A stretch of DNA of 64,000 nt from Lysobacter sp. M2-1 (GTDB lineage: Bacteria; Pseudomonadota; Gammaproteobacteria; Xanthomonadales; Xanthomonadaceae). The stretch is taken from contig NZ_JAKPBU010000001.1 in the NCBI RefSeq assembly GCF_022662495.1, forward strand, positions 1,550,001 to 1,614,000. The letters run 5' to 3'. A program made the position numbers and the translations under genes. This document shows, piece by piece, positions 1 through 64,000 of this stretch (its first letter is position 1; every line of letters starts with the position of its first letter). The notes beneath the pieces are model-generated. The model ran no database searches, had not been told where the DNA came from, and saw nothing but the letters and a program-made list of their open reading frames with translations.

Positions 1-229
1 CCTGGCGCACGTCGCGCGCATCCGAGTCGATGACCCACGAGAAGCGCGGCCGCGCCACGTCGATGCCGAGTGGCTCGGCCCTCCTCTCGACCGCGAGCGC
101 GCGCAGGGCGAGCGATGCCTGACGCGCCGCAGTGGCCGGGAAAACGGCGATGACGAGCGCGAGGCATGCGATCAACTCGCGTAGGCCAGGTGCGATGCGC
201 TGCGCCGGACTGGGGGCACGTGCGGCCAT
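1..229 (-). CDS. Alpha-L-rhamnosidase-like protein (GH78), N-terminal fragment
   Basis: This is the first part of a minus-strand gene that runs off the left edge of the window. From the ATG at 229 it reads as a signal peptide with a hydrophobic core (ACLALVIAVFPATAA), followed by a segment containing EPLGIDVARPRFSWVI. That segment is the hallmark N-terminal motif of bacterial GH78 alpha-L-rhamnosidases, which hydrolyse terminal rhamnose from glycosides or plant polysaccharides. An in-frame GTG at 274 sits just behind GAGGGAGA and is an alternative start that would add 15 residues. The catalytic domain is outside the window, so activity cannot be judged. The signal peptide argues for periplasmic action. 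Confidence 0.72.
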   Translation of the reverse strand, partial: MAARAPSPAQRIAPGLRELIACLALVIAVFPATAARQASLALRALAVERRAEPLGIDVARPRFSWVIDSDARDVRQ

Positions 230-433
230 GGTATTGGCGATACATGGCTCCGCCCTTGGGATGCGTCTATGCACGATGTCTCCCTCGTTGCCCGTCAATC
301 GGTCGCGTCTCGGCTCAGCGCAACCGCATGTGTGGTCCATGCCATCTCGCATCTCGGTGGCTGTGCACAGGATTGCATACCGCGCAACGCGCATACCTCG
401 ACCCGGACAAAACGGGGCGAGGTGAACGCATGC

Positions 434-1333
434 TCAGCGCGCGTCTTGTCGTTCTTGGCAGCACGCAGCGGCTTGCGCGAGCAGCCAGGTGCGGAAGGCG
501 CGGATTTTTTCGCTGGTACGGAGCGTGGTCGGATAGGTCAGCCAGTAATCGCGCTGGTCGCGCACGACCAGTTCGAACGGCTGCAGCAGGCGGCCGGCCG
601 CGATGTCCTGCTCGAAGAACAGCGGCGAGCTGAGCGCCACGCCGTGCCCGGCGATCGCGGCGGTCACCGCGTGCTGCTCGACGTCCAGCTCGACGCCGGG
701 TTTCGCGGTGAGGTCGGCGTCCGCCAGGCCCGCGGCGGCGAACCAGGCGCGCCACCAGCGCTCGCGGCCGAAACGCGGCAGCGCCAACATGTCCGCCGGC
801 GTGCGCAGACGTTCGCGCAGCGCTGGGCTGCACAGCGGGGTGAACAGGCTGGGCAGCAGGAAGTCCGCATCCAGGCCGGGCCACTCGCCGGCGCCGATGC
901 GGATGCCGACATCGAACTCGCCCCGGTTCAGGTCCACAAGTTCCACTGCGGTGTCCAGCCGCACCGCGAGCCTGGGATGCGCCAGCTGGAACGCGCCCAG
1001 GCGCGGGACCAGCCACGCCGCCGCGATCGTCGGCAGCGCGGTGATCGCCAGCTCGGTTTCCACGCGTTCGATCGCCTGCGCGAACGCCGTGCGCAATTGC
1101 TTGAACGCATCGAGCACGGCGGGCGCCAGCCGGTGCCCGGCCGGCGTGAGCACCACCTGCCGCGGCTGGCGGTGGAACAGACCCAGGCCCAGGCGCTGTT
1201 CCAGCTGCTTGATCTGGTAGCTCACCGCCGCCTGGGTCATGTGCAGCTCGTCCGCGGCCCGGGTGAAGCTGCCCAGCCGGGCCGCGGCCTCGAAGGCACG
1301 GATCGCGGGCAGGGGAGGCAGCACTTTTGACAT
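434..1333 (-). CDS. LysR-family transcriptional regulator (GcvA-like)
   Basis: This 299-residue protein has the standard LysR length. Residues 5-65 form the winged helix-turn-helix, with the recognition region FTRAADELHMTQAAVSYQIK and then LEQRLGLGLFHR. The rest matches a periplasmic-binding-protein-like effector domain of the GcvA type (LPPLPAIRAFEAAARLGSF opening). The ATG at 1333 is preceded by AAGGTG. It is divergent from the LysE-type exporter gene at 1494 with 160 bases between them. This is the usual geometry for a LysR regulator controlling its neighbour, probably in response to an amino acid or related metabolite. The ligand is not predictable here. Confidence 0.9.
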   Translation of the reverse strand: MSKVLPPLPAIRAFEAAARLGSFTRAADELHMTQAAVSYQIKQLEQRLGLGLFHRQPRQVVLTPAGHRLAPAVLDAFKQLRTAFAQAIERVETELAITALPTIAAAWLVPRLGAFQLAHPRLAVRLDTAVELVDLNRGEFDVGIRIGAGEWPGLDADFLLPSLFTPLCSPALRERLRTPADMLALPRFGRERWWRAWFAAAGLADADLTAKPGVELDVEQHAVTAAIAGHGVALSSPLFFEQDIAAGRLLQPFELVVRDQRDYWLTYPTTLRTSEKIRAFRTWLLAQAAACCQERQDAR

Positions 1334-1493
1334 AAGGACACCTTATTGATGAGAGATGGATTTCTCGTTGTGTACGTCGCAGCGCGGACCCTAGGATCGC
1401 TGTCATGCAGCGATTTAGCGCCAGACGCGTTCACCACACCCGGCTTGCGGGCGACTATGTGCCAGTAGCCCTGCTAGGGCAAGGCGGCCTGCG

Positions 1494-2096
1494 ATGAACG
1501 CCGGCTCCGGCCTGCTCTTCGCAATGGCATTGGCGGCGGCGGTCGCCATGCCTGGGCCGAGCACGGCCGCCGCCGTGGCCCGGGTGCTCACGCGTGGCCT
1601 CGGTGGCGCGGTCCGGCTGTGCGCCGGGCTGGTGCTGGGGGAACTGTTCTGGCTGTCGTGCGCCATTCTTGGAGTGGCCGCACTGGCGGACCGCCATCAG
1701 GGCCTGTTCGTGGCGATCCGCTACGCAGGCGTCGCCTACCTGCTGTGGTTGGCATGGAAGCTCTGGCATGCGCCGGCCGTCGCAACCGCTGCGGGCGATC
1801 GCGACGACGCGCGCCTGCCGTTCGCGGGTCTGGCCATCGCCCTGGGCAACCCGAAGACGATGCTGTTCTACGTCGCGCTGCTGCCCGGCATCGTCAGCCT
1901 CGACGACCTGTACTTGCGCGATGCGTTGCTGCTGGGCGCACTCGCGATCTGCGTGGTTGCCGGCGTGCTTGCCGCGTACGTGCTGGCGGCCGAGCGCCTC
2001 CGCCGCCACCTCCATTCCCCCGTTGCCTTGCGTCGCGTCGGCCGGGGCAGCGCACTGCTCATGACCGTGGCGGCGGGCGCGATCGTCAGCCGCTAA
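1494..2096 (+). CDS. LysE/RhtB-family amino-acid exporter
   Basis: This 200-residue hydrophobic protein has the length and layout of the LysE/RhtB/ThrE superfamily. The N terminus carries the family signature AMPGPSTAAAV (normally PGP in the first helix) with G-rich TM helices following, and IALGNPKTMLFYVALLPG matches the conserved NPK region of the fourth helix. Members export amino acids or homoserine lactones across the inner membrane by proton antiport. AAGGCGG lies ahead of the ATG. The divergent LysR gene suggests ligand-induced expression. The substrate cannot be told from sequence. Confidence 0.86.
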   Translation: MNAGSGLLFAMALAAAVAMPGPSTAAAVARVLTRGLGGAVRLCAGLVLGELFWLSCAILGVAALADRHQGLFVAIRYAGVAYLLWLAWKLWHAPAVATAAGDRDDARLPFAGLAIALGNPKTMLFYVALLPGIVSLDDLYLRDALLLGALAICVVAGVLAAYVLAAERLRRHLHSPVALRRVGRGSALLMTVAAGAIVSR

Positions 2097-2117
2097 CCAC
2101 CCAAACCGGAGTACATC

Positions 2118-2981
2118 ATGCGAATCCTGATCCTGTTCATCGCCATGCTGGCGGCGCCGCACGCGCTCGCCACCGAAACCACCGCGACCAATGCCGAAGA
2201 GACGGTCGTGCTCAAGGATTCCGCCGCGCTCAATAACGCCGATCTGGATGCGTTGATGGCGGTGCTCTCGCCGTCGTTGCGCATCTACAGCCCCTCCACC
2301 GAGCCGCACACCCTGGTCGGGCCGCTGTCGGAGCGGATCGGCACGCGCGAGCAGGTCCAGCGCTACTTCAGCGAAGCCTTCAAGCAAGGGCCGCAGGGGC
2401 GCCACGAAGTCGTGGACATGGTGTCGCTGGGTGACCTGGTGCTGGCCCGCGTCGAGTTCCAGCTGCCCGGCGAATCGACGATCCGCCCCATGATCACCGG
2501 GTTCCGCGTCCGCGATGGCCAGATCGACAGGATCTGGCATATCGCGCGGTTCGACAGCGAACCCGCCGGGTCCGATGCCGCGCAGGCGGTGATCGATCGT
2601 TTCAACGGGGCGGCGGACCGCAACGATGTCGAGACGTTTCTCTCCCTGTTCGCCCCGGACGCGCGCAACTTCCATTTTCGCGCTGCGCCCGACACGCTGG
2701 GCGGCGGCCCGTCGAAGAGCATCACCGATGCCGCCAGCCGCGAGCGCGTGTTCCGCACCATGTTCACCGAGCGACCGGCGCGGATCGAAGCGCTCGACGG
2801 CTTCGCCTTGGGCGAATGGGTGGTCAGTCACGACCGCGCCACGCAGCAGGATGGTTCGGTCAGCGAGGGTCTGTCGCTCTACCGTGTGCAGGGCGGCCGG
2901 ATCGTCGACGACTGGTACCTGGCCCAGCAGGCGCGCCCGTCTTCGCGTTCGGCGTTGAATGCGAAACAGTCGGGCGAGTGA
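2118..2981 (+). CDS. Exported protein with two NTF2/SnoaL-like domains
   Basis: The 287-residue product begins with a clear signal peptide (MRILILFIAMLAAPHALA) and then shows two similar NTF2-like cone-fold domains. The first, at about residues 30-145, includes LDALMAVLSPSLRIYSP. The second, at about 155-275, includes AVIDRFNGAADRNDVETFLSLFAPDARNFHF. Each pairs a short alpha-helical start with a carbonyl-pocket beta sheet. Such tandem SnoaL proteins often bind small molecules, and some have isomerase or hydrolase activity. No catalytic residues can be assigned with confidence. It starts 21 bases after the LysE-type gene, so co-transcription is likely. The SD-like CGGAG precedes the ATG. Confidence 0.75.
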   Translation: MRILILFIAMLAAPHALATETTATNAEETVVLKDSAALNNADLDALMAVLSPSLRIYSPSTEPHTLVGPLSERIGTREQVQRYFSEAFKQGPQGRHEVVDMVSLGDLVLARVEFQLPGESTIRPMITGFRVRDGQIDRIWHIARFDSEPAGSDAAQAVIDRFNGAADRNDVETFLSLFAPDARNFHFRAAPDTLGGGPSKSITDAASRERVFRTMFTERPARIEALDGFALGEWVVSHDRATQQDGSVSEGLSLYRVQGGRIVDDWYLAQQARPSSRSALNAKQSGE

Positions 2982-3013
2982 TCTGCGGCCGGCGCCGGTC
3001 GATCGTCACTCGC
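2974..3013 (+). terminator. Hairpin at the end of the NTF2-like gene
   Basis: GCGAGTGA at 2974-2981 (it contains the stop codon) pairs with TCACTCGC at 3006-3013. The loop contains a further GC-rich palindrome (CCGGCGCCGG). There is no T-tract, so it may stop transcription weakly or simply protect the mRNA end. Confidence 0.35.
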
Positions 3014-3304
3014 GCGTGATGCCGCCCGGGCGCCGTGAGTGACGGACATTCATGGTGGGTGGCGTCATCCACCCGGGACGAAGAGAGGGGTTCGCGTCAA
3101 CCTGCTCCGCAAGCTGGGAAAGCCGCTGCGTTGCCCCTGCGTCGACCAGCTTTTTGCTGCACCCAATCGATCCGATGCGGCCGCCAAAAAGGGCTGTCAG
3201 GCCCCTCATTTTTGTTACTAAATCCCAACAATTGGCATCGCACCCTTTTCACTTCAGGGGGCGAATGCTCCGCAGGGTTCAGGGCACCCGCGAGGAGGCC
3301 TGCG
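2982..3304. other. Gene-free stretch before the cytochrome gene
   Basis: Apart from the hairpin at its left end I see no coding signature here. The only ORF through it is an in-frame extension of the cytochrome gene lacking family similarity. The 3210-3245 part is relatively AT-rich and could hold the cytochrome promoter, but no convincing -35/-10 pair was found. Confidence 0.5.
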
Positions 3305-4498
3305 ATGAACCGTCCCGTCCATGAGCCGGGGTCGCCCCGGATCCTGATGGCCGCGTTGGCGGCTGCACTGACCGGCGGTTGCGGCGCGAACGCTGCCGGT
3401 GATTCTCCCACCGCAACGCCTGCGCCATCGTCTTCCCCTGCGCTGGTCGCGCAGGGCAAGCAGATCTTCCGTTTCGAAACCTTCGGCGACGAACAGCTAT
3501 GGACCGACAAGCTGGCGCTGCATACGGTCGTCGAGACCAGCGTCGATCCCACCACTGCGCTCAAGGTCGGCTTGAAGGTCGATGCCGATGCGCTACCGCC
3601 GGGGATACTGGAATCCGTGGACCTCAAGAGCCCGGCGACCACCGTCGCGCTGCTCAAGTTGAACGCCGTCGTCGGGTTAAGGGCCACGGTCGATGCGGAC
3701 AATCACATCACCCGGCTGGGTGTGACCTGCGCCCTGTGCCATTCGACCGTCGACGACTCGGTGCAGGCGGGCATCGGCCGGCGCCTGGACGGCTGGCCGA
3801 ACCGGGATCTCGACGTGGGCGCGATCATCGCGCTGTCGCCGAACCTGCCCGCCGACAAGAAGGCGGTCTACACCAGTTGGGGGCCGGGCAAGTACGACCC
3901 GCGCTACAACATCGATGGCAAGAACACGCCGCTGGTGCTGCCGCCGGCCTACGGGCTGGCGCACATCCGCAACGAGACCTATACCGCGGAAGGGCCGATC
4001 TCGTACTGGAATGCCTACGTTGCCGTGACCCAGATGGGCGGGCAGGGTGATTTCCACGACGATGCGCTGAACATTCACATCGACCACGACCCGGACCTGG
4101 TCACGGACAAGCTGCCCGCGTTGCGCGCCTACCAGCACAGTCTGGCGGCGCCCGCGCCGCCGGCCGGCAGTTTCGACCGCATGGCCGCCAACCGTGGCCG
4201 CGCGGCCTTCGGCCGCAACTGCATGGGATGCCACGTCGGTGCGACGGGGACGGACAACAACGGCGGCAAGCTGCACGCGCCGGAGGAGACCGGCATGGAT
4301 GGCGCCTATGCCGCCCGCACGAAGAACAAGGCGTACCGGACCACGCCCTTGCGCGCACTGTGGCAGCACCCGCCTTATTTCCACGACGGAAGCGCAGCCA
4401 CGCTTCCAGACGTGGTCGCGCATTACAACCGCCAGCTCGAACTGGGCCTGGCGGAGAATGAGCAGCGCGACCTGGTCGAATATCTGAAATCCCTGTAA
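3305..4498 (+). CDS. Diheme cytochrome c family protein, exported, possible lipoprotein
   Basis: This 397-residue protein has two c-type haem sites: CALCH at residues 142-146 and CMGCH at 306-310. The second sits in a domain that ends with the typical cytochrome c peroxidase/di-haem motif (TTPLRALWQHPPYFHDGS, then VAHYNRQL). A hydrophobic N terminus ends in LTGGC (Cys26), which may be a lipoprotein cleavage site. The ATG at 3305 has an ideal AGGAGG seven bases upstream, so the in-frame extension back to 3035 is not used. The layout suits periplasmic electron transfer or peroxidase-like chemistry. The redox partner is not in the immediate neighbourhood. Confidence 0.82.
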   Translation: MNRPVHEPGSPRILMAALAAALTGGCGANAAGDSPTATPAPSSSPALVAQGKQIFRFETFGDEQLWTDKLALHTVVETSVDPTTALKVGLKVDADALPPGILESVDLKSPATTVALLKLNAVVGLRATVDADNHITRLGVTCALCHSTVDDSVQAGIGRRLDGWPNRDLDVGAIIALSPNLPADKKAVYTSWGPGKYDPRYNIDGKNTPLVLPPAYGLAHIRNETYTAEGPISYWNAYVAVTQMGGQGDFHDDALNIHIDHDPDLVTDKLPALRAYQHSLAAPAPPAGSFDRMAANRGRAAFGRNCMGCHVGATGTDNNGGKLHAPEETGMDGAYAARTKNKAYRTTPLRALWQHPPYFHDGSAATLPDVVAHYNRQLELGLAENEQRDLVEYLKSL

Positions 4499-4530
4499 CC
4501 CGGCCTCTGGACGCAGAGGAGACCGGGGTT
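4497..4530 (+). terminator. Hairpin downstream of the cytochrome gene
   Basis: AACCCGG pairs with CCGGGGTT and an inner CCTCTG/CAGAGG stem closes on a four-base loop. It begins in the stop codon. There is no T-run, so intrinsic termination is plausible but unproven. Confidence 0.45.
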
Positions 4531-4758
4531 GCGATCGAAGGACAGTCTGCGGCGTTCTTGCGGATCGGAAAGCGGGCAAAAACATGTCGGCTTGAATCGT
4601 CGGGAGGCATGAGTTGCGGGAAGCATGTCTTCCCCGCCGCATGCCTTCACGGCTCGCACAGTCCCTGTTCGTCGCCCTCAACCGGCCTTCGTCGGAAAGC
4701 CCTTGGCGACGGGAGCCGGGCTGACTGACAGTGGCCAACCCCGAAACAGGGATTCGCC

Positions 4759-5292
4759 ATGCGCCGCTTCCTCCTGCTTGCCTTGCTGTCCTGCACCGCC
4801 GTCCCGTCCGCCGCCGAGCCGCCAATGCGCGAAGCGCCGATCCATCTCACGCCCGGCGCCGCGCCGGCATCTCCGGAGCTGGTGGCGACGCTGGCCGAGA
4901 AGGACAGGCAGTTGTTCGATGCGGTGTTCGGCTGCAAGCCGGAGCTCTTGAAAACGCTGGTGGCGGAGGACTTCGAGTTCTTCCACGACAAGCACGGGCT
5001 GACCACGCAATCCGGTGCGCAGTTCGTCAAGGACATCACGGGCATGTGCGCGCGGCAGGCGGCCGGTACCGATTTCCGCGCGCGCCGCGAGCTGGTGCCG
5101 GGCAGCATGACCGTCCATGTCATCGGCAACTACGGCGCGATGCAGATGGGCACGCACCGCTTCTTCGCGTTGCGATCCGGCGAACCGGACCGCCTCACCG
5201 AAACCGGAAAGTTCATCGACCTGTGGAAGCGTGAGGGCGATGCGTGGAAGCTGGCGCGCGTGATCAGCTACGACCACCAGCTGGCGGAATGA
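4759..5292 (+). CDS. Exported DUF4440/NTF2-like protein
   Basis: This 177-residue protein has a signal peptide (MRRFLLLALLSCTAVPSAA) and one DUF4440-type NTF2-like fold. The family pattern is visible: a first helix (LAEKDRQLFDAVFGC), the LVAEDFEFFHDKHG turn, and the closing WKREGDAWKLARVISYDH strand. DUF4440 proteins are mostly small periplasmic or cytoplasmic ligand-binding proteins, with limited relation to ketosteroid isomerases. No catalytic residue is evident. AGGGA stands before the ATG. It is transcribed alone and converges on the putative protease gene downstream. Confidence 0.8.
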   Translation: MRRFLLLALLSCTAVPSAAEPPMREAPIHLTPGAAPASPELVATLAEKDRQLFDAVFGCKPELLKTLVAEDFEFFHDKHGLTTQSGAQFVKDITGMCARQAAGTDFRARRELVPGSMTVHVIGNYGAMQMGTHRFFALRSGEPDRLTETGKFIDLWKREGDAWKLARVISYDHQLAE

Positions 5293-5495
5293 GCCGCGCG
5301 AGTGGCCCCGAGTTCCCTTGCATTGAAGCTGCGGATGGAAGGGCGGAAAGGGATCGATGGCCGGCGCCGCCAGTCAGTTGTGTCCGTGCCGCTTCTCGGG
5401 CGGATTCTCGCATGGATACCCTCCGGGTCGTCGCCCGAGCGAACGAGTGGGCGACCACGAGCCTGGATGTGCCTGGCAGCTCGCCCGCTTGCGCC

Positions 5496-6446
5496 TCAGA
5501 GCGACATGCCAGGCTGCCAGCCGCTGTCCGCGAAAAATGCCTTCGGATCGGCCATGCGCAGGATTTCGCCGACCGCGCGTCGCTTGTCCGGCGCATTGCG
5601 GTAGTAGGCCTTCACGATTCGATAGCCCACCCAATAGCCGAGATCGCCGGGCGTGTCCGCGGTGGCGTTGTCGAGCCATCGCGACAGGTCGGTGTCGTCC
5701 ATGTCGGTGACGAACTCGGTCTCAATCTGTTTTTCGCGGCCGCGGGTGAGCGGCCCGAAATGGGAATACGCGACCTCGCCGGAGATCAGTTCGGCGATGA
5801 ACTCGGCGGCGCCCTCGGCCAGCGAACGCTCGAGCACGGTCGGCTGCTCCAGCGCCGCGGTTTCCGCTGCGAGTTGCACATGGGCGTACTCGTGCGCGAT
5901 CACGTGCACGAACCGGTCCTCTACGTCGGGATTCATCCACTTCACCGCGCACAGGGCTTCCAGTCCGATCTGCAGGCCGGTGTCGGGATAGCCGATGCCC
6001 ACGGGTTTGCCGCGGCCCACGGCGATGGTTACCGGTGGCATGCGCGCTTCCGGGTACAGCGTGCGCAAACGGTCCAGGGCCAGCGTCAGGCGCTCGCGCA
6101 CCTGCGGCAGCACGCGCATGCAGCGCCTGGCTTCCACGTACATTTCGGGCTTGCTTTCGAGGGTTTCAGCGATGCGTGCGCCGGTGACCCTGCGCAGCTT
6201 GGCGAGATGCCCGAGCCCCTCGGATCCGGCGTCCAGATAATCGCGCTGCAACTGTTCGGCGGTCGGATGCCCGTTGGCGTCGTCGTAGATGCGGTAGAAG
6301 CGCGCGACGTCGTCGACCACGACCATCGGCGTGGCTGCGCCGGCATCCTCGGTTTCCGCGGCACGGATCTTGGCCGACGCGGCCGCGAAGGCCAGCAGGC
6401 CAAGCAGGAACGCGGCCAGAATGTGCTTTGGGTTCGAACGTGTCAT
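5496..6446 (-). CDS. Putative exported zinc protease (DUF2268-like, HEYAH motif)
   Basis: From the ATG at 6446 the 316-residue product has a signal peptide with core ILAAFLLGLLAFAAASA. It then shows a gluzincin-like active site: His185-Glu186-Tyr-Ala-His189 (HVIAHEYAHVQ) and a downstream EGAAEFIAEL helix whose Glu211 is a good third zinc ligand. This pattern resembles DUF2268 putative Zn-dependent proteases. The C terminus (GYWVGYRIVKAYYRN) is also typical of that group. An upstream start at 6497 is possible in frame but would bury the signal peptide. Substrate unknown; likely periplasmic. Confidence 0.8.
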   Translation of the reverse strand: MTRSNPKHILAAFLLGLLAFAAASAKIRAAETEDAGAATPMVVVDDVARFYRIYDDANGHPTAEQLQRDYLDAGSEGLGHLAKLRRVTGARIAETLESKPEMYVEARRCMRVLPQVRERLTLALDRLRTLYPEARMPPVTIAVGRGKPVGIGYPDTGLQIGLEALCAVKWMNPDVEDRFVHVIAHEYAHVQLAAETAALEQPTVLERSLAEGAAEFIAELISGEVAYSHFGPLTRGREKQIETEFVTDMDDTDLSRWLDNATADTPGDLGYWVGYRIVKAYYRNAPDKRRAVGEILRMADPKAFFADSGWQPGMSL

Positions 6447-7108
6447 GCAGCAATTCCCAGTGTGGTGAACGAACCGGAGTCTGTCGCTATCCAACAACGA
6501 TTCGACCTCCCGGCCAAGTCAGCGTAGCGAGGGTGATTGCAGCGTACCCGGGGCATTGGTCATGTCGCGATCCGGCCGGTGCAGGGCCTTGCCCGGACGA
6601 GGTGTCCGGTCGAATGCCCGCCTGGAGCGCCAGCATCCGCTCAACGCATCGGCGAACGTCGGGTTCGATCGATGACTGGATGCCACCGCTGGAAGCAAAT
6701 CCTCCAGGAAGAACGGCGACAGTTCCGGACGACCCGCAAGTCCGGACTCCGCATAACTCGCGCCGGACACACGTGTGCCATCTTCTCGGCGGTACGACGT
6801 GCGGTGGGGGAACGTTCGCCAGCAGACGGGCCGCCGCCCGCGCCGTGCCGACAGAAGGTGCCGGCATCTGTCCGTCCTGGCTGCCTGTCGGCGTTGTCTG
6901 CGACCGAGCGGATGCGGCTCGGCGCATCGTGCGAGTCACCGGACAGTTTCCCAGCCGAGCCCGGCAGGAGCCAGCCGCGGTCAATGGGTGCGGATGATGC
7001 GAAGTGTGGAGCCGGCAGCGCCGGGGCCATGGCCGGGCGTCCGCGTTCATGCCCACGCGTCAGTGGCGATCACCCGGCCGGTCGCGTCGCCACAACCGGA
7101 GACATCCC
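6447..7108. other. 662-base stretch without a recognisable gene
   Basis: Open frames exist on both strands (for example 6537-7112 plus and 6487-7056 minus), but their translations are Arg/Pro/Ser/Cys-rich and show no family features, signal peptide or ribosome-binding site. I read them as chance frames of high-GC DNA. The right end must hold the promoter of the cupin gene. Confidence 0.5.
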
Positions 7109-7477
7109 ATGAATCGAACCATCATGCTGGCCGCCTGTGTCTTCACCCTGGCCGTGCCCCTGTCGTCTTCCGCTCAGGACATGGCGGTGACGGCGGGCGA
7201 GCAGGCCAAGGTCGTGCTGGACAACGACAAGGTCCGGGTGATCCAGCTGGACATCGCTCCCGGCGGCAAGACCGGCATGCACTCGCACGGCGACAGCCTC
7301 GTCGTATTCCTCACGGGGGCCGATGCGACCCAGACCGGCGCTGACGGCACCAAGACGCAGCGGCGTACCGAAGCGGGTGAAGTCATGTGGAGCGAGCCGG
7401 TCACCCACGACACCGAGAACACCGGCAAGGAAGCGGTGAAGGTGCTGGTCGTGGAGTTGAAGGAGCCGGCGAAATAG
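7109..7477 (+). CDS. Small exported cupin-domain protein
   Basis: This 122-residue protein has a signal peptide (MNRTIMLAACVFTLAVPLSSSAQ) and a single small cupin barrel. Its motif 1 is seen as LDIAPGGKTGMHSHGDSLVV (HSH metal ligands), and motif 2 as EVMWSEPVTHDTENTG with a His. Such small secreted cupins bind a metal and often a small molecule; enzymatic function is not predictable. The start at 7109 follows CCGGAGACATCCC. A stem-loop begins 11 bases after the stop. Confidence 0.83.
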   Translation: MNRTIMLAACVFTLAVPLSSSAQDMAVTAGEQAKVVLDNDKVRVIQLDIAPGGKTGMHSHGDSLVVFLTGADATQTGADGTKTQRRTEAGEVMWSEPVTHDTENTGKEAVKVLVVELKEPAK

Positions 7478-7487
7478 GAGGGGCGCT

Positions 7488-7514
7488 GCCCGGGTTGGGC
7501 GGTCCAGCCCGGGC
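7488..7514 (+). terminator. Strong hairpin after the cupin gene
   Basis: An 11-bp stem (GCCCGGGTTGG against CCAGCCCGGGC, with one G-U pair) closes on the five-base loop GCGGT. The T-tract is missing. It separates the cupin gene from the xylBA promoter. Confidence 0.5.
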
Positions 7515-7813
7515 TCGGCTGTGTGGCTTGCAGAGCTGGGATGGAGGCAGCCGCTCGCATAGTCGCGTTCCAGTGGATGCCTCCGCCCCGACCTCTGCGT
7601 CTGCATGCCGAAACGGCGCTCAATCCGTCGCTCCGCAGCGCGAAAACGGGCCCGCCGCCAAGCCTTTTTGCACCGCAACATGCCTCTGGTGGATCCGCTG
7701 GTAGAGTTCGCCCTCTGCGCGCAATTCGGATCGCAAACGATGTTCCCGATCAGCCGTGCCAACGGCGCCTCCCCCACAACCGGCCGGACAGCGCCTTTTT
7801 TTAGGCCGCGTTC

Positions 7814-7827
7814 TGTTAGCGCTAACA
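7814..7827. promoter_or_regulatory. XylR-type operator before xylB
   Basis: TGTTAGCGCTAACA is a perfect 14-bp palindrome with the central CG step typical of LacI-family operators. It differs by one base from the xyl-box described for Xanthomonas XylR (TGGTAGCGCTAACA). It lies 79 bases before the xylB start, within the otherwise empty 429-base stretch 7478-7906. The likely regulator is the LacI-type protein encoded at 11211-12299. Confidence 0.88.
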
Positions 7828-7906
7828 TCTACTTGGCCCAAATTGCCGTCGTGCCGGCCTTCCGGCGAGAACGAAGCCATCTGCCGGCTCCAGCCGGGAG
7901 GCGTGC

Positions 7907-9421
7907 ATGAGCCTGTTCCTCGGACTCGATGTAGGCACCCAGAGCGTCAAGCTGATCGCCTATGACGCGCAGGCGCGCAAGGTCGTCGCCAGCCATGGCC
8001 ATGCGCTGGAGCTGATCGCCCACGACGACGGCAGCCGTGAGCAGCGCACGGAGTGGTGGATCGATGCGATCCGCGCGTGTTTCGCCAGGCTTGAGCCCGT
8101 GCAGCGTGCGCAGGTCGTGGCGATCGGAGTGTCCGGGCAGCAGCATGGGTTCGTGCCCCTGGACGAAGCCGGGGGAGTCTTGGCCCCGGCCAAGTTGTGG
8201 TGCGATACCAGCACGCAGCTGGAATGCGACGAGATCATGGCCGCAGCCGGCGGCGCGGCGAAGAGCGTGCAGCTGGCCGGCAACCCGATCCTGGCCGGCT
8301 ACACCGCATCGAAGCTGCCGTGGACACGCAAGCATCGGCCCGAGACCTATGCGCAGCTCGCATCGATCCTGCTGCCGCACGACTACGTCAACTTCTGGCT
8401 GACCGGCGAGCGCTGGATGGAGCATGGCGATGCGTCCGGCACCGGCTGGCTCGACGTGCGCACGCGACAGTGGTCGAAGCCGATGCTGGCCGCGACCGAC
8501 GCGCAGCGCGACCTGTCGGCGCTGCTGCCGCCACTGGTCGCGGCCGATGCGAACTTCGCCATCTCACCGGACATCGCAGATGAACTCGGACTGCCGCGCG
8601 GCGTGCTCGTGAGCGCGGGCGGCGGCGACAACATGATGGCGGCGATCGGCACCGGTAACGTCGAGCCCGGCGTGCTGAGCATGAGTCTGGGCACCTCGGG
8701 CACGCTGTTCGCCTACGCCGACCATCCGGTGGTGGACGATACGGCTGGATGGGCGGCGTTCTGCTCGTCCACCGGTGGTTGGTTGCCGCTGATCTGCACC
8801 ATGAACTGCACGGTCGCCACCGAGAACGTGGCGAAGGCATTCGGCTTCAGCACGCGCGACGGCGATGCGGTGATGGATGGCACCACGCCTGGCGCCGATG
8901 GCCTGGTGATGCTTCCGTTCTTCAACGGCGAGCGCACCCCGGATCTGCCGAATGCGCGCGCCAGCCTGTTCGGCATGGACCTGAACAATCTGAGTCGCGG
9001 CAACGTGTACCGCGCGGCGATGGAAGGCGCGACCTACGCGCTGCGCAATGGTTTCGATGCACTGCAGGCCGCGGGCCTGCGGTTCGATGCCATCCGCCTG
9101 ACCGGCGGCGGCAGCCAGAGCGCGGCCTGGCGGCAGATGGTGGCCGACGTGTTCGAAGTGAAGGTGGATGTCCCGGAACAGGCCGAGGGCGCCGCGTTCG
9201 GTGCCGCATTGCAGGCGCTGTGGGCGCACGGTCGTGCCAGCGGCGGCGACGCCGACATCGCCGCCATCGCCCGCGAACACGTGCGCGTGGAGCCCGCGCT
9301 GTCTGCGCATCCCGATCCCGTCGCGGTAGCGGCCTACCGCATGCATTACCCGCGCTTCCTGCGCCATCTGGATGTGGCGAGGGAGCTCAATGCCAGCCAA
9401 GCAGGGACCGGCATGACCTGA
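7907..9421 (+). CDS. xylB: Xylulokinase
   Basis: This 504-residue FGGY-family sugar kinase phosphorylates D-xylulose to xylulose 5-phosphate in the cytoplasm. The N-terminal phosphate-1 loop [18 protein letters not shown] and VSGQQHG are diagnostic for xylulokinase. The catalytic aspartate lies in [15 protein letters not shown], and the C-terminal adenosine motif is [14 protein letters not shown]. The length equals that of typical XylB. The start has GGGAGG eight bases before the ATG. It is followed after 89 bases by xylose isomerase on the same strand, and a XylR-type palindrome stands upstream. The two enzymes therefore form an inducible xylose operon. Confidence 0.95.
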
Positions 9422-9510
9422 TGTCCCGCCGGGCAGCGCGCCCGGCGCGGTCCTGTTCATGCCCCAGGTTTACGGATTCCAGAATTCAACCCACGTCCAC
9501 GAGCACAGCC

Positions 9511-10848
9511 ATGAGCACACAACCCTTCATCGGTGCCAGGGAGTATTTCCCTGGTATCGGCCGCATTCCCTTCGAGGGCCGCGATTCCGACAACCCGCTC
9601 GCGTTCAAGGTGTATGACGCGAACAAGCGCATCGGCGACAAGACCATGGCCGAGCACCTGCGGTTCGCGGTGTGCTACTGGCATACGTTCACCAATGCCG
9701 GCCACGACCCGTTCGGCCCGGGCACCCGCAGGTTCCCGTGGGAAGCCGGTTCTTCCATGGCCACCGCCGAAGCCAAGGTCGATGCCGCGTTCGAGTTCAT
9801 CACCAAGCTCGGCGTGCCGTATTACTGCTTCCACGACGTCGATCTGGCGCCGGACGCCGAAGATATCGGCGAGTACGAGAAGAACCTCAGGCACATGGTC
9901 GCCAAGGCCAAGGAGCGCCAGCAGGCCACCGGGGTGAAGCTGCTGTGGGGCACGGCCAACCTGTTTTCGCATCCGCGCTACATGAACGGCGCGGCGACCA
10001 ATCCCGATTTCAATGTCGTCGCCCGCGCGGCGGTGCAGGTCAAGGCCGCGCTCGACGCCACGGTCGAGCTCGGCGGTGAGCATTACGTCTTCTGGGGCGG
10101 CCGCGAAGGCTACGCCTGCCTGCACAACACCGACATGAAGCGCGAGCTGGACCATTTCGCGCGCTTCCTGTCCATGGCCCGCGACTACGGCCGCCTCATC
10201 GGCTTCGAGGGGTATTACTTCATCGAACCCAAGCCGATGGAGCCGATGAAGCACCAATACGACTTCGACAGCGCCACCGTCGCCGGCTTTCTGCGCGAGC
10301 ACGGCCTGGACAAGGACTTCAAGCTCAATATCGAAGCCAACCACGCCACGCTCTCGGGCCACACCTTCGAACACGACCTGCAGGTCGCCTCCGACCATGA
10401 CCTGCTCGGCAGCATCGACGCCAACCGCGGCAACCCGCAGAACGGCTGGGACACCGACCAGTTCCCGACCGATCTGTACGACACCGTCGGCGCGATGATG
10501 GTGGTGCTGCGCCAGGGCGGCCTGGTCGGCGGCCTGAACTTCGACGCCAAGGCGCGGCGCGAATCGACCGACATGGAGGATCTGTTCATCGCCCACATCG
10601 GCGGAATGGATGCGTTCGCGCGCGGACTGGAAGTTGCGCACGGGTTGCTGACCGCATCTCCCTGGGAGCAGTGGCGCAAGGACCGGTACGCCAGCTTCGA
10701 TGGTGGTGCCGGCAGGGACTTCGCCGACGGCAAGCTGTCGCTGGCCGAGCTGCACGCGCTGGCGGTGAGGAATGCCGAGCCGAGGCAGATCAGCGGCAAG
10801 CAGGAGCGCTACGAGAACCTGTTGAACCAGTATCTGCTGAAGGTTTGA
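9511..10848 (+). CDS. xylA: Xylose isomerase
   Basis: This 445-residue group II (long form) enzyme converts D-xylose to D-xylulose. All expected catalytic and metal residues are visible: His108 and Asp111 in CFHDVDLAP, Glu239/Lys241 in FIEPKPMEP, Glu275/His278 in [12 protein letters not shown], Asp303, Asp314/Asp316 in GWDTDQFP, and Asp346 in NFDAKARR. The spacing is that of E. coli XylA shifted by seven residues. The ATG at 9511 gives the normal length; the longer in-frame reading back to 8749 runs antiphase through xylB and is not real. It is the second gene of the xylBA operon. Confidence 0.96.
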
Positions 10849-10862
10849 GTTGCGAGGTGAGC

Positions 10863-10886
10863 CCTTCCCCGCAAGCGCGGGGAAGG
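10863..10886. terminator. Ten-bp GC hairpin after xylA
   Basis: CCTTCCCCGC and GCGGGGAAGG form a perfect 10-bp stem around AAGC, 14 bases after the xylA stop. It has no T-run on either strand, so it could be a terminator or a REP-like extragenic palindrome. The rest of 10849-11210 shows no gene. Confidence 0.5.
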
Positions 10887-11210
10887 CATGGACGGGAAGT
10901 TGTGGAAGGCGGCTTGTCCCGCACTTCAGCCTCCTAGCCCTTCCTGCAAACGGCGGAAGAAGCGGTGGATCGCGTGGTGAGCGGCGTCCGCGGGGCATGC
11001 GGATGCAGGGGTTTGACCACTACCAGGGAAGCAGCGGGCATGCGCAGCGCAATGCTTGGAAGTGCCACCTCTACGAACAGCGTGGCGAACATCCGCTTCA
11101 TCGTTTCCGCCGCTGCTCGCGGTTATCGGACTGGCCAGTGCTCATGTGGAGGGCTGGGCACGCAGCTTCATGCCACCGACCACAGGCGCATTCCGCCCGC
11201 TGCGTCCCGG

Positions 11211-12299
11211 TCAGGCTCCGCTCCTCGTACCCGAGGTGCGCGCAGCCACCGAACCACGCTTGACCAGCACGTGCGCCACGACGTGGTCGACCACCACGCG
11301 CGTGTGTTGTTCCTTGCCCCGAATACTGCGCTGCAGGATGTTGACGGCCAGGTCCGCCATCGAGGCGACGGGCTGGTGGATCGTGGTGAGTTCCGGCCAG
11401 ACATTGGTTGCGGCCGACGTATCGTCGAAGCCGACCACCGACAGGTCGCGCGGAACATCGAGCCCGCGACGGTGCGCCACCGAAACCACGGCTGCGGCCA
11501 TGTCGTCGTTGCTGGCGAAGATCGCGGTGGGCGCCTTGCGACGGGCCAGCAGCTTTTCCGCGGCTTCCAGCCCGGACCGGTAGGTGTAGTAACCCTGTTG
11601 GACCAGGGAGTCATCGAGGTCGATGCCGGCCTCGCCCAATGCAGCCACATAGCCCTGGTAGCGCAGTTCGCTCGCGGTCTGGTTGGGGTGCCCCTTGATG
11701 TAGCCGATGCGGGTGTGGCCCAGCGCGGCCAGGTACGCGGTGATTTCCTTGCTTGCATGGAAGTCGTCGATGCGTACGCAGGAAATATCGTCGCTGGAGC
11801 GTCCCGACGCGATCGCCACCACCGGAATGCCGGCGCCGACCAGCTCGGAAACCACCGGCCTGGATTCGCACAGCGGCGGTGGCAGGATCACGCCGGCGAC
11901 GCGCTTGGCGAGCATGCGCGCGGCGTGGCGCTGGGACTTGGCATCGGCCTCGTCCCAGGCCTCGATCACCAGTTGGGTCGCGGTGCGCGCGGTGCCTCGC
12001 AGCGCGCCCACCAGCAGCTCGCTGAGGTATGCGCCGCTGGGGTTGGTGTAGATCAGGCCGATGCGGGTGGCCTGGGCGGCGGCAAGCGAACTGGCGGCGA
12101 GGTTGGGTGTGTACCCCAGTTCCTCGACCGCGCGCATCACCCGCTCGCGCGTCGACTCACGCACATTGCTGGTGTTGTTGACCACACGCGATACGGTCAT
12201 CGGCGATACGCTGGCGTGGGCCGCCACTTCGTCGATCGTGACCGCGTGGCCCCTGCGACGAACCGATTTCCGGGACTTTGCTTTCTTGACGTTCCCCAA
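11211..12299 (-). CDS. xylR: LacI-family repressor of xylan/xylose genes
   Basis: This 362-residue LacI/GalR protein has its helix-turn-helix at about residues 16-65 (VTIDEVAAHASVSPMTVSRV, then the hinge helix LGYTPNLAASSLA). A periplasmic-binding-protein-like sugar domain follows, with IGLIYTNPSGAYLSELLVGA and the FASNDDMAAAV and LSVVGFDDT motifs of the family. I start at the TTG at 12299 because GGAGGG lies seven bases upstream and it gives a basic N-terminal arm as in other XylRs; the frame is open back to 12392 without a better signal. It is divergent from the GH67 gene. Xanthomonas XylR represses xylose and xylan genes until xylose-type sugars bind, and the boxes at 7814, 12445 and 29442-29477 fit that role. 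Confidence 0.9.
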   Translation of the reverse strand: MGNVKKAKSRKSVRRRGHAVTIDEVAAHASVSPMTVSRVVNNTSNVRESTRERVMRAVEELGYTPNLAASSLAAAQATRIGLIYTNPSGAYLSELLVGALRGTARTATQLVIEAWDEADAKSQRHAARMLAKRVAGVILPPPLCESRPVVSELVGAGIPVVAIASGRSSDDISCVRIDDFHASKEITAYLAALGHTRIGYIKGHPNQTASELRYQGYVAALGEAGIDLDDSLVQQGYYTYRSGLEAAEKLLARRKAPTAIFASNDDMAAAVVSVAHRRGLDVPRDLSVVGFDDTSAATNVWPELTTIHQPVASMADLAVNILQRSIRGKEQHTRVVVDHVVAHVLVKRGSVAARTSGTRSGA

Positions 12300-12444
12300 A
12301 GCTCGTCCCTCCAGGTGTGCGATGGCCGCAGTCGCAATCGAAAATCGCCGCCGCGCCGGCCGGATCGTGCAAGGCAAGAACCGGCAAGGCATAAGCCGGC
12401 AGCACGCAAAGGCGACGCGACGCGAGGCATGACGGTATTGGCCA

Positions 12445-12458
12445 TGTTAGCGGGTACC
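12445..12458. promoter_or_regulatory. Degenerate XylR-type box before the GH67 gene
   Basis: TGTTAGCG is a perfect left half of the xylB operator, but the right half reads GGTACC instead of CTAACA. The site lies 71 bases before the GH67 start and 146 bases before xylR, close to the 79-base spacing seen at xylB. It could serve the GH67 operon, xylR autoregulation, or both. Confidence 0.5.
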
Positions 12459-12529
12459 GGCTGGACCGGCGACATGGCGCGCCGAGCCGCGAGCCGGGCG
12501 GACGCGATGAGGATGGACGGGCAGGGCAG

Positions 12530-14743
12530 ATGAAGGAACCGCTCGCACTGCAACCCGCGCCCGGCCGCCGCTACGGCACTTTCGCATTGAGCCGGGTTCT
12601 GGTTGCAGGCGCGGTGGTGCTGGCCTCGATCCTGCCCGTGCAGCAGCTGCGCGCCGAGGACGGCTACGAGCTGTGGCTGCGTTACCGGCCGGTCGAATCC
12701 GCGCATGCAGGCGAGTACCGCGGTGCCGTCATGCAGCTGGTCGCGGCTGCCACGACGCCAACGCAGATCGTTACGCGCGCGGAGCTGCGGCGCGGCCTGG
12801 GGGGATTGCTCGGTGCCGCCGTGCCGCTGTCGGACGTGGTTACATCCAATGGCGCGCTCATCGTCGGCACGCCGGCCTCGTCGCCGCTGGTCGGGAAGCT
12901 GGAGCTCGACACCGACCAACTCGGCGGCGACGGTTATCTCATCCGCAGCGTCATCGTCGACGGACATCGGGCGACGGTGATTGCGGCGAACGATGACCTC
13001 GGCGCGCTGTACGGCGCCTTCCACTTCCTGCGCCTGCTGCAGACGCGGCAATCGCTCGATCGGATCGACGTGCGCGTAATCCCTCGGATCAAGCTGCGCG
13101 TGCTCAACCACTGGGACAATCTCGACGGCCATGTCGAACGCGGCTACGCCGGGGCCTCGATCTGGGACTGGCACAAACTGCCCGACTGGGTGGATCCGCG
13201 CTACACCGATTACGCGCGCGCCAACGCCTCGCTCGGCATCAACGGCACCGTGCTGAACAACGTCAATTCCAACGCGCTCAGCCTCACGCCGATGTACCTG
13301 GCGAAGGCGGCCGCGCTGGCGAACGTGTTGCGTCCCTATGGCATCCGCGTCTATCTCAGCGCGCGCTTCTCCGCGCCGAAGGAAATCGGCGGACTGAAGA
13401 CCGCCGACCCGCTCGATTCGGCGGTGCGACGGTGGTGGAAGGACAAGGCGGACGAGATCTACAAGACGATCCCGGACTTCGGCGGGTTCCTGGTCAAGGC
13501 CAACTCCGAAGGCCAGCCCGGTCCGCAGGATTACGGTCGCAGCCACGCTGACGGCGCCAACATGCTCGCCGACGCGCTCGCTCCGCACGGGGGCGTGGTG
13601 ATGTGGCGCGCCTTCGTCTATTCCAGCGAACAGCCCGACGACCGCGCCAAGCAGGCCTATACCGAGTTCGTGCCGCTGGACGGCAAGTTCCGCGACAACG
13701 TGATCGTGCAGGTGAAGAACGGCGCCATCGACTTCCAGCCGCGCGAGCCGTTCCATCCGCTGTTCGGCGCGATGCCGAAGACGCCGCTGATGATGGAGTT
13801 CCAGATCACCAAGGAATACCTCGGCTTCGCGACCCACCTGGCCTACCTCGGCACGCTGTACCAGGAGACGCTCCAGTCCGACACGATGGCGCAGGGCCAG
13901 GGCTCGACCGTGGCCCGGGTGATCGACGGGTCGCTGCACGGCCACAAAGTCACGGGCATGGCCGGTGTCGCCAACATCGGCACCGACCGCAACTGGAGCG
14001 GCTCGCATTTCGACCAGGCCAACTGGTACGCCTACGGTCGGCTCGCCTGGGATCCATCGCAGTCCTCGCGCGAGATCGCCCGGGACTGGGTCCGGATGAC
14101 CTTCTCGAACGACCAGCCCTTCGTGGACTCCGTTGTCGACATGATGATGGGTTCGCGCGAAGCGGTGGTCGATTACATGACGCCGCTTGGCCTGCACCAC
14201 CTGATGGGCCGCGACCATCATTACGGCCCCGGCCCGTGGGTCGCCGGCGGACCGCGTGCCGACTGGACCTCGGTCTACTACCACCGCGCCGACCGAAACG
14301 GCATCGGGTTCGACCGCAGCGCAACGGGCAGCAATGCCGTTGCGCAATACGCGCCGCCACTGGCGGACAGCTTCGGCGATGTGAAGCGAGTACCGGAGCA
14401 GTTCCTGCTGTGGTTCCACCATCTGCCCTGGGATTACCGCACCCGGTCCGGGCGCCCGCTCTGGGACGAACTGGTGCACCGCTACACGCGCGGCGTGAAC
14501 GAAGTGAAGAAGATGCGCACGACCTGGGACGGCCTGCGCGGTCATGTCGACGCCGAACGCCATGCACAGGTCGCGGCCTTCCTCGCGATCCAGCAGAAGG
14601 AAGCGCAGTGGTGGCGCGACGCCAGCATCGCCTACTTCCAGCGCATCAATGGATTGCCGCTGCCGCCAGGATACGCGCCGCCGGCGCAGCCGCTCGAGTA
14701 CTACGAAGCGCTCTCATTTCCATATGCTCCGGGGAATGGGTGA
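12530..14743 (+). CDS. aguA: Alpha-glucuronidase, GH67
   Basis: This 737-residue GH67 enzyme removes 4-O-methyl-glucuronic acid from the non-reducing end of xylo-oligosaccharides. The acid catalyst is Glu327 (KANSEGQPGP). The two candidate bases are Asp401 (GAIDFQPREP) and Glu429 (ITKEYLG). Their spacing equals that of characterised GH67 enzymes. A late signal peptide, with hydrophobic core at about residues 21-36 and cleavage near LRA, suggests a periplasmic enzyme. The stop overlaps the next start (TGATG), so it is translationally coupled to the esterase gene. It heads the periplasmic xylan-debranching genes and is divergent from xylR. Confidence 0.95.
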   Translation: MKEPLALQPAPGRRYGTFALSRVLVAGAVVLASILPVQQLRAEDGYELWLRYRPVESAHAGEYRGAVMQLVAAATTPTQIVTRAELRRGLGGLLGAAVPLSDVVTSNGALIVGTPASSPLVGKLELDTDQLGGDGYLIRSVIVDGHRATVIAANDDLGALYGAFHFLRLLQTRQSLDRIDVRVIPRIKLRVLNHWDNLDGHVERGYAGASIWDWHKLPDWVDPRYTDYARANASLGINGTVLNNVNSNALSLTPMYLAKAAALANVLRPYGIRVYLSARFSAPKEIGGLKTADPLDSAVRRWWKDKADEIYKTIPDFGGFLVKANSEGQPGPQDYGRSHADGANMLADALAPHGGVVMWRAFVYSSEQPDDRAKQAYTEFVPLDGKFRDNVIVQVKNGAIDFQPREPFHPLFGAMPKTPLMMEFQITKEYLGFATHLAYLGTLYQETLQSDTMAQGQGSTVARVIDGSLHGHKVTGMAGVANIGTDRNWSGSHFDQANWYAYGRLAWDPSQSSREIARDWVRMTFSNDQPFVDSVVDMMMGSREAVVDYMTPLGLHHLMGRDHHYGPGPWVAGGPRADWTSVYYHRADRNGIGFDRSATGSNAVAQYAPPLADSFGDVKRVPEQFLLWFHHLPWDYRTRSGRPLWDELVHRYTRGVNEVKKMRTTWDGLRGHVDAERHAQVAAFLAIQQKEAQWWRDASIAYFQRINGLPLPPGYAPPAQPLEYYEALSFPYAPGNG

Positions 14744-16746
14744 TGGCCAGGGCCTTGCTCTCGAAGGTACTGTCTATGTGCTCCGCGGCGGGTGCGCTGC
14801 TGGCGGTTTCGCTGTGCTCTGCGCTTCCCGCGCATGCAGCCGGAGGCGACGCAGCGCTCCTGCACGCGATGTTCCAGGACCACGCCGTGCTGCAGCGCGA
14901 CCAGCCGATCCGGATCTGGGGTCGTGCGAGGCCGGCGGAGGAAGTACAGGTCGACTTCGCCGGCCACAAGGCGCGTACCCACGCCGGCGACGATGGGCAC
15001 TGGGAACTGCAGATCCCTGCGCAACAGGCCGGCGGTCCCTATACGCTGACCGCGACCGCAGGCGACAAGGTCCAACGTATCGACGATGTGCTCGTGGGCG
15101 ATGTGTGGCTGTGCTCGGGCCAGTCGAACATGGAGCTGCAGGTACACCGCGCGCTCGACTCGCATTCCGAGATCAGCGGTGCCGGCAGCGAAACCATCCG
15201 CTTGCTCACGGTTCCACAGGCCGGCAGCGCGTTGCCGCAGGAAACCTTCCCCAAGCCGACGCAGTGGATAAAGCTCACGCAGGAGACCGTGCGCGATTTC
15301 TCAGCCACCTGCTACTACTTCGCCCGCGAACTGCAGAAGACCGTCGATGTGCCGATGGGGCTCATCAACGCGGCCTGGGGCGGTTCGCGCATCCAGGCCT
15401 GGATCAGCGGGGATGCCCTGCGCGCCGCCGGTGGGTTCGATGCCGAACTCGACGTACTTGCCCAGTACGCAACCGATCCGGCGACCGCAGCGGGACGCTG
15501 GGGCGAACGCTGGCAGCGGTGGTGGCGGGCGCTCCCCACGGTCGCGCCCGGCGAAGAGCCGTGGAATCCGGAGTACGGCGCCGATGAGGGCTGGGGCGAT
15601 GCGCCGCGCGAACTGGGTGCGTGGGAGCACTGGGGCATCCCGGAGCTGGCCGACTTCAACGGCATGCTCTGGTTCCGCACCACGGTGGAGCTGACCGCCC
15701 AGCAGGCGGCGCAGGAAGCACGGCTTTCGATCGGCGCGGCCGACGAGATCGACGTCACATGGGTCAACGGACGCGCTGTCGGTAGCGCCTATGGCGGCGA
15801 TGCGCGCGAGTACGCCTTGCCGCGCGGCCTGCTGCGCGAGGGGCGGAACATCGTCGCCGTCAGCGTGCTCGATACCTATCGCGAGGGAGGCCTCACCGGT
15901 CCGCATTCGGTACGCGCGCTGCGGTTCGGCGATGGGTCGAGCGTGCCGCTCGATGGCGCGTGGAGATACCGCATCGTGCGGGAAGACGCGAGCCAGGCGC
16001 CGCGCGCACCCTGGCAGACCGTGGCGGGCCTGACCACGCTGCATAACGGCATGATCGCGCCGCTCGGCCGCTACGGCCTGCGCGGCGCGCTCTGGTACCA
16101 GGGCGAATCCAATACCTTCGAGGCCGATGCCTACCGCGACCTGCTGCGCATCCTGCGCAGCGACTGGCGCGCGCGTTTCGGCGCCGGGCTGCCATTGCTG
16201 GTCGTGCAGCTGGCCGCCTACGGCGATGCGCCGACCAAGCCGGTGGAGAGCGGATGGGCGGAACTGCGCGCAGCGCAGCGCGACGTCGCCACCGAGGAAG
16301 CGCGCAGTGCGCTGGCAGTCACCATCGACATCGGCGACCGCTACGACCTGCATCCGCCGAACAAGCAGGAACTCGGGCGCAGGCTCGCGCGCGCGGCGCG
16401 ACACGTCGTTTATGGCGAAAAGCTGCCGCCGTCCGGGCCTGTGCCCCTGTCGGCGCGACGCTTGGCCGAAGCGGGCAAGGGCGACGCGGTCGTGGTCGCG
16501 TTTGGTGATGTCACCAACGGCCTGGTCGCCTACGGCGCCGACGCTCCGATCGGCTTCGAGCTTTGCGGCTCGGACGCCGGCTCCTGCCGCTACGCCGATG
16601 CCGAAATCCGCGGCAACGAGGTGCTCCTGCGCGCGCCGGTCGCGCAGCCCACGCGCGTGCGCTACGGCTGGGCCGACAGCCCGGTCGTTACGTTGTTCGA
16701 CGGCAGCAGGATGCCGGCCGGCCCCTTCGAGATCCATATCCAGTGA
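14743..16746 (+). CDS. Sialate O-acetylesterase-family carbohydrate esterase
   Basis: The 667-residue protein has a signal peptide (ending ALPAHA) and the SGNH-hydrolase fold of the SIAE family. The catalytic Ser126 is in LCSGQSNMEL, the oxyanion block is ALWYQGESN, and the Asp-His pair is in DRYDLHPPNK. A beta-sandwich insertion (about residues 265-360, with WFRTTVELTAQQA) splits the esterase domain, as in long SIAE members. In xylan loci such proteins remove acetyl groups from xylo-oligosaccharides. Neighbouring GH67, GH43 and GH3 genes support deacetylation of xylan rather than sialic acid. Its ATG overlaps the GH67 stop codon by one base. Confidence 0.9.
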   Translation: MARALLSKVLSMCSAAGALLAVSLCSALPAHAAGGDAALLHAMFQDHAVLQRDQPIRIWGRARPAEEVQVDFAGHKARTHAGDDGHWELQIPAQQAGGPYTLTATAGDKVQRIDDVLVGDVWLCSGQSNMELQVHRALDSHSEISGAGSETIRLLTVPQAGSALPQETFPKPTQWIKLTQETVRDFSATCYYFARELQKTVDVPMGLINAAWGGSRIQAWISGDALRAAGGFDAELDVLAQYATDPATAAGRWGERWQRWWRALPTVAPGEEPWNPEYGADEGWGDAPRELGAWEHWGIPELADFNGMLWFRTTVELTAQQAAQEARLSIGAADEIDVTWVNGRAVGSAYGGDAREYALPRGLLREGRNIVAVSVLDTYREGGLTGPHSVRALRFGDGSSVPLDGAWRYRIVREDASQAPRAPWQTVAGLTTLHNGMIAPLGRYGLRGALWYQGESNTFEADAYRDLLRILRSDWRARFGAGLPLLVVQLAAYGDAPTKPVESGWAELRAAQRDVATEEARSALAVTIDIGDRYDLHPPNKQELGRRLARAARHVVYGEKLPPSGPVPLSARRLAEAGKGDAVVVAFGDVTNGLVAYGADAPIGFELCGSDAGSCRYADAEIRGNEVLLRAPVAQPTRVRYGWADSPVVTLFDGSRMPAGPFEIHIQ

Positions 16747-16852
16747 TCAGCTCAAGCAACCCATCCAGGCGAGTCCTTCCACGATGAGCGCAGCATCCCG
16801 CACCGAATCCACCTTCCATCGCTCGTCGAACCGATGCGGGACGGGCGAGGCA

Positions 16853-18523
16853 ATGAAGCAACGCCTGAAGGCGATATCCCTCCTGCTCTTCGCGCTGGCT
16901 GGCACGGCTCAGGCACGCGAACCGGTACTGTTCGACTGGTTCGAGTACCGCGGCAACGACAAGGCGTTCGAGCAGCCGCTCCCGCCGGGTCATTACCGCA
17001 ACCCGGTGCTGGCCGGGTTCCATCCCGACCCGGCCGTGACCCGTGCCGGCGACAAGTTCTACCTCGTCAACTCGACATTCACCTACTACCCCGGCATCCC
17101 GGTGTTCGAGAGCGAGGATCTCGTGCACTGGAAGCAGATCGGCAACGTGATCGAACGGCCATCGCAGCTCGACTTCGATGGTCTGGACGTATCGCGTGGC
17201 GTGTTCGCACCCACGATCGCCTTCCATGACGGCATCTTCTACGTCGCCAATACCGCGGTGGACAGCGGCGGCAACTACATCGCCACCGCGACCGATCCCG
17301 CAGGCCCCTGGTCCGATCCGATCTGGCTGCCGACCATCGGCGGCATCGACCCCTCGCTGTTCTTTGACGACGACGGCAAGGTCTACATCCTCAACAACGA
17401 TGCGCCGGAGGGCACGCCGCGCTACGACGGCCATCGCGCGATCTGGATGCAGGAATTCGATCTCGCCGCGCGCAAGCCCATCGGCCCGCGCAAGGTGATG
17501 ATCGATGGCGGCGTCGATCCTTCGACCAATCCGATCTGGATCGAAGGCCCGCACATCTACAAGCGCGAAGGCTGGTACTACCTGGTCTGCGCCGAGGGCG
17601 GCACTTCGGTCAACCATTCGCAGGTGGTGCTGCGCAGCCGCAAGGTGTGGGGACCGTACGTACCCTACGAGCACAACCCGATCCTGACCCAGCGCGACCT
17701 GGCCGCCGATCGCGAGGGCCCGGTGATCAATGCCGGCCATGCCGACCTGGTCGAGGGACTGGACGGCCGCTGGTGGGCGATTTTCCTCGCCAGTCGCGCC
17801 TACGACCAGGGGCACTACAACACCGGGCGCGAGACCTTCCTGTTGCCGGTCGAATGGAAGGACGGATGGCCGGTGATCCTCGAAAACGGCCTGGCGATTC
17901 CCCAGGTCGCGAAAGCGCCCTCGTTCATGCGCGGAGAAGCGAAGCAAGCACCGATGAGCGGCAACTTCGTCTGGCGCGACGAATTCGACACACCGCAGCT
18001 CGATCGCGCATGGATGCACGTGCGGGTACCGAAGCAGCCGTGGGCCGACCTGCGCGCGCACCCGGGACGCCTGGCGATCCACCCGCTTGCGGAAGGCCTG
18101 GACACGCTGCGCAATCCTTCCTTCCTCGCGCGCCGACAGCAGCACATCGCCTTCGAGGCCAGCACGGCGCTGGCGATACCGGACGATCCCGGTACCGTGG
18201 CCGGCATCGCCGCGTTCCAGAGTGAGATGCACTGGTATTTCCTGGGCGTGCGCCGCGCGGGCAGGGGTGCAACGGTGTTCCTCGAAAAGCGTGCGGGAAA
18301 GGCCGTAGAAACCCTCGCCACGGCGAAGATCGCGCCCGGCGAAGCGCTCAAGCTGAAGATCGCTGGCAACGGCGGCGCCTATTCGTTCGCGCACGATGCC
18401 GACGGCAAGGGATGGAAGTGGCTGGTACGGGGCGACGACGGCACGATTCTCAGCACCGAAGTCGCCGGTGGTTTCGTCGGTGCGACGGTCGGGCCGTATG
18501 CGCGCGTCGAGCCAAAACAATAG
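16853..18523 (+). CDS. Exported GH43 beta-xylosidase/arabinofuranosidase
   Basis: The 556-residue protein begins with a signal peptide (MKQRLKAISLLLFALAGTAQA). The five-blade GH43 domain spans about residues 40-345. The general base Asp is in AGFHPDPAVTR, the pKa-modulating Asp in GGIDPSLFFDDDG, and the catalytic acid Glu in IWIEGPHIYKREG. A C-terminal beta-sandwich of the GH43_C2/DUF1349 type (starting NFVWRDEFDTPQLDRAW) follows. Substrate preference, xylosidase or alpha-L-arabinofuranosidase, cannot be fixed by eye. It acts in the periplasm on debranched oligomers and is in line with the esterase and GH3 genes. The ATG at 16853 follows GGGCGAGGC. Confidence 0.92.
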   Translation: MKQRLKAISLLLFALAGTAQAREPVLFDWFEYRGNDKAFEQPLPPGHYRNPVLAGFHPDPAVTRAGDKFYLVNSTFTYYPGIPVFESEDLVHWKQIGNVIERPSQLDFDGLDVSRGVFAPTIAFHDGIFYVANTAVDSGGNYIATATDPAGPWSDPIWLPTIGGIDPSLFFDDDGKVYILNNDAPEGTPRYDGHRAIWMQEFDLAARKPIGPRKVMIDGGVDPSTNPIWIEGPHIYKREGWYYLVCAEGGTSVNHSQVVLRSRKVWGPYVPYEHNPILTQRDLAADREGPVINAGHADLVEGLDGRWWAIFLASRAYDQGHYNTGRETFLLPVEWKDGWPVILENGLAIPQVAKAPSFMRGEAKQAPMSGNFVWRDEFDTPQLDRAWMHVRVPKQPWADLRAHPGRLAIHPLAEGLDTLRNPSFLARRQQHIAFEASTALAIPDDPGTVAGIAAFQSEMHWYFLGVRRAGRGATVFLEKRAGKAVETLATAKIAPGEALKLKIAGNGGAYSFAHDADGKGWKWLVRGDDGTILSTEVAGGFVGATVGPYARVEPKQ

Positions 18524-18538
18524 ACATGGGAGAAGCAG

Positions 18539-21226
18539 ATGCATTCGCGTAGCGTTTCGATGAAGACCGTAGCCCTGAATGTCGCGGCGGTGCTGTTGCT
18601 CGCCTCCGCGCAAGGTGCCATCGCGCAGACCGCCGATGCAGCGCGGCCCTGGCTCGATACCAGCCGCAGTTTCGAGCAACGCGCGGCCGACCTCGTTTCC
18701 CGCATGACCCTGGAAGAGAAGGCCGCGCAGATGCAGAACAACGCGCCGGCGATCCCGCGCCTGGACGTTCCGGCCTACGACTGGTGGAACGAGGCCCTGC
18801 ACGGCGTCGCCCGCGCGGGCGCGGCGACGGTATTCCCGCAGGCGATCGGCATGGCGGCGACGTTCGACATTCCATTGATGCAGGAAGTCTCGACCACGAT
18901 CAGCGATGAGGCCCGCGCCAAGCACCACGAGTTCGCGGCGCGCGGCCAGCGTAACCGCTATCAGGGCCTCACCTTCTGGTCGCCGAACATCAACATCTTC
19001 CGCGACCCGCGCTGGGGCAGGGGCCAGGAGACCTACGGCGAGGATCCGTACCTGACCGCGCGCATGGGCGTGACCTTCGTGCAGGGCCTGCAGGGCGACG
19101 ATCCCAGGTACAGGAAGCTCGACGCGACCGCCAAGCACTTCGCCGTGCACAGCGGCCCGGAAGCCGATCGTCATCATTTCGATGCGAAGCCGAGCGAGCG
19201 CGACCTGTACGAGACCTACCTGCCGGCGTTCGAGGCGCTGGTGAAGGAAGGCCAGGTCGCCGCTGTGATGGGCGCTTACAACCGGGTGTACGGCGAGTCG
19301 GCCAGTGCCAGCCAGTTCCTGCTGCGCGATGTCCTGCGTCGCGACTGGGGGTTCAAGGGCTATGTGGTGTCCGACTGCTGGGCGATCGTGGACATCTGGA
19401 AGAACCACAAGATCGTCGCCACGCGCGAGGAAGCCGCAGCGCTCGCGGTGAAGAACGGCACGGAGCTGGAATGCGGCGAGGAGTATTCGACGCTGCCGGC
19501 GGCAGTGCGCAAGGGGTTGATCGGGCAGGCCGACATCGACGATGCGCTGACCCGTCTGTTCGCCACCCGCATGCGCCTGGGCATGTTCGATCCGCCGGGA
19601 CAGGTTCCATGGGCGCAGATCCCGTATTCGGTGAACCAGTCTCCGCAGCACGATGCGCTGGCGCGCCGCGCGGCACGGGAATCCCTCGTGCTGCTGAAGA
19701 ATGATGGTGTGCTGCCGCTGTCGAAGGATCTCAAGCGCATTGCAGTGGTCGGGCCGACTGCGGACGACACGATGTCGTTGCTGGGCAACTACTACGGCAC
19801 GCCGGCTGCGCCGGTGACCGTGCTCAACGGCATTCGCCAGGCGCTACCGGACGCGGAAGTCGTGTACGCGCCGGGCGCCGACCTGGTCGAGGGCCGCGAC
19901 GATCCCGCAGCCGCACCGCTGATCGAAGCGCGCTTCCTGCGGCCATCGGCGGATGCAAGCGAACGCGGTCTGCTCGGCGAATATTTTCGCGGCCGCCAGT
20001 TCGATGGCAAGCCGGTGCTGACCAGGATCGATCCGCAGGTCGGCTTCCGCTGGGACCGGGAGGCGCCGACCAGCGACCTGGTCGCGCGTGGTGAGCTCGC
20101 GCCGGATACGGCGCTGAACGACGACGATTTCGCAGTGCGCTGGAGCGGGCAGTTGCTGCCGCCGGTGAGCGGCAGATACGAACTGGAAGTCGCCGCCAAC
20201 GATGGCTATCGCTTCTGGCTCGACGGGAAACTGCTGATCGATGCCTGGAGCGACGCACCACGCCTGCGTGGCAAAAGCGCCCCAGTCGAGCTGCAGGCAG
20301 GCAAGGCCTACGACATCCGGCTCGAGTACTACGAACACGAACACGACGCCGCAGTACGCCTGGCATGGCGGCTACCGGGAGCGAAATCCGCCTTCGACGA
20401 AGCGCTGGACGCCGCGCGCGATGCCGAGGCGGTCATCTTCGTCGGCGGCCTGACCGGCGACGTGGAAGGCGAGGAGATGGAAGTCAGCTATCCCGGCTTC
20501 GCCGGCGGCGACCGCACCGACATGCGGTTGCCCAAGCCGCAGCAACGACTGCTCGAAGCCCTGCATGCGACCGGCAAGCCCGTGGTGCTGGTACTGACCA
20601 CTGGTTCGGCCATTGCCGTGGACTGGGCCAAGCAGAACCTGCCGGCGATCCTGGTCGCCTGGTATCCGGGCCAGCGCGGCGGCAGCGCCGTCGCCGACGT
20701 GCTGTTCGGCGATGCGAATCCCGCCGGTCGCCTGCCGGTGACGTTCTACAAGGCCGACGAGAAGCTGCCCGCGTTCGACGACTACGCCATGCGCGGCCGC
20801 ACGTACCGCTATTTCGGGGGCGAACCGCTGTATCCGTTCGGCCATGGACTGTCCTATACGAACTTCGCGTACTCGGGGTTGAAGCTGGATCGCAGCAATG
20901 CCGGCAGCAGCGACCAGGTGCGCGTCTCGCTGAAGGTGAAGAACAGCGGCGCCCGTGCCGGCGAGGAAGTCGTGCAGCTGTACCTGCGCCCGAACGAACC
21001 GCGGCGCGAGCGCGCGATCCGGGAGCTGCGCGGCTTTCAGCGCGTGAGCCTGCAACCTGGCGAGGAGCGCACGCTGTCCTTCGTCATCTCGCCCGCAGCC
21101 GATCTCAGGCACTACGACGATCAACGCGATACGTACGCGGTCGATCCGGGCGACTACGAAGTGCAGGTCGGCGCTTCCAGCGCGGACATCCGACTGAGCC
21201 AGGGTTTCAGGGTCACGGGAGACTAG
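18539..21226 (+). CDS. GH3 beta-xylosidase/beta-glucosidase with PA14 insert
   Basis: This 895-residue GH3 enzyme has a signal peptide (Met8 at 18560 is an equally plausible start; cleavage near AIAQ). It has an N-terminal TIM barrel with the nucleophile Asp279 in GYVVSDCWAIVD. A PA14 domain, about residues 460-625, is inserted in the second domain (RYELEVAANDGYRFWLDGKL). The fibronectin-III-like C-terminal domain starts near FAYSGLKLDRS. The SDC context and the WWNEALHGVARAG motif are typical of plant-type beta-xylosidases. It likely releases xylose from xylo-oligomers in the periplasm. The start is 15 bases after the GH43 stop, so the gene belongs to that operon. Confidence 0.94.
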   Translation: MHSRSVSMKTVALNVAAVLLLASAQGAIAQTADAARPWLDTSRSFEQRAADLVSRMTLEEKAAQMQNNAPAIPRLDVPAYDWWNEALHGVARAGAATVFPQAIGMAATFDIPLMQEVSTTISDEARAKHHEFAARGQRNRYQGLTFWSPNINIFRDPRWGRGQETYGEDPYLTARMGVTFVQGLQGDDPRYRKLDATAKHFAVHSGPEADRHHFDAKPSERDLYETYLPAFEALVKEGQVAAVMGAYNRVYGESASASQFLLRDVLRRDWGFKGYVVSDCWAIVDIWKNHKIVATREEAAALAVKNGTELECGEEYSTLPAAVRKGLIGQADIDDALTRLFATRMRLGMFDPPGQVPWAQIPYSVNQSPQHDALARRAARESLVLLKNDGVLPLSKDLKRIAVVGPTADDTMSLLGNYYGTPAAPVTVLNGIRQALPDAEVVYAPGADLVEGRDDPAAAPLIEARFLRPSADASERGLLGEYFRGRQFDGKPVLTRIDPQVGFRWDREAPTSDLVARGELAPDTALNDDDFAVRWSGQLLPPVSGRYELEVAANDGYRFWLDGKLLIDAWSDAPRLRGKSAPVELQAGKAYDIRLEYYEHEHDAAVRLAWRLPGAKSAFDEALDAARDAEAVIFVGGLTGDVEGEEMEVSYPGFAGGDRTDMRLPKPQQRLLEALHATGKPVVLVLTTGSAIAVDWAKQNLPAILVAWYPGQRGGSAVADVLFGDANPAGRLPVTFYKADEKLPAFDDYAMRGRTYRYFGGEPLYPFGHGLSYTNFAYSGLKLDRSNAGSSDQVRVSLKVKNSGARAGEEVVQLYLRPNEPRRERAIRELRGFQRVSLQPGEERTLSFVISPAADLRHYDDQRDTYAVDPGDYEVQVGASSADIRLSQGFRVTGD

Positions 21227-21331
21227 CGATGCCTGGGAACAGGTCGCGTCGCCGCGCCAGGCAACGCCTGGACGTGTGCGGTGACGCGACCCCGCTGCGT
21301 TATCGCGTGCGCTAGCGACGCGGGCCCGCGC

Positions 21332-22369
21332 CTAGCGGGGAAACCCGAGGCCGGTCGCGTTCACCCGGACGCGCGCTAGGAAGGTATGCGAGCTCATGTA
21401 GAGCGTTCGGCCGTCATCGCCGAAGGCGCAGTTCGAAACCGCGGTGCCGGTCTCGATGCGCCCCAGGCGCTTGCCGTCGGCGTCGAACACGAGCACGCCG
21501 CCGGGCCCCGTCGCAAAGATGCGGCCGTCGCCGGAGACGGCCATGCCGTCGGGCAGCCCCGGGCTGGCTTCGCCGACAAGGTCGGATGCATCGGCGAACA
21601 CGCGTTTGTCGAGCACGGCGCCGCGGGCATCGAGCGCGTACGCCATCCACACCGGTCTGGCCGGGTCCGAGTTGGATACGTACAGGGTGCGCTCGTCCGG
21701 CGACAATGCGATTCCATTCGGAAAGCTGAGCCCGTCGTCCAGCAAGTGGACCGTGCCATCCGGGTCGACCCGATAAACGCCATTGAACTTCAGTTCCTTG
21801 ACCGGTGATTCGTCGAGGTCCTTCAGGCCGTAGGGCGGATCGGTGAAGAACACCGCCCCGTCGCTGCGCCGCACGACATCGTTCGGGCTGTTGAATCGGT
21901 GCCCGTCGTAGCTGGAGGCGAGCGCGGTCTTGCGCTTCGTCGCCGGATCGAGTCTGGCCACGATGCGCGTTCCGGAGTCCGCCATCAGCACCGTTCCCGA
22001 GGGTTCGGCAAACAAGCCGTTGGCGCCCGGTTCGCGCAAGGCGCCCAGGTCGGGACCGTCGTAGCCCGAGGGCTTGAGGAACACCGATAGCCCATCGCGT
22101 TCCGACCAGCGATACAGCGTGTTCTCGGGCACGTCCGTGAACAGCAGATAGCCCCCGGCCCGGATCCAGGCCGGGCCTTCGGACCAGGTGAAGCCTTCGG
22201 CGATCTTCTCGATGCGCGCGTCCGCCGCCACGACATCCTGGAAGGACGCGTCGAATGTCGTCAGGCGCCCGATCGCGGGAGAGTGCTGCGGTGGCGCTTC
22301 GGCCGTCGCGCAGGCGGCCAGCATCGCCAGCAGCGGGATCGCAAAAGCAGAGCGGGGCAGGTGGCTCAT
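21332..22369 (-). CDS. SMP-30/gluconolactonase-family lipoprotein
   Basis: This 345-residue six-bladed beta-propeller of the SMP-30/gluconolactonase/LRE family hydrolyses sugar lactones with a divalent metal. Metal and active-site segments are recognisable: FTWSEGPAWI (Glu), FNSPNDVVRRSDG (Asn-Asp), and LSFPNGIALSPDE (Asn). A signal peptide ends with the lipobox LAAC, so it is probably an outer-membrane-anchored periplasmic lipoprotein. The ATG at 22369 follows AGGAGAATCCCG. It is the last gene of the minus-strand group after the halogenase. Aldonolactone or xylonolactone hydrolysis would fit the locus but is not shown. Confidence 0.86.
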   Translation of the reverse strand: MSHLPRSAFAIPLLAMLAACATAEAPPQHSPAIGRLTTFDASFQDVVAADARIEKIAEGFTWSEGPAWIRAGGYLLFTDVPENTLYRWSERDGLSVFLKPSGYDGPDLGALREPGANGLFAEPSGTVLMADSGTRIVARLDPATKRKTALASSYDGHRFNSPNDVVRRSDGAVFFTDPPYGLKDLDESPVKELKFNGVYRVDPDGTVHLLDDGLSFPNGIALSPDERTLYVSNSDPARPVWMAYALDARGAVLDKRVFADASDLVGEASPGLPDGMAVSGDGRIFATGPGGVLVFDADGKRLGRIETGTAVSNCAFGDDGRTLYMSSHTFLARVRVNATGLGFPR

Positions 22370-22484
22370 CGGGATTCTCCTGCGGATCGCCCACACGGCT
22401 TCCGGCGCCGGACAGGTCGGTGTCGTTGGCAATGGCAGCCGCGATACGAGAGTCTTGGCCAGATCATCGAAGCCTCTTGTGTAT

Positions 22485-23999
22485 TCAAACCCGCTTCCCC
22501 CTGCCTTCCCATACTTCGGGAGGCGCCTTGCAGTAGCGTTCGATGAATTCCTGCTGCGGCGGCATCTGCGTCACCACGCGCGAGATCGGCTGCCGGATCG
22601 AGTCCAGCAGGTTTCGCAGGTCCGCATCCGACAGCGCCCGCGCCAGGGGATGGTGCTGCTCCGGCACGATACCCTGGCCAAGCAGGACGTGGGTCCACGA
22701 ATCCAGCCGGAACAGCTCGTCCGCGCCCTGCCACGCGTGGGCGCGCTCGCGCCACGCGCGCAAGCGGATCGACAACGACTCGGGCAGGTCCATTTCGCGG
22801 CACTGCTTCCACATCGGTTCGTCGCGCTGGTTGGCGTGGTAGTGCAGGATGATGAAGTCGCGCACGTGTTCCATCTCGGCGCGGCTGACGTCGTTGTAGA
22901 GGTCGACCAGCGACGGTGCGATGCCGTCGAAGGGAAACAGCTGGATCAGGCGCACTACGGCGCTGATGGCGAGGTGGATGCTGGTCGACTCCAGGGGTTC
23001 GATGAAGCCGCTGGCCAGGCCAAGCGAAACCACGTTCTTGTTCCAGGCCTTCAGCCTGCGGCCAGTGCGGAACGGCACCAGCCAGGGATCCTTGATCGGC
23101 CGCGCACCGACGTCGCGTAATAGCTTGGCCCGAGCTTCGTCGTCGGACATGTGACGGCTGGAGAAGACGAGTCCGCAGCCGACACGGTGCTGCAGCGGGA
23201 TATGCCAGCGCCAGCCGGCCTCGTGCGCGATCGCGCGCGTGTACGGCACCGGCGGGCCGATCGATTCGGTCTGCACCGCCACAGCACGATCGCTGGGCAG
23301 CCAGTGGTTCCAGTCTTCGTAGCCGGTGTGCAGGGCCTGTTCGATCAGCAGGCCGCGGAAGCCGGTGCAGTCGATGAACAGGTCGCCCTCCACGATCTGT
23401 CCATCCTCCAGCACCAGCGCTTCGATGGACCCGCTTTGCGAGTGCTGCCTGACCTCACGAATCTTGCCTTCGACGCGTTTCAGTCCGTAGCCCTCGGAGA
23501 TACGGCGCAGGAAGCGCGCGTAAAGGCCGGCGTCGAAATGGTAGGCGTAGTTGACCTGGGGCTGTGTTTGAAGCGCGAACTGATCGCCGCGCGAAGCAAC
23601 GGTTTCCAGGCAGAAGTCGCCCAGTTCAGATTGCATGCCGCGACGCAGACTGTCCAGCCAGAAATGATGGAAAGGACAGACCAGGGTGCCCTGCCCGGTG
23701 ATGCCGAATGGATGGATATAGCGCTCGCCTGGCCGGCGCCAGTTCTCGAAGGAAATGGAGAGCTTGAAGGTGCCGGCGACCGCGCGAAGGAACTCCTGCT
23801 CGTCGATCTGCAGGAAGCGGTGGAACGTGCGGATCGGCGGTACCGTGGATTCGCCGACGCCGACGGTGCCGATCTGCTCCGACTCGACCAGGGTGATGTC
23901 CAGCCGGTCGCGAAACTGATGCGACAGCGCACAGGCGGCAAGCCAACCAGCGGTGCCGCCGCCCGCGATCACTACCTTGCGTATCTGCCCGGTCTCCAA
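22485..23999 (-). CDS. Flavin-dependent tryptophan-halogenase-family protein
   Basis: This 504-residue protein has the full signature of two-component FADH2-dependent halogenases. The FAD motif is GGGTAGW (residues 13-19). The catalytic lysine is Lys79 (GTFKLS), at the same position as in PrnA. The WxWxIP motif is W263-R-W265-H-I-P, and the active-site Glu is 334 in FIEPLESTS. All catalytic positions are kept, so halogenation of indole or tryptophan-like substrates is plausible. The start is a TTG at 23999 with AGGGGA five bases upstream. It lies 34 bases after the JmjC-like gene. Relatives in Xanthomonas, Caulobacter and Brevundimonas are often beside TonB receptors, and some brominate free indole. 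A cognate flavin reductase is not in the window. Confidence 0.93.
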   Translation of the reverse strand: METGQIRKVVIAGGGTAGWLAACALSHQFRDRLDITLVESEQIGTVGVGESTVPPIRTFHRFLQIDEQEFLRAVAGTFKLSISFENWRRPGERYIHPFGITGQGTLVCPFHHFWLDSLRRGMQSELGDFCLETVASRGDQFALQTQPQVNYAYHFDAGLYARFLRRISEGYGLKRVEGKIREVRQHSQSGSIEALVLEDGQIVEGDLFIDCTGFRGLLIEQALHTGYEDWNHWLPSDRAVAVQTESIGPPVPYTRAIAHEAGWRWHIPLQHRVGCGLVFSSRHMSDDEARAKLLRDVGARPIKDPWLVPFRTGRRLKAWNKNVVSLGLASGFIEPLESTSIHLAISAVVRLIQLFPFDGIAPSLVDLYNDVSRAEMEHVRDFIILHYHANQRDEPMWKQCREMDLPESLSIRLRAWRERAHAWQGADELFRLDSWTHVLLGQGIVPEQHHPLARALSDADLRNLLDSIRQPISRVVTQMPPQQEFIERYCKAPPEVWEGRGKRV

Positions 24000-24033
24000 T
24001 GCGGTCCCCTTGATGCGTGCCGGCGCAGCCGGC

Positions 24034-25056
24034 TCAACGGTTGAGTTTGCCGATCAGCATCGCGCGGATCTGGCGTGCCAGCGCATCGTCCACGGGTCCC
24101 AGCACCTTGCGCGCCGCTGTAGGCAGGTGCTCGCCGGCGCGTTCGCCGGGCCCGAAGACGTAGTAGTCGAAGACCTGACGCCAGGCCTGCTTTTCGCGCT
24201 CCGGGCGGTCGCGGATCGTCCACAACGCGTGTTGCAGCGCGAGCACCGGCGCCGGAATGTGTGCCGGCACGCTGCTCCACCAGTAGTTCACCAGCACGTT
24301 GAATGGCTCCAGCCCCTGCACATGGTGCCACCACAGGCTGGGAATGAAGATCGCATCGCCCGGTTCCAACACCGCGCTTTGTCCCGCCGCGAGCGCTTCG
24401 CGAAAGCGCGGATAGCGCTCGAAGTCGGGCGCGTCAAAATCGACCACGCTGACCGCCTGGCCGCCGGGCGTGGGCTCCAGCGGACCTGGATACAGGTTGC
24501 CGATCTGGTCCGGCGGAAACAAGGTGAAGCGGCGACGCCCGACCGCACAGCAGGCGATGTTGTTCTGCGCGTCGTAATGGCAGGACGCGGTCACGCGGTT
24601 GCCGATCCAGATGCTCGGCGGCGCGTGGATGCCGTGCGCGGCGAGGTCGAGGTCGTTCTCCGCGCGCAAGCCCGGTAGGCGCGTATCGACCAGCAGCGAG
24701 GCGAGGTACCAGGTCGGCGGCCGTGGGTCGTCGGCGTGCGCGGCGATCGCATCGAGCACCTCGTCCAGCGCGCCGCGCCGTACTTCGATGTTCAAGGCGG
24801 TGAAGTCGTCGTTGTAGAAAGGCCGCCCGGCGATCTCCGGGCCGCCGTAGGAGTAGGTCACCGGCTGGCCGTTCCAGGCGCCGCGCAACACGTCCATCGC
24901 CGCATCCATGCCGCGCTGGCCGGCGCGGACCAGGCCCCAGTCGCGCGCCACGCCGCGCAGCACCGCGGGCTGGCCAGCGGCGAGCAGTTCGGCCAGCGGC
25001 AACGTGCCGGGCCGGCAGTCCGGCACCTCGCGCACGCTGGCGGCGGCCGCGGCCAT
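24034..25056 (-). CDS. Cupin-like (JmjC/cupin_8) Fe(II)/2-oxoglutarate oxygenase-like protein
   Basis: This 340-residue protein has the double-stranded beta-helix of the cupin_8/FIH-like JmjC family. The iron facial triad is visible as His160-x-Asp162 (SCHYDAQNN) and His244 in LWWHHVQ. FPPDQIGNLYPGPL and AVLEPGDAIFIPSLWW are the conserved pre-triad segments of the family. Members hydroxylate side chains of proteins or small molecules using 2-oxoglutarate. It follows SapC after five bases and precedes the halogenase, an arrangement repeatedly seen behind TonB receptors in Caulobacter and Xanthomonas relatives. The target is unknown. Confidence 0.88.
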   Translation of the reverse strand: MAAAAASVREVPDCRPGTLPLAELLAAGQPAVLRGVARDWGLVRAGQRGMDAAMDVLRGAWNGQPVTYSYGGPEIAGRPFYNDDFTALNIEVRRGALDEVLDAIAAHADDPRPPTWYLASLLVDTRLPGLRAENDLDLAAHGIHAPPSIWIGNRVTASCHYDAQNNIACCAVGRRRFTLFPPDQIGNLYPGPLEPTPGGQAVSVVDFDAPDFERYPRFREALAAGQSAVLEPGDAIFIPSLWWHHVQGLEPFNVLVNYWWSSVPAHIPAPVLALQHALWTIRDRPEREKQAWRQVFDYYVFGPGERAGEHLPTAARKVLGPVDDALARQIRAMLIGKLNR

Positions 25057-25061
25057 CGCGC

Positions 25062-25808
25062 TCAGGCCGCCGCGGCGTCCTGCTGGCGCAGACGGCGCTG
25101 CTTTTCCGCCATCAGCCTGCGCAGGTTGTGCATCGAGCCCAGCATCAGGTACGCGCCTTCGAGATAGCCGCTGCGGTGCAGCCGGTGCAGTGCGTCGGCG
25201 TCGAGTGCGGCCAGGCGTTCGCGGTCGATGCCGTGCAGTCCGGTCAGGCTCGCGCCGTGCTGCCCGTCGAACTTCAGTTCGACGTTCATCGGCTGGATCA
25301 GGCCCAGCTCATCGAATGCGGCGAACATCGCCGTGCCGGCCTCGGCGCCGTCACGGATGCCGCGCAGCACGGTGATGACGTGTTCCAGGTAAGGACTGTG
25401 GCCACCGTGCGGCAGGAACACCGCCTCGCCTTCGCCCGCGCCGATGCGCGGGTGTTCCATGTCGACGTGTATCACCGGCTCCTTGCGCAGTTCGCCGTCG
25501 ACGGTCTGTTCCTGGAAACCGATCAGGAACGGCCCGCGCGCGACGTAACCGGGCAGGTAGCCGGCGTTCCAGCGGTCCTCGCGCAGGAACAGGTTTTCGT
25601 TCGCCTCGAAGCCGAGCAGCGCGACCGCCTGCCATTGCCCGCCATCGCGCTCGCGGCGCAGGAAGATCGGGTATTCGCGCTGCAGCTCTGCGAACTCGGT
25701 GGGGAACGCCGGCACCATGCCGACCTCGTCGCCAAACGCGCGACCGAAGCCGGTGACGATACGCAAGTCCTTGTGCGTCACATTGTTGAGCAGTTCGTAT
25801 CTGGCCAT
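25062..25808 (-). CDS. SapC-family protein
   Basis: This 248-residue SapC-family protein opens MARYELLNNVTHKDLRI, with the conserved FPTEFAELQREYPIFLR and LGFEANENLFL segments. The name comes from a Campylobacter S-layer secretion operon, but most members are of unknown function and lie next to TonB receptors, JmjC-like cupins and halogenases, as here. No signal peptide or membrane segment is seen, so it should be cytoplasmic. I use Met at 25808; the open frame extends to 25907 but enters the upstream terminator hairpin. Confidence 0.88.
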   Translation of the reverse strand: MARYELLNNVTHKDLRIVTGFGRAFGDEVGMVPAFPTEFAELQREYPIFLRRERDGGQWQAVALLGFEANENLFLREDRWNAGYLPGYVARGPFLIGFQEQTVDGELRKEPVIHVDMEHPRIGAGEGEAVFLPHGGHSPYLEHVITVLRGIRDGAEAGTAMFAAFDELGLIQPMNVELKFDGQHGASLTGLHGIDRERLAALDADALHRLHRSGYLEGAYLMLGSMHNLRRLMAEKQRRLRQQDAAAA

Positions 25809-25860
25809 GCGGGTTCGACTGCGGAGCCGGCGCGGGACACCGTTATGCCCCGCGCCAGCG

Positions 25861-25897
25861 GAAAAAGAAAGGGGACCACTGCCTGCGCAGCGGTCCC
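25861..25897 (-). terminator. Intrinsic terminator between receptor and sapC
   Basis: Reading the minus strand, an 11-bp stem with one mismatch (GGGACCGCTGC with GCAGTGGTCCC) is followed directly by CTTTCTTTTTC. It lies 24 bases after the TonB-receptor stop. This is the clearest intrinsic terminator in the window. It should lower sapC-cupin-halogenase expression relative to the receptor. Confidence 0.75.
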
Positions 25898-25920
25898 GTT
25901 CCGTCACGACATGCCAAGAC

Positions 25921-28900
25921 TCAGAACTTGTAGCGGACCCCGATCATGTAACGCGGGTTCTGGTCCAGCAGCTTGATGACCTGCTCGTCGGTGCGGCCGT
26001 GCCAGCGCACGTCCTCGCCGGTCAGGTTGATTACCTCGAAGCCGGCAGACCAGTGGTCATTGAACGCGTAGTTCACGTTCAGGTCCCACTGCTGATAGGC
26101 CTCGACGTAGAACGGATTGCGGCTGCCGCCCTGGTTGGCCATGATCAGGTACTCGTCGCGCCAGTTCCAGGCCAGGCGTGCGGACCAGCCGTACTTCTCG
26201 AACATGAAGGCGGCGTTGGCGCTGTCGCTCAGGCCGGTCAGCGAGAATTGGTCGATGCCCGGGTCGCCGCCGTCGTCGAAGCCCACGTCGCCCTTGACGA
26301 TGGTGTAGTTGGCGAAGATGCCGAACCCGCTATCGCCGAAGAAGTGCTGGCCGGCCAGTTCCCAGCCATGCAGTCCGGCCTTGTGCTGGTTGACCGGCTT
26401 GTTGACGTCGAACATGTACAGCGGGTCGTCGGCTTCGCCGACCAGGTTGTAGGCATTCTCCGTCGCCAGCGCCTGCGCGTCGGTGCCGTCGAAGGCTGCC
26501 AGCCCGGCCGGATCGTTGCGCAGCAATGCCGTCGCGGTGAACAGCGAAGTGTCGTTGGCCGAACAGGCCGCGGCATTGGCCGCGCCGACCTGGTCCACGC
26601 AGGCCTGGCTAGTCAGGAAGGCCAGCGCCGCCTGCGCGTCGGGACCGGACGTCGGGTCGGTCAATCCGTACAGGTTCTCGCGGACGACGGAGTTGCCGAC
26701 GAAGTTGTCGACCGTCTTGCGCCAGTAGGTCGCCGCGATGAAGCTTGCGTCGTCGAAGTACCACTCCAGCGCCAGATCCAGGTTTTCCGATTCCAGCGGC
26801 AGCAGCCCCGGGTCCTGCGCGCTGCCGGTGGCGCGGGTGGACGGGTCGGTGAGGATCGAGCCGCTCGGGGCGTTCGGGCCCGGGCCCGCATAGAGGTTGC
26901 CGTAGGGCGCGCGTGCGATGGTCTTGCCGAACGAGGCGCGGCCCTTCAGCTCGTCGGTGAAGTCGATGCTGAAGTCCAGATTCGGCAACACGTAGCTGTA
27001 GCTGGCCTTCTCGCTGAACGGCTGCGTCTCGGCGGAACGGACGATGCGGAAATCATTGTTGGCCTGCCATTCGATCGCGCTGGGAATTGCCACCGCCGAG
27101 GTCGAGACCACATCGGTCTTCTCGTAGCGCACGCCGATCCGGGTGGCCGTCGGCATGCCGCCCAGTTCGCCCTCGAAGTCGACCTGCACATAGGCAGAGT
27201 TCGTCTTTTCCTCGACCCGGTTGTCGGCGGCGAGCACGTCGCTGACGCTGTTGCTGACACCATAGTGCTCGGCGGCCCATCGTGCCAGGTCGTTGGCGTC
27301 GCCGGCCCAGGCGCCCTGCGCCGCGCCGGAACCGTCGTAGTCGTCGAACAGGCCGACGATGCTGATCGGGTGCAGCAGTCCGATCAGGCCGTTGGCGCCG
27401 TCCTCTTCCACGTTGGCCACGCCCCAGTCGCCGAGGGCGGCATACATCTGGTTGGCCTGCAGGCGATGGGTCGATGACTTCGTGTTGTCGACACCGAACT
27501 GGAAGCGGCCATTGTCGAAGTTCCATTCGCCGTCGACGCGGGCCTGCTTGATCTCGCTGATCTGGGTCTGCGACTCGATCCGCAGCACCTGCGAGCCGAG
27601 CTCGCCCGGGGCGAAGTCGGCATTGATCACGCCGTTGGTCCCGGCGAGGGCATCGGCCTGGGTCGGATACCAGGTGCGCGCGGAGATGGGTAGGCCGTTG
27701 TTGAACCAGTACTCCTGGGCGTAGTAGCCGCCGCAGTGCGCGCTGGCGCTGCAGTTGTTGGTGCCGGCCAGGCTGAAGTAGGTGGCGCCACCGCCGGTCA
27801 GCGGGTCGTTGGGCCGGCTCTCGTTCTTGGAGTCGTGCATGTCGAGGCTGAGACGGAGACGGTCGTTGACGTCCCATGCGGCGTTGAAGCCGAGCGAACC
27901 GAGCTTGTACTTCTGCCGGTTGCTCTGCTGCTCGAGGCCGAAGTCCTTGGTCTGGACGATCTCGCGGATGTACACCGGCGTGGCCACGGCCCCGCTGGTG
28001 TCGAACTCGACGTCGGTGTATTGGCTGTTCTGCAGCCACATGCCCTGCTCGCCGCGGTCCTCGGCGATCTCATTGGTCGAGTAGGTGTAGTCCAGGGTCA
28101 GGGTGACGCTGTCGACCGGTGCGAACTGGATCACGGCCTGGCCGTTGATACGCTCGCGCTCGAAATCGGCGAAGGCATAGCGCAGGTCGTTAGGCCGACC
28201 GTATAGCTCGCCGAGCCCCGGCGCGTTGACCACGTCGGGGCCGCCCGGCATCGAGCCGGTCCACGGCTGGATGTTCCAGTTGTTCTCGGTTGCCTGCACC
28301 GAACCGCCCTTGCGCTTCTGATAGCTGGCGTTCAAGCCGATGCCGAAGGTCTTGTCGGGATTGGTCCAGCTGAAGATGCCGGACAGTTCCGGGGTCGCGT
28401 CGTCGCCTTCGAACGGCTGTGACTTGTCGTAGCCCAGCTTGGCGCCGGCGCTGGCGACCACGCCGGAGTGGTTGAGCGGCTTGTCGGTGAGGATGTTGAT
28501 GGTGGCGCCGATGCCGCCGCTGGGCACGTGCGCCTGGCCGGTCTTGTAGACCTCGATGCCGTTGATCGCCTCGGAGGCCAGCTGGGCGAAGTTGAACGCG
28601 CGGGTGCCGCCGTCCACGCCGCCAACCGGCACCTGGCCGGCTGCGCCGAAGGCATCGGCGCCGGGGATCTGGCGGCCGTTGAGGGTGACCATGTTGAACT
28701 GCGGGCCGAAGCCGCGCGCGGTGACCTGCGCGCCTTCGCCATCGCGGCGCTCGATCGAGATGCCGGTGATGCGCTGCAGCGACTCGGCCAGGTTGGTGTC
28801 GGGGAACTTGCCGATATCCTCGGCGCTGATCGCGTCGACCACGCCGGCAGCGTTGCGCTTGGTGTTCATCGAGTGCGCGAGCGCGTTGCGCATGCCGGTG

Positions 28901-29106
28901 ACCACGACCGTATCGAGCGTGGTCGCGTCGGCCGGCGTCGGCGACGGCTGCGCCTGCTCGGTCTGCTCGGCCTGCTCCGTCTGCAATGCCGGCGGCGGTG
29001 CCTGCTGCGCCTGCGTGTCCTGGGCGAACGCAGGATTGATGACGATCACACCACCGATGATGGTGAACATGGCCTTCGATTTGAATCGCTTCAGCTTCTG
29101 ATTCAT
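25921..29106 (-). CDS. TonB-dependent receptor for plant oligosaccharides
   Basis: This 1061-residue outer-membrane receptor has a signal peptide ending NPAFAQ and a Gln/Glu/Pro-rich linker (residues 30-60). The TonB box is TLDTVVVTG (63-71). The plug domain spans about 75-190 (IGKFPDTNLAESLQRITGIS, ARGFGPQFNMVTLNGRQIPG), and the 22-strand barrel ends in the C-terminal aromatic RYKF. It matches the TonB-dependent receptors of Xanthomonas CUT loci. With the tandem XylR-type boxes upstream it probably imports xylan fragments. It begins the minus-strand group receptor-sapC-cupin-halogenase-lactonase, although a terminator follows it. Confidence 0.95.
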   Translation of the reverse strand: MNQKLKRFKSKAMFTIIGGVIVINPAFAQDTQAQQAPPPALQTEQAEQTEQAQPSPTPADATTLDTVVVTGMRNALAHSMNTKRNAAGVVDAISAEDIGKFPDTNLAESLQRITGISIERRDGEGAQVTARGFGPQFNMVTLNGRQIPGADAFGAAGQVPVGGVDGGTRAFNFAQLASEAINGIEVYKTGQAHVPSGGIGATINILTDKPLNHSGVVASAGAKLGYDKSQPFEGDDATPELSGIFSWTNPDKTFGIGLNASYQKRKGGSVQATENNWNIQPWTGSMPGGPDVVNAPGLGELYGRPNDLRYAFADFERERINGQAVIQFAPVDSVTLTLDYTYSTNEIAEDRGEQGMWLQNSQYTDVEFDTSGAVATPVYIREIVQTKDFGLEQQSNRQKYKLGSLGFNAAWDVNDRLRLSLDMHDSKNESRPNDPLTGGGATYFSLAGTNNCSASAHCGGYYAQEYWFNNGLPISARTWYPTQADALAGTNGVINADFAPGELGSQVLRIESQTQISEIKQARVDGEWNFDNGRFQFGVDNTKSSTHRLQANQMYAALGDWGVANVEEDGANGLIGLLHPISIVGLFDDYDGSGAAQGAWAGDANDLARWAAEHYGVSNSVSDVLAADNRVEEKTNSAYVQVDFEGELGGMPTATRIGVRYEKTDVVSTSAVAIPSAIEWQANNDFRIVRSAETQPFSEKASYSYVLPNLDFSIDFTDELKGRASFGKTIARAPYGNLYAGPGPNAPSGSILTDPSTRATGSAQDPGLLPLESENLDLALEWYFDDASFIAATYWRKTVDNFVGNSVVRENLYGLTDPTSGPDAQAALAFLTSQACVDQVGAANAAACSANDTSLFTATALLRNDPAGLAAFDGTDAQALATENAYNLVGEADDPLYMFDVNKPVNQHKAGLHGWELAGQHFFGDSGFGIFANYTIVKGDVGFDDGGDPGIDQFSLTGLSDSANAAFMFEKYGWSARLAWNWRDEYLIMANQGGSRNPFYVEAYQQWDLNVNYAFNDHWSAGFEVINLTGEDVRWHGRTDEQVIKLLDQNPRYMIGVRYKF

Positions 29107-29441
29107 GAGCGTGTCCTCAACCCTGGAGTTGTGCGGCCAACAGTGATGTGATCTCCGGTGTGCGACGCGGCTTGAGCAGCCATTGGGCTGTCACAAACCT
29201 GCGTCGCACCCTTCGTCATTGGTGCGAAGCATCGGCACCTGCAACCTCTCATCTGGATACCTCCCCTCTTGCGTTCGATGAATGTGATCGCCCCTCCCAA
29301 GGCATCCACAGGCTCGCCCTTCACGAACCGGACACGCAAAGCGCCCGGTTCGGCCATGCCGGCTTCGAACCCGCCTCAGAAACAAAAATCTGTGCGACAG
29401 CGCCACCGCCCCTTGGCCCCTTACCGATGGCGCCAAGCCCC

Positions 29442-29455
29442 CGTTAGCGGTAACA
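29442..29455. promoter_or_regulatory. XylR-type box 1 between receptor and transporter
   Basis: CGTTAGCGGTAACA matches the xylB operator at all but three of 14 positions. It lies in the 583-base divergent region 29107-29689, which otherwise has no gene. Its centre is 22 bp from box 2, two helical turns, so two repressor dimers could sit on one face. Confidence 0.75.
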
Positions 29456-29463
29456 ATGCGCAT

Positions 29464-29477
29464 TGATAGCGCTATCA
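29464..29477. promoter_or_regulatory. XylR-type box 2 between receptor and transporter
   Basis: TGATAGCGCTATCA is a perfect 14-bp palindrome with the same AGCGCT core as the xylB operator. It stands 212 bases before the transporter start and 357 bases before the receptor start, so long leaders or additional promoters are implied. Confidence 0.8.
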
Positions 29478-29689
29478 TTTGCACTTGTCATCGTGCGGTG
29501 CAGCAAGGACATCATGGTTCCCTCGTCGCCGATTTCAGCAGCGCCTTCGTCCTCGGCAGCCGGGACGCTTTCGGGCCGGCTGCCCCAGGATGGTCGCGTT
29601 CGCGCGGCGTGCTCGCATGTCGGACACAAGGCCGCGTATCGCCTCGCCAGCCAGACCCCGCCGCAGGACGGCGACATCACGACCCGGCC

Positions 29690-31174
29690 ATGAACGACGT
29701 CGCGCAAACCCTCTCCGTACGCGAAAAGGTCGGCTACAGCCTCGGCGACCTGGCGGCCAACCTGATCTTCCAGACCCTGGTCACCTTCATCGCGTTCTTC
29801 TACACCGACGTTTACCGGATTCCGGCCGACGTCGCCGGCACGGTGATCTTCACCGGCGGCCTGCTCGGCGCCTTCGTGTTCACGCCGATGATGGGGCTGA
29901 TCGCCGACCGCACCCGCACGCGCTGGGGCAAGTTCCGGCCATGGATCCTGTGGACGGCGATTCCATTCGGAGTGCTGTCGCTCCTCGCCTTCAGCACTCC
30001 GGACCTGGGCGAGCGCGGCAAGGTCATCTACGCGATGGCGACCTATACCTTGCTGGTGCTGGTGTACGCCGCCAACAACCTGCCGTATTCGGCGCTCAGC
30101 GGCGTGCTGACTGGCGACATGGCCCAGCGCAACAGCCTGTCCTCCTACCGCTTCGTCGCGGTGATGATCGCGCAGTTCATCATCCAGGCCCTACTGCTGC
30201 CGCTGGTGCTGATCCTCGGCGACGGCGATAAGGTGCGCGGCTTCGAGAACACCATGCTGGTGTTCGCCGTGATGGGCACGATCTTCTTCCTGATCACCTT
30301 CCTGACCACGAAGGAGCGCATCGTCCCGGCGCCCGAGCAGAAGTCGACCATCCGCCAGGACCTGGCCGACCTGGCGAAGAACACGCCATGGCAAGTGATG
30401 CTGGTGCTGACCGTGCTGGTCTTCGTGACCCTTGCCCTGAAGGGCGGCCTGTACGTGTACTACTTCAAGTACTACCTCGATGAAGCCGCGCTGGCGAACT
30501 TCCTCGAGAACGTCGGCTTCAACCGCCTCATCGCCGGGTTGAACACGGTGCTCACCGGCGTGGGCCTGACCGAGTTCCAATGGCCGAAGGACGCGCCGAC
30601 CTCGGCCTTCAGCCTGTTCAACGGCAGCGGCATCATCTTCATGATCGTCGGCATCGGTTTCTCCAAGGGCCTGGCCGACCGCTTCGGCAAGCGCGACGTG
30701 TTCGGCGGCGGATTGTTCGTCTCGACCTTGTGCCTGCTGGCGTTTTGGCTGTTCCCGCCGCAGGCGGTGGGCCTCGCGGTCGCGGCCCAGGTCCTGCACG
30801 GCTTTTTCTACGGCATCACGATCCCGCTGCTGTGGGCGATGGTGGCCGACGTGGCCGATTATTCGGAATGGAAGAACCACCGCCGCGCCACCGCGATCGT
30901 GTTCTCCGCGATCCTGATCGGCCTGAAGATCGGTCTGAGCACGGGCAGCGCGCTGGTGGCGAAGATCCTGGCCGCCTACGGCTACGACCCCGACCTCGCC
31001 GTGCAGTCGGCCGGTGCCGTGCGCGGTATCCAGATGGCGGTGAGCGTGTACGCATCGATCCCGTTCCTGCTGTGCGTCGCGCTTCTGTTCTTCTACAAGA
31101 TCGACAAGAAGGCCGAGACGCGCATCGAGCAGGAACTGGCCGCGCGCCGCGCCGCGGGCATCGCGACTCCCTGA
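29690..31174 (+). CDS. GPH-family (MFS) sugar transporter
   Basis: This 494-residue inner-membrane carrier belongs to the glycoside-pentoside-hexuronide cation symporter family. The N terminus VREKVGYSLGDLAANLIFQT is the GPH signature, followed by the loop DRTRTRWGKFRPWILW. About twelve membrane segments are seen. An extra polar stretch at about residues 260-305 lies between the central helices and lengthens the protein relative to MelB-type members. It most likely imports xylose or short xylo-oligosaccharides with a cation. The ATG at 29690 lacks a good SD. The cytoplasmic GH43 gene follows after 28 bases, so they form one operon under the tandem boxes. Confidence 0.92.
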   Translation: MNDVAQTLSVREKVGYSLGDLAANLIFQTLVTFIAFFYTDVYRIPADVAGTVIFTGGLLGAFVFTPMMGLIADRTRTRWGKFRPWILWTAIPFGVLSLLAFSTPDLGERGKVIYAMATYTLLVLVYAANNLPYSALSGVLTGDMAQRNSLSSYRFVAVMIAQFIIQALLLPLVLILGDGDKVRGFENTMLVFAVMGTIFFLITFLTTKERIVPAPEQKSTIRQDLADLAKNTPWQVMLVLTVLVFVTLALKGGLYVYYFKYYLDEAALANFLENVGFNRLIAGLNTVLTGVGLTEFQWPKDAPTSAFSLFNGSGIIFMIVGIGFSKGLADRFGKRDVFGGGLFVSTLCLLAFWLFPPQAVGLAVAAQVLHGFFYGITIPLLWAMVADVADYSEWKNHRRATAIVFSAILIGLKIGLSTGSALVAKILAAYGYDPDLAVQSAGAVRGIQMAVSVYASIPFLLCVALLFFYKIDKKAETRIEQELAARRAAGIATP

Positions 31175-31202
31175 TCGTCGCCGCAACGCAGCAGGAGCCC
31201 GC

Positions 31203-32222
31203 ATGTCCGAAGAATTCGATCCGGTCGAGCTGCAGGCGCTGGCCGAGAAGGCGATTTCGCCGCCGCTGGTCACGCACATCTACACCGCCGACCCATCGGC
31301 GCATGTGTTCGACGGAAAAATCTACATCTATCCATCGCACGACATCGATGCGGGCATTCCGTTCAACGATGACGGCGACCATTTCGGCATGCAGGACTAC
31401 CACGTGCTGCGGATGAACTCGCCCGCGGATGGGGCAGCCGAGGATTGCGGCGTCGCATTGCGCGTCGACGACGTGCCGTGGGCCGAGCGTCAGATGTGGG
31501 CGCCGGATGCGGCGACCAAGGACGGCAAGTACTACCTGTACTTCCCGGCCAAGCGCGCCGACGGCCTGTTCCAGATCGGCGTGGCGGTAGGCGACCATCC
31601 CGCCGGTCCCTTCGTGGCCGAACCCGAAGCCATTGCCGGCAGCTATTCCATCGACCCGGCGGTGTACGCCGACGACGACGGTGCGTTCTACATGTATTTC
31701 GGCGGCCTCTGGGGCGGGCAGCTGCAGAAGTATCGGGACAACGCCTATTCGCCGGCGCACGGGGAACCCGCCGATGGCCAACCCGCGCTGGGGCCGCGCC
31801 TGGCGCGCCTGTCCCACGACATGAAGCAGTTCGCCGAGGCGCCGCGGGAAGTTGTGATCCTCGATGAGGCCGGCGAGCCGTTGCGCGCGGGCGACCACGA
31901 CCGGCGCTTCTTCGAGGCGCCGTGGCTGCACAGGCACGAGGGTCGCTATTACCTCTCGTACTCCACCGGCAACACGCATTTCCTGTGCTATGCGGTGGCC
32001 GACAATCCCTACGGACCATTCGTCTACCAGGGCCGGATCCTGGCGCCAGTGGTCGGGTGGACCACGCATCACTCGATCTGCGCGTTCCAGGACCAGTGGT
32101 ACTTGTTCTATCACGACTCGCTGCTGTCCGGCGGCATCACCCACCTGCGCTCGATCAAGGTCACGCCGCTGCATCACGACGGGCAGGGCAGGATCCGCAC
32201 CATCCATCCCTATGGAGAGTGA
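31203..32222 (+). CDS. Cytoplasmic GH43 xylosidase/arabinofuranosidase
   Basis: This 339-residue single-domain GH43 enzyme lacks a signal peptide. The base Asp30 is in YTADPSAHVF, the second Asp in YSIDPAVYADDDG, and the acid Glu in FFEAPWLHRHEGRYY. The length is that of compact intracellular GH43 members. SD AGGAG stands before the ATG. Following the GPH transporter, it should hydrolyse imported oligosaccharides to xylose or arabinose, complementing the periplasmic GH43 at 16853. Exact specificity is not decided by sequence. Confidence 0.91.
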   Translation: MSEEFDPVELQALAEKAISPPLVTHIYTADPSAHVFDGKIYIYPSHDIDAGIPFNDDGDHFGMQDYHVLRMNSPADGAAEDCGVALRVDDVPWAERQMWAPDAATKDGKYYLYFPAKRADGLFQIGVAVGDHPAGPFVAEPEAIAGSYSIDPAVYADDDGAFYMYFGGLWGGQLQKYRDNAYSPAHGEPADGQPALGPRLARLSHDMKQFAEAPREVVILDEAGEPLRAGDHDRRFFEAPWLHRHEGRYYLSYSTGNTHFLCYAVADNPYGPFVYQGRILAPVVGWTTHHSICAFQDQWYLFYHDSLLSGGITHLRSIKVTPLHHDGQGRIRTIHPYGE

Positions 32223-32320
32223 CCCAAGGCGGTGCGATCAGGCGGTTCTTGAGCACGAATGCAAAGCGCAGCATCGTCCTGCGACGCAATCTTTCGTCGC
32301 GTCACCGGTGGCGCGGGTCG

Positions 32321-33049
32321 TCAGGCGTGCGCCGCCCAGGCCGGCGATCCTGCGACGTAATCGATGCAAGGGTCGTAGCGGCCCGGCACCTCGGTATAGC
32401 GCAGCGCCTGGGTGCAGCCGATCTCGGAAGTGAAGTAGCCCAGCAGAGCGAGCTCCTTCATCATGCGGAAGAACGTGGCTGGCTCGACTGGAGCGTCGGA
32501 AGTGATCTCTTCCGCTTCGATGGAATCGTACGGAGGCAGCTGCGCCAGGCCCTGGCGCTTGCGGTCTTCTGCCTCCGTCTCGTACGCCTCCCGGTGTGCC
32601 TGGCGATCGAAGGCGGTCAGCACGGCCAGGCGTTGCTGAGGCGTGGCCTGCATGAACGGCACGTTGGCCGCCTTCGTCGCGGCGGCGTCGACCCGGCGCA
32701 TGCCGTCGCGGAAAGTTTTCTGTTCGCCGGGGTCGTAGCAGTCGGTGACCATGAGCGCCATGAACGCGCCGACTTTCGCATCCTTCGCGCCCGGAGTCCT
32801 GGTGGCGGGAACGATCGTTTCCGCGACCTCGTCGAGGAACGCGATTTCCTGGGAGCTGAACTGGCCAAGACGCGTGTTGGCCGGGACGCTTGCCGCCTTT
32901 TCTGCCGCCTTCTCCACGTCCTCCACGCGGCCGCAGCCGATCAGCGCCGCGCCGCCGAGCAGCAGGCTCACGCGTCGGATCGCCTCGCGCCGGGTGATCG
33001 TCGGGGCCTGTTCGGATTCGGATGGCATGGGTTGAGAGGACATGTTCAT
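32321..33049 (-). CDS. Gluconate 2-dehydrogenase subunit-3-like protein, Tat/lipoprotein signal
   Basis: This small partner subunit of GMC-type dehydrogenases carries a twin-arginine signal (TITRREAIRRVSLLLGGAAL) ending in a lipobox IGC. The mature protein would therefore be exported and possibly lipid-anchored. The body (FSSQEIAFLDEVAETIVPAT, then ALLGYFTSEIGCTQALRY) is characteristic of gluconate 2-dehydrogenase subunit 3. A GTG at 33064 overlaps the GMC stop (GTGA) and is an alternative start; the ATG at 33049 is used here. It should stabilise the FAD subunit and carry it through the Tat system. Confidence 0.88.
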   Translation of the reverse strand: MNMSSQPMPSESEQAPTITRREAIRRVSLLLGGAALIGCGRVEDVEKAAEKAASVPANTRLGQFSSQEIAFLDEVAETIVPATRTPGAKDAKVGAFMALMVTDCYDPGEQKTFRDGMRRVDAAATKAANVPFMQATPQQRLAVLTAFDRQAHREAYETEAEDRKRQGLAQLPPYDSIEAEEITSDAPVEPATFFRMMKELALLGYFTSEIGCTQALRYTEVPGRYDPCIDYVAGSPAWAAHA

Positions 33050-33060
33050 GTCGGCCCCGG

Positions 33061-34743
33061 TCACAGGTTGCGGCGCTTGAGCTCGTCCACGGCGAAGTTG
33101 GCCGCACGGGCGGTGATCGCCATGTACGTCAGCGAAGGATTCTGGCAGGCGGAGGAGGTCATGCAGGCGCCATCGGTCACGAAAACGTTGGGGGCGTCCC
33201 AGACCTGGTTGTGCGCGTTGAGCACCGAGGTCTTGGGATCGCGCCCCATGCGCGCGGTGCCCATCTCATGGATCGCCATCCCGGGGTAGGAGCCTTCGTC
33301 GTAGGTCTTGACCTTCTTCACGCCGGCCTGCTCGAGCATCTGCGCCATGTCGTCGATCATGTCCTTGCGCATCAGGCGCTCGTTCTCCCCGAGCGCGCAA
33401 TCGATCTTCAGCACCGGCAGGCCCCATTTGTCCTTCTTCTCCGGGTCAAGCGCGATGTGGTTGGAATGCGCAGGCAGCATCTCGGCGAACGCGGTGGAGC
33501 CGATCGTCCATGGCCCCGGTGTGGTCGCCTCGTCCTTCATCTCGGCACCGATCCCGAGCTCACGCACCGCGCGCTGCCAGCCCTGCCGGCTCGCGCCACC
33601 CTGGTAGCCGAAACCGCGCAGATACTCGCGCTTGTCGCCGAACAGGTTGCGATAGCGCGGAATGTAGAACCCGGTCGGTCGGCGGCCGTAGTAGTACTTG
33701 CCTGTCAGGCCTTCGATCTCGCCTTCCGCACCGCAGCGGAAATGATGGTCCATGAGATTGTGACCGAGTTCCCCCGAGCTGCTGCCAAGCCCGCCCGGCC
33801 ACACGTCGGTCGCCGAGCGCATCAGCAGCCAAGTCGAATTGAGCGTGGACGCGCACAGGAACACGATCTTCGCGCTGTAGTCGGTGACCTGCTCGGTCAC
33901 CGCATCGATGACGCGCACTCCGCTGGCGCGCTTGCCGGTCTTGTCGAGCAGGACCTCGGTGACGATCGACCAGGGCTTGAGCGTGAGCCGGCCGGTCTTC
34001 ATCGCCGCCGGCAGCGTGGACGACTGGGTGCTGAAATAGGCGCCGTACGGGCAGCCCAGCCAGCAGGCGTTGCGATACTGGCAGGGCGCGCGCCCAGGCA
34101 GTGCCTGGGTGGCGTTCGCGGTGCGCCCCGGGATGATCCGGCGCTTGCCGCCGAACGCGTTGCGCAGGCGTCCGGCAACCAGCTCTTCACCGCAGTTCAG
34201 CGGCATCGCCGGCTGGAACTGGCCATCGGGAAGCTGCGCCATGCCCTCGCGGGATCCGGCAATGCCGGCGTGCCTTTCCACGTGGTCGTACCAGGGCGCA
34301 AGGTCGGCGTAGCGGATCGGCCAATCGACAGCCACGCCTTCCTTTTCGTTGGCCTCGAAGTCGAAATCGCTCCAGCGATAGCTCTGGCGGCCCCACAGCA
34401 ACGAGCGCCCGCCCACCCGGTAACTGCGGAACCAGTCGAAGCGCTTCACCTCGGTGTACGGCGATTCCTGTTCGTTGACCCAGGCCGACTCGTTGGTCTC
34501 GTCCAGGAGGTCCCGCTTGAGCACGCTGTGCGCCTGCTCCATCGAATAGGTGGCCCTGCCGCGATGCAGATACTCCCAGGGCGCCTTGGTCGCGTTGACG
34601 TAGTCCTTGATGTGCTCGACGTTGCGGCCACGCTCCAGGAGCAGGACGCGCAAGCCCTTCTCGGTGAGCTCCTTGGCCGCCCAACCGCCGGAGATGCCTG
34701 ATCCGACCACGATTGCGTCGTAATCTGTGGATTGCGCCACCAT
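33061..34743 (-). CDS. GMC oxidoreductase, FAD-dependent sugar dehydrogenase
   Basis: This 560-residue flavoprotein has the N-terminal Rossmann motif VVGSGISGGWAAKEL, a mid-protein Cys-rich stretch (CQYRNACWLGCPYGAYF), and the C-terminal active-site region ending SSACQNPSLTYMAITA. It has no signal peptide of its own, as expected for catalytic subunits exported with a Tat-bearing subunit 3. SD GGAGG lies just before the ATG at 34743; the frame is open to 34962 but without signals. With subunit 3 encoded downstream, it resembles periplasmic glucoside 3-dehydrogenases and other sugar dehydrogenases. The cytochrome c subunit present in some complexes is absent here. Confidence 0.9.
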   Translation of the reverse strand: MVAQSTDYDAIVVGSGISGGWAAKELTEKGLRVLLLERGRNVEHIKDYVNATKAPWEYLHRGRATYSMEQAHSVLKRDLLDETNESAWVNEQESPYTEVKRFDWFRSYRVGGRSLLWGRQSYRWSDFDFEANEKEGVAVDWPIRYADLAPWYDHVERHAGIAGSREGMAQLPDGQFQPAMPLNCGEELVAGRLRNAFGGKRRIIPGRTANATQALPGRAPCQYRNACWLGCPYGAYFSTQSSTLPAAMKTGRLTLKPWSIVTEVLLDKTGKRASGVRVIDAVTEQVTDYSAKIVFLCASTLNSTWLLMRSATDVWPGGLGSSSGELGHNLMDHHFRCGAEGEIEGLTGKYYYGRRPTGFYIPRYRNLFGDKREYLRGFGYQGGASRQGWQRAVRELGIGAEMKDEATTPGPWTIGSTAFAEMLPAHSNHIALDPEKKDKWGLPVLKIDCALGENERLMRKDMIDDMAQMLEQAGVKKVKTYDEGSYPGMAIHEMGTARMGRDPKTSVLNAHNQVWDAPNVFVTDGACMTSSACQNPSLTYMAITARAANFAVDELKRRNL

Positions 34744-34981
34744 TGCCTCCGGGAAATTGACGAGGGACAAGCGCTGGATGCGTGCGCGTGATGCTATCGT
34801 ATTTTCCGGATGAATGACTTGCGAGAAGCGATGCCCGCCTTCGGCTCGACTGCTTGCCGACTGCTGTCGCGTCCGTCCGCTGATTTTGCAGAGCGGCGAC
34901 GCAGACGCCTGGGCACGATCGGGTTCGGAGCACGCACGATGCTTTCGGTCCTGCCCCTTCACTCAAACGAAAGAGTCCGCC

Positions 34982-35887
34982 ATGACCACGACGCGTAGAC
35001 AATTCCTGGTTCGTTCGATCCAGAGCGGGGCGGCGCTGCTTGTGCCAGCCGTGCTGCCCGGCCGCGCCTTCGCCGGCGAGTCGGGCCGGCCGTTTGGCAT
35101 CCAGGTCTACGCGGTCAACCAGGCGTTCGAAAGTGATCCGGCAGGCACCTTCAAGAAGCTCCGGCAAATCGGCTTCACGGAAGTGGAATGCTATGCGGGC
35201 GGCAAGCTGTCAGCGAGGGAATACCGTCGAATGATCGACGACGCGGGCCTGGTCTGTCCCAGCACCCATCTGGATTTCGATCCGGTCAATCTGGAAGCGT
35301 CCTTCGAAACCGCGCATGCGCTGGGGGCGAAGTTCGCCGCCAGTTCTGCGTTGCGCTCGGCCATCGATCCCAAGGTATCGTGGGAATCCGACTTCAGTCT
35401 GGACGAAGCCAAGCGCACGGCCGAACTGGCCAATCGGATCGGCGAAGCGGCCAAGCGTGCCGGCCTGCAATACGCCTACCACAACCACGATTACGAATTC
35501 GCCGACGTGGGCGAGGGGACGAGCGGTTTCGACTTCCTGTTGCGCGAGACCGACAGCGATCTGGTCAAGTTCGAGATCGACTGCGGCTGGATGACGTTCG
35601 CCGGTCGCCGTCCCGAAGAGTATCTCGCCAGAGAGCCGGCCCGGTTCCCGATGCTGCATATCAAGGACTATCTGGCCGCGAGCAAGCCCGCGGCCACGAA
35701 AGGTCCGCGGCCGGCCATGGTCGGCGCGGAACTGGGGCGCGGCACGGTCGATTACCGTCCGATCTTCGCCGCGGCAAGAAAGGCCGGCGTGCAGCACTAC
35801 TTCGCCGAGCAGGAGGGGCCGTTCTCGCGTATGGATCAGCTCGATGCCGCCAAAATCGCCTACGAGTACCTGCGTTCCGTGCCGTGA
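34982..35887 (+). CDS. Tat-exported sugar phosphate isomerase/epimerase-like protein
   Basis: This 301-residue TIM-barrel protein of the AP-endonuclease-2/sugar isomerase superfamily has a twin-arginine signal (TTTRRQFLVRSIQSGAALLVP). Metal ligands typical of the family can be recognised in YAYHNHDYEF, VKFEIDCGWM, MLHIKDYL and YFAEQEGPF. Export makes a role on free or keto sugars in the periplasm more likely than on sugar phosphates. It is divergent from the GMC/subunit-3 pair with 238 bases between, suggesting a common regulator. Homologues near GMC dehydrogenases are linked to 3-keto-glycoside cleavage; this is an inference. Confidence 0.87.
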   Translation: MTTTRRQFLVRSIQSGAALLVPAVLPGRAFAGESGRPFGIQVYAVNQAFESDPAGTFKKLRQIGFTEVECYAGGKLSAREYRRMIDDAGLVCPSTHLDFDPVNLEASFETAHALGAKFAASSALRSAIDPKVSWESDFSLDEAKRTAELANRIGEAAKRAGLQYAYHNHDYEFADVGEGTSGFDFLLRETDSDLVKFEIDCGWMTFAGRRPEEYLAREPARFPMLHIKDYLAASKPAATKGPRPAMVGAELGRGTVDYRPIFAAARKAGVQHYFAEQEGPFSRMDQLDAAKIAYEYLRSVP

Positions 35888-36123
35888 GCAGGAAGATCGT
35901 GCGCAGTACGAGAGGACGGGCAAGTCGCTGAAGCGGCATCCACCCGTCTTCCGTCAGTGAAGTGGTTCGGCGGCGAAGCGCCCCGCTTCGTTTCGACGTT
36001 GGCGATTTTGCGCCTGCGCGGATGAAAAACTGAATCGTAGCCAGCATCGGAACGCGCATCTCACCGGCGTTTCACCACCGCAGCGGTATTGGACCTGCAC
36101 CACACCCTGGAACGGAGGTTGTC

Positions 36124-36495
36124 GTGCGCAGGCTATTGCTTGGAATGTGTCTTGCCCTGGTGGCATCGGCCGCCAATGCTGATGGGGTGGAAAACAAATG
36201 GCGTCTGGAGCTCAGCGGCGGAGCCGAGTCGGCCGGCCGCATCGTGCTGCAGTTGGCGCCGGCCGAGGGGGATCCGATCCGTGCGACCGTGGACGTGGTC
36301 CAGGGACGCAGCGAGAACGGCATCGCCAATGACGTGCGCGATGCGCTGCAGGCGCAGGCGGGCAAGCGCTACAGCGTCGAGGTCGACGATGGCGAGGACG
36401 TGCTGGTGAAGAAGCACGAGGGCGAGCGCGACTTCGTCGTCACCATCGTCGAGAACAGCGTGCGGGGCGTGCGTATCAGCGTCAATGCCGAGTAG
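36124..36495 (+). CDS. Small exported protein of unknown function
   Basis: This 123-residue protein starts at GTG with GGAGG seven bases upstream and has a signal peptide (MRRLLLGMCLALVASAANA). The mature part is acidic and beta-rich (KWRLELSGGAESAGRIVLQL, then VVTIVENSVRGVRISVNAE). I recognise no family. Alternating hydrophobic strands suggest a small periplasmic beta-sandwich. It stands about 200 bases before the DUF4097 gene on the same strand, so the two could be related in role, but no direct link is visible. Confidence 0.7.
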   Translation: MRRLLLGMCLALVASAANADGVENKWRLELSGGAESAGRIVLQLAPAEGDPIRATVDVVQGRSENGIANDVRDALQAQAGKRYSVEVDDGEDVLVKKHEGERDFVVTIVENSVRGVRISVNAE

Positions 36496-36692
36496 GCGCG
36501 CGATCCGGTAGGGGTAGGCGCGGGGTAGGGCGGAACCGCTGTGAGGCGTCCGCCCGTGTCGGAAAGTCGACCTGGATCTGATCTGGCAGCTGCCGCGGGC
36601 GGGGCTCTATCCGGGCGGAATCTGCACGATCGTTGCAACCATTGGCTCGGTGGGCGCATCCCATGCACTTCGACCCGATCGGAGGCAATGCG

Positions 36693-37457
36693 ATGCGCAA
36701 GCTGCAATGGGGAATGGTGCTGATGCTGGTGGGGGCCTCGTCGGCCTGGGCGCAGGACGACTGCGCGTTCAGCGCGCCGCGCAACCTGGACCTGCCGGCA
36801 GGCGCGGTGAAGACCCTGGTGGTCCGCGCCGCGGCGGGCGGGCTGAAGATCGACGGCGAGCCAGGGCTGACCCAGGTGCAGGTGCGTGGCCTGGCCTGCG
36901 CCTCGAGCCAGCAGATTCTGGACGGGATCCGCCTGGTGCAACGGCGCGAGGGCGACCGGCTGGTGGTGGCCGCCGAGCTGCCCGAGACCGCAGGCCTGTT
37001 CGACGGCCAGCGCAGGCTGGACCTGGAGCTGCGGGTGCCGTCGCGGCTGGCGCTGGAGGTCAGTGACAGCTCGGGCGCGGCATCGGTCGAGCACGTCGCC
37101 GCGCTGCGCATGCAGGACAGTTCCGGCGATCTGCGTATCGCCCACATCCCGGGTGCAGTACGCGTGGAGGACAGCTCGGGAAGCCTGAACGTGCGCGACG
37201 TCGGCGCATTGCATATCCCCAACGACAGTTCTGGCGAAACCAGCGTCTCGGGCGTGCGTGGCGATGCGATCATCGATGTCGACAGCTCGGGCTCGATCGA
37301 GATGCGCGACATCGGCGGCAACGCACGCGTGGGCCAGGACGGGTCCGGCAGCATTGTGGTCGAAAATGTCGCTGGCGATTTCACGGTCGAACGCGACGGT
37401 TCGGGCGGGATCGAGCATCGCGGGGTGCGCGGCAAGGTGCGCCTGCCAGAACGTTGA
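36693..37457 (+). CDS. Exported DUF4097-like beta-repeat protein
   Basis: This 254-residue protein has a signal peptide (MRKLQWGMVLMLVGASSAWAQ) and GGAGG before the ATG at 36693. After a beta-rich N-terminal half, the C-terminal half is built of short repeats that each begin with D-S/G-S-G (SDSSGAAS, QDSSGDLR, EDSSGSLN, NDSSGETS, VDSSGSIE, QDGSGSIV, RDGSGGIE), spaced about 17-21 residues. This is the DUF4097/DUF2807 type of right-handed beta-solenoid or adhesin-like repeat. It is probably a periplasmic or surface-located binding protein. No enzyme residues are seen. Confidence 0.83.
   Translation: MRKLQWGMVLMLVGASSAWAQDDCAFSAPRNLDLPAGAVKTLVVRAAAGGLKIDGEPGLTQVQVRGLACASSQQILDGIRLVQRREGDRLVVAAELPETAGLFDGQRRLDLELRVPSRLALEVSDSSGAASVEHVAALRMQDSSGDLRIAHIPGAVRVEDSSGSLNVRDVGALHIPNDSSGETSVSGVRGDAIIDVDSSGSIEMRDIGGNARVGQDGSGSIVVENVAGDFTVERDGSGGIEHRGVRGKVRLPER
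37064..37440 (+). repeat. Seven DSSG-type coding repeats
   Basis: Seven copies of a GACAGCTCGGGC-like element recur at about 51-63-base intervals within the DUF4097-like gene. Codons vary (AGT/AGC/TCG, GGC/GGG), so selection seems to act on the protein repeat rather than on DNA identity. Confidence 0.75.
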
Positions 37458-37661
37458 GCGCACCCGTCGCGAAACAGGGCGGGTACGCACATCGGTCGGG
37501 CACGAAGCGAGCGCATCCTATGCAGTGGCATGGGTTGCGCCTCGGTGCGGCTGTAAGTCATAACGGCGGCCCCGCAAGCGCAGGTTTCGCAGGAGTGCGA
37601 TGGCGGGGACTGGGGCTGTCGCTGCCACGTATCACCGCCGGGACTCAGGAATCACGAACGA

Positions 37662-38552
37662 GTGACTGACACATGGGATGCCTGGATCAGCCGGCTGGAA
37701 CGCGACCATTCGCTGTTGGAACCGAACCGGTTGCGCCAGCGTATCGAGGTGCTGGATCGACTTGAAAGTCATCCCACCTGGGGGGCGGGTCGAGGTGGCG
37801 GCGCAGACCCACGGCTATCGACAGAGCTCCATGACCGGATGGGTCTCCTGTGTGCGGATCTCGAAGCGGCCAACCAGCGGGTCTACGCCTCGATCCGCGA
37901 AGCGATACAGCAAGGTAACGGCGCGCAGAGCCTGCTGGAGTGGGCGGCTGCAGTCGGTCCGGTCGACGATGTACGGCACCGGGTCGATAGCGAGGGTTAC
38001 GACGGCCTCGATGCGCTGCTCAGCGGTGTCCTGCAGATTGAGGAACCCAGCCCAGAAGCCCAGCTGGCGGCTGAAATGGTGTTCTATCAACCCACGCCGG
38101 CGCGCCATATCTTCGAACTGATTGTCCGTACCGGACTTTCCGAACATGACGTGCTGTTCGATCTAGGGTCCGGGTTGGGCCACGTTCCGCTGCTTGCCGC
38201 CATCTGCACTCGCGCCCGTTGCGTCGGCATCGAGTGGGAAGCGGCCTATGTCGATTGCGCACGGCGCTGCGCGAAAGCACTCAATCTGGCCAATGTCACC
38301 TTCGCGCGCCAGGATGCGCGCGCGGCCGATCTGTCGTCGGGGACGGTGTTCTACCTGTACACGCCGTTTACCGGTGCAATGCTGGGCGACGTACTGGCGA
38401 TGCTGCGGCGGGAAGCGGCCGCGCGCGAGATCCGCATCGGCACACTCGGGCCCTGCACCGCGAACTTCGCCCGCGAGCCTTGGCTGGAGTACGCGGGCAT
38501 GCCCAATTCGAGTGGGTTGGCGGTGTTCCGGAGCGTGGATCTGAGGGTTTGA
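37662..38552 (+). CDS. SAM-dependent methyltransferase-like protein
   Basis: The 296-residue protein starts with GTG and shows a class I methyltransferase core. Motif I is VLFDLGSGLGHVPLLAAI (near residue 165), followed by CVGIEWEAAYVDCARRCAKA (motif II with acidic Glu) and VTFARQDARAAD. The N-terminal 150 residues are helical and unfamiliar, as in DOT1-like or ribosomal-protein-type methyltransferases. The substrate is not predictable, and no signal peptide is present. It is a single gene with about 200 bases on either side and a weak ribosome-binding site. Confidence 0.77.
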   Translation: MTDTWDAWISRLERDHSLLEPNRLRQRIEVLDRLESHPTWGAGRGGGADPRLSTELHDRMGLLCADLEAANQRVYASIREAIQQGNGAQSLLEWAAAVGPVDDVRHRVDSEGYDGLDALLSGVLQIEEPSPEAQLAAEMVFYQPTPARHIFELIVRTGLSEHDVLFDLGSGLGHVPLLAAICTRARCVGIEWEAAYVDCARRCAKALNLANVTFARQDARAADLSSGTVFYLYTPFTGAMLGDVLAMLRREAAAREIRIGTLGPCTANFAREPWLEYAGMPNSSGLAVFRSVDLRV

Positions 38553-38758
38553 CGTCTGTATAAGCGGCTGGCTATTTGTCGACTAGCGTAGGCGACTAAC
38601 GGTCGTGCCGCGGGTTTGGCCTGAGTGGGTGATCTGTCACGTCATCATCTTCCCCGCGAACCGGCACCACAATCCACGCGATATAACTCTTCCGGTGACG
38701 CAAGACCCCGCAGAAATGCGGAGCCTTCTATTGCGCTTTCCAGCAGCCAGTCACAGGT

Positions 38759-41700
38759 TCAACGCACGATTTTCCAGGACTGGTTTGCCACAGACACCAG
38801 CGTCTGGGAATTGCTGGCGCTACCGGAGCGCCACAGGACATTTGCCCCGGTGGTCTGGTTGCGCATGAGGATGTCGGAGCGCCCATCCCCGTTGTAATCG
38901 CCTATCGCGCTGATGGCGAACTGGAGATTCACATTGGGCAAAGATGTTTTCCTTGCATAGTCGGCATTGCGCCAAATGACGGCCTGGCCGGTGGTGGGCT
39001 GGAACCAGAGGATGTCCGATTTTCCGTCGCCCAGAAAATCTCCGATGCCCGCGACCTGCCAGGACAGATTTGTCAGGTGTGTGATTGCCTGCGGCGTAGT
39101 GAAGTCACCGGAAAGCCAAATCGCATTCGCGCCCGTATCACTGTGGCGCCACAGAATGTCGGAGACGAAGTCGCCATCGAAATCGCCCAGACCTGCCACC
39201 TTCCAGGCAGTGTCGGTCACGCTCCTGACGGACTGCTGCGTCGCGTAGTCGCCCGACAACCACACCGCATTGGCGCCCGTACTGCCATGACGCCACAGGA
39301 TGTCCGAGCGGCTGTCCAGGTTGAAGTCGCCTATCCCAACGATTTGCCATTTCTGATCCGTCACGGCGTGGAGAATCATGACGTTGCTGGAAGATGCGCC
39401 CCTCCATATGTGATTCGCGCCCGTACCCGAATTGCGCCAGAGGATGTCGGCCCGGGCATCTCCGTCGAAATCTCCGGTTCCCACCAACTTCCACGGACCA
39501 ACCGGCACGTTCGTAAGCGTCGTCGTCGTCGTGCCACCTGCAGACCGCCACACGGCGTTTGCCCCGGTGGAAGAGTTCCTCCAGAGAATGTCGTCGGTCC
39601 GGTCGGCGTTGAAGTTGCGTGCGTTGGTGCGCATGCTGCGGATACCGTAGCGGGTAACGAACGCGTCCGAAGCACCGCTGTTGGCCGATTTGAACGGCAG
39701 CAGTGTCGAGAAGTTGGTCGAAGCCGTCGAGCCACCAAGGAAAATGCTGCTCGATCCATAACGCGCAATCGCCGCGCCTTGTTCGTTCCCGCTTCCTCCC
39801 AGATAGGAGGCCCAGAATCTCTCGCCTTCGTCGGAGTAGCGCGCGGTCATCGCGTCGAAGCCGCCGCCATTGGCGTGCTGCAGGCCAAAAACCGACGACG
39901 TTCCGATCAAATCAGTCGAATTCGTCGTGCCGATCACATACGCAGTTCCAAAGTCGTCGACCTTCACGTCCGTCAGGCGATCCTCTCCCGAACCTCCCAG
40001 ATATGTGCTGTAGGCGAGCGCGGGAGTGGCACCGAGGGTAATCTTTGCCACGAATCCATCTATGCCGCCGGCCGACTCGTCCTGCGCAGGGTTCGCGGTC
40101 GGAAACGGCGCTGCCGAGGTTGCCTCGGTTCGGCCTACGACGATTACGTTGCCTTCTGGATCCAGATCGATACCCTCGCCAGCATCTGTGTTGGCGCTGC
40201 CGAGGTAGGTACCCAACTCCATTGCGATGTATGGGGCGACAGCAGCAGGGCTTAGCACCACGACAAAAGCGTCGGATCCGCCTCCAAGGCTGGTCTGGAT
40301 CGCGGTCCCGGCCGACACGGGAAAATCGGTGGACGCGGTTTCGCCCGTGAGGTAGATCGCGCCTGAGCCTCCCGGTGACGGATCGACCGACATCGCGCTG
40401 ATCTGATCAGTTCCGCCCCCACCAAAATACGTACTGAAAACCAGCGTGTCGCCCGACCGCGTCAGCTTCGCGAGGAATCCGTCTCTCGTTCCCCCGAGCG
40501 AGGCATCCATCGCAGAAACCCTTGGAAAGTTGCCCGACTCGGTTGAGCCGGCCACATAAAGATCACCCGATGGAGGCAGATCGATTGCAGTGCCCAGGTC
40601 CGCACCAGAGCCCCCGAGGTAGGTACTGAAAGCGAGAGCTCCCGCGCTATCGAGCCGTGCAACAAAAGCATCTTCCAGACCCCCATCCGCGGCATGCGTT
40701 CTCTGCAACGCATTGGCCACCGGAAAATTCGTGGATTTCGTGTGCCCGGTGATGTAGGCATTTCCGTGGATGTCGACGGCAATGCCCGTGCCGCCGTCGG
40801 CATTGCCGCCTCCCATGAAGGTGCTGTAGATCAGAGCGTTGCCATCCGTGTTGAACTTTGTGACGAAGATGTCGCCGCCACCGCGATTGCTGGACTGGAT
40901 CGCGTTCTTGAGCGGGAAGTTGAGCGAAGCGGTGGTGCCTATGGCGTAGAGATTGCCGGCGTCGTCGGCAGACAGCGACGCAATGCCATCATCCCCACTT
41001 CCGCCGAAATAGCTCGAGTAACCCAGCACCGGGTCGATGATGAGGGGTTTGGCCGTGTCGTACGCCGCGACCTCGAAACCGACGCGATCCCCGCTCAGGA
41101 GACGGTAGCCGCCTTGCACAGGCTTGCGCCGGCCATCCACCTGCTGGTAGAGCACAGGTTTTTGCTGGGTGAGCGTGCCCGAGGCGGTTTCCAGGATGAG
41201 GTTGCCGTCCGGGTCCAGCCGCAGCCCGTCGACGCCACTGAACTTGACGTTGATGCGCCCCGGATTTCTGCCGGGCGCCACCACGAAGTCGTACTCGAGC
41301 TGCTGTTGCTTGCCGTAGTAGACCATGTCGATGCCGGGGTATACCTCGCGGTAGCGCACCCGGTCGTAGCGCTGGACATCGCGTTGCCATTGGTTGGGCG
41401 TGGAACCGTAGTAGTAGTGGCTCTTGCCTTGCTGCAGGCCGGCGCCCTCGACGACAGGCTCAGTGCTGGCGCCGAGCAGGGACATGCGTACCACCGTGGG
41501 TGCGCCCGCCTGTGTGGACACCTTCGTGGACCCGGGCTTGGATGGCAGGCTCAGCACTGCTTCGGTGGCGGTCAGGAAGATGCCGTACCCCGGACCCCGC
41601 GCCAGGAACAGAACCTCGGGATCCGTCTGGCCCACATTGCGCTCGAACGCAAGGGGGATCTGCGCATACCTGTGTTCGGTGCTGGCCACTGCACTGGGAA

Positions 41701-41803
41701 CAGCCTTTGCCAGGATCGGCATCTCTTCGGAATCTGTGCTTGCCCACAGCGCGACAGCGGTACCTATGGCGCCTACCGCAAGCCAGTACGTCTTTTTCAT
41801 CAC
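38759..41803 (-). CDS. Exported SBBP/FG-GAP repeat protein (1014 residues)
   Basis: A hydrophobic N terminus (YWLAVGAIGTAVALWA) precedes a DUF7948-like region (FERNVGQTDPEVLFLARGPG, YYGSTPNQWQRDVQRYDRV). At about residues 265-725 come SBBP beta-propeller repeats of the type GGSGDDG..DDAGNLYAIG and LDSAGALAFSTYLGGSGADL. The last about 285 residues are six FG-GAP/VCBS-like repeats with the core DILWR-x3-TGAN-x-W. It is probably a secreted or surface two-propeller protein involved in binding. No catalytic signature is found. A second Met follows the first directly. The gene is isolated, with low-complexity flanks. Confidence 0.83.
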   Translation of the reverse strand: MMKKTYWLAVGAIGTAVALWASTDSEEMPILAKAVPSAVASTEHRYAQIPLAFERNVGQTDPEVLFLARGPGYGIFLTATEAVLSLPSKPGSTKVSTQAGAPTVVRMSLLGASTEPVVEGAGLQQGKSHYYYGSTPNQWQRDVQRYDRVRYREVYPGIDMVYYGKQQQLEYDFVVAPGRNPGRINVKFSGVDGLRLDPDGNLILETASGTLTQQKPVLYQQVDGRRKPVQGGYRLLSGDRVGFEVAAYDTAKPLIIDPVLGYSSYFGGSGDDGIASLSADDAGNLYAIGTTASLNFPLKNAIQSSNRGGGDIFVTKFNTDGNALIYSTFMGGGNADGGTGIAVDIHGNAYITGHTKSTNFPVANALQRTHAADGGLEDAFVARLDSAGALAFSTYLGGSGADLGTAIDLPPSGDLYVAGSTESGNFPRVSAMDASLGGTRDGFLAKLTRSGDTLVFSTYFGGGGTDQISAMSVDPSPGGSGAIYLTGETASTDFPVSAGTAIQTSLGGGSDAFVVVLSPAAVAPYIAMELGTYLGSANTDAGEGIDLDPEGNVIVVGRTEATSAAPFPTANPAQDESAGGIDGFVAKITLGATPALAYSTYLGGSGEDRLTDVKVDDFGTAYVIGTTNSTDLIGTSSVFGLQHANGGGFDAMTARYSDEGERFWASYLGGSGNEQGAAIARYGSSSIFLGGSTASTNFSTLLPFKSANSGASDAFVTRYGIRSMRTNARNFNADRTDDILWRNSSTGANAVWRSAGGTTTTTLTNVPVGPWKLVGTGDFDGDARADILWRNSGTGANHIWRGASSSNVMILHAVTDQKWQIVGIGDFNLDSRSDILWRHGSTGANAVWLSGDYATQQSVRSVTDTAWKVAGLGDFDGDFVSDILWRHSDTGANAIWLSGDFTTPQAITHLTNLSWQVAGIGDFLGDGKSDILWFQPTTGQAVIWRNADYARKTSLPNVNLQFAISAIGDYNGDGRSDILMRNQTTGANVLWRSGSASNSQTLVSVANQSWKIVR
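38762..39616 (-). repeat. Six tandem FG-GAP-like repeats (about 48 residues each)
   Basis: Each unit has DFDGDxxSDILWRxxxTGANxxW...WKVxGIG. The six units are similar in protein but clearly diverged in DNA. Acidic DxDxDxxSD loops resemble calcium sites of integrin-type propeller blades. Six to seven such blades would close a propeller. Confidence 0.8.
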
Positions 41804-42245
41804 TCAACCCGATGTGGCTGGAAGTCCCAGAAAACCCATTCTACTGATTGGCCGGACGTCGTCCATCGACCATTTGTAAGCGTAGCCGTCCACTTCCGGG
41901 CCGGCTCATGATGTGCGAGGTGTGGACCACGCTCGATCGGAGTCGGGCCGCGACAACCCGGCATTCCGACGGGCGCCTGCACCCTGTTCAGGAGGACTTG
42001 CGCTCCGAGAACACCCCGGGGGCAGTCCGCGGTCCAGGGCTCGATGCACCGACCACCGGCTGCCGGACCAGAAGTCCCGGCTGGAGGCTTTGGGTGGACG
42101 GTCACAGTGGGGCCGCGGTGGGTGGCGACATCTGCAGGAGCATCGACGACACCCAGCAGTGTGTAGTCGGACCGCACGACAGCAACGCGCCCGAGCCGGC
42201 CAGAGCGGAAATGATGGCTCGCGTGAACGCGGCTAAGACGACGCC
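41804..42245. other. 442-base stretch without a recognisable gene
   Basis: It lies behind the start of the SBBP gene and after the stop of the hydrolase gene. Frames across it (for example 41848-42366 plus) encode Arg/Ser/Cys-rich translations with no family features. The left 60 bases probably hold the SBBP gene promoter; nothing else is evident. Confidence 0.5.
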
Positions 42246-43268
42246 CTACTCTTCGGTGCCTACCGATGCTCCAGGCAATAATGCGACAACGGCGTCCGCG
42301 ATCACCTGCGGCTGGTCGAGCTGCATGTCGTGCGAGGAGTCGGGGACGTGCTGCATGCGACCTTGACGTGAACTGGCGACGATCGCGTCGTGGGTCGCTG
42401 CGCGCGCGGCCTGCATTCCCTTGCGCAGGTCTTCCGGCACGCTTGCATGCCCGTTGCCGGCGGCCAGCAGCACCAGCGGCGTCGTACCGTGCGACTCGTC
42501 CGGCGACACCGCCGAGCCGAAGATCGCTGCATTCTCGGTGAGTTCCGAGCGCAAGGTGCGCCAGTAGGCCGGCCGTTGCTTGTAGGCAGCAACGGAAGCG
42601 GCGACGCGTTCGCTCATCCACGGTGGTGCTGCCCGCAGGCAGCCTTGCAGCTCGGGCGGTGGTACTGCGAGCCTGCCGGTCTGCGCTCCCTGTTCACAGC
42701 GATCGAGGAACTGGTCGCGCTGCGCGATCATCGCGGTGTCCTGCACCTTCCACTCGGCTGGGAGGAAGGCGGCCAGATTCTGCTCGGGCGGATCGACCAG
42801 TACCAGGCCCGCCACATCACCGGGGTGCTCTTCAGCGTAACGCCGTGCGATGTTGCTTCCGAGCGAATGACCGACCAGCACGACCGGGGTCCGCACACCG
42901 GCGGCCTGGATCAGGGCCCGCAGGTCGGCCACGTCGGCGTCGAGCGTACGCGGCTTCGGTCCCTCGTCGCTGAACCCGTAACCGGCGCGATCGTATGCAC
43001 ATACCCGCGTTCGCGCGGCGATCAGCGGCTGCACCCGGAACCACGCGGTCGAATCGGCGTTCGCACCGGCCTCCAGGATCACGGTGGGCGCGCCATCACC
43101 CTCGCAGCGGAGATTGAGGCGACGATTCTCCGCGATGTTCACGAGATCGCCAGGGTCGGCGTAGGCGTCGGGCGTGCGTTCCGTAACGGTACTGGCGCCC
43201 GCTGTCGACGTGCAGCACGCTATCAGGAGCGCGGCGAGCAGAACGCGGCCCGAGTGGGTTGCCTTCAT
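42246..43268 (-). CDS. Exported alpha/beta hydrolase
   Basis: This 340-residue alpha/beta-hydrolase-fold protein has a signal peptide (core LLAALLIACCTSTAGA). The nucleophile elbow is VLVGHSLGSNIA (Ser135), the oxyanion region is VILEAGANADSTAW, and the catalytic His is in PDSSHDMQLDQP near the C terminus. SD GGAGA precedes the ATG. Such periplasmic hydrolases act on esters or related bonds; the natural substrate is unknown. It is divergent from the aldo-keto reductase gene with 147 bases between them. Confidence 0.87.
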   Translation of the reverse strand: MKATHSGRVLLAALLIACCTSTAGASTVTERTPDAYADPGDLVNIAENRRLNLRCEGDGAPTVILEAGANADSTAWFRVQPLIAARTRVCAYDRAGYGFSDEGPKPRTLDADVADLRALIQAAGVRTPVVLVGHSLGSNIARRYAEEHPGDVAGLVLVDPPEQNLAAFLPAEWKVQDTAMIAQRDQFLDRCEQGAQTGRLAVPPPELQGCLRAAPPWMSERVAASVAAYKQRPAYWRTLRSELTENAAIFGSAVSPDESHGTTPLVLLAAGNGHASVPEDLRKGMQAARAATHDAIVASSRQGRMQHVPDSSHDMQLDQPQVIADAVVALLPGASVGTEE

Positions 43269-43415
43269 CGGGGTCTCTCCATGGGGCCGGGAGCCGGGAT
43301 TTTATCCCGTGTACCTAGCGCGGCATGGTCAGCTTCAATCAGCACCATCTTCCAAATCTGGCGTGCCGGGGCAAGCGGGCTCATCATTCCAGTTCGCCAT
43401 CATTCCCTGTCACCC

Positions 43416-44321
43416 ATGACTCCATCCGCTGGCCCCCATGTCCACAGCAGTTCGCTCCGCCTTTCGCCCATCGTCGCCGGATGCTGGCGCATGGTGGAGT
43501 GGAACAAATCGGTCGAACAGCGCCTGCGCTGGATCGAAGACTCGCTGGCTCTTGGCGTCACCAGCTTCGATCACGCCGACATCTACGGTGGCTACCAGGC
43601 GGAGGGTCTGTTCGGGGAGGCATTGGCGGCAGCGCCGGGCTTGCGCGATCGCATGCAGATCGTGAGCAAGTGCGGCATCCGGCTGGTGTCCCCGCAGCGG
43701 CCGAGCCATCGCGCCAAGTGCTATGACACATCGCAGACGCACGTCGTGGCATCGGTGGAAGAGTCGCTGCGTGCGCTGCGCACCGACCGGCTGGATCTGC
43801 TGCTGATCCACCGGCCCGATGTGTTGATGGACCCGCACGAGCTCGCCCGGGTGTTCGAATCGCTGCATACCGCCGGCAAGGTACTGCACTTCGGCGTGTC
43901 CAACCATTCGCCTTCGCAACTTGCGCTGCTACACCAGTTTCATCCGCTGGTCGCGCATCAGATCGAGCTTTCACCCCTGCAGCTGGCGTCCCTGCATGAC
44001 GGCACGCTGGATCAGTGCATTTCGCTGGGTCTGCGTCCCATGGCCTGGTCGCCACTGGGCGGCGGCCGGTTGTTCAACAACGACGACACGCAGGCGCTGC
44101 GCGTGCGCGATGCGCTCGCCCACCTGGGCAAGCGCCACGGGGTGTCGGAGGCGACGATGGCGTATGCATGGATCCTGCGACATCCCTCGGCGCCGTTGCC
44201 GATCACCGGCAGCGGCCGCATCGACGGCCTGCGCGATGCCGTGGCCGCGCTCGACCTGCGGCTGTCCGCGGAAGACTGGTACGCCGTCTGGCAGGCGGGC
44301 GCGGGTCGCGAAATCGCGTGA
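43416..44321 (+). CDS. Aldo/keto reductase (YdhF-like)
   Basis: This 301-residue cytoplasmic NADPH-dependent oxidoreductase has the AKR tetrad Asp52, Tyr57 (FDHADIYGG), Lys85 (IVSKCGIR) and His132 (LLLIHRPD). The barrel region GKVLHFGVSNHSPSQLALL and the C-terminal PITGSGRIDGLRDAV complete the family. The closest recognisable type is the YdhF/YghZ-like group acting on carbonyl compounds. The upstream ribosome-binding site is weak. The longer frame back to 42390 runs antisense through the hydrolase gene and is not used. Confidence 0.9.
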   Translation: MTPSAGPHVHSSSLRLSPIVAGCWRMVEWNKSVEQRLRWIEDSLALGVTSFDHADIYGGYQAEGLFGEALAAAPGLRDRMQIVSKCGIRLVSPQRPSHRAKCYDTSQTHVVASVEESLRALRTDRLDLLLIHRPDVLMDPHELARVFESLHTAGKVLHFGVSNHSPSQLALLHQFHPLVAHQIELSPLQLASLHDGTLDQCISLGLRPMAWSPLGGGRLFNNDDTQALRVRDALAHLGKRHGVSEATMAYAWILRHPSAPLPITGSGRIDGLRDAVAALDLRLSAEDWYAVWQAGAGREIA

Positions 44322-44611
44322 CGGCGGCGGACCGACTTTGTCAGCGCAGCGATATTACCCACGCTTGTGATCTCGTTCACAAGTCGGGTGCTCCTGCAGC
44401 GTAACAGCCAGCCGCACCAGCCTTCCTACCGCCAACCGGAGGCGATCGAGCGAACGCAGATCGCGCGCGATGCTGTCCTGGCGCCAGGACGCCGCCAGCA
44501 GGACGGGCTGATTGCCGCCGTCGTTGTCCTCGTCAATACTCGGTGACACTGACTACATTGCTACCTGGTACACGGCGCGGTGGATGTCGCCAGCCGCGCA
44601 ATAAGGACCGG

Positions 44612-45583
44612 ATGCTACTCAGGGCCTCAATCATCTGGTTGTCGATTGGGCTGGCCGCAGTCGCTGTTGGCGGGTGCGCGTACGGAAGCATGCCGGCGGC
44701 AGTCAGGGCGCCACAGGTCGCCGAGGGCGGAAGTGTTCCACGTAGGTGGTCGCAGGCGGTCGTGCGCGCCAGGACCATCGAGCCTGGCGGGAAGCAAAGG
44801 CCGGCCGGGCCGGCGTTCGAGTATCAGTACCTGGCGCCGGAGTCGCCCGCGTTGCAGCCGATCTACACGCGGGTGCGTGAAGCCGATCTGCTGCATCGGC
44901 TCCCGGCGGTGCAGCAGATCGACGGAATGTTCCAGCTGCCGCGCCCGCTGCGTTATGTCACAGCGGAGTGTGGCGAGTTCGGTGCGTTTTACGTGCCGGA
45001 GACCACACGGATCGTGCTCTGCTACGAGACCCTGCGGACGTTGTACGAGCGCGGTCAGATGCAGCATAAGGCTGGCGGCCTCGATCCGGATTATCCCCTG
45101 CGCTACACGCGCGCCAATGTGCGTTTCATCGTGCTGCACGAAACCGGTCATGCGCTGGTCGACCTGCTCGATCTGCCGGTGACCGGTCGGCAGGAAGATG
45201 CGGTCGATCAACTCGCGGCGATGCTGATGCTGCATTTCTCCGGCGTCGACGAATCGCCCGAACAGGTCATCGAAAGCCTTCGCATGGCGGCCAACTGGCT
45301 GCTGACGCGCAGTACCGGCGCATACGACCTGGACGCCTATGCCGATGAGCACGCGCTGGGCGAGCAGCGCTATTTCAACCTGCAGTGCCTTATTTTCGGC
45401 ACCGACCCAGTCAGATATGCCGAGATCGTCACTGCCGGCGACCTGACGCCGGCGCGCGCCAAGGCATGTCCAAGAGAAACGCGTCAGGTCGGACGCGCCT
45501 GGTTGCGCCTGCTCCTGCCGCACCTGGCTCCGAAGTACGAGATGACCGAGGCCGAAGCGATCCGCTACTTCGAGCGGCGGTGA
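44612..45583 (+). CDS. Putative DUF4344-like metallopeptidase lipoprotein
   Basis: From the ATG at 44612 (SD AAGGA) the 323-residue protein has a signal peptide with a Gly-Gly-Cys22 end, possibly a lipobox. Residues 176-180 read H-E-T-G-H (VLHETGHALVDLLDLPVTG), and QEDAVDQLAAMLML follows as the probable third-ligand helix. This matches DUF4344 putative metallopeptidases. The central segment ECGEFGAFYVPETTRIVLCY, with two Cys, precedes it. It is likely periplasmic; the substrate is unknown. It converges with the phytochelatin-synthase-like gene (57 bases between stops). Confidence 0.82.
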   Translation: MLLRASIIWLSIGLAAVAVGGCAYGSMPAAVRAPQVAEGGSVPRRWSQAVVRARTIEPGGKQRPAGPAFEYQYLAPESPALQPIYTRVREADLLHRLPAVQQIDGMFQLPRPLRYVTAECGEFGAFYVPETTRIVLCYETLRTLYERGQMQHKAGGLDPDYPLRYTRANVRFIVLHETGHALVDLLDLPVTGRQEDAVDQLAAMLMLHFSGVDESPEQVIESLRMAANWLLTRSTGAYDLDAYADEHALGEQRYFNLQCLIFGTDPVRYAEIVTAGDLTPARAKACPRETRQVGRAWLRLLLPHLAPKYEMTEAEAIRYFERR

Positions 45584-45640
45584 GTGCGCCTGGCGGGAGG
45601 AAAGGCGCGCGCCATGATGGGGCAGGGCCCGGATCGCAAT

Positions 45641-46414
45641 TCAGTGAGGGCCGAGAGAGACCAAGGCGCTCACCGGCATGTCGCCCTGGTCACCCGCGCG
45701 CCCGTGGACAATGATGAATCCCCGGGTGACGGATGTTTCGGGATTCAACGGCGCATTCATCGCATCCCAGACTTCATCCAGGCGAACCCAGACAGGCGGA
45801 TATTTGTGCGCGGCAACATCGAGGATGAGCACTCGGTCGCTCTGCGCATGGTAGGCGGCCAGTGGTGAGATGTGCCCTGACTGCGCCTGTCCAATGTGCT
45901 TCCGCTCGTAGTTGATCAGCACGTAGTCGCCGTCACGGTTGAGGTTGGTGCGCACCACCTTTCGAAAGGCATCGGCATTCGTACTCGATGCGTTGATGAC
46001 GCTGACGTTGGCGCCGTGCGCCGAAAGCAGGTCCCCCAGGTCCCGCAGCGACATCCCGATGAAGCTGACTTTCCATGGATTTGCATCCACGGATGGATTG
46101 GCGAACAAGGTCTGCTGATCGAGCGGCGTCCCGGCCACCCCGGCGGCATTGAGCGTCGTAATCGCAGTGGCCACACCGCAATACCCCTTGCGCGACTGGG
46201 CGACGAAGTTCGCCAAAAGTTCGTCGTAATCGGCGACGGCGTCGCTCTCGTCCAGAAGAGCCTGCCCCATCGTTGAGTCAAGCGGGATCAGGTTCGACGG
46301 GAGTGGTTGGTGCTCGACGGGTGGCGCGCGCAGATACTCGTTCCACACGACTCCCGTGCCCAGCAGAAGGGCAATGCCCGTCACGAACGCAAAACCAATA
46401 ACCAGCCGCTTCAT
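45641..46414 (-). CDS. Phytochelatin-synthase-like cysteine peptidase
   Basis: This 257-residue protein begins with a membrane anchor or signal (LVIGFAFVTGIALLLGTGVV). It then shows the papain-like Cys79-His181-Asp199 triad in contexts matching bacterial phytochelatin synthases: RKGYCGVATAITTLNA, SGHISPLAAYHA and LILDVAAHKYPPVWV. Bacterial members mostly cleave glutathione to gamma-glutamylcysteine and make little phytochelatin. The anchor places activity in the periplasm. The ATG at 46414 is chosen because the in-frame extension upstream lacks any family similarity. Function in metal tolerance is an inference. Confidence 0.87.
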   Translation of the reverse strand: MKRLVIGFAFVTGIALLLGTGVVWNEYLRAPPVEHQPLPSNLIPLDSTMGQALLDESDAVADYDELLANFVAQSRKGYCGVATAITTLNAAGVAGTPLDQQTLFANPSVDANPWKVSFIGMSLRDLGDLLSAHGANVSVINASSTNADAFRKVVRTNLNRDGDYVLINYERKHIGQAQSGHISPLAAYHAQSDRVLILDVAAHKYPPVWVRLDEVWDAMNAPLNPETSVTRGFIIVHGRAGDQGDMPVSALVSLGPH

Positions 46415-46658
46415 GGCGGTGTCGGAGCCTGGAACGGGGCGCGAACGGTGGCGCCATGCGATGAGATCGCGACAGGCATCAAGTCGTGGTGAAAGCAGTT
46501 TTTCGCGGCCATCGCCAGCGGCCGACGACAGAACCGAGCTCACTCCAAGGCGAGCGCGAAGGGGGTGGCTGAACCGAGCGCGGAAATCCATGCGATCGCC
46601 GCCCAATGGCGCAGGGCGACATCCACCTGCGATGGTTCGATCGATCGACGACGCGGTG

Positions 46659-47492
46659 TCAGGAACTGCCGATACCAGGTACGCCCGGGCGCCGACGCGC
46701 ACGTCGTTCGCGCAACGACATGCGCATCTGCCGCAGCGGTTCCTTGAAGGGCAAGGCGATGCGCCGATAGAAGAAGGATAACGCGCGCCGCGAATCAGGT
46801 ATCCGGTGCGCCAGTCCTTCCTCGATGGTGTACACGCAAGGCGCACAGATTCCGCAGGGCCTGCCGTGGGCCGGACTGTGGCAGAACCATGTCATGTCCA
46901 TGATGCCGCCCCAGCCTTCGGCGTCGGCCCGCTGGCCCATGCGCACCTTGTCGAGGTGGAACAGCGGAAAGCCGAAGTAGCGGAACAGTCTGAACTCGGC
47001 GGAGTCCGCGTGCCTGGGGTCCACGCGGATGCTGCGATAGCCAGCCGGATGTTCGAATTCCATGGCGAACGGACGCACAAGCGCCTGGACCTTGTCGTCG
47101 ATGTGGACGCCCAGCTCCATGTCGACGACTCCGTTCTGCTTGCAGAACGCCGGCAACCACGCGTACTGACTGCCAATGAAGACCCGCTTGCGGATCTGTT
47201 GCAGCGCCGCCGCGATCTCCGGATCCTCGGCGACATCGCCGACTTCAGCGATGCGCAACGGCTGCAGCAGCGCGCGCGTCTGCGGGTACATCTCGCGCAG
47301 GTGGTCGCCGATGCGCGCCATTGTCGAAAGTTCGGTCTGGGTCGAGGCGCGCGTCGGATCTTTCAGGTAATGGGGAACGACCTGGACCCGATGCAGCAAC
47401 AACAGCTCCAGCAGCCGAAAGGTCGAATCCCAGCCGCCGGTCCAAAGCAGATTCGCGCAAGGGCTGTCTGCAGTGGCGAGGGGTGCATTCAT
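46659..47492 (-). CDS. QueC-like PP-loop ATPase of unknown substrate
   Basis: This 277-residue protein has an N-type ATP pyrophosphatase PP-loop near the start, LLWTGGWDSTFRLLEL (the usual SGGxDS appears as TGGWDS). A zinc-type Cys set, C-x8-C-x2-C-x2-C (FCHSPAHGRPCGICAPC), follows towards the C terminus, as in QueC (7-cyano-7-deazaguanine synthase). The rest differs from QueC, and no queuosine genes are nearby, so a related amide- or nitrile-forming or thiolation role is more likely. It is divergent from the diiron-protein gene. A long inverted repeat lies 79 bases upstream of its start. Confidence 0.78.
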   Translation of the reverse strand: MNAPLATADSPCANLLWTGGWDSTFRLLELLLLHRVQVVPHYLKDPTRASTQTELSTMARIGDHLREMYPQTRALLQPLRIAEVGDVAEDPEIAAALQQIRKRVFIGSQYAWLPAFCKQNGVVDMELGVHIDDKVQALVRPFAMEFEHPAGYRSIRVDPRHADSAEFRLFRYFGFPLFHLDKVRMGQRADAEGWGGIMDMTWFCHSPAHGRPCGICAPCVYTIEEGLAHRIPDSRRALSFFYRRIALPFKEPLRQMRMSLRERRARRRPGVPGIGSS

Positions 47493-47570
47493 CGGCGGGA
47501 CTTTCCTCGTATACCTGCGCAGCCACATCGTTTTGGCATGCTGCCGGATAAGTTGCGTAATCGTGTCCGC

Positions 47571-47606
47571 TCGTAACGAAACATAAACATCACGATCACG
47601 TTACGA
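47571..47606. promoter_or_regulatory. Inverted repeat TCGTAACG-N20-CGTTACGA
   Basis: Two perfect 8-bp arms lie 20 bases apart in the divergent 285-base region between the PP-loop and diiron-protein genes, with related CGTACGA and CGTTCGTTA elements further right. This looks like a regulator binding region shared by both directions. The regulator is not identified. Confidence 0.5.
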
Positions 47607-47777
47607 AGATGAATGCGACTTTGTCGCGTACGAAAGCGCTGCGAGGAGCATGGCAGCGACGGAGTCGACATTACGTTGCGTTCGTTAATGCAAAATGAAC
47701 TGTGATGCCGATGTCGCAGAGTGTGATCGCAACGAGGTGTTATTCGACTGCCAAGGGCGCAATCGGACGCTACACTC

Positions 47778-48617
47778 ATGCGCGATTTCGTTACTTGGAT
47801 TGGAAGCGTGACATTGCAGAATGAACTCGGCACGTCAGCGACGCGTTCGGTTCCGGGCCTGGCGATACCGCCCGGTGCGTGGGATCGACAAACCTTCTGG
47901 CGCTTCGCCGACAATGCGAAGGAGGCGACCGAAGCCCTGGCCCAGCAGAAGATGAAGGCGTTGGCGCATGCGCCGGTCGAAGCGATGCGCCAGATCTGCA
48001 CGCAGTACCGCTTCTTCACCATCGACTACATCAGCGACCTTGCACTGCTGGTGGCCAAGCTGCCCTTCGGCGGCTTGCGCAGCCTGTTGAGCCAGATCCT
48101 TGCCGAGGAGCTCGGTGAAGGCGACCCGGACAAGGCGCACCCCGAGGTCTACGACCGCTTCCTGGCGAGCATCGGCGTGGAGCCGGAGCAACTGGAGCGT
48201 CCCCTGCCCGCGAACCACGCCATCCTGAGCGGGCTGACCGAGGAGTTGTCGCGTCGCGGTCCGGCCTTCGGCGTGGGATTGCGCGGGATGGGCGGCGAAT
48301 GCCTGTGCCAGACCTATTTATCGGTCATGTTCGAGCACCTGCGCGGGCACCCGTATATGCGCGAGCACGAGAGCAGCATCGACTGGGAGTTCTGGACGAT
48401 CCATACCGGCGAAGTGGACATCGTCCACGGCGAACTGACGCGCCAGGCCATCGACGATTACATCCGCCAGGACCCCGGCGCGCTGCCGGAGCTGGCCCAG
48501 GGCTACGAGCGTAGTATCAATGCGTGGAACCTGTTTTGGCACAACATCTTCGATGCGTATGGTTCCCGGCCCAGAGCCGTGTCCCATGAGCACGCTGTCA
48601 TGAGCATGACGCCATGA
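47778..48617 (+). CDS. Heme-oxygenase-like diiron/iron-containing redox enzyme
   Basis: The 279-residue (or shorter) helical protein resembles the heme-oxygenase-like diiron oxidase superfamily. The ligand pattern is Glu114-x6-His121 (GEGDPDKAH), Glu174 (GMGGECLCQTY), and His209, Asp214, His217 (TIHTGEVDIVHGEL). The last triplet has one residue more between His and Asp than the usual HxxxDxxH. Such enzymes do oxidative cleavage or N-oxygenation in natural-product pathways. TACACT just before the ATG could be a -10 element. If so, the real start is the GTG at 47808. The stop overlaps the next start (ATGA). Confidence 0.8.
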   Translation: MRDFVTWIGSVTLQNELGTSATRSVPGLAIPPGAWDRQTFWRFADNAKEATEALAQQKMKALAHAPVEAMRQICTQYRFFTIDYISDLALLVAKLPFGGLRSLLSQILAEELGEGDPDKAHPEVYDRFLASIGVEPEQLERPLPANHAILSGLTEELSRRGPAFGVGLRGMGGECLCQTYLSVMFEHLRGHPYMREHESSIDWEFWTIHTGEVDIVHGELTRQAIDDYIRQDPGALPELAQGYERSINAWNLFWHNIFDAYGSRPRAVSHEHAVMSMTP

Positions 48618-49033
48618 GTTCGATTGCCCAGTTCCACCTCGCTTTCCCGGTGCGTGACCTCGACGAGGCGCGCCATTTTTATGGCGAATTGATGGGTTGC
48701 CCCCAGGGCAGAAGCGACACGACCTATCAGGACTTCGATTTCTTCGGTCACCACCTGGTGGCGCACATCTCCGGCGAAGGCGCCCCACTGCACAGCGGGC
48801 GCTTCGATGGCGAGGCGGTGCCGATTCCGCACTTCGGCATGAATCTCGACCGCGGATCGTGGGAAGCGCTGGCGAAGCGGCTGAAAGCGGCCGACATCGA
48901 GTTCCACGAGGAGCCGCATCTGCGGTTGAAGGGCAAACCGGGGCAACACGTGACGATGTTCCTGTTCGATCCGTCGGGCAACGCGCTGGAGTTCAAGTCC
49001 TTCGACGACCCCGAACAGACCTTCATTCCCTGA
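48614..49033 (+). CDS. VOC-family (glyoxalase/dioxygenase-like) protein
   Basis: The 139-residue protein has the duplicated beta-alpha-beta-beta-beta module of the vicinal oxygen chelate superfamily. Candidate metal ligands are His8 (QFHLAFPVRDL), His73 (IPHFGMNL) and Glu126 (NALEFKSF), the set of one-domain extradiol dioxygenase and glyoxalase-like members. The 4-base ATGA overlap with the diiron-protein gene implies coupled translation, and the aminotransferase gene follows after 13 bases. It may act as a dioxygenase or isomerase in the same pathway. The substrate is unknown. Confidence 0.88.
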   Translation: MSSIAQFHLAFPVRDLDEARHFYGELMGCPQGRSDTTYQDFDFFGHHLVAHISGEGAPLHSGRFDGEAVPIPHFGMNLDRGSWEALAKRLKAADIEFHEEPHLRLKGKPGQHVTMFLFDPSGNALEFKSFDDPEQTFIP

Positions 49034-49046
49034 GCGCGGCGATCCA

Positions 49047-50402
49047 ATGCGCGACGTGAGCGTCGATGCCGTATCTGCTGCCCGCGGCAGCGATCGCAGG
49101 CATGTGCTGCATTCGTGGTCGGCACACGGCACCCTGGAGCCGGTCGTGGTTGCGGGCGCCGAAGGCGCACACTTCTGGGACGAGGACGGACGACGCTGGC
49201 TCGATTTTTCCAGTCAGCTGGTCAACGTCAACGTCGGCCACCAGCACCCGAAGCTGATCGCAGCGATCAAGGCGCAGGCCGAAACCCTGTGTACGGTGGC
49301 GCCGTATCACGCCAATGCGGCCACCAGCGAGGCGGCGCGCCTGATCGCCGAACTCGCCCCGGGCGACTTGAACCGGGTGTTCTTTACCAATGGTGGTGCC
49401 GAAGCGGTCGAGAATGCGATCCGCATGGCGCGCCTGCACACCGGCCGCCACAAGATCCTGACCGCCTACCGCAGCTACCACGGTGCGACCGCCGGCGCGA
49501 TCGCCGCGACCGGCGAGCCGCGACGCTGGCCGTCCGAACCGGGGCCGCCGGGGTTCATCAAGTTCTGGGGGCCGTATCCGTACCGCTCGGCATTCCACTC
49601 CGGCAGCCCCGAGGAGGAATGCGAACGCGCGCTCGCGCATCTGGCCGATACGATCATGGTCGAAGGCCCGCAGGGGATCGCGGCGATTCTGCTGGAGACG
49701 GTGGTCGGGGCCAATGGCATCCTGGTGCCGCCGGACGGCTACCTGCAGGGCGTGCGCGCGTTGTGCGATGCGCACGGCATCATGATGATCGCCGACGAGG
49801 TGATGGCCGGGTTCGGTCGTTGCGGAGAATGGTTCGCGGTCGATCGCTGGGGCGTCGTGCCGGACCTGATCACCTTCGCCAAAGGCGTCAATTCCGGGTA
49901 CGTGCCCCTGGGCGGGGTGATCCTGAGTGAAGCGATCTCCGCCAGCTTCGCGAACCGCGCCTATCCGGGCGGCTTGACCTATTCCGGCCATCCGCTGGCC
50001 TGTGCGGCTGCGGTCGCGTGCATCGGCATCTACAAGGAAGAGAACCTGATCGCCCGCGCGCGCCGTTTGGGTGAAGAAGTGATCGGACCCGCACTGCACG
50101 CGATGCAGGGGCGGCACCCTGCGATCGGCGAGGTACGCGGGCTCGGTGCGTTCTGGGCGATCGAGCTGGTCCGCGACCGCACGACCCGCGAGCCACTGGT
50201 ACCGTTCAACGCTTCCGGCGCGGCCGATGCTGCCATGGTCGAACTTGCCGCGGCCTGCAAAAGGCAGGGCCTGTGGCCGTTCGTCGTATCCAACCGGATG
50301 CACATCGTGCCGCCGCTGAGCATCGACGAACAGGCGTTGCGCGATGGCCTGGCGATTGTCGACGAAGCGCTGCACGTCGCGGATCGCCACTACGTCGGGT
50401 AG
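49047..50402 (+). CDS. Class III PLP-dependent aminotransferase
   Basis: This 451-residue class III aminotransferase has the substrate/PLP site motif FFTNGGAEAVENAIRMARL, the Asp250-Glu251-Val252 PLP-nitrogen motif (IADEVMAGFGRCG), and the Schiff-base Lys279 (TFAKGVNSGYVPLGG). The C-terminal end NRMHIVPPLSIDEQALRDGL is normal. Members transfer amino groups to or from omega-amino acids, amines or aminoaldehydes. As the third gene of the diiron-VOC operon it likely makes or consumes the pathway's amine. The convergent ALDH is a natural partner for an aldehyde product. Confidence 0.92.
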   Translation: MRDVSVDAVSAARGSDRRHVLHSWSAHGTLEPVVVAGAEGAHFWDEDGRRWLDFSSQLVNVNVGHQHPKLIAAIKAQAETLCTVAPYHANAATSEAARLIAELAPGDLNRVFFTNGGAEAVENAIRMARLHTGRHKILTAYRSYHGATAGAIAATGEPRRWPSEPGPPGFIKFWGPYPYRSAFHSGSPEEECERALAHLADTIMVEGPQGIAAILLETVVGANGILVPPDGYLQGVRALCDAHGIMMIADEVMAGFGRCGEWFAVDRWGVVPDLITFAKGVNSGYVPLGGVILSEAISASFANRAYPGGLTYSGHPLACAAAVACIGIYKEENLIARARRLGEEVIGPALHAMQGRHPAIGEVRGLGAFWAIELVRDRTTREPLVPFNASGAADAAMVELAAACKRQGLWPFVVSNRMHIVPPLSIDEQALRDGLAIVDEALHVADRHYVG

Positions 50403-50426
50403 CGGGTGGCCGCAGTTTTTAGACAC

Positions 50427-50458
50427 GCCGCGAGGCCGCCCCAACGCGGCCCCGCGGC
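50427..50458. terminator. Thirteen-bp hairpin between convergent genes
   Basis: GCCGCGAGGCCGC pairs with GCGGCCCCGCGGC with one mismatch around a six-base loop. It sits between the stops of the aminotransferase and ALDH genes, so it may serve both directions. There is no T-run on either side of the expected end. Confidence 0.5.
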
Positions 50459-50470
50459 GCTCTCCCCGAA

Positions 50471-51991
<1,521 letters not shown>

Positions 51992-52260
51992 GGCGGCCCT
52001 CCCGTGGGCGGGTGAGTGTGCGGAGGTGCGCGTCACGCCAATGGAAGCGGATCGCGTCAGGGGCAGGATGGGCGCCCTGCCGGCACCGCGCCTTGAGCTG
52101 GGTCAAACCGGGATGCGATCGTGGAATCGGAAGGGCTGCCCGGCTTTCCGGAGAAGCGGTAGGGGTGCGCTCGCGTCTTCCGACGCCCTGAGACCGGACG
52201 CACGGCCTGCCGGCCGACCCGGCGCGGTCAACGCCCGCAGTCGGCCGGGAGCGAAGCGCC

Positions 52261-53067
52261 TCAGCGTTGCTGCATCGCTGCGCCGGCGATCGCCGGCGTT
52301 GACCCGGACGCCTGCGGCGGCGGCTCGGCGATATCGCGAAACAGCAGCATGTCGCCGATCCGCAACGACGCGCCGTCGTAGAAGCCGGTCGCAGGCACGA
52401 AATCGCGCGGATTGTGGAAGGTGCCGAACAGCAGATCGAACACCGGCAGGTTCGCGTAGTTGTCGCGATGCACCCCGGTGGCGTGATGGTACGAATGGCT
52501 CTCGGGGCGCTGCACGAAGTAGCCGAGCCAGCGCGGTGTGCGCACATTGGCATGCTGCAGGATTGCCAGCAGCGTCAGGAGCAGCAGCACCACGGTCGCT
52601 GCCGCGGGGGTGATGCCGACGACGACGGTCAGGGCGAAACTCGACACCGCGCTCCAGCCGATCATGTCGGCAGGGCTGAACCAGAACGCGCCGAACGTGT
52701 CCAGCCGCTCGGCGCTGTGGTGCATCTGGTGCAGGCCGCGCCACAGGATCGTGCTGCCGTGCATGCTGCGGTGCCAGGCGTATCCGCACAGTTCGTACAC
52801 CAGCAAGCCTGCCAGCGCACCGCCCCAGGTGCCCAGGGCGCTCAGGTCGAACAGCTGCAGCGGCAGCAGGTACTCCGTCCACAGCAGCGGCAGGTACGAC
52901 GAGAGCAGGAAATAGACGGCGAAGGCCGCGAGCCCACGCAGCTGCCAGCCGCGCGCGGCGGGCAGCTGCCGGGCCGGAAGCAGGAATTCCCACAGCATCA
53001 GCGCGGCGTAGATCGCCAGCACCGTCAGCGAGATGGGGTCGAACAGCAATTCAAGGATCGATGGCAT
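52261..53067 (-). CDS. Membrane fatty-acid hydroxylase/sterol-desaturase-family protein
   Basis: This 268-residue integral membrane protein has hydrophobic segments at residues about 10-30, 45-65, 80-98 and 140-175. The eight-His diiron pattern of the fatty-acid hydroxylase superfamily is present: HRSMH (99-103), HQMHH (113-117) and HSYHH near residue 193. The last HxxHH and the early HxxxH match sterol desaturase-like oxygenases that hydroxylate lipids at the cytoplasmic membrane. The lipid substrate is unknown. It is divergent from the GlxA-type regulator (95 bases), which may control it. Confidence 0.9.
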   Translation of the reverse strand: MPSILELLFDPISLTVLAIYAALMLWEFLLPARQLPAARGWQLRGLAAFAVYFLLSSYLPLLWTEYLLPLQLFDLSALGTWGGALAGLLVYELCGYAWHRSMHGSTILWRGLHQMHHSAERLDTFGAFWFSPADMIGWSAVSSFALTVVVGITPAAATVVLLLLTLLAILQHANVRTPRWLGYFVQRPESHSYHHATGVHRDNYANLPVFDLLFGTFHNPRDFVPATGFYDGASLRIGDMLLFRDIAEPPPQASGSTPAIAGAAMQQR

Positions 53068-53162
53068 GGCCGTGGCCTGTCTGGTTTACTGGGGCAGGCA
53101 CGTTAGCCCCGGTACCCTCGACCGGATCAAGCCGATTCGGCAGCGGAAAGGACATTTCGGCC

Positions 53163-54197
53163 ATGTCGCCCGATCCGCAGCAAAAAACCGTCGCCATCCT
53201 CGCGATGCCCCAGGCCGGCGCCTCGGTCATCTACGGCATGTACGACCTGTTCCGCTCCGCCGGGCGCGACTGGCAGCTGATCGTGGAGGGAACGCCGGGA
53301 GCCGGCGTCCTGCAGCCGGTCGTGGTCTCGGCCGACGGCGCGGCGATCGCCGTGGTCAACGGGGTGCAGGTGGTACCCGAGGCCTCATTCGATGACATTC
53401 CGATCCCGGACATCGTCTGCGTGCCGGAGGTGGCGGTGCATCCGCACGAACCCCTGGCGGGACGATTCGATGCCGAGATCGACTGGCTCAGGCGCTGCCA
53501 TGCCCACGGCGCGATTCTCGCGTCCGCTTGTTCGGGCGCCCTGTTGTTCGCCGAGGCCGGACTGCTGGACGGTCAGGAGGCGACCACGCATTGGGCGTTC
53601 TGCGATGCGCTCGGCGAGCGGTTTCCGACCATTCGCATGCGCCCGCGCAGTGCGTTGATCGCCTCCGGCGAGGGCCAACGCCTGGTCATGGCCGGAGGCG
53701 GAACGTCGTGGGCCGACCTGACGCTGTATCTGATCGCGCGCGCCGCCGGTGTGGAAATCGCCATGCAGGTCGCGCGGGTCAATGTCATGGACTGGCATAC
53801 CGTCGGGCAGCAGCCGTACGCGCAGCTGGCGCGCACGCGCCAGGTCGAGGATGCGGCGATCGCGCGCTGCCAGGTGTGGCTGGGCGAGCATTACAACGAG
53901 CCGGCACCGGTCGCGGCGATGGTGCGCCTGAGCCGCCTGGCCGAACGCACCTTCAAGCGTCGCTTCGAACACGCCACGGGACTGTCGCCGCTGGAGTACG
54001 TGCATACCCTGCGCCTGGAGGAAGCCAAGCACCTGCTGGAGACGGGCGAAGAACCGATCGAAGCGGTGGCCAATGCGGTCGGCTACGAGGATGCGGGGTT
54101 CTTCGGCCGGCTGTTCAAGCGCAAGGTCAACCTGACGCCGGCGCAGTACCGGCGGCGTTTCGGATCGATGCGGCGGATGCTCGAAAGCGGGCCTTGA
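53163..54197 (+). CDS. GlxA-type transcriptional regulator (DJ-1/PfpI + AraC)
   Basis: This 344-residue regulator has an N-terminal class I glutamine-amidotransferase/DJ-1-like domain (TVAILAMPQAGASVIYGMYD, with ASACSGALLFAEAGLLDG) and a C-terminal AraC helix-turn-helix pair (about residues 240-335). The second HTH reads EPIEAVANAVGYEDAGFFGR, then LFKRKVNLTPAQYRRRF. The DJ-1-like part senses a ligand; members often control amine, carnitine or osmolyte genes. AAGGA precedes the ATG. Its divergent neighbour is the membrane hydroxylase gene. The effector is unknown. Confidence 0.92.
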   Translation: MSPDPQQKTVAILAMPQAGASVIYGMYDLFRSAGRDWQLIVEGTPGAGVLQPVVVSADGAAIAVVNGVQVVPEASFDDIPIPDIVCVPEVAVHPHEPLAGRFDAEIDWLRRCHAHGAILASACSGALLFAEAGLLDGQEATTHWAFCDALGERFPTIRMRPRSALIASGEGQRLVMAGGGTSWADLTLYLIARAAGVEIAMQVARVNVMDWHTVGQQPYAQLARTRQVEDAAIARCQVWLGEHYNEPAPVAAMVRLSRLAERTFKRRFEHATGLSPLEYVHTLRLEEAKHLLETGEEPIEAVANAVGYEDAGFFGRLFKRKVNLTPAQYRRRFGSMRRMLESGP

Positions 54198-54319
54198 GAT
54201 GCGTGACCGTGTTTCGCTGGCATCCGGCCGGGCATGGGAGATGGGCTGACAACCAATCCGGTGCCAACGAGGCGCAGCGGACATCGCCAGCGCGTCCGCA
54301 CGACGATGGCTGCTGGCGA

Positions 54320-54604
54320 TCAATGCCGCATGCGGCTCGCGCGTTCGGCGATCGCCTTGAGTTCGGCGCCCGAAAGCTGGCCGTCATCGTTGGAGTCGAG
54401 CCGGTCGAAGTGCTTGGCGATACGCGGCAGGCTGGCGTCGGCTTCGGATCGCGAAATGAGCCCGTCCTGATTGGCGTCCGCGGCCACCAGGCGTTCCTGC
54501 ACGGCGGCGGGATCGGGGCGCGACGATGGCTGGGTCTGGGCCATGGCAGAGATGGACTGGGCGAACACGGCATAACCGACGAACAGACGCATAACGGAGT
54601 TCAT
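54320..54604 (-). CDS. Small exported EF-hand protein
   Basis: The 94-residue protein has a signal peptide (LFVGYAVFAQSISAMAQ) and two EF-hand loops with all expected ligands: DANQDGLISRSE (43-54) and DSNDDGQLSGAE (70-81). Such periplasmic EF-hand proteins bind calcium; their role is unclear. The ATG at 54604 follows AGGA. The in-frame upstream extension to 54670 lacks a ribosome-binding site. It converges on the GlxA-type gene. Confidence 0.87.
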   Translation of the reverse strand: MNSVMRLFVGYAVFAQSISAMAQTQPSSRPDPAAVQERLVAADANQDGLISRSEADASLPRIAKHFDRLDSNDDGQLSGAELKAIAERASRMRH

Positions 54605-54990
54605 TGCGGGATCCTGGACATGAACAGTGGGGTTGGCCGTCCTTGGCCGGGTGGGCCCGGCGGTCGCCACACGATGGGCGCGAGGGGTCGCCGATGCGTG
54701 CCTATTGCTGATTGCTCAATTCGCGCGCTGCGCGAACCGGAGGTTCGATCGCCGGGGTGGAAATACCCTATCGCCGCCCCCCGCAGCCGGCGCTGCCCAT
54801 GCGTCAGCGGATGTGTCGCCTCAGGCCGACTGAAACACCTGCTTACAAAGCCGATGGAGAATGCGCCAGCCGGCAGCGCGCGAACGCCCGGACCATCGCC
54901 AGGCGCCTGCGAAAGAAGCCTCCGAGGAGGGGCTTGTCCGTCGGCGTCGGTGCCGCGCTGGCTGCAACGCCATGCGAGGCCCGCGGACGA
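54605..54990. other. 386-base stretch without a recognisable gene
   Basis: It must contain the promoter of the EF-hand gene at its left end and the tail of the membrane-protein gene at its right. Reading frames through it give Arg/Ala/Pro-rich chance translations. A short GCCGGG/CCCGGC stem-loop at 54646-54661 is the only structure seen. Confidence 0.5.
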
Positions 54991-55305
54991 TTAGGACCCG
55001 CCGTTCCGGCGCTTCGATGCGCGGCGTTGCCACCAGCGTTCGAGCGCATCGAGCGCGCGTCCTGTCGGGCGGCGGAGAAACGGCAGATCCTGCGCCAGCA
55101 GCAGCACGCCCAGCGGCAACATCCACACTCCGAGAATCGGCAGGAACGACAGCACGCCGCCGAGGATCAGGACGATCCCCAGCGGAATGCGTACCCAGCC
55201 CGATGCGGGTTTTCTCACCCACCCGAGGAACCGGCCGAACGGCCCAGGCAAGGCCTGTTCCAGGCGTTGGTAGCGCTGCTCGAATTCGTCGTCTCGCTCG
55301 TCCAT
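54991..55305 (-). CDS. Small membrane protein with PGPGW-like features
   Basis: The 104-residue protein has a charged N terminus, then LPGPFGRFLGWVRKPASGWV. Two adjacent hydrophobic segments follow (IPLGIVLILGGVLSFLPILG and VWMLPLGVLLLAQDLPFL), and then a basic tail. This is the layout of the putative transmembrane PGPGW family, which spans the inner membrane twice and has no known function. GGAA precedes the ATG at 55305. Confidence 0.78.
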   Translation of the reverse strand: MDERDDEFEQRYQRLEQALPGPFGRFLGWVRKPASGWVRIPLGIVLILGGVLSFLPILGVWMLPLGVLLLAQDLPFLRRPTGRALDALERWWQRRASKRRNGGS

Positions 55306-55512
55306 CGTTCCGGATTCCGACCCTGCAGTGCAGGGACGAGAGTTTGCCTGTTATGTGTAGACAGGGTCAGGTCCGTTCATTTCGCAAGCGCGAGCTCGCA
55401 GCCGACGGGCCCGGGGGAACGGACCCACGCATGGGTTCGCGTCGATTGCGGAGCCTGACCACCGCCTTCATCGCCCGCCGCTATCTTGTCATCTCCCGAG
55501 CACCCGATCCCC

Positions 55513-56583
55513 ATGAATCAACACACCGCTCAAGTCCATGTTGCCCTGATTGGTTACGGCTTTGCCGGCCGCACCTTCCACGCGCCGTTGATCCAGTCGG
55601 TGCCCGGCCTGTCGCTGGCGCTGGTCGCTTCGCGCGATGCGGGCAAGGTCCGGGCGGACCTGCCGGATATGGAGGTGATCGGCGAGCCGCTGCAGGCAGC
55701 AACCGATCCGCGGATCGGGCTGGTGGTGATCGCCTCGCCCAATCACACCCACGCGCCGCTCGCGCGCGCGGCGCTCACGGCGGGCAAGCACGTCGTGGTC
55801 GACAAACCATTCACTCTCGATCTGCGTGAGGCCCGCGAACTGGTGACGCTGGCAAGGCGGCAGGACCGGGTGTTGTCGGTGTTCCAGAACCGGCGCTGGG
55901 ACAGCGATTTCCTGGCGGTGCGCGAAGCGATCGATGCGGGTCTGATCGGCGAGGTGGTCCATTTCGAATCCAGGATCGAGCGTTTCCGTCCCCAGGTCCG
56001 CGCGCGCTGGCGCGAGCAGGCCGGCCCGGGCAGCGGCCTGTGGTGGGACCTGGGGCCGCACCTGGTCGATCAGGCGCTGCAGTTGTTCGGTCTGCCCGAC
56101 ACGGTGCATGCCAGCCTCACCGCGCAGCGCACGGGTGCGACAACCGACGATTGGGCGCACGTCGTACTCGGTTTCGGCACGCGTCGCGCGATCCTGCACG
56201 CAGGCATGCTTGCGGCCGGAAGCGTCGCGCGTTTCATCGTGCATGGCTCGAAGGGCAGCGCGGTCAAGCAGCGCCCCGACCCGCAGGAGGCGCAGCTACT
56301 CGCAGGCGTGCGTCCCGGGGCCGCACGCTGGGGCCTCGATGACGACGCCCTGCAACTCCATGACGGCAGCGGCATCCAGCTTCGACCGGCGCCGCGCGGC
56401 GACCAGGCGCGGTACTACCTGTTGTTACGCGATGCGGTGCTGGGCATCGGAGATAACCCGGTGCCCCCGGCGCAGGCGCTTGCGGTCATGGCGGTGCTGG
56501 AGGCCGCTGCGGCGTCCGCGGCGCAGGGACGCACCCTGGCGCCGGCATTGACCGAAGAGGAACGCGCGGCGTTCGGGGAATGA
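55513..56583 (+). CDS. Gfo/Idh/MocA-family oxidoreductase (YdgJ/IolW-like)
   Basis: The 356-residue NAD(P)-dependent sugar or polyol dehydrogenase has the Rossmann motif ALIGYGFAGRTFHAPLI and the conserved catalytic-region motif VVVDKPFTLDLREA (KP). The substrate-side segment is FQNRRWDSDFLAV, and the C-terminal alpha/beta domain carries WWDLGPHLVDQALQLFG. The pattern AGRTFHAP is typical of the YdgJ/IolW branch (scyllo-inositol and related dehydrogenases). The ATG at 55513 is used; a TTG at 55486 in frame is less likely. It converges on the GH51 gene. Confidence 0.9.
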   Translation: MNQHTAQVHVALIGYGFAGRTFHAPLIQSVPGLSLALVASRDAGKVRADLPDMEVIGEPLQAATDPRIGLVVIASPNHTHAPLARAALTAGKHVVVDKPFTLDLREARELVTLARRQDRVLSVFQNRRWDSDFLAVREAIDAGLIGEVVHFESRIERFRPQVRARWREQAGPGSGLWWDLGPHLVDQALQLFGLPDTVHASLTAQRTGATTDDWAHVVLGFGTRRAILHAGMLAAGSVARFIVHGSKGSAVKQRPDPQEAQLLAGVRPGAARWGLDDDALQLHDGSGIQLRPAPRGDQARYYLLLRDAVLGIGDNPVPPAQALAVMAVLEAAAASAAQGRTLAPALTEEERAAFGE

Positions 56584-56594
56584 TGGACGCGGAG

Positions 56595-56613
56595 GCGCGC
56601 TGTTGCAGCGCGC
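56595..56613. terminator. Small hairpin between convergent genes
   Basis: GCGCGCTG and CAGCGCGC form an 8-bp stem on a three-base loop, between the oxidoreductase and GH51 stops. No T-run is present. Confidence 0.4.
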
Positions 56614-56686
56614 GTCACTCGGAACCCCATGGAACTCGCCATAGCCAGCCCGGAGGCCCGGAGCGCCACGGACCGCACGCGCCGAT

Positions 56687-58243
56687 TCAGTCGAGTCTGA
56701 CCACCACCACCGACTTGGCCGGAAGCGCCAGCCGGAGTCTGCCGTCGACCAGGCGCGCACCGGAGTAGGGTGCGGGCGCCAGAGCGGCGGGCTGACCGGG
56801 CACGTTGTGGGCATCCATCCTGTCCGCCGTCAGGACTTCCCCCGACACGGCCTTGACCTGCAGCCCAGCCAGATCGATGTCCAGATCGACGCTGTCCCGT
56901 GGCGCCATGTTGGCGATGCCGATATGGATCTTCCCGTCGGCGCCGCGTGCGGCCGACGCGCTGACGGCGGGCACCGGGATGCCATCCACGACGGCATTTG
57001 GGGTGGTCAGGTCCAGCGGGAGCGAGGTCGCCTCCTGGAACGGCACGTACATGCGAAAGGCGTGGTACGTTGGCGTGAGCGCGATCTTGGCGCCGTCGGT
57101 CAGGATCACCGACTGCAGCACGTTGATGGTCTGGGCGATGCTGGTCATGCGCACGCGGTCGGCATGCCGGTGGAAGATGTTGAAATTGACCGCCGCGAGC
57201 ACGGCATCGCGCAGGGTGTTCTGCTGGTAGAGATAGCCGGGATTGGTGCCCTTCTCGACGTCGTACCACGTGCCCCATTCGTCGACATACAGGCCCACCC
57301 GCTTGTCCGGGTCGTGCTTGTCCATGATCGCCGAATGACGGCCGATGTAGTCGTCCATCTTCAGGGTACGGGCGAAGGTATCGGCCCATTCCTTCGCGCT
57401 GAAACCGGTGGCGGGGCCTTTGACCTTCCAGTCGCCGGTGGGCAGGGTGTAATAGTGCAGGCTCAGCGCATCGAAGGCGTCTGCGGCGTTCTCCATCAGC
57501 ACCTGTGTCCATCGCGTGTCGTCGCCGTTGGGACCGGTGGCCACGCGCAGGCCCGTGTTGTCCTGGTTCTTGTGGAAGAAGGCGCTGAAGCGGCGAACTT
57601 CGTTGGCGTAGTACTCGGCGGTCATGTTGCCGCCGCATCCCCAGTTCTCGTTGCCGATCCCCCACAGCGCCACTTTCCACGGCTTGTCGCGCCCGTTGCG
57701 GCGCCGCTCCTGGGCTAGCGTGTCCTGGCCGGGCGAGGTCATGTATTCGATCCATTCGCGCATCTCCCGCGGCGTCGAGCTGCCGACATTCACCGAGACA
57801 TAGGCTTCGGCCCCGATCTGCTCGACGAAATCCATGAACTCGTGGGTGCCGAAGGCATTGGTTTCCGGTGCGTCGCCCCACCAGTTGTTCTTGCGGACCG
57901 GCCGCTGTGCACGCGGGCCGATGCCATCGCGCCAGTGGTACTCGTCCGCGAAGCATCCGCCGGGCCAGCGCACCAGCGGCGTCTTGAGCGCTTTCAGCGC
58001 GGCGACTACGTCGCTGCGGATGCCGCGCACGTTGGGAATGGGGCTGTCCTCGCCCACCCAGATGCCATCGTAGATTCCGCCGCCCAGATGCTCGGAAAAC
58101 TGGCCGTAGAGGTTGCGGCTGATCTGCGGTCCAGGCTTGTCGGCATGCAGGATCGCCTTCGCCTGAAGCGTCTCTGCGATCGCTGCGTGGGTGCTCAGGC
58201 CCAGCGTCAGTGAGATGACGGTCACCGCAAGTGCCTTGAGCAT
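56687..58243 (-). CDS. Exported GH51 alpha-L-arabinofuranosidase
   Basis: This 518-residue enzyme with a signal peptide (ending STHAAIAE) has the GH51 TIM barrel with acid/base Glu199 (WGIGNENWGCGG) and nucleophile Glu322 (LYVDEWGTWYD). The family motifs LVRWPGGCFADEYHWRDGIG and FGTHEFMDF are clear. A C-terminal beta-sandwich ends in AKSVVVVRLD. It releases arabinose from arabinoxylan or arabinan in the periplasm. SD AGGAGGA lies before the ATG at 58243. Although 20 kb from the xylan locus, it serves the same kind of substrate. Confidence 0.94.
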   Translation of the reverse strand: MLKALAVTVISLTLGLSTHAAIAETLQAKAILHADKPGPQISRNLYGQFSEHLGGGIYDGIWVGEDSPIPNVRGIRSDVVAALKALKTPLVRWPGGCFADEYHWRDGIGPRAQRPVRKNNWWGDAPETNAFGTHEFMDFVEQIGAEAYVSVNVGSSTPREMREWIEYMTSPGQDTLAQERRRNGRDKPWKVALWGIGNENWGCGGNMTAEYYANEVRRFSAFFHKNQDNTGLRVATGPNGDDTRWTQVLMENAADAFDALSLHYYTLPTGDWKVKGPATGFSAKEWADTFARTLKMDDYIGRHSAIMDKHDPDKRVGLYVDEWGTWYDVEKGTNPGYLYQQNTLRDAVLAAVNFNIFHRHADRVRMTSIAQTINVLQSVILTDGAKIALTPTYHAFRMYVPFQEATSLPLDLTTPNAVVDGIPVPAVSASAARGADGKIHIGIANMAPRDSVDLDIDLAGLQVKAVSGEVLTADRMDAHNVPGQPAALAPAPYSGARLVDGRLRLALPAKSVVVVRLD

Positions 58244-58283
58244 CGAATCCTCCTCGTGTGTCGGCGCAGGTCTGCACACGGAT

Positions 58284-58310
58284 TGGATACGTTTTTGCGC
58301 GTTTTATCCA
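58284..58310. promoter_or_regulatory. Inverted repeat TGGATA-N15-TATCCA before the GH51 gene
   Basis: Two 6-bp arms lie 41-67 bases upstream of the GH51 start in an otherwise gene-free stretch (58244-58525). They do not resemble the XylR box, so a different regulator would be involved. Short arms make chance possible. Confidence 0.3.
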
Positions 58311-58525
58311 GCGCCGCCGCCATATCGTGATCGCGCATGAACAATGCATTCGACATGTTGCACAGACATATATCGTTTGCCGCGGGCGCGTATATGGAAT
58401 CTGGATACGAACGCCGCCTCGAGGCAGGTGCCACGGGCCAACAACGGGCTTGGGAATTTCGGAGCTCTGCTCGACCGTCCGCATGATCGCCAGACGCATG
58501 GCTGGGCGGCGGCTTTCGCCGCGAC

Positions 58526-59020
58526 TCACTTCCGCTTCGACTTTCTCTTCGGCTTGCGCTTCGCAGCCTGCTTCTCCGCCGCTTGTTGCGCGCGGACCCG
58601 CTCGATTTCCGCGGGTAATTGGCGTTCCAGCAGGGCGAGCAGATCGGCGGCCGCGTCGCTGTCGATGGGCCCGCCCCGCAGCGAGGTCGCGGTGACGCGG
58701 GTGGCGGTGACGGTGTCGCCGCTGGCCAGCGGCAAGCCCCGCGTGATCAGCAGGAACGGTTCGCCCCGGTAACGCACCGAGTACAGATCCATCATCTGCG
58801 AGCGACCGTCGTACACGGCGTCGGGCAGGCGCACGACGATCTGGCCCACCGCATTCCAGGTATCCAGTTTGTCGGCTGCAAGGACGAACTCTCCGCGCGT
58901 GCGCATGGGGGTTACCGGTGCAGCCGCTGCTTCGGCCTGGGCGGGTTCCGGTGCAGGTCGGGTCGCGCAGGAGGCCAATGCGATCAGCAACACAGCTGCA
59001 GCAGGAAAGCGGGTGTGCAT
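58526..59020 (-). CDS. Putative lipoprotein with lysine-rich tail
   Basis: The 164-residue protein has a signal with lipobox LASC (MHTRFPAAAVLLIALASCAT), so it is probably an outer-membrane lipoprotein. A central beta-rich domain (WNAVGQIVVRLPDAVYDGRS, YRGEPFLLITRGLPL) is followed by an alpha-helix and a very basic tail (KQAAKRKPKRKSKRK). I do not recognise the family. The basic tail suggests binding to an anionic surface such as lipopolysaccharide, peptidoglycan teichoid-like polymer or nucleic acid, but this is a guess. Confidence 0.72.
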   Translation of the reverse strand: MHTRFPAAAVLLIALASCATRPAPEPAQAEAAAAPVTPMRTRGEFVLAADKLDTWNAVGQIVVRLPDAVYDGRSQMMDLYSVRYRGEPFLLITRGLPLASGDTVTATRVTATSLRGGPIDSDAAADLLALLERQLPAEIERVRAQQAAEKQAAKRKPKRKSKRK

Positions 59021-59203
59021 GCAGGCGGAGCGATCAAGTAAAGGAGGCGCTGCAAGTCTGTCCATGGCCGATGCAACGCGGTGTAAACAGCAGCGATGCG
59101 TCGCGCCCGACCGCACGGGCGCCCAGTGGCGCTGCGGGCCAACCGCGGGCAGATGCGTGGAAACGATCGAGCGGCGGCGCCAAGCGTGCGGATGACGACG
59201 GAC

Positions 59204-61033
59204 TCAGCTCCACATCCGCAGTGGCATCAGTCCCCACCCTGCCAGCACCGCAGCGAACTGCAGCACGGCCAGCATCGACACCACATCGATCCAGGCCAAC
59301 GCGCGCCATGGCCGGCGCGGCAACATCAGCGCCAGCCCGGCCAGCATTGCCACCGGCAGCAAACCGGTCACCGCGGCAAGCAGGCCACTGGCCGGGGTGA
59401 GATCGCCGAGCTGCAGGAACGACTGTTGCAGGAACAACGGCAGCGGCAGCAACAGCGCGGCAACACCGAAGAACGGAACGATCGCGGGATGCGACCATGC
59501 AGCGCGTCGCAGTGCGACCAGGCGCACGATACCGGCCACCAGCAGCCAGGCCAGGCCCAGCAGCCCGGCGACCAGGCTGATCCACAGCGGCATCAGCCTG
59601 GAGAGCGACACTTGCTCATAGTTCTGCGTGCCGGTGCTGATCGCGCGCCTGCCTTCGGGTGTCGCCACAAACGCGTGCGAGGCGATCACCCGGTCCTTGG
59701 CGCGGAACAATGCGCCGCCGGCAGGCGTCAGCGCGACATCCTCCGACTGGAAAGGCTCGAGACGTAATCCGCTCCCGTCGCGGGCGACGCGCAGGAAGTT
59801 CAGCGTCGTGTCGAGCCAGGCGAGGCTCGCGAAGCGGTTGGGCGAGGGCACGTAATAGCCTTCCCACGCGCGCGTATCGACCCGCGTCGCCGCCGGTTGC
59901 CGTGCTGCCGGGGCCTGCACGCGCAGCGCCTCGATCAGCAACCGGTCGAAGCGTCCATAGTCCGCTGTTTCGTGATCGGCGTTGTGCGCGACAAAGAACG
60001 CGCGCTGCTGTTCCGGGAACAGGCAGAGCATGGCGCGATAGCCGACGGTACTCCCGCCATGACATTTGCCGACCGCACCATGCCGGTCGCGCAGCGCCAT
60101 GCCCAGGCCATAACCGACGCGCAAGCCGGCCACCGCGGCTTCGGTGGTGCTCGCCCGTCCCATTGCCGCCAACAAGGTGCTGTCGACGAACGGACGTCCG
60201 TGCACGCTGCCATCGCCCATCAGGAAACTGGCGAAGCGCCCCATGTCTGCGGCCGTGGTGGTGAACTGCGTGGCTGGCCGCACATATGTGGGCACCGCGG
60301 CCTGGCGCTTCCCGTCTTCGAAATGGCCCATGGCCAGGCGCGGATCGGCATGCGGCCCGTCCTGGGTAGTGAAGGCGAAAGTGCTGTCGTGCATGCCCAG
60401 CGGCCGCAGCAGATGCGTTTCCAGATAGGTTTCGTAGCGCGCACCGGTGACCGCCTCGATCACCATGCCGAGCAGGGTGAAGCCGGTGTTCGAATACGAA
60501 TGACGGCTGCCGGGCCGGCTGCGCACGCGCAGCGGGCCGCGCCCGCGAAAGGCATCCGCCAGCGGCGTGTCGGCGTTGGGCTGCAGGCTGAAGACCTGGG
60601 AAAAACGCGCATCGTCCAGCCCGGCCGTGTGATCGAGCAGATGGCGGACAAGCACCGGATGGCTGGAAGACCACGGATTGTCGAAGATCATTCCGGGCAG
60701 CAGTTGCGACACCGGCGTTTCCAACGCGAGCCGGCGCTCGGTGACCAGGCGCAGCACCCCGGTCGCCAGCAGTGTCTTGGCCACCGAACCGACATGGACG
60801 CGCGCATCGGCGCGCAGCGCCTGGCCCGTGCGTGCGTCGGCAATGCCCGCGGCACCGGTGGCGATCGTTCCCTCCGCCACGGTCGACCAGACCGCGCCTT
60901 CAAGCCCCTGGGCCCGCAGCTGCGCAGCCATCGCTTCATGCAGGCGCGCGCTTGCCAGCGGGGTCTGTGCATCCGACGTCCAGGGCATCAGCAGCCCAAG
61001 CAGGAGCACGGCCGTGAACGCCGGTACCCGCAT
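59204..61033 (-). CDS. Serine beta-lactamase-like hydrolase with C-terminal membrane domain
   Basis: The 609-residue protein has a signal peptide (ending WTSDAQ). Its class C beta-lactamase/DD-peptidase-type domain has Ser83-x-x-Lys86 (VGSVAKTLL), Tyr-x-Asn in HSYSNTGF, and HGG in KCHGGSTVGYR replacing KTG. The lid region WEGYYVPSPNRFASL is of the esterase/peptidase EstB/FmtA group. Four hydrophobic segments form the C-terminal about 150 residues, anchoring the enzyme. The ATG at 61033 removes a non-hydrophobic in-frame extension to 61174. It probably acts on cell-wall peptides or esters; a role in beta-lactam resistance is not suggested. Confidence 0.86.
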   Translation of the reverse strand: MRVPAFTAVLLLGLLMPWTSDAQTPLASARLHEAMAAQLRAQGLEGAVWSTVAEGTIATGAAGIADARTGQALRADARVHVGSVAKTLLATGVLRLVTERRLALETPVSQLLPGMIFDNPWSSSHPVLVRHLLDHTAGLDDARFSQVFSLQPNADTPLADAFRGRGPLRVRSRPGSRHSYSNTGFTLLGMVIEAVTGARYETYLETHLLRPLGMHDSTFAFTTQDGPHADPRLAMGHFEDGKRQAAVPTYVRPATQFTTTAADMGRFASFLMGDGSVHGRPFVDSTLLAAMGRASTTEAAVAGLRVGYGLGMALRDRHGAVGKCHGGSTVGYRAMLCLFPEQQRAFFVAHNADHETADYGRFDRLLIEALRVQAPAARQPAATRVDTRAWEGYYVPSPNRFASLAWLDTTLNFLRVARDGSGLRLEPFQSEDVALTPAGGALFRAKDRVIASHAFVATPEGRRAISTGTQNYEQVSLSRLMPLWISLVAGLLGLAWLLVAGIVRLVALRRAAWSHPAIVPFFGVAALLLPLPLFLQQSFLQLGDLTPASGLLAAVTGLLPVAMLAGLALMLPRRPWRALAWIDVVSMLAVLQFAAVLAGWGLMPLRMWS

Positions 61034-61261
61034 CACGTGCGCCAGGCAGAGGTGGAAGGGGTGCCGTGCATGGAGCGGCAGCTGAGTGGTCTCATGCCGC
61101 CAATGTCGGGCCGGCCCGATCCGCTGTCCCGTGTCCGAGGTCATGGTGCGATGCGTTGCGTATGCGGTGACCACGCGGCCTTGCGGCGAAAAGGTCGGTC
61201 ATCGCGGCCGCACTCAGCCGCATCGCCGCGCAATCCGGGATGCGGTGCAGCGGCAGTCGCG

Positions 61262-61780
61262 CTACATCACCAGCGCCGCATGCAACGGGGCGTTGCCGTT
61301 CCAGCGCCCGCGTCCGCCCAGTGCGGCCAGCTCGATCAGCACCGTCGCGCCCACGACTTGCGCCTGCAACTGTTCGGCCAGGCCGTGCGCCGCAGCCAGG
61401 GTGCCGCCAGTGGCCAGCACGTCGTCCACCAGCAGAACGCGCGCGCCAGGGGGCAGGGCTTCGGCCTGCACCTGCAACGCATCCTGGCCGTACTCCAGCG
61501 TGTAGGCCTGTGCCAACGTGGGCCCCGGCAGCTTGCCCGGCTTGCGCACCGGCACCAGCCCCGCGCCCAGCGCCCGCGCTAACGGCGCGCCCAGCAGGAA
61601 CCCGCGCGCCTCGATGGCCAGCACCGCATCGATCCGTTGCGTTCGCCAGGGTGCGGCCAGCGCGTCGATCGCCGCGCCGAACGCCTGTGCATCGGCAAGC
61701 AGCGGGGCGATGTCCCTGAAGACGACACCCGGCTTGGGGAAATCCGGCACGTCGCGAATCAGTCGGGTCCAATCGGTCAT
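61262..61780 (-). CDS. apt: Adenine phosphoribosyltransferase
   Basis: This 172-residue purine-salvage enzyme converts adenine and PRPP to AMP. The type I PRTase PRPP loop is [14 protein letters not shown]. The adenine-site and N-terminal motifs [15 protein letters not shown] and [13 protein letters not shown] match E. coli Apt, and the length is normal. It is a cytoplasmic housekeeping gene, placed between the serine hydrolase and the TetR-type gene on the same strand. Confidence 0.95.
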
Positions 61781-61825
61781 GCAGGGCGCCCGCGGGAAAG
61801 CGCCATCATGCCGCGCCTGCGGCGC

Positions 61826-62479
61826 TCATGTCTGGGGGCGCGTGCCCGCACCCAGGGCGCGCGATCCGGCCAGGATCATCCGCACCATCTGGGTGAGCTG
61901 CGCAATCAGCTCCCGGTCGCGTTCGGCCGGCAGATCCATGGCGGTGGCGCCCATCGCGAACACCAGGCGGGTGATGGCGCGTGCGACCAGCCTGGGTTCA
62001 TGCAGGGCGACGCCATCTGCGCGGCTCAGCCGCAACAGGTCGGCGTGCAGTTCCTCTTCGAAGAAGGTCAGCTCGCGGTCGACGGCTTGCTTGAACGCAT
62101 CCGATCCCACCGTGCCCTCGCGCAGCAGCACGTGCAGCAGCTTGTCGTCGGCGCGCACCTGCTCCATGAAGGCCTCCACCGAACCGCGCACGATGCTGCG
62201 ACGGGTGCGCGCGCGCTGGCGCGCTTCGCCGACGATCCGGCGCAGCGACTCGCCCGCCAGGCCGATCAAGGCCACGGCCAGCTCATCCATGTCTCGGAAC
62301 TGGCGATAGAAGCTGTTGGGTGCGATCCCGGCCTCGCGCGCTACCTCGCGCAGGCTGAGCGTGGACACGCTGCGATGCGGGCCGATCAGGCGCAGCGCTG
62401 CGGCGAGGAGGTCCTCGCGTGAAATCCCGGTCTTGCGGGCAGAGGCCAGGTCGGTGTCCGGGGGAGGTGGAGGGTTCAC
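61826..62479 (-). CDS. TetR-family repressor of the desaturase genes (FabR/DesT-like)
   Basis: This protein of about 217 residues has the TetR helix-turn-helix (LSLREVAREAGIAPNSFYRQFRDMDEL) and a C-terminal helical ligand domain that matches FabR/DesT-type regulators of unsaturated fatty acid synthesis. I start at the GTG at 62479, because an ATG at 62554 would lie inside the palindromic operator, though it is in frame and possible. It is divergent from the ferredoxin reductase/desaturase pair and probably senses acyl-CoA or acyl-ACP saturation. The ribosome-binding site is weak for either start. Confidence 0.82.
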   Translation of the reverse strand: MNPPPPPDTDLASARKTGISREDLLAAALRLIGPHRSVSTLSLREVAREAGIAPNSFYRQFRDMDELAVALIGLAGESLRRIVGEARQRARTRRSIVRGSVEAFMEQVRADDKLLHVLLREGTVGSDAFKQAVDRELTFFEEELHADLLRLSRADGVALHEPRLVARAITRLVFAMGATAMDLPAERDRELIAQLTQMVRMILAGSRALGAGTRPQT

Positions 62480-62553
62480 GGGCTCAGGCTGTGACGTCGA
62501 TCCGGCTTTGGAACCTGAAGCTACACGTGATCGTCTCGACGCACGAATATACA

Positions 62554-62565
62554 TGTGTATACACA
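62554..62565. promoter_or_regulatory. TetR operator before the reductase/desaturase genes
   Basis: TGTGTATACACA is a perfect 12-bp palindrome in the short divergent region. It covers the presumed -35 zone of the reductase promoter (TATAGT -10 at 62582-62587), so binding of the TetR-type protein would block it. TGTATATT reading on the other strand could be that gene's own -10. Confidence 0.7.
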
Positions 62566-62581
62566 GTTGTGTTTCCGCCTG

Positions 62582-62587
62582 TATAGT
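62582..62587 (+). promoter_or_regulatory. Probable -10 element, leaderless start
   Basis: TATAGT ends seven bases before the A of the ATG at 62594. The expected transcription start coincides with that A, which predicts a leaderless mRNA. No SD sequence is present. A -35 match is poor, perhaps because the region is occupied by the operator. Confidence 0.5.
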
Positions 62588-62593
62588 CCTCGC

Positions 62594-63691
62594 ATGACCA
62601 CTCTGACCCTGCTTTCCGCCCCCTCCAGCCTGCCGCGCCGCCTGCTGGCGCCCGTGGTGGACCCGAAGGTGTTCGATTTCTGGGCCTCGCGGGTGCATCC
62701 GGCCTGGTCGTGGGCACGTCCGCTGGCGCAGATCGTCGAGCGCCACCGCGCCAGCGCCGATGCCGTGACCCTGGTGCTGCGCCCCAACCGTCATTGGACC
62801 GGCTTCCGGCCGGGGCAGCACGTGAACCTGGGAGTGGAGGTCGATGGCATCCGCCTGACCCGCAGCTACAGCCCGAGCGCCGTGCCGGGCAGAGGCGGGC
62901 GGATCGCGATCACCGTGCGCCAGGTCGACGGCGGCAAGGTCAGCACCCAGCTGTGCCGTGACGCCCGCATCGGCGACGTCATGGAGATCGGCCCTGCCTT
63001 CGGTGCCATGACCCTCGATGATGCGCCGGCCTGCCCGAGGCTGTTCCTGGCCGCTGGCAGCGGCATCACTCCGCTCATGGCGATGCTGCGCCAGCGCACG
63101 GCGCAGCCGATGCCGGCACCGCTGACCCTGGTGTACTGGGCGCGCCGACGCGCCGAGTTGTGTTTTACCGACGAACTGCGTGCACTGGCGCAATGCGACG
63201 CCGGATTCCGGCTGCATTTCGGACTGACCGGCGAAACGCCGGACCAGCCCGACGAATTCACCGGACGGATCGATCCGGCGCTGCTTGCAGCGCTGGTGCC
63301 CGACCTGGTGCTACAGCGCGTCTACGCGTGCGGGCCCGGCGGCTTTGTCGACGCTGCACGCGCCGCCTGCGCGACCGCGCAGGCGTTCGATGCCGAAGCG
63401 TTCACTCCGCCGCCGCGCGCGAGCGATGAATCTGGCAGCGTGCAGGTCACCCTGGCGCGCAGCGGCCGTGTGCTGGAACTGCCACGCGGCGAACCGCTGC
63501 TGACCGCGCTGGAGGCGCAGGGCTTCAAGCCGGCTTCCGGGTGCCGCATGGGCATCTGCAATACCTGCGCTTGCGGCAAAGCGTCCGGCAGTACCCGCCA
63601 TCTGCATACCGGCATCGCCGAGCACGAGCCAGTGTCCGCCCTGCGCCTGTGCGTGAACGGCGCCGCCAGCGACCTCGTCCTCGATCTGTGA
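62594..63691 (+). CDS. Ferredoxin/flavodoxin-NADP reductase-like electron-transfer protein for the desaturase
   Basis: This 365-residue protein has a FAD/NAD-type reductase module followed by a [2Fe-2S] ferredoxin domain. The FAD motif is GIRLTRSYSPS and the NAD-binding part LFLAAGSGITPLMAML. The iron-sulphur ligands lie in SGCRMGICNTCACG (C-x4-C-x2-C) and LRLCVNGAA. It is the natural electron donor for the neighbouring fatty-acid desaturase, as in the Pseudomonas DesB/DesC arrangement. The ATG at 62594 fits the leaderless promoter; the stop overlaps a possible GTG start of the next gene. Confidence 0.93.
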   Translation: MTTLTLLSAPSSLPRRLLAPVVDPKVFDFWASRVHPAWSWARPLAQIVERHRASADAVTLVLRPNRHWTGFRPGQHVNLGVEVDGIRLTRSYSPSAVPGRGGRIAITVRQVDGGKVSTQLCRDARIGDVMEIGPAFGAMTLDDAPACPRLFLAAGSGITPLMAMLRQRTAQPMPAPLTLVYWARRRAELCFTDELRALAQCDAGFRLHFGLTGETPDQPDEFTGRIDPALLAALVPDLVLQRVYACGPGGFVDAARAACATAQAFDAEAFTPPPRASDESGSVQVTLARSGRVLELPRGEPLLTALEAQGFKPASGCRMGICNTCACGKASGSTRHLHTGIAEHEPVSALRLCVNGAASDLVLDL

Positions 63692-63699
63692 ACGCCACC

Positions 63700-64000
63700 A
63701 TGACCTCGAACCGCAATCGCGCGCTCAGCGTCGCCGAACTCGAATCCTTCGGCGCCGAGCTCGATGCCGTGCGCGCACGCACCGCCGCCACCATCGGCCA
63801 GCGCGATGCCATCTATATCCGCCGGATCGTCGCGGCCGTGCGCTGGACCGGCTTCGCCGGACGCGCGCTGCTGATGCTGGGCGCCGTCGGCGGCGCGTTC
63901 CTGCCGGCGCTGCTGTGGCCGGCGTGCATCGCCGGCATGGTGCTGCTGGGGCTGTCGAAGATCCTGGAGAACATGGAGCTGGGCCACAACGTCATCCACG
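63700..64000 (+). CDS. Fatty-acid desaturase, N-terminal part
   Basis: The first 100 residues of an integral-membrane acyl desaturase are seen before the right edge of the window. Two hydrophobic segments (RALLMLGAVGGAFLPALLW and PACIAGMVLLGLSKIL) are followed by ENMELGHNVIH, the first His box of the DesA/DesB family. Such enzymes introduce cis double bonds into membrane acyl chains using electrons from a reductase like the one encoded upstream. A GTG at 63688 (overlapping the previous stop as GTGA) is in frame and may be the true start. The catalytic half is outside the window. Confidence 0.9.
   Translation, partial: MTSNRNRALSVAELESFGAELDAVRARTAATIGQRDAIYIRRIVAAVRWTGFAGRALLMLGAVGGAFLPALLWPACIAGMVLLGLSKILENMELGHNVIH

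Follow-up and report, generated by a model that had tools for sequence, protein, structure and literature searches.

Among solved structures, those nearest to the flavin-dependent halogenase described here are Xcc4156 (6y1w), which is the closest in sequence, 9luq and BrvH (6frl). In vitro, bromination of free indole derivatives has been described for both Xcc4156 and BrvH (PMC7336383, PMC5945002). The active site of Xcc4156 is open, from which its authors, who gave the native substrates as unknown, suggested peptides (PMC7336383). The accessible parts of the two papers make no link to a TonB receptor, and the word 'TonB' is absent from the accessible text of the BrvH paper (PMC7336383, PMC5945002). 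Modification of a protein by a related type of enzyme is described from the qhp operon, in which the FDH-like flavoprotein QhpG modifies a protein Trp while the protein is still in the cytoplasm, ahead of its export to the periplasm (PMC7876137). In C. fetus, sapCDEF belong to the locus for the S-layer (PMC4943207). No paper joining halogenase, TonB and SapC was found in the open literature, and papers containing both 'tryptophan halogenase' and 'TonB-dependent' looked unrelated by title and abstract.

The stretch of DNA analysed here, hereafter the window, comprises 64,000 nucleotides of the Lysobacter sp. M2-1 genome and includes a run of genes for a TonB-dependent receptor, a SapC-family protein, a FIH-like cupin_8 protein, a flavin-dependent halogenase and an SMP-30/gluconolactonase-like lipoprotein (Table 1), whose five reading frames match Pfam or NCBIfam models with E-values of 1e-18 to 1e-230. 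All five lie on one strand where the original prediction, made from the sequence alone, had placed them, with gaps of exactly 5 bases between SapC and cupin_8 and 34 bases between cupin_8 and halogenase. Its label of a xylan locus was also right, as XylB, XylA, a LacI regulator, two GH43 proteins, a GH3 beta-xylosidase and a GPH symporter are encoded in the same locus, which is a xylan/xylose locus. The SMP-30 lactonase, which had been listed with the other genes, was ruled out as a cassette member, being present in 3/80 related loci and never adjoining the cassette. Downstream in the window (32321-34770) are a GMC-type sugar oxidoreductase and a small Tat-signal-like neighbour; the oxidoreductase and the SMP-30 lipoprotein may form a periplasmic sugar-oxidation/lactonase module separate from the halogenase cassette.

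Table 1. Genes and candidate regulatory elements of the receptor locus (positions in the window)
Feature	Positions	Strand	Remarks
TonB-dependent receptor, TIGR01782 (TonB-Xanth-Caul), 1061 aa	25921..29106	-	E 1e-230
Terminator-like hairpin, 11-bp stem, CTTTCTTTTT tail	25872..25897	-	between receptor stop codon and SapC
SapC-family protein (PF07277), 248 aa	25062..25808	-	ORF 25907-25062; 25808 the more likely start
FIH-like JmjC/cupin_8 protein (PF13621), putative 2-oxoglutarate hydroxylase, 340 aa	24034..25056	-	
Flavin-dependent halogenase, F2 type (PF04820), 504 aa	22485..23999	-	
SMP-30/gluconolactonase-like lipoprotein	21332..22369	-	ORF 22432-21332; 22369 the more likely start; LAAC lipobox by eye
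GPH-family (MFS_2) sugar symporter	29690..31174	+	divergent from receptor
xyl-box-like palindrome TGATAGCGCTATCA	29464..29477	.	between receptor and divergent GPH symporter
Second xyl-box-like palindrome TGTTAGCGCTAACA	7814..7827	.	upstream of xylB

Regulation by sugar is suggested by the palindrome TGNTAGCGCTANCA, which gives four strand-matches, corresponding to two sites, in the window, where 0.15 strand-matches are expected. It resembles the Xanthomonas xyl-box TGGTAGCGCTAACA (PMC7748154, PMC10380989), with two mismatches at 29464 and one at 7814, and the same xyl-box-like pattern is found upstream of or near orthologous receptors. At the sequence level, these candidate operators have the arrangement of the XylR/xyl-box regulon, in which TGGTAGCGCTAACA lies upstream of the regulated gene. 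Because the receptor promoter carries such an operator, the receptor and its cassette are probably induced by xylose or xylan. Order and strand bear out the receptor-first gene run that had been predicted, but not an evenly transcribed operon: the hairpin at 25897-25872 splits the receptor from SapC, and the receptor is therefore not simply the first gene of such a unit. A terminator-like hairpin within 130 nt after the stop codon was found for 24/82 receptors with a labelled downstream gene, against 0.4 expected from shuffles. The one behind the window receptor could keep the enzymes scarce, in catalytic amounts, and the receptor plentiful. Such a ratio would be as expected for catalytic action on the receptor, although there are other possible reasons for it.

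The window halogenase has the features of a variant A flavin-dependent halogenase (PF04820), retaining GGGTAG at the FAD site (GxGxxG), the catalytic lysine K79, the Glu/Ser pair E337-S338 and WRWHIP (WxWxIP), and the halogenase residues are kept as originally proposed. Its substrate loops are short, as in Xcc4156, with loop regions that are ungapped against 6y1w, and it lacks the long substrate loop closing over Trp that marks free-tryptophan halogenases. The tree of the halogenase family contains two groups, F2, which is canonical and encoded behind the cupin, and F1, a separate clade encoded between receptor and SapC. F2 members have K79 in 61/61 and ESTS in 56/61 cases, whereas F1 members keep K79 but read WxWDIG instead of WxWxIP and EASA instead of ESTS, so that the proline of the first motif and the Ser of the active site are both lost. 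Because of these replacements F1 may not halogenate, and it may act instead as a monooxygenase or a non-catalytic partner. This clade is found between receptor and SapC at many loci (in L049-L128, and for example L041:8454-9992).

Xcc4156 nests within the F2 cassette halogenases and 9luq within receptor-halogenase pairs, while BrvH groups, with weaker support than the other two placements, beside triple sets divergent from a receptor; all three appear from this tree to fall among receptor-linked enzymes. The loci near which BrvH groups (L180, L209, L219, L229 and L232) encode two to four halogenase-family proteins, often together with cupin_8, divergent from one receptor, and three of them (L219, L229 and L232) have a xyl-box-like palindrome beside the receptor.

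The cupin_8 protein has the HxD...H pattern of FIH-like Fe(II)/2OG hydroxylases. Its metal triad (H160, D162 and H244), correctly predicted to be kept, is invariant in 47/47 relatives together with N166 and R175, and these five residues align to H199, D201, H279, N205 and K214 of FIH. Its best PDB relatives are FIH, followed by JMJD5 and JMJD7, which are known protein hydroxylases. R175 occupies the position of the 2OG-binding K214 of FIH and is a plausible substitute for that lysine in binding the 2OG carboxylate. The flavoprotein and the cupin could alternatively be redox, flavin or iron/2OG sensors, or chaperones for receptor assembly, as the motif losses in the F1 paralogue might suggest, but the retention of K79 and ESTS in F2 and of the cupin triad in all relatives makes such a non-enzymatic role improbable.

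SapC (PF07277; 226 bits against a Pfam gathering score of 28.9) has an AlphaFold2 model with a pLDDT of 97.1, whose fold gave no significant match to the PDB with Foldseek (best E 0.04, TM 0.13) or to viral model libraries, making this protein a good target for structure determination. No signal peptide was seen in it by eye. Outside the cassette, about 10 of the 34 SapC genes examined adjoin RTX, TPS or autotransporter proteins, OEP/HlyD secretion genes, a SecA-like gene or other TBDRs (L129, L132, L133, L140, L147, L148, L151, L152 and L164, with one SecA-like gene accompanied by M50/HlyD).

A frequent fourth partner in the cassette is DUF6445 (PF20043; for example L040:6849-7559 on the minus strand), which has an invariant HxD...GGT...H...GRLT pattern that is typical of 2-oxoglutarate Fe(II) oxygenases of the prolyl-4-hydroxylase type. 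Against Pfam it gave one weak match to 2OG-FeII_Oxy_3 (E 0.095), and its profile had no match among PDB sequences.

The genome-wide scan was seeded with the halogenase, and an even sample of 150 evenly drawn Pseudomonadota genomes was therefore added. Strong, full-length PF04820 genes are present in 14/150 genomes and number 55, of which 46 (45 and the window's own) adjoin a TonB receptor, meaning a receptor within 700 bp either directly or through cassette genes; the remaining nine comprise four with a receptor within 8 kb and five with none. Chance alone would give adjacency in a few per cent of cases (about 44 receptor-like candidates among about 3,500 genes, the gene number being estimated from genome size). 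The 80 named loci of the genome-wide scan, which come from Alpha-, Beta- and Gammaproteobacteria, have the recurrent orders T-S-C-F(-D), T-F-S-C-F, T-F-F and T-F, where T is the receptor, S SapC, C cupin_8, F the halogenase family and D DUF6445.

The genome of Lysobacter sp. M2-1 itself (3.88 Mb) encodes seven full halogenase-family proteins, two SapC, two cupin_8 and ten TIGR01782 receptors over cut-off. As SapC and cupin_8 are confined to two loci, each beside a receptor and a halogenase, their linkage is far above chance, and the survey as a whole shows that the link between halogenase and receptor is real and wide. Of the seven halogenase-family genes, five have a receptor as neighbour, either directly or with cassette genes in between. 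Another is 7 kb away from a MalA-like receptor, in a locus of starch type that also has DUF6445, and the last has no receptor nearby. The linked receptors belong to two unrelated barrel families and to different sugars. One of the five (L038:8947-13651) is beside an Oar-like receptor (PF25183), whose barrel belongs to a different family, and a putative glucoamylase-type hydrolase is encoded in the same locus.

Co-inheritance with the receptor is visible in a tree of 145 receptors, in which all SapC-linked TIGR01782 receptors, and the window receptor with them, are found in one supported branch of 68. Within this cassette branch 65/68 receptors are linked, and one of the other three lies at a contig edge. 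Over the whole tree the linkage label needs 11 changes, so halogenase-only linkage has been gained or lost several times elsewhere. Across 53 cassettes, pairwise distances of the receptor correlate with those of the F2 halogenase (0.67) and SapC (0.65), values that ignore species relatedness. It is very improbable that the enzymes serve some other metabolism and are tied to the receptor only through a common sugar promoter. The hairpin between receptor and enzymes could be cited for this idea, but it is largely refuted by the order kept across three classes, the inheritance together with a single receptor branch and the 46/55 adjacency. Linkage across related genomes, which the original prediction had named as one test that could refute it, is thus conserved, and its proposal of a halogenating and hydroxylating set tied to a polysaccharide receptor gains support from three classes.

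No convincing conserved small ORF (18-95 aa) was found beside the cassette, which leaves it without the conserved precursor peptide gene of a RiPP cluster and speaks against the secreted peptide that had been offered as one substrate, and no exporter, further biosynthesis gene or other gene family recurs there. As no peptide, exporter or other gene is conserved with the cassette, the receptor is its only recurrent protein partner. A different exported or periplasmic target in the receptor's regulon, such as a loosely linked peptide, TonB or a sugar hydrolase, would fit with the occurrence of SapC beside RTX, TPS and autotransporter proteins and with one F1-SapC-DUF6445 set that has no receptor in the fetched region, but it is unlikely, since the sugar genes around the cassette differ between loci and the receptor is constant. 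The set without a receptor (L158:7915-11002) lies next to genes resembling those for a sigma factor and FecR.

The main rival explanation is that the enzymes halogenate and hydroxylate a small molecule, either a diffusible indole or phenol metabolite or an aromatic ligand entering through the receptor. The bromination of free indole derivatives by Xcc4156 and BrvH is in its favour, as are the feruloyl groups that xylan can carry. It is nevertheless rather doubtful, because the same enzymes are found beside starch-type, GlcNAc-type and xylan receptors and beside unrelated receptor families, several paralogues occur per genome, each tied to a single receptor, and no exporter or further biosynthesis gene recurs with them. 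The indole-type signals that had been suggested as substrates are disfavoured in the same way, as plant aromatics would not be expected with the starch-type and GlcNAc-type receptors.

We therefore favour, with a probability of roughly 0.4, the reading that the four genes encode a receptor and its own cytosolic modification cassette, which would act on the receptor precursor before export. That the cassette is real, widespread and dedicated to receptors follows from the survey; we infer that its enzymes are active, that they are located in the cytosol and that the receptor is their substrate. SapC, the FIH-like enzyme and the halogenase would all work on the receptor precursor while it is unfolded, ahead of Sec export or in the course of it: SapC would hold or present the exported protein, the FIH-like hydroxylase would oxidise a side chain of the Asn, Asp or His type, and the flavin halogenase would brominate, chlorinate or hydroxylate a Trp. 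At other loci the second halogenase-family protein, F1, and the DUF6445 oxygenase may join the modification. Residues altered in this way would come to lie in the extracellular half of the barrel, possibly affecting ligand binding, loop stability, or phage or host recognition.

Modification of the receptor is supported by the 46/55 adjacency, the single SapC-linked branch, the distance correlations and the receptor as sole recurrent partner, and also by the presence in one genome of seven halogenase-family genes and linked receptors of two unrelated barrel families with different sugars. By analogy, it is consistent with the protein hydroxylases related to the cupin, the short loops of Xcc4156 type, the precedent of QhpG, the position of SapC beside exported surface proteins and secretion machines outside the cassette, and the S-layer sapCDEF of C. 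fetus. Evidence on the other side includes the arginine at the 2OG-binding lysine position of FIH and the 9/55 halogenase-family genes that are not receptor-adjacent. Cytosolic modification is also unusual for proteins that Sec exports, which counts against it as well.

A target residue was sought in the receptor, which scores 768 bits against TIGR01782 (curated cut-off 310 bits) and has an AlphaFold2 model with a pLDDT of 88.5 and a barrel of 22 strands as counted on the model. The cassette branch conserves five Trp (277, 357, 561, 680 and 982) and several Asn, including N981 beside W982, all of which are less frequent in receptors without the linkage. All five Trp are on the extracellular side of the model, but with 65% of barrel residues on that side this has a probability of about 0.12 by chance, so that in the model their placement appears within chance, and Trp on the extracellular side are what sugar-binding sites need anyway. 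The best target candidate common to all halogenase-linked receptor classes is W357, which looked promising as a Trp that tracks the halogenase (1.00 vs 0.26) but failed when 10 phylogenetically independent pairs were compared (3.8 vs 1.0, median p 0.375, not significant). Other differential columns were rejected as targets, being features of the receptor branch. These results weigh against modification of the receptor; a receptor protein is still the best fit of the three substrates originally put forward, while the search for its target Trp gave no significant result.

The survey places the halogenases mostly in one receptor-centred gene context, which they have in common with SapC and DUF6445. 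Xcc4156 and BrvH are described as brominases of unknown native substrate, and SapC and DUF6445 are families without an assigned function. We tentatively extend the receptor-modification reading to many Proteobacteria, in which it is possible that nutrient receptors are halogenated and/or hydroxylated on specific side chains before export by dedicated cytosolic enzymes, with SapC as precursor handler, and that this is the native role of brominases of the Xcc4156/BrvH type. If true, this would be enzymatic halogenation of an outer-membrane protein, and would explain a gene family that is repeated up to eight times per genome.

Compared with described systems, the window halogenase resembles Xcc4156 (6y1w) and BrvH (6frl) in sequence and Xcc4156 in its short loops, its own activity being predicted. 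With the RiPP Trp halogenases of MibH type it would share, by analogy, an open active site and a substrate at the peptide level (PMC5945002); it differs in that no precursor peptide gene (18-95 aa ORFs) was found with the window cassette, and the identity between Xcc4156 and MibH is given as only 26% (PMC7336383). The likeness to QhpG lies in an FDH-like flavoprotein encoded beside an exported protein, whose Trp QhpG modifies, and in a weak match of the window halogenase to NF049967, but its 25.5 bits are far under the 240-bit cut-off of that model, and QhpG hydroxylates a cofactor precursor and has a context of radical-SAM protein and protease. The cupin_8 protein shares with FIH, JMJD5 and JMJD7 the HxD...H triad, the equivalent of N205 and the double-stranded beta-helix region, and differs from them in having R for the 2OG-binding K214 and in being bacterial and encoded beside a receptor. 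The locus as a whole is most like the Xanthomonas CUT loci (PMC1790865) and the XylR regulon, with a TBDR, a GPH symporter, glycoside hydrolases, a LacI regulator and a xyl-box-like operator; the CUT-locus paper makes no mention of a halogenase or SapC (PMC1790865), and the difference here is that a putative modification cassette is inserted behind the receptor.
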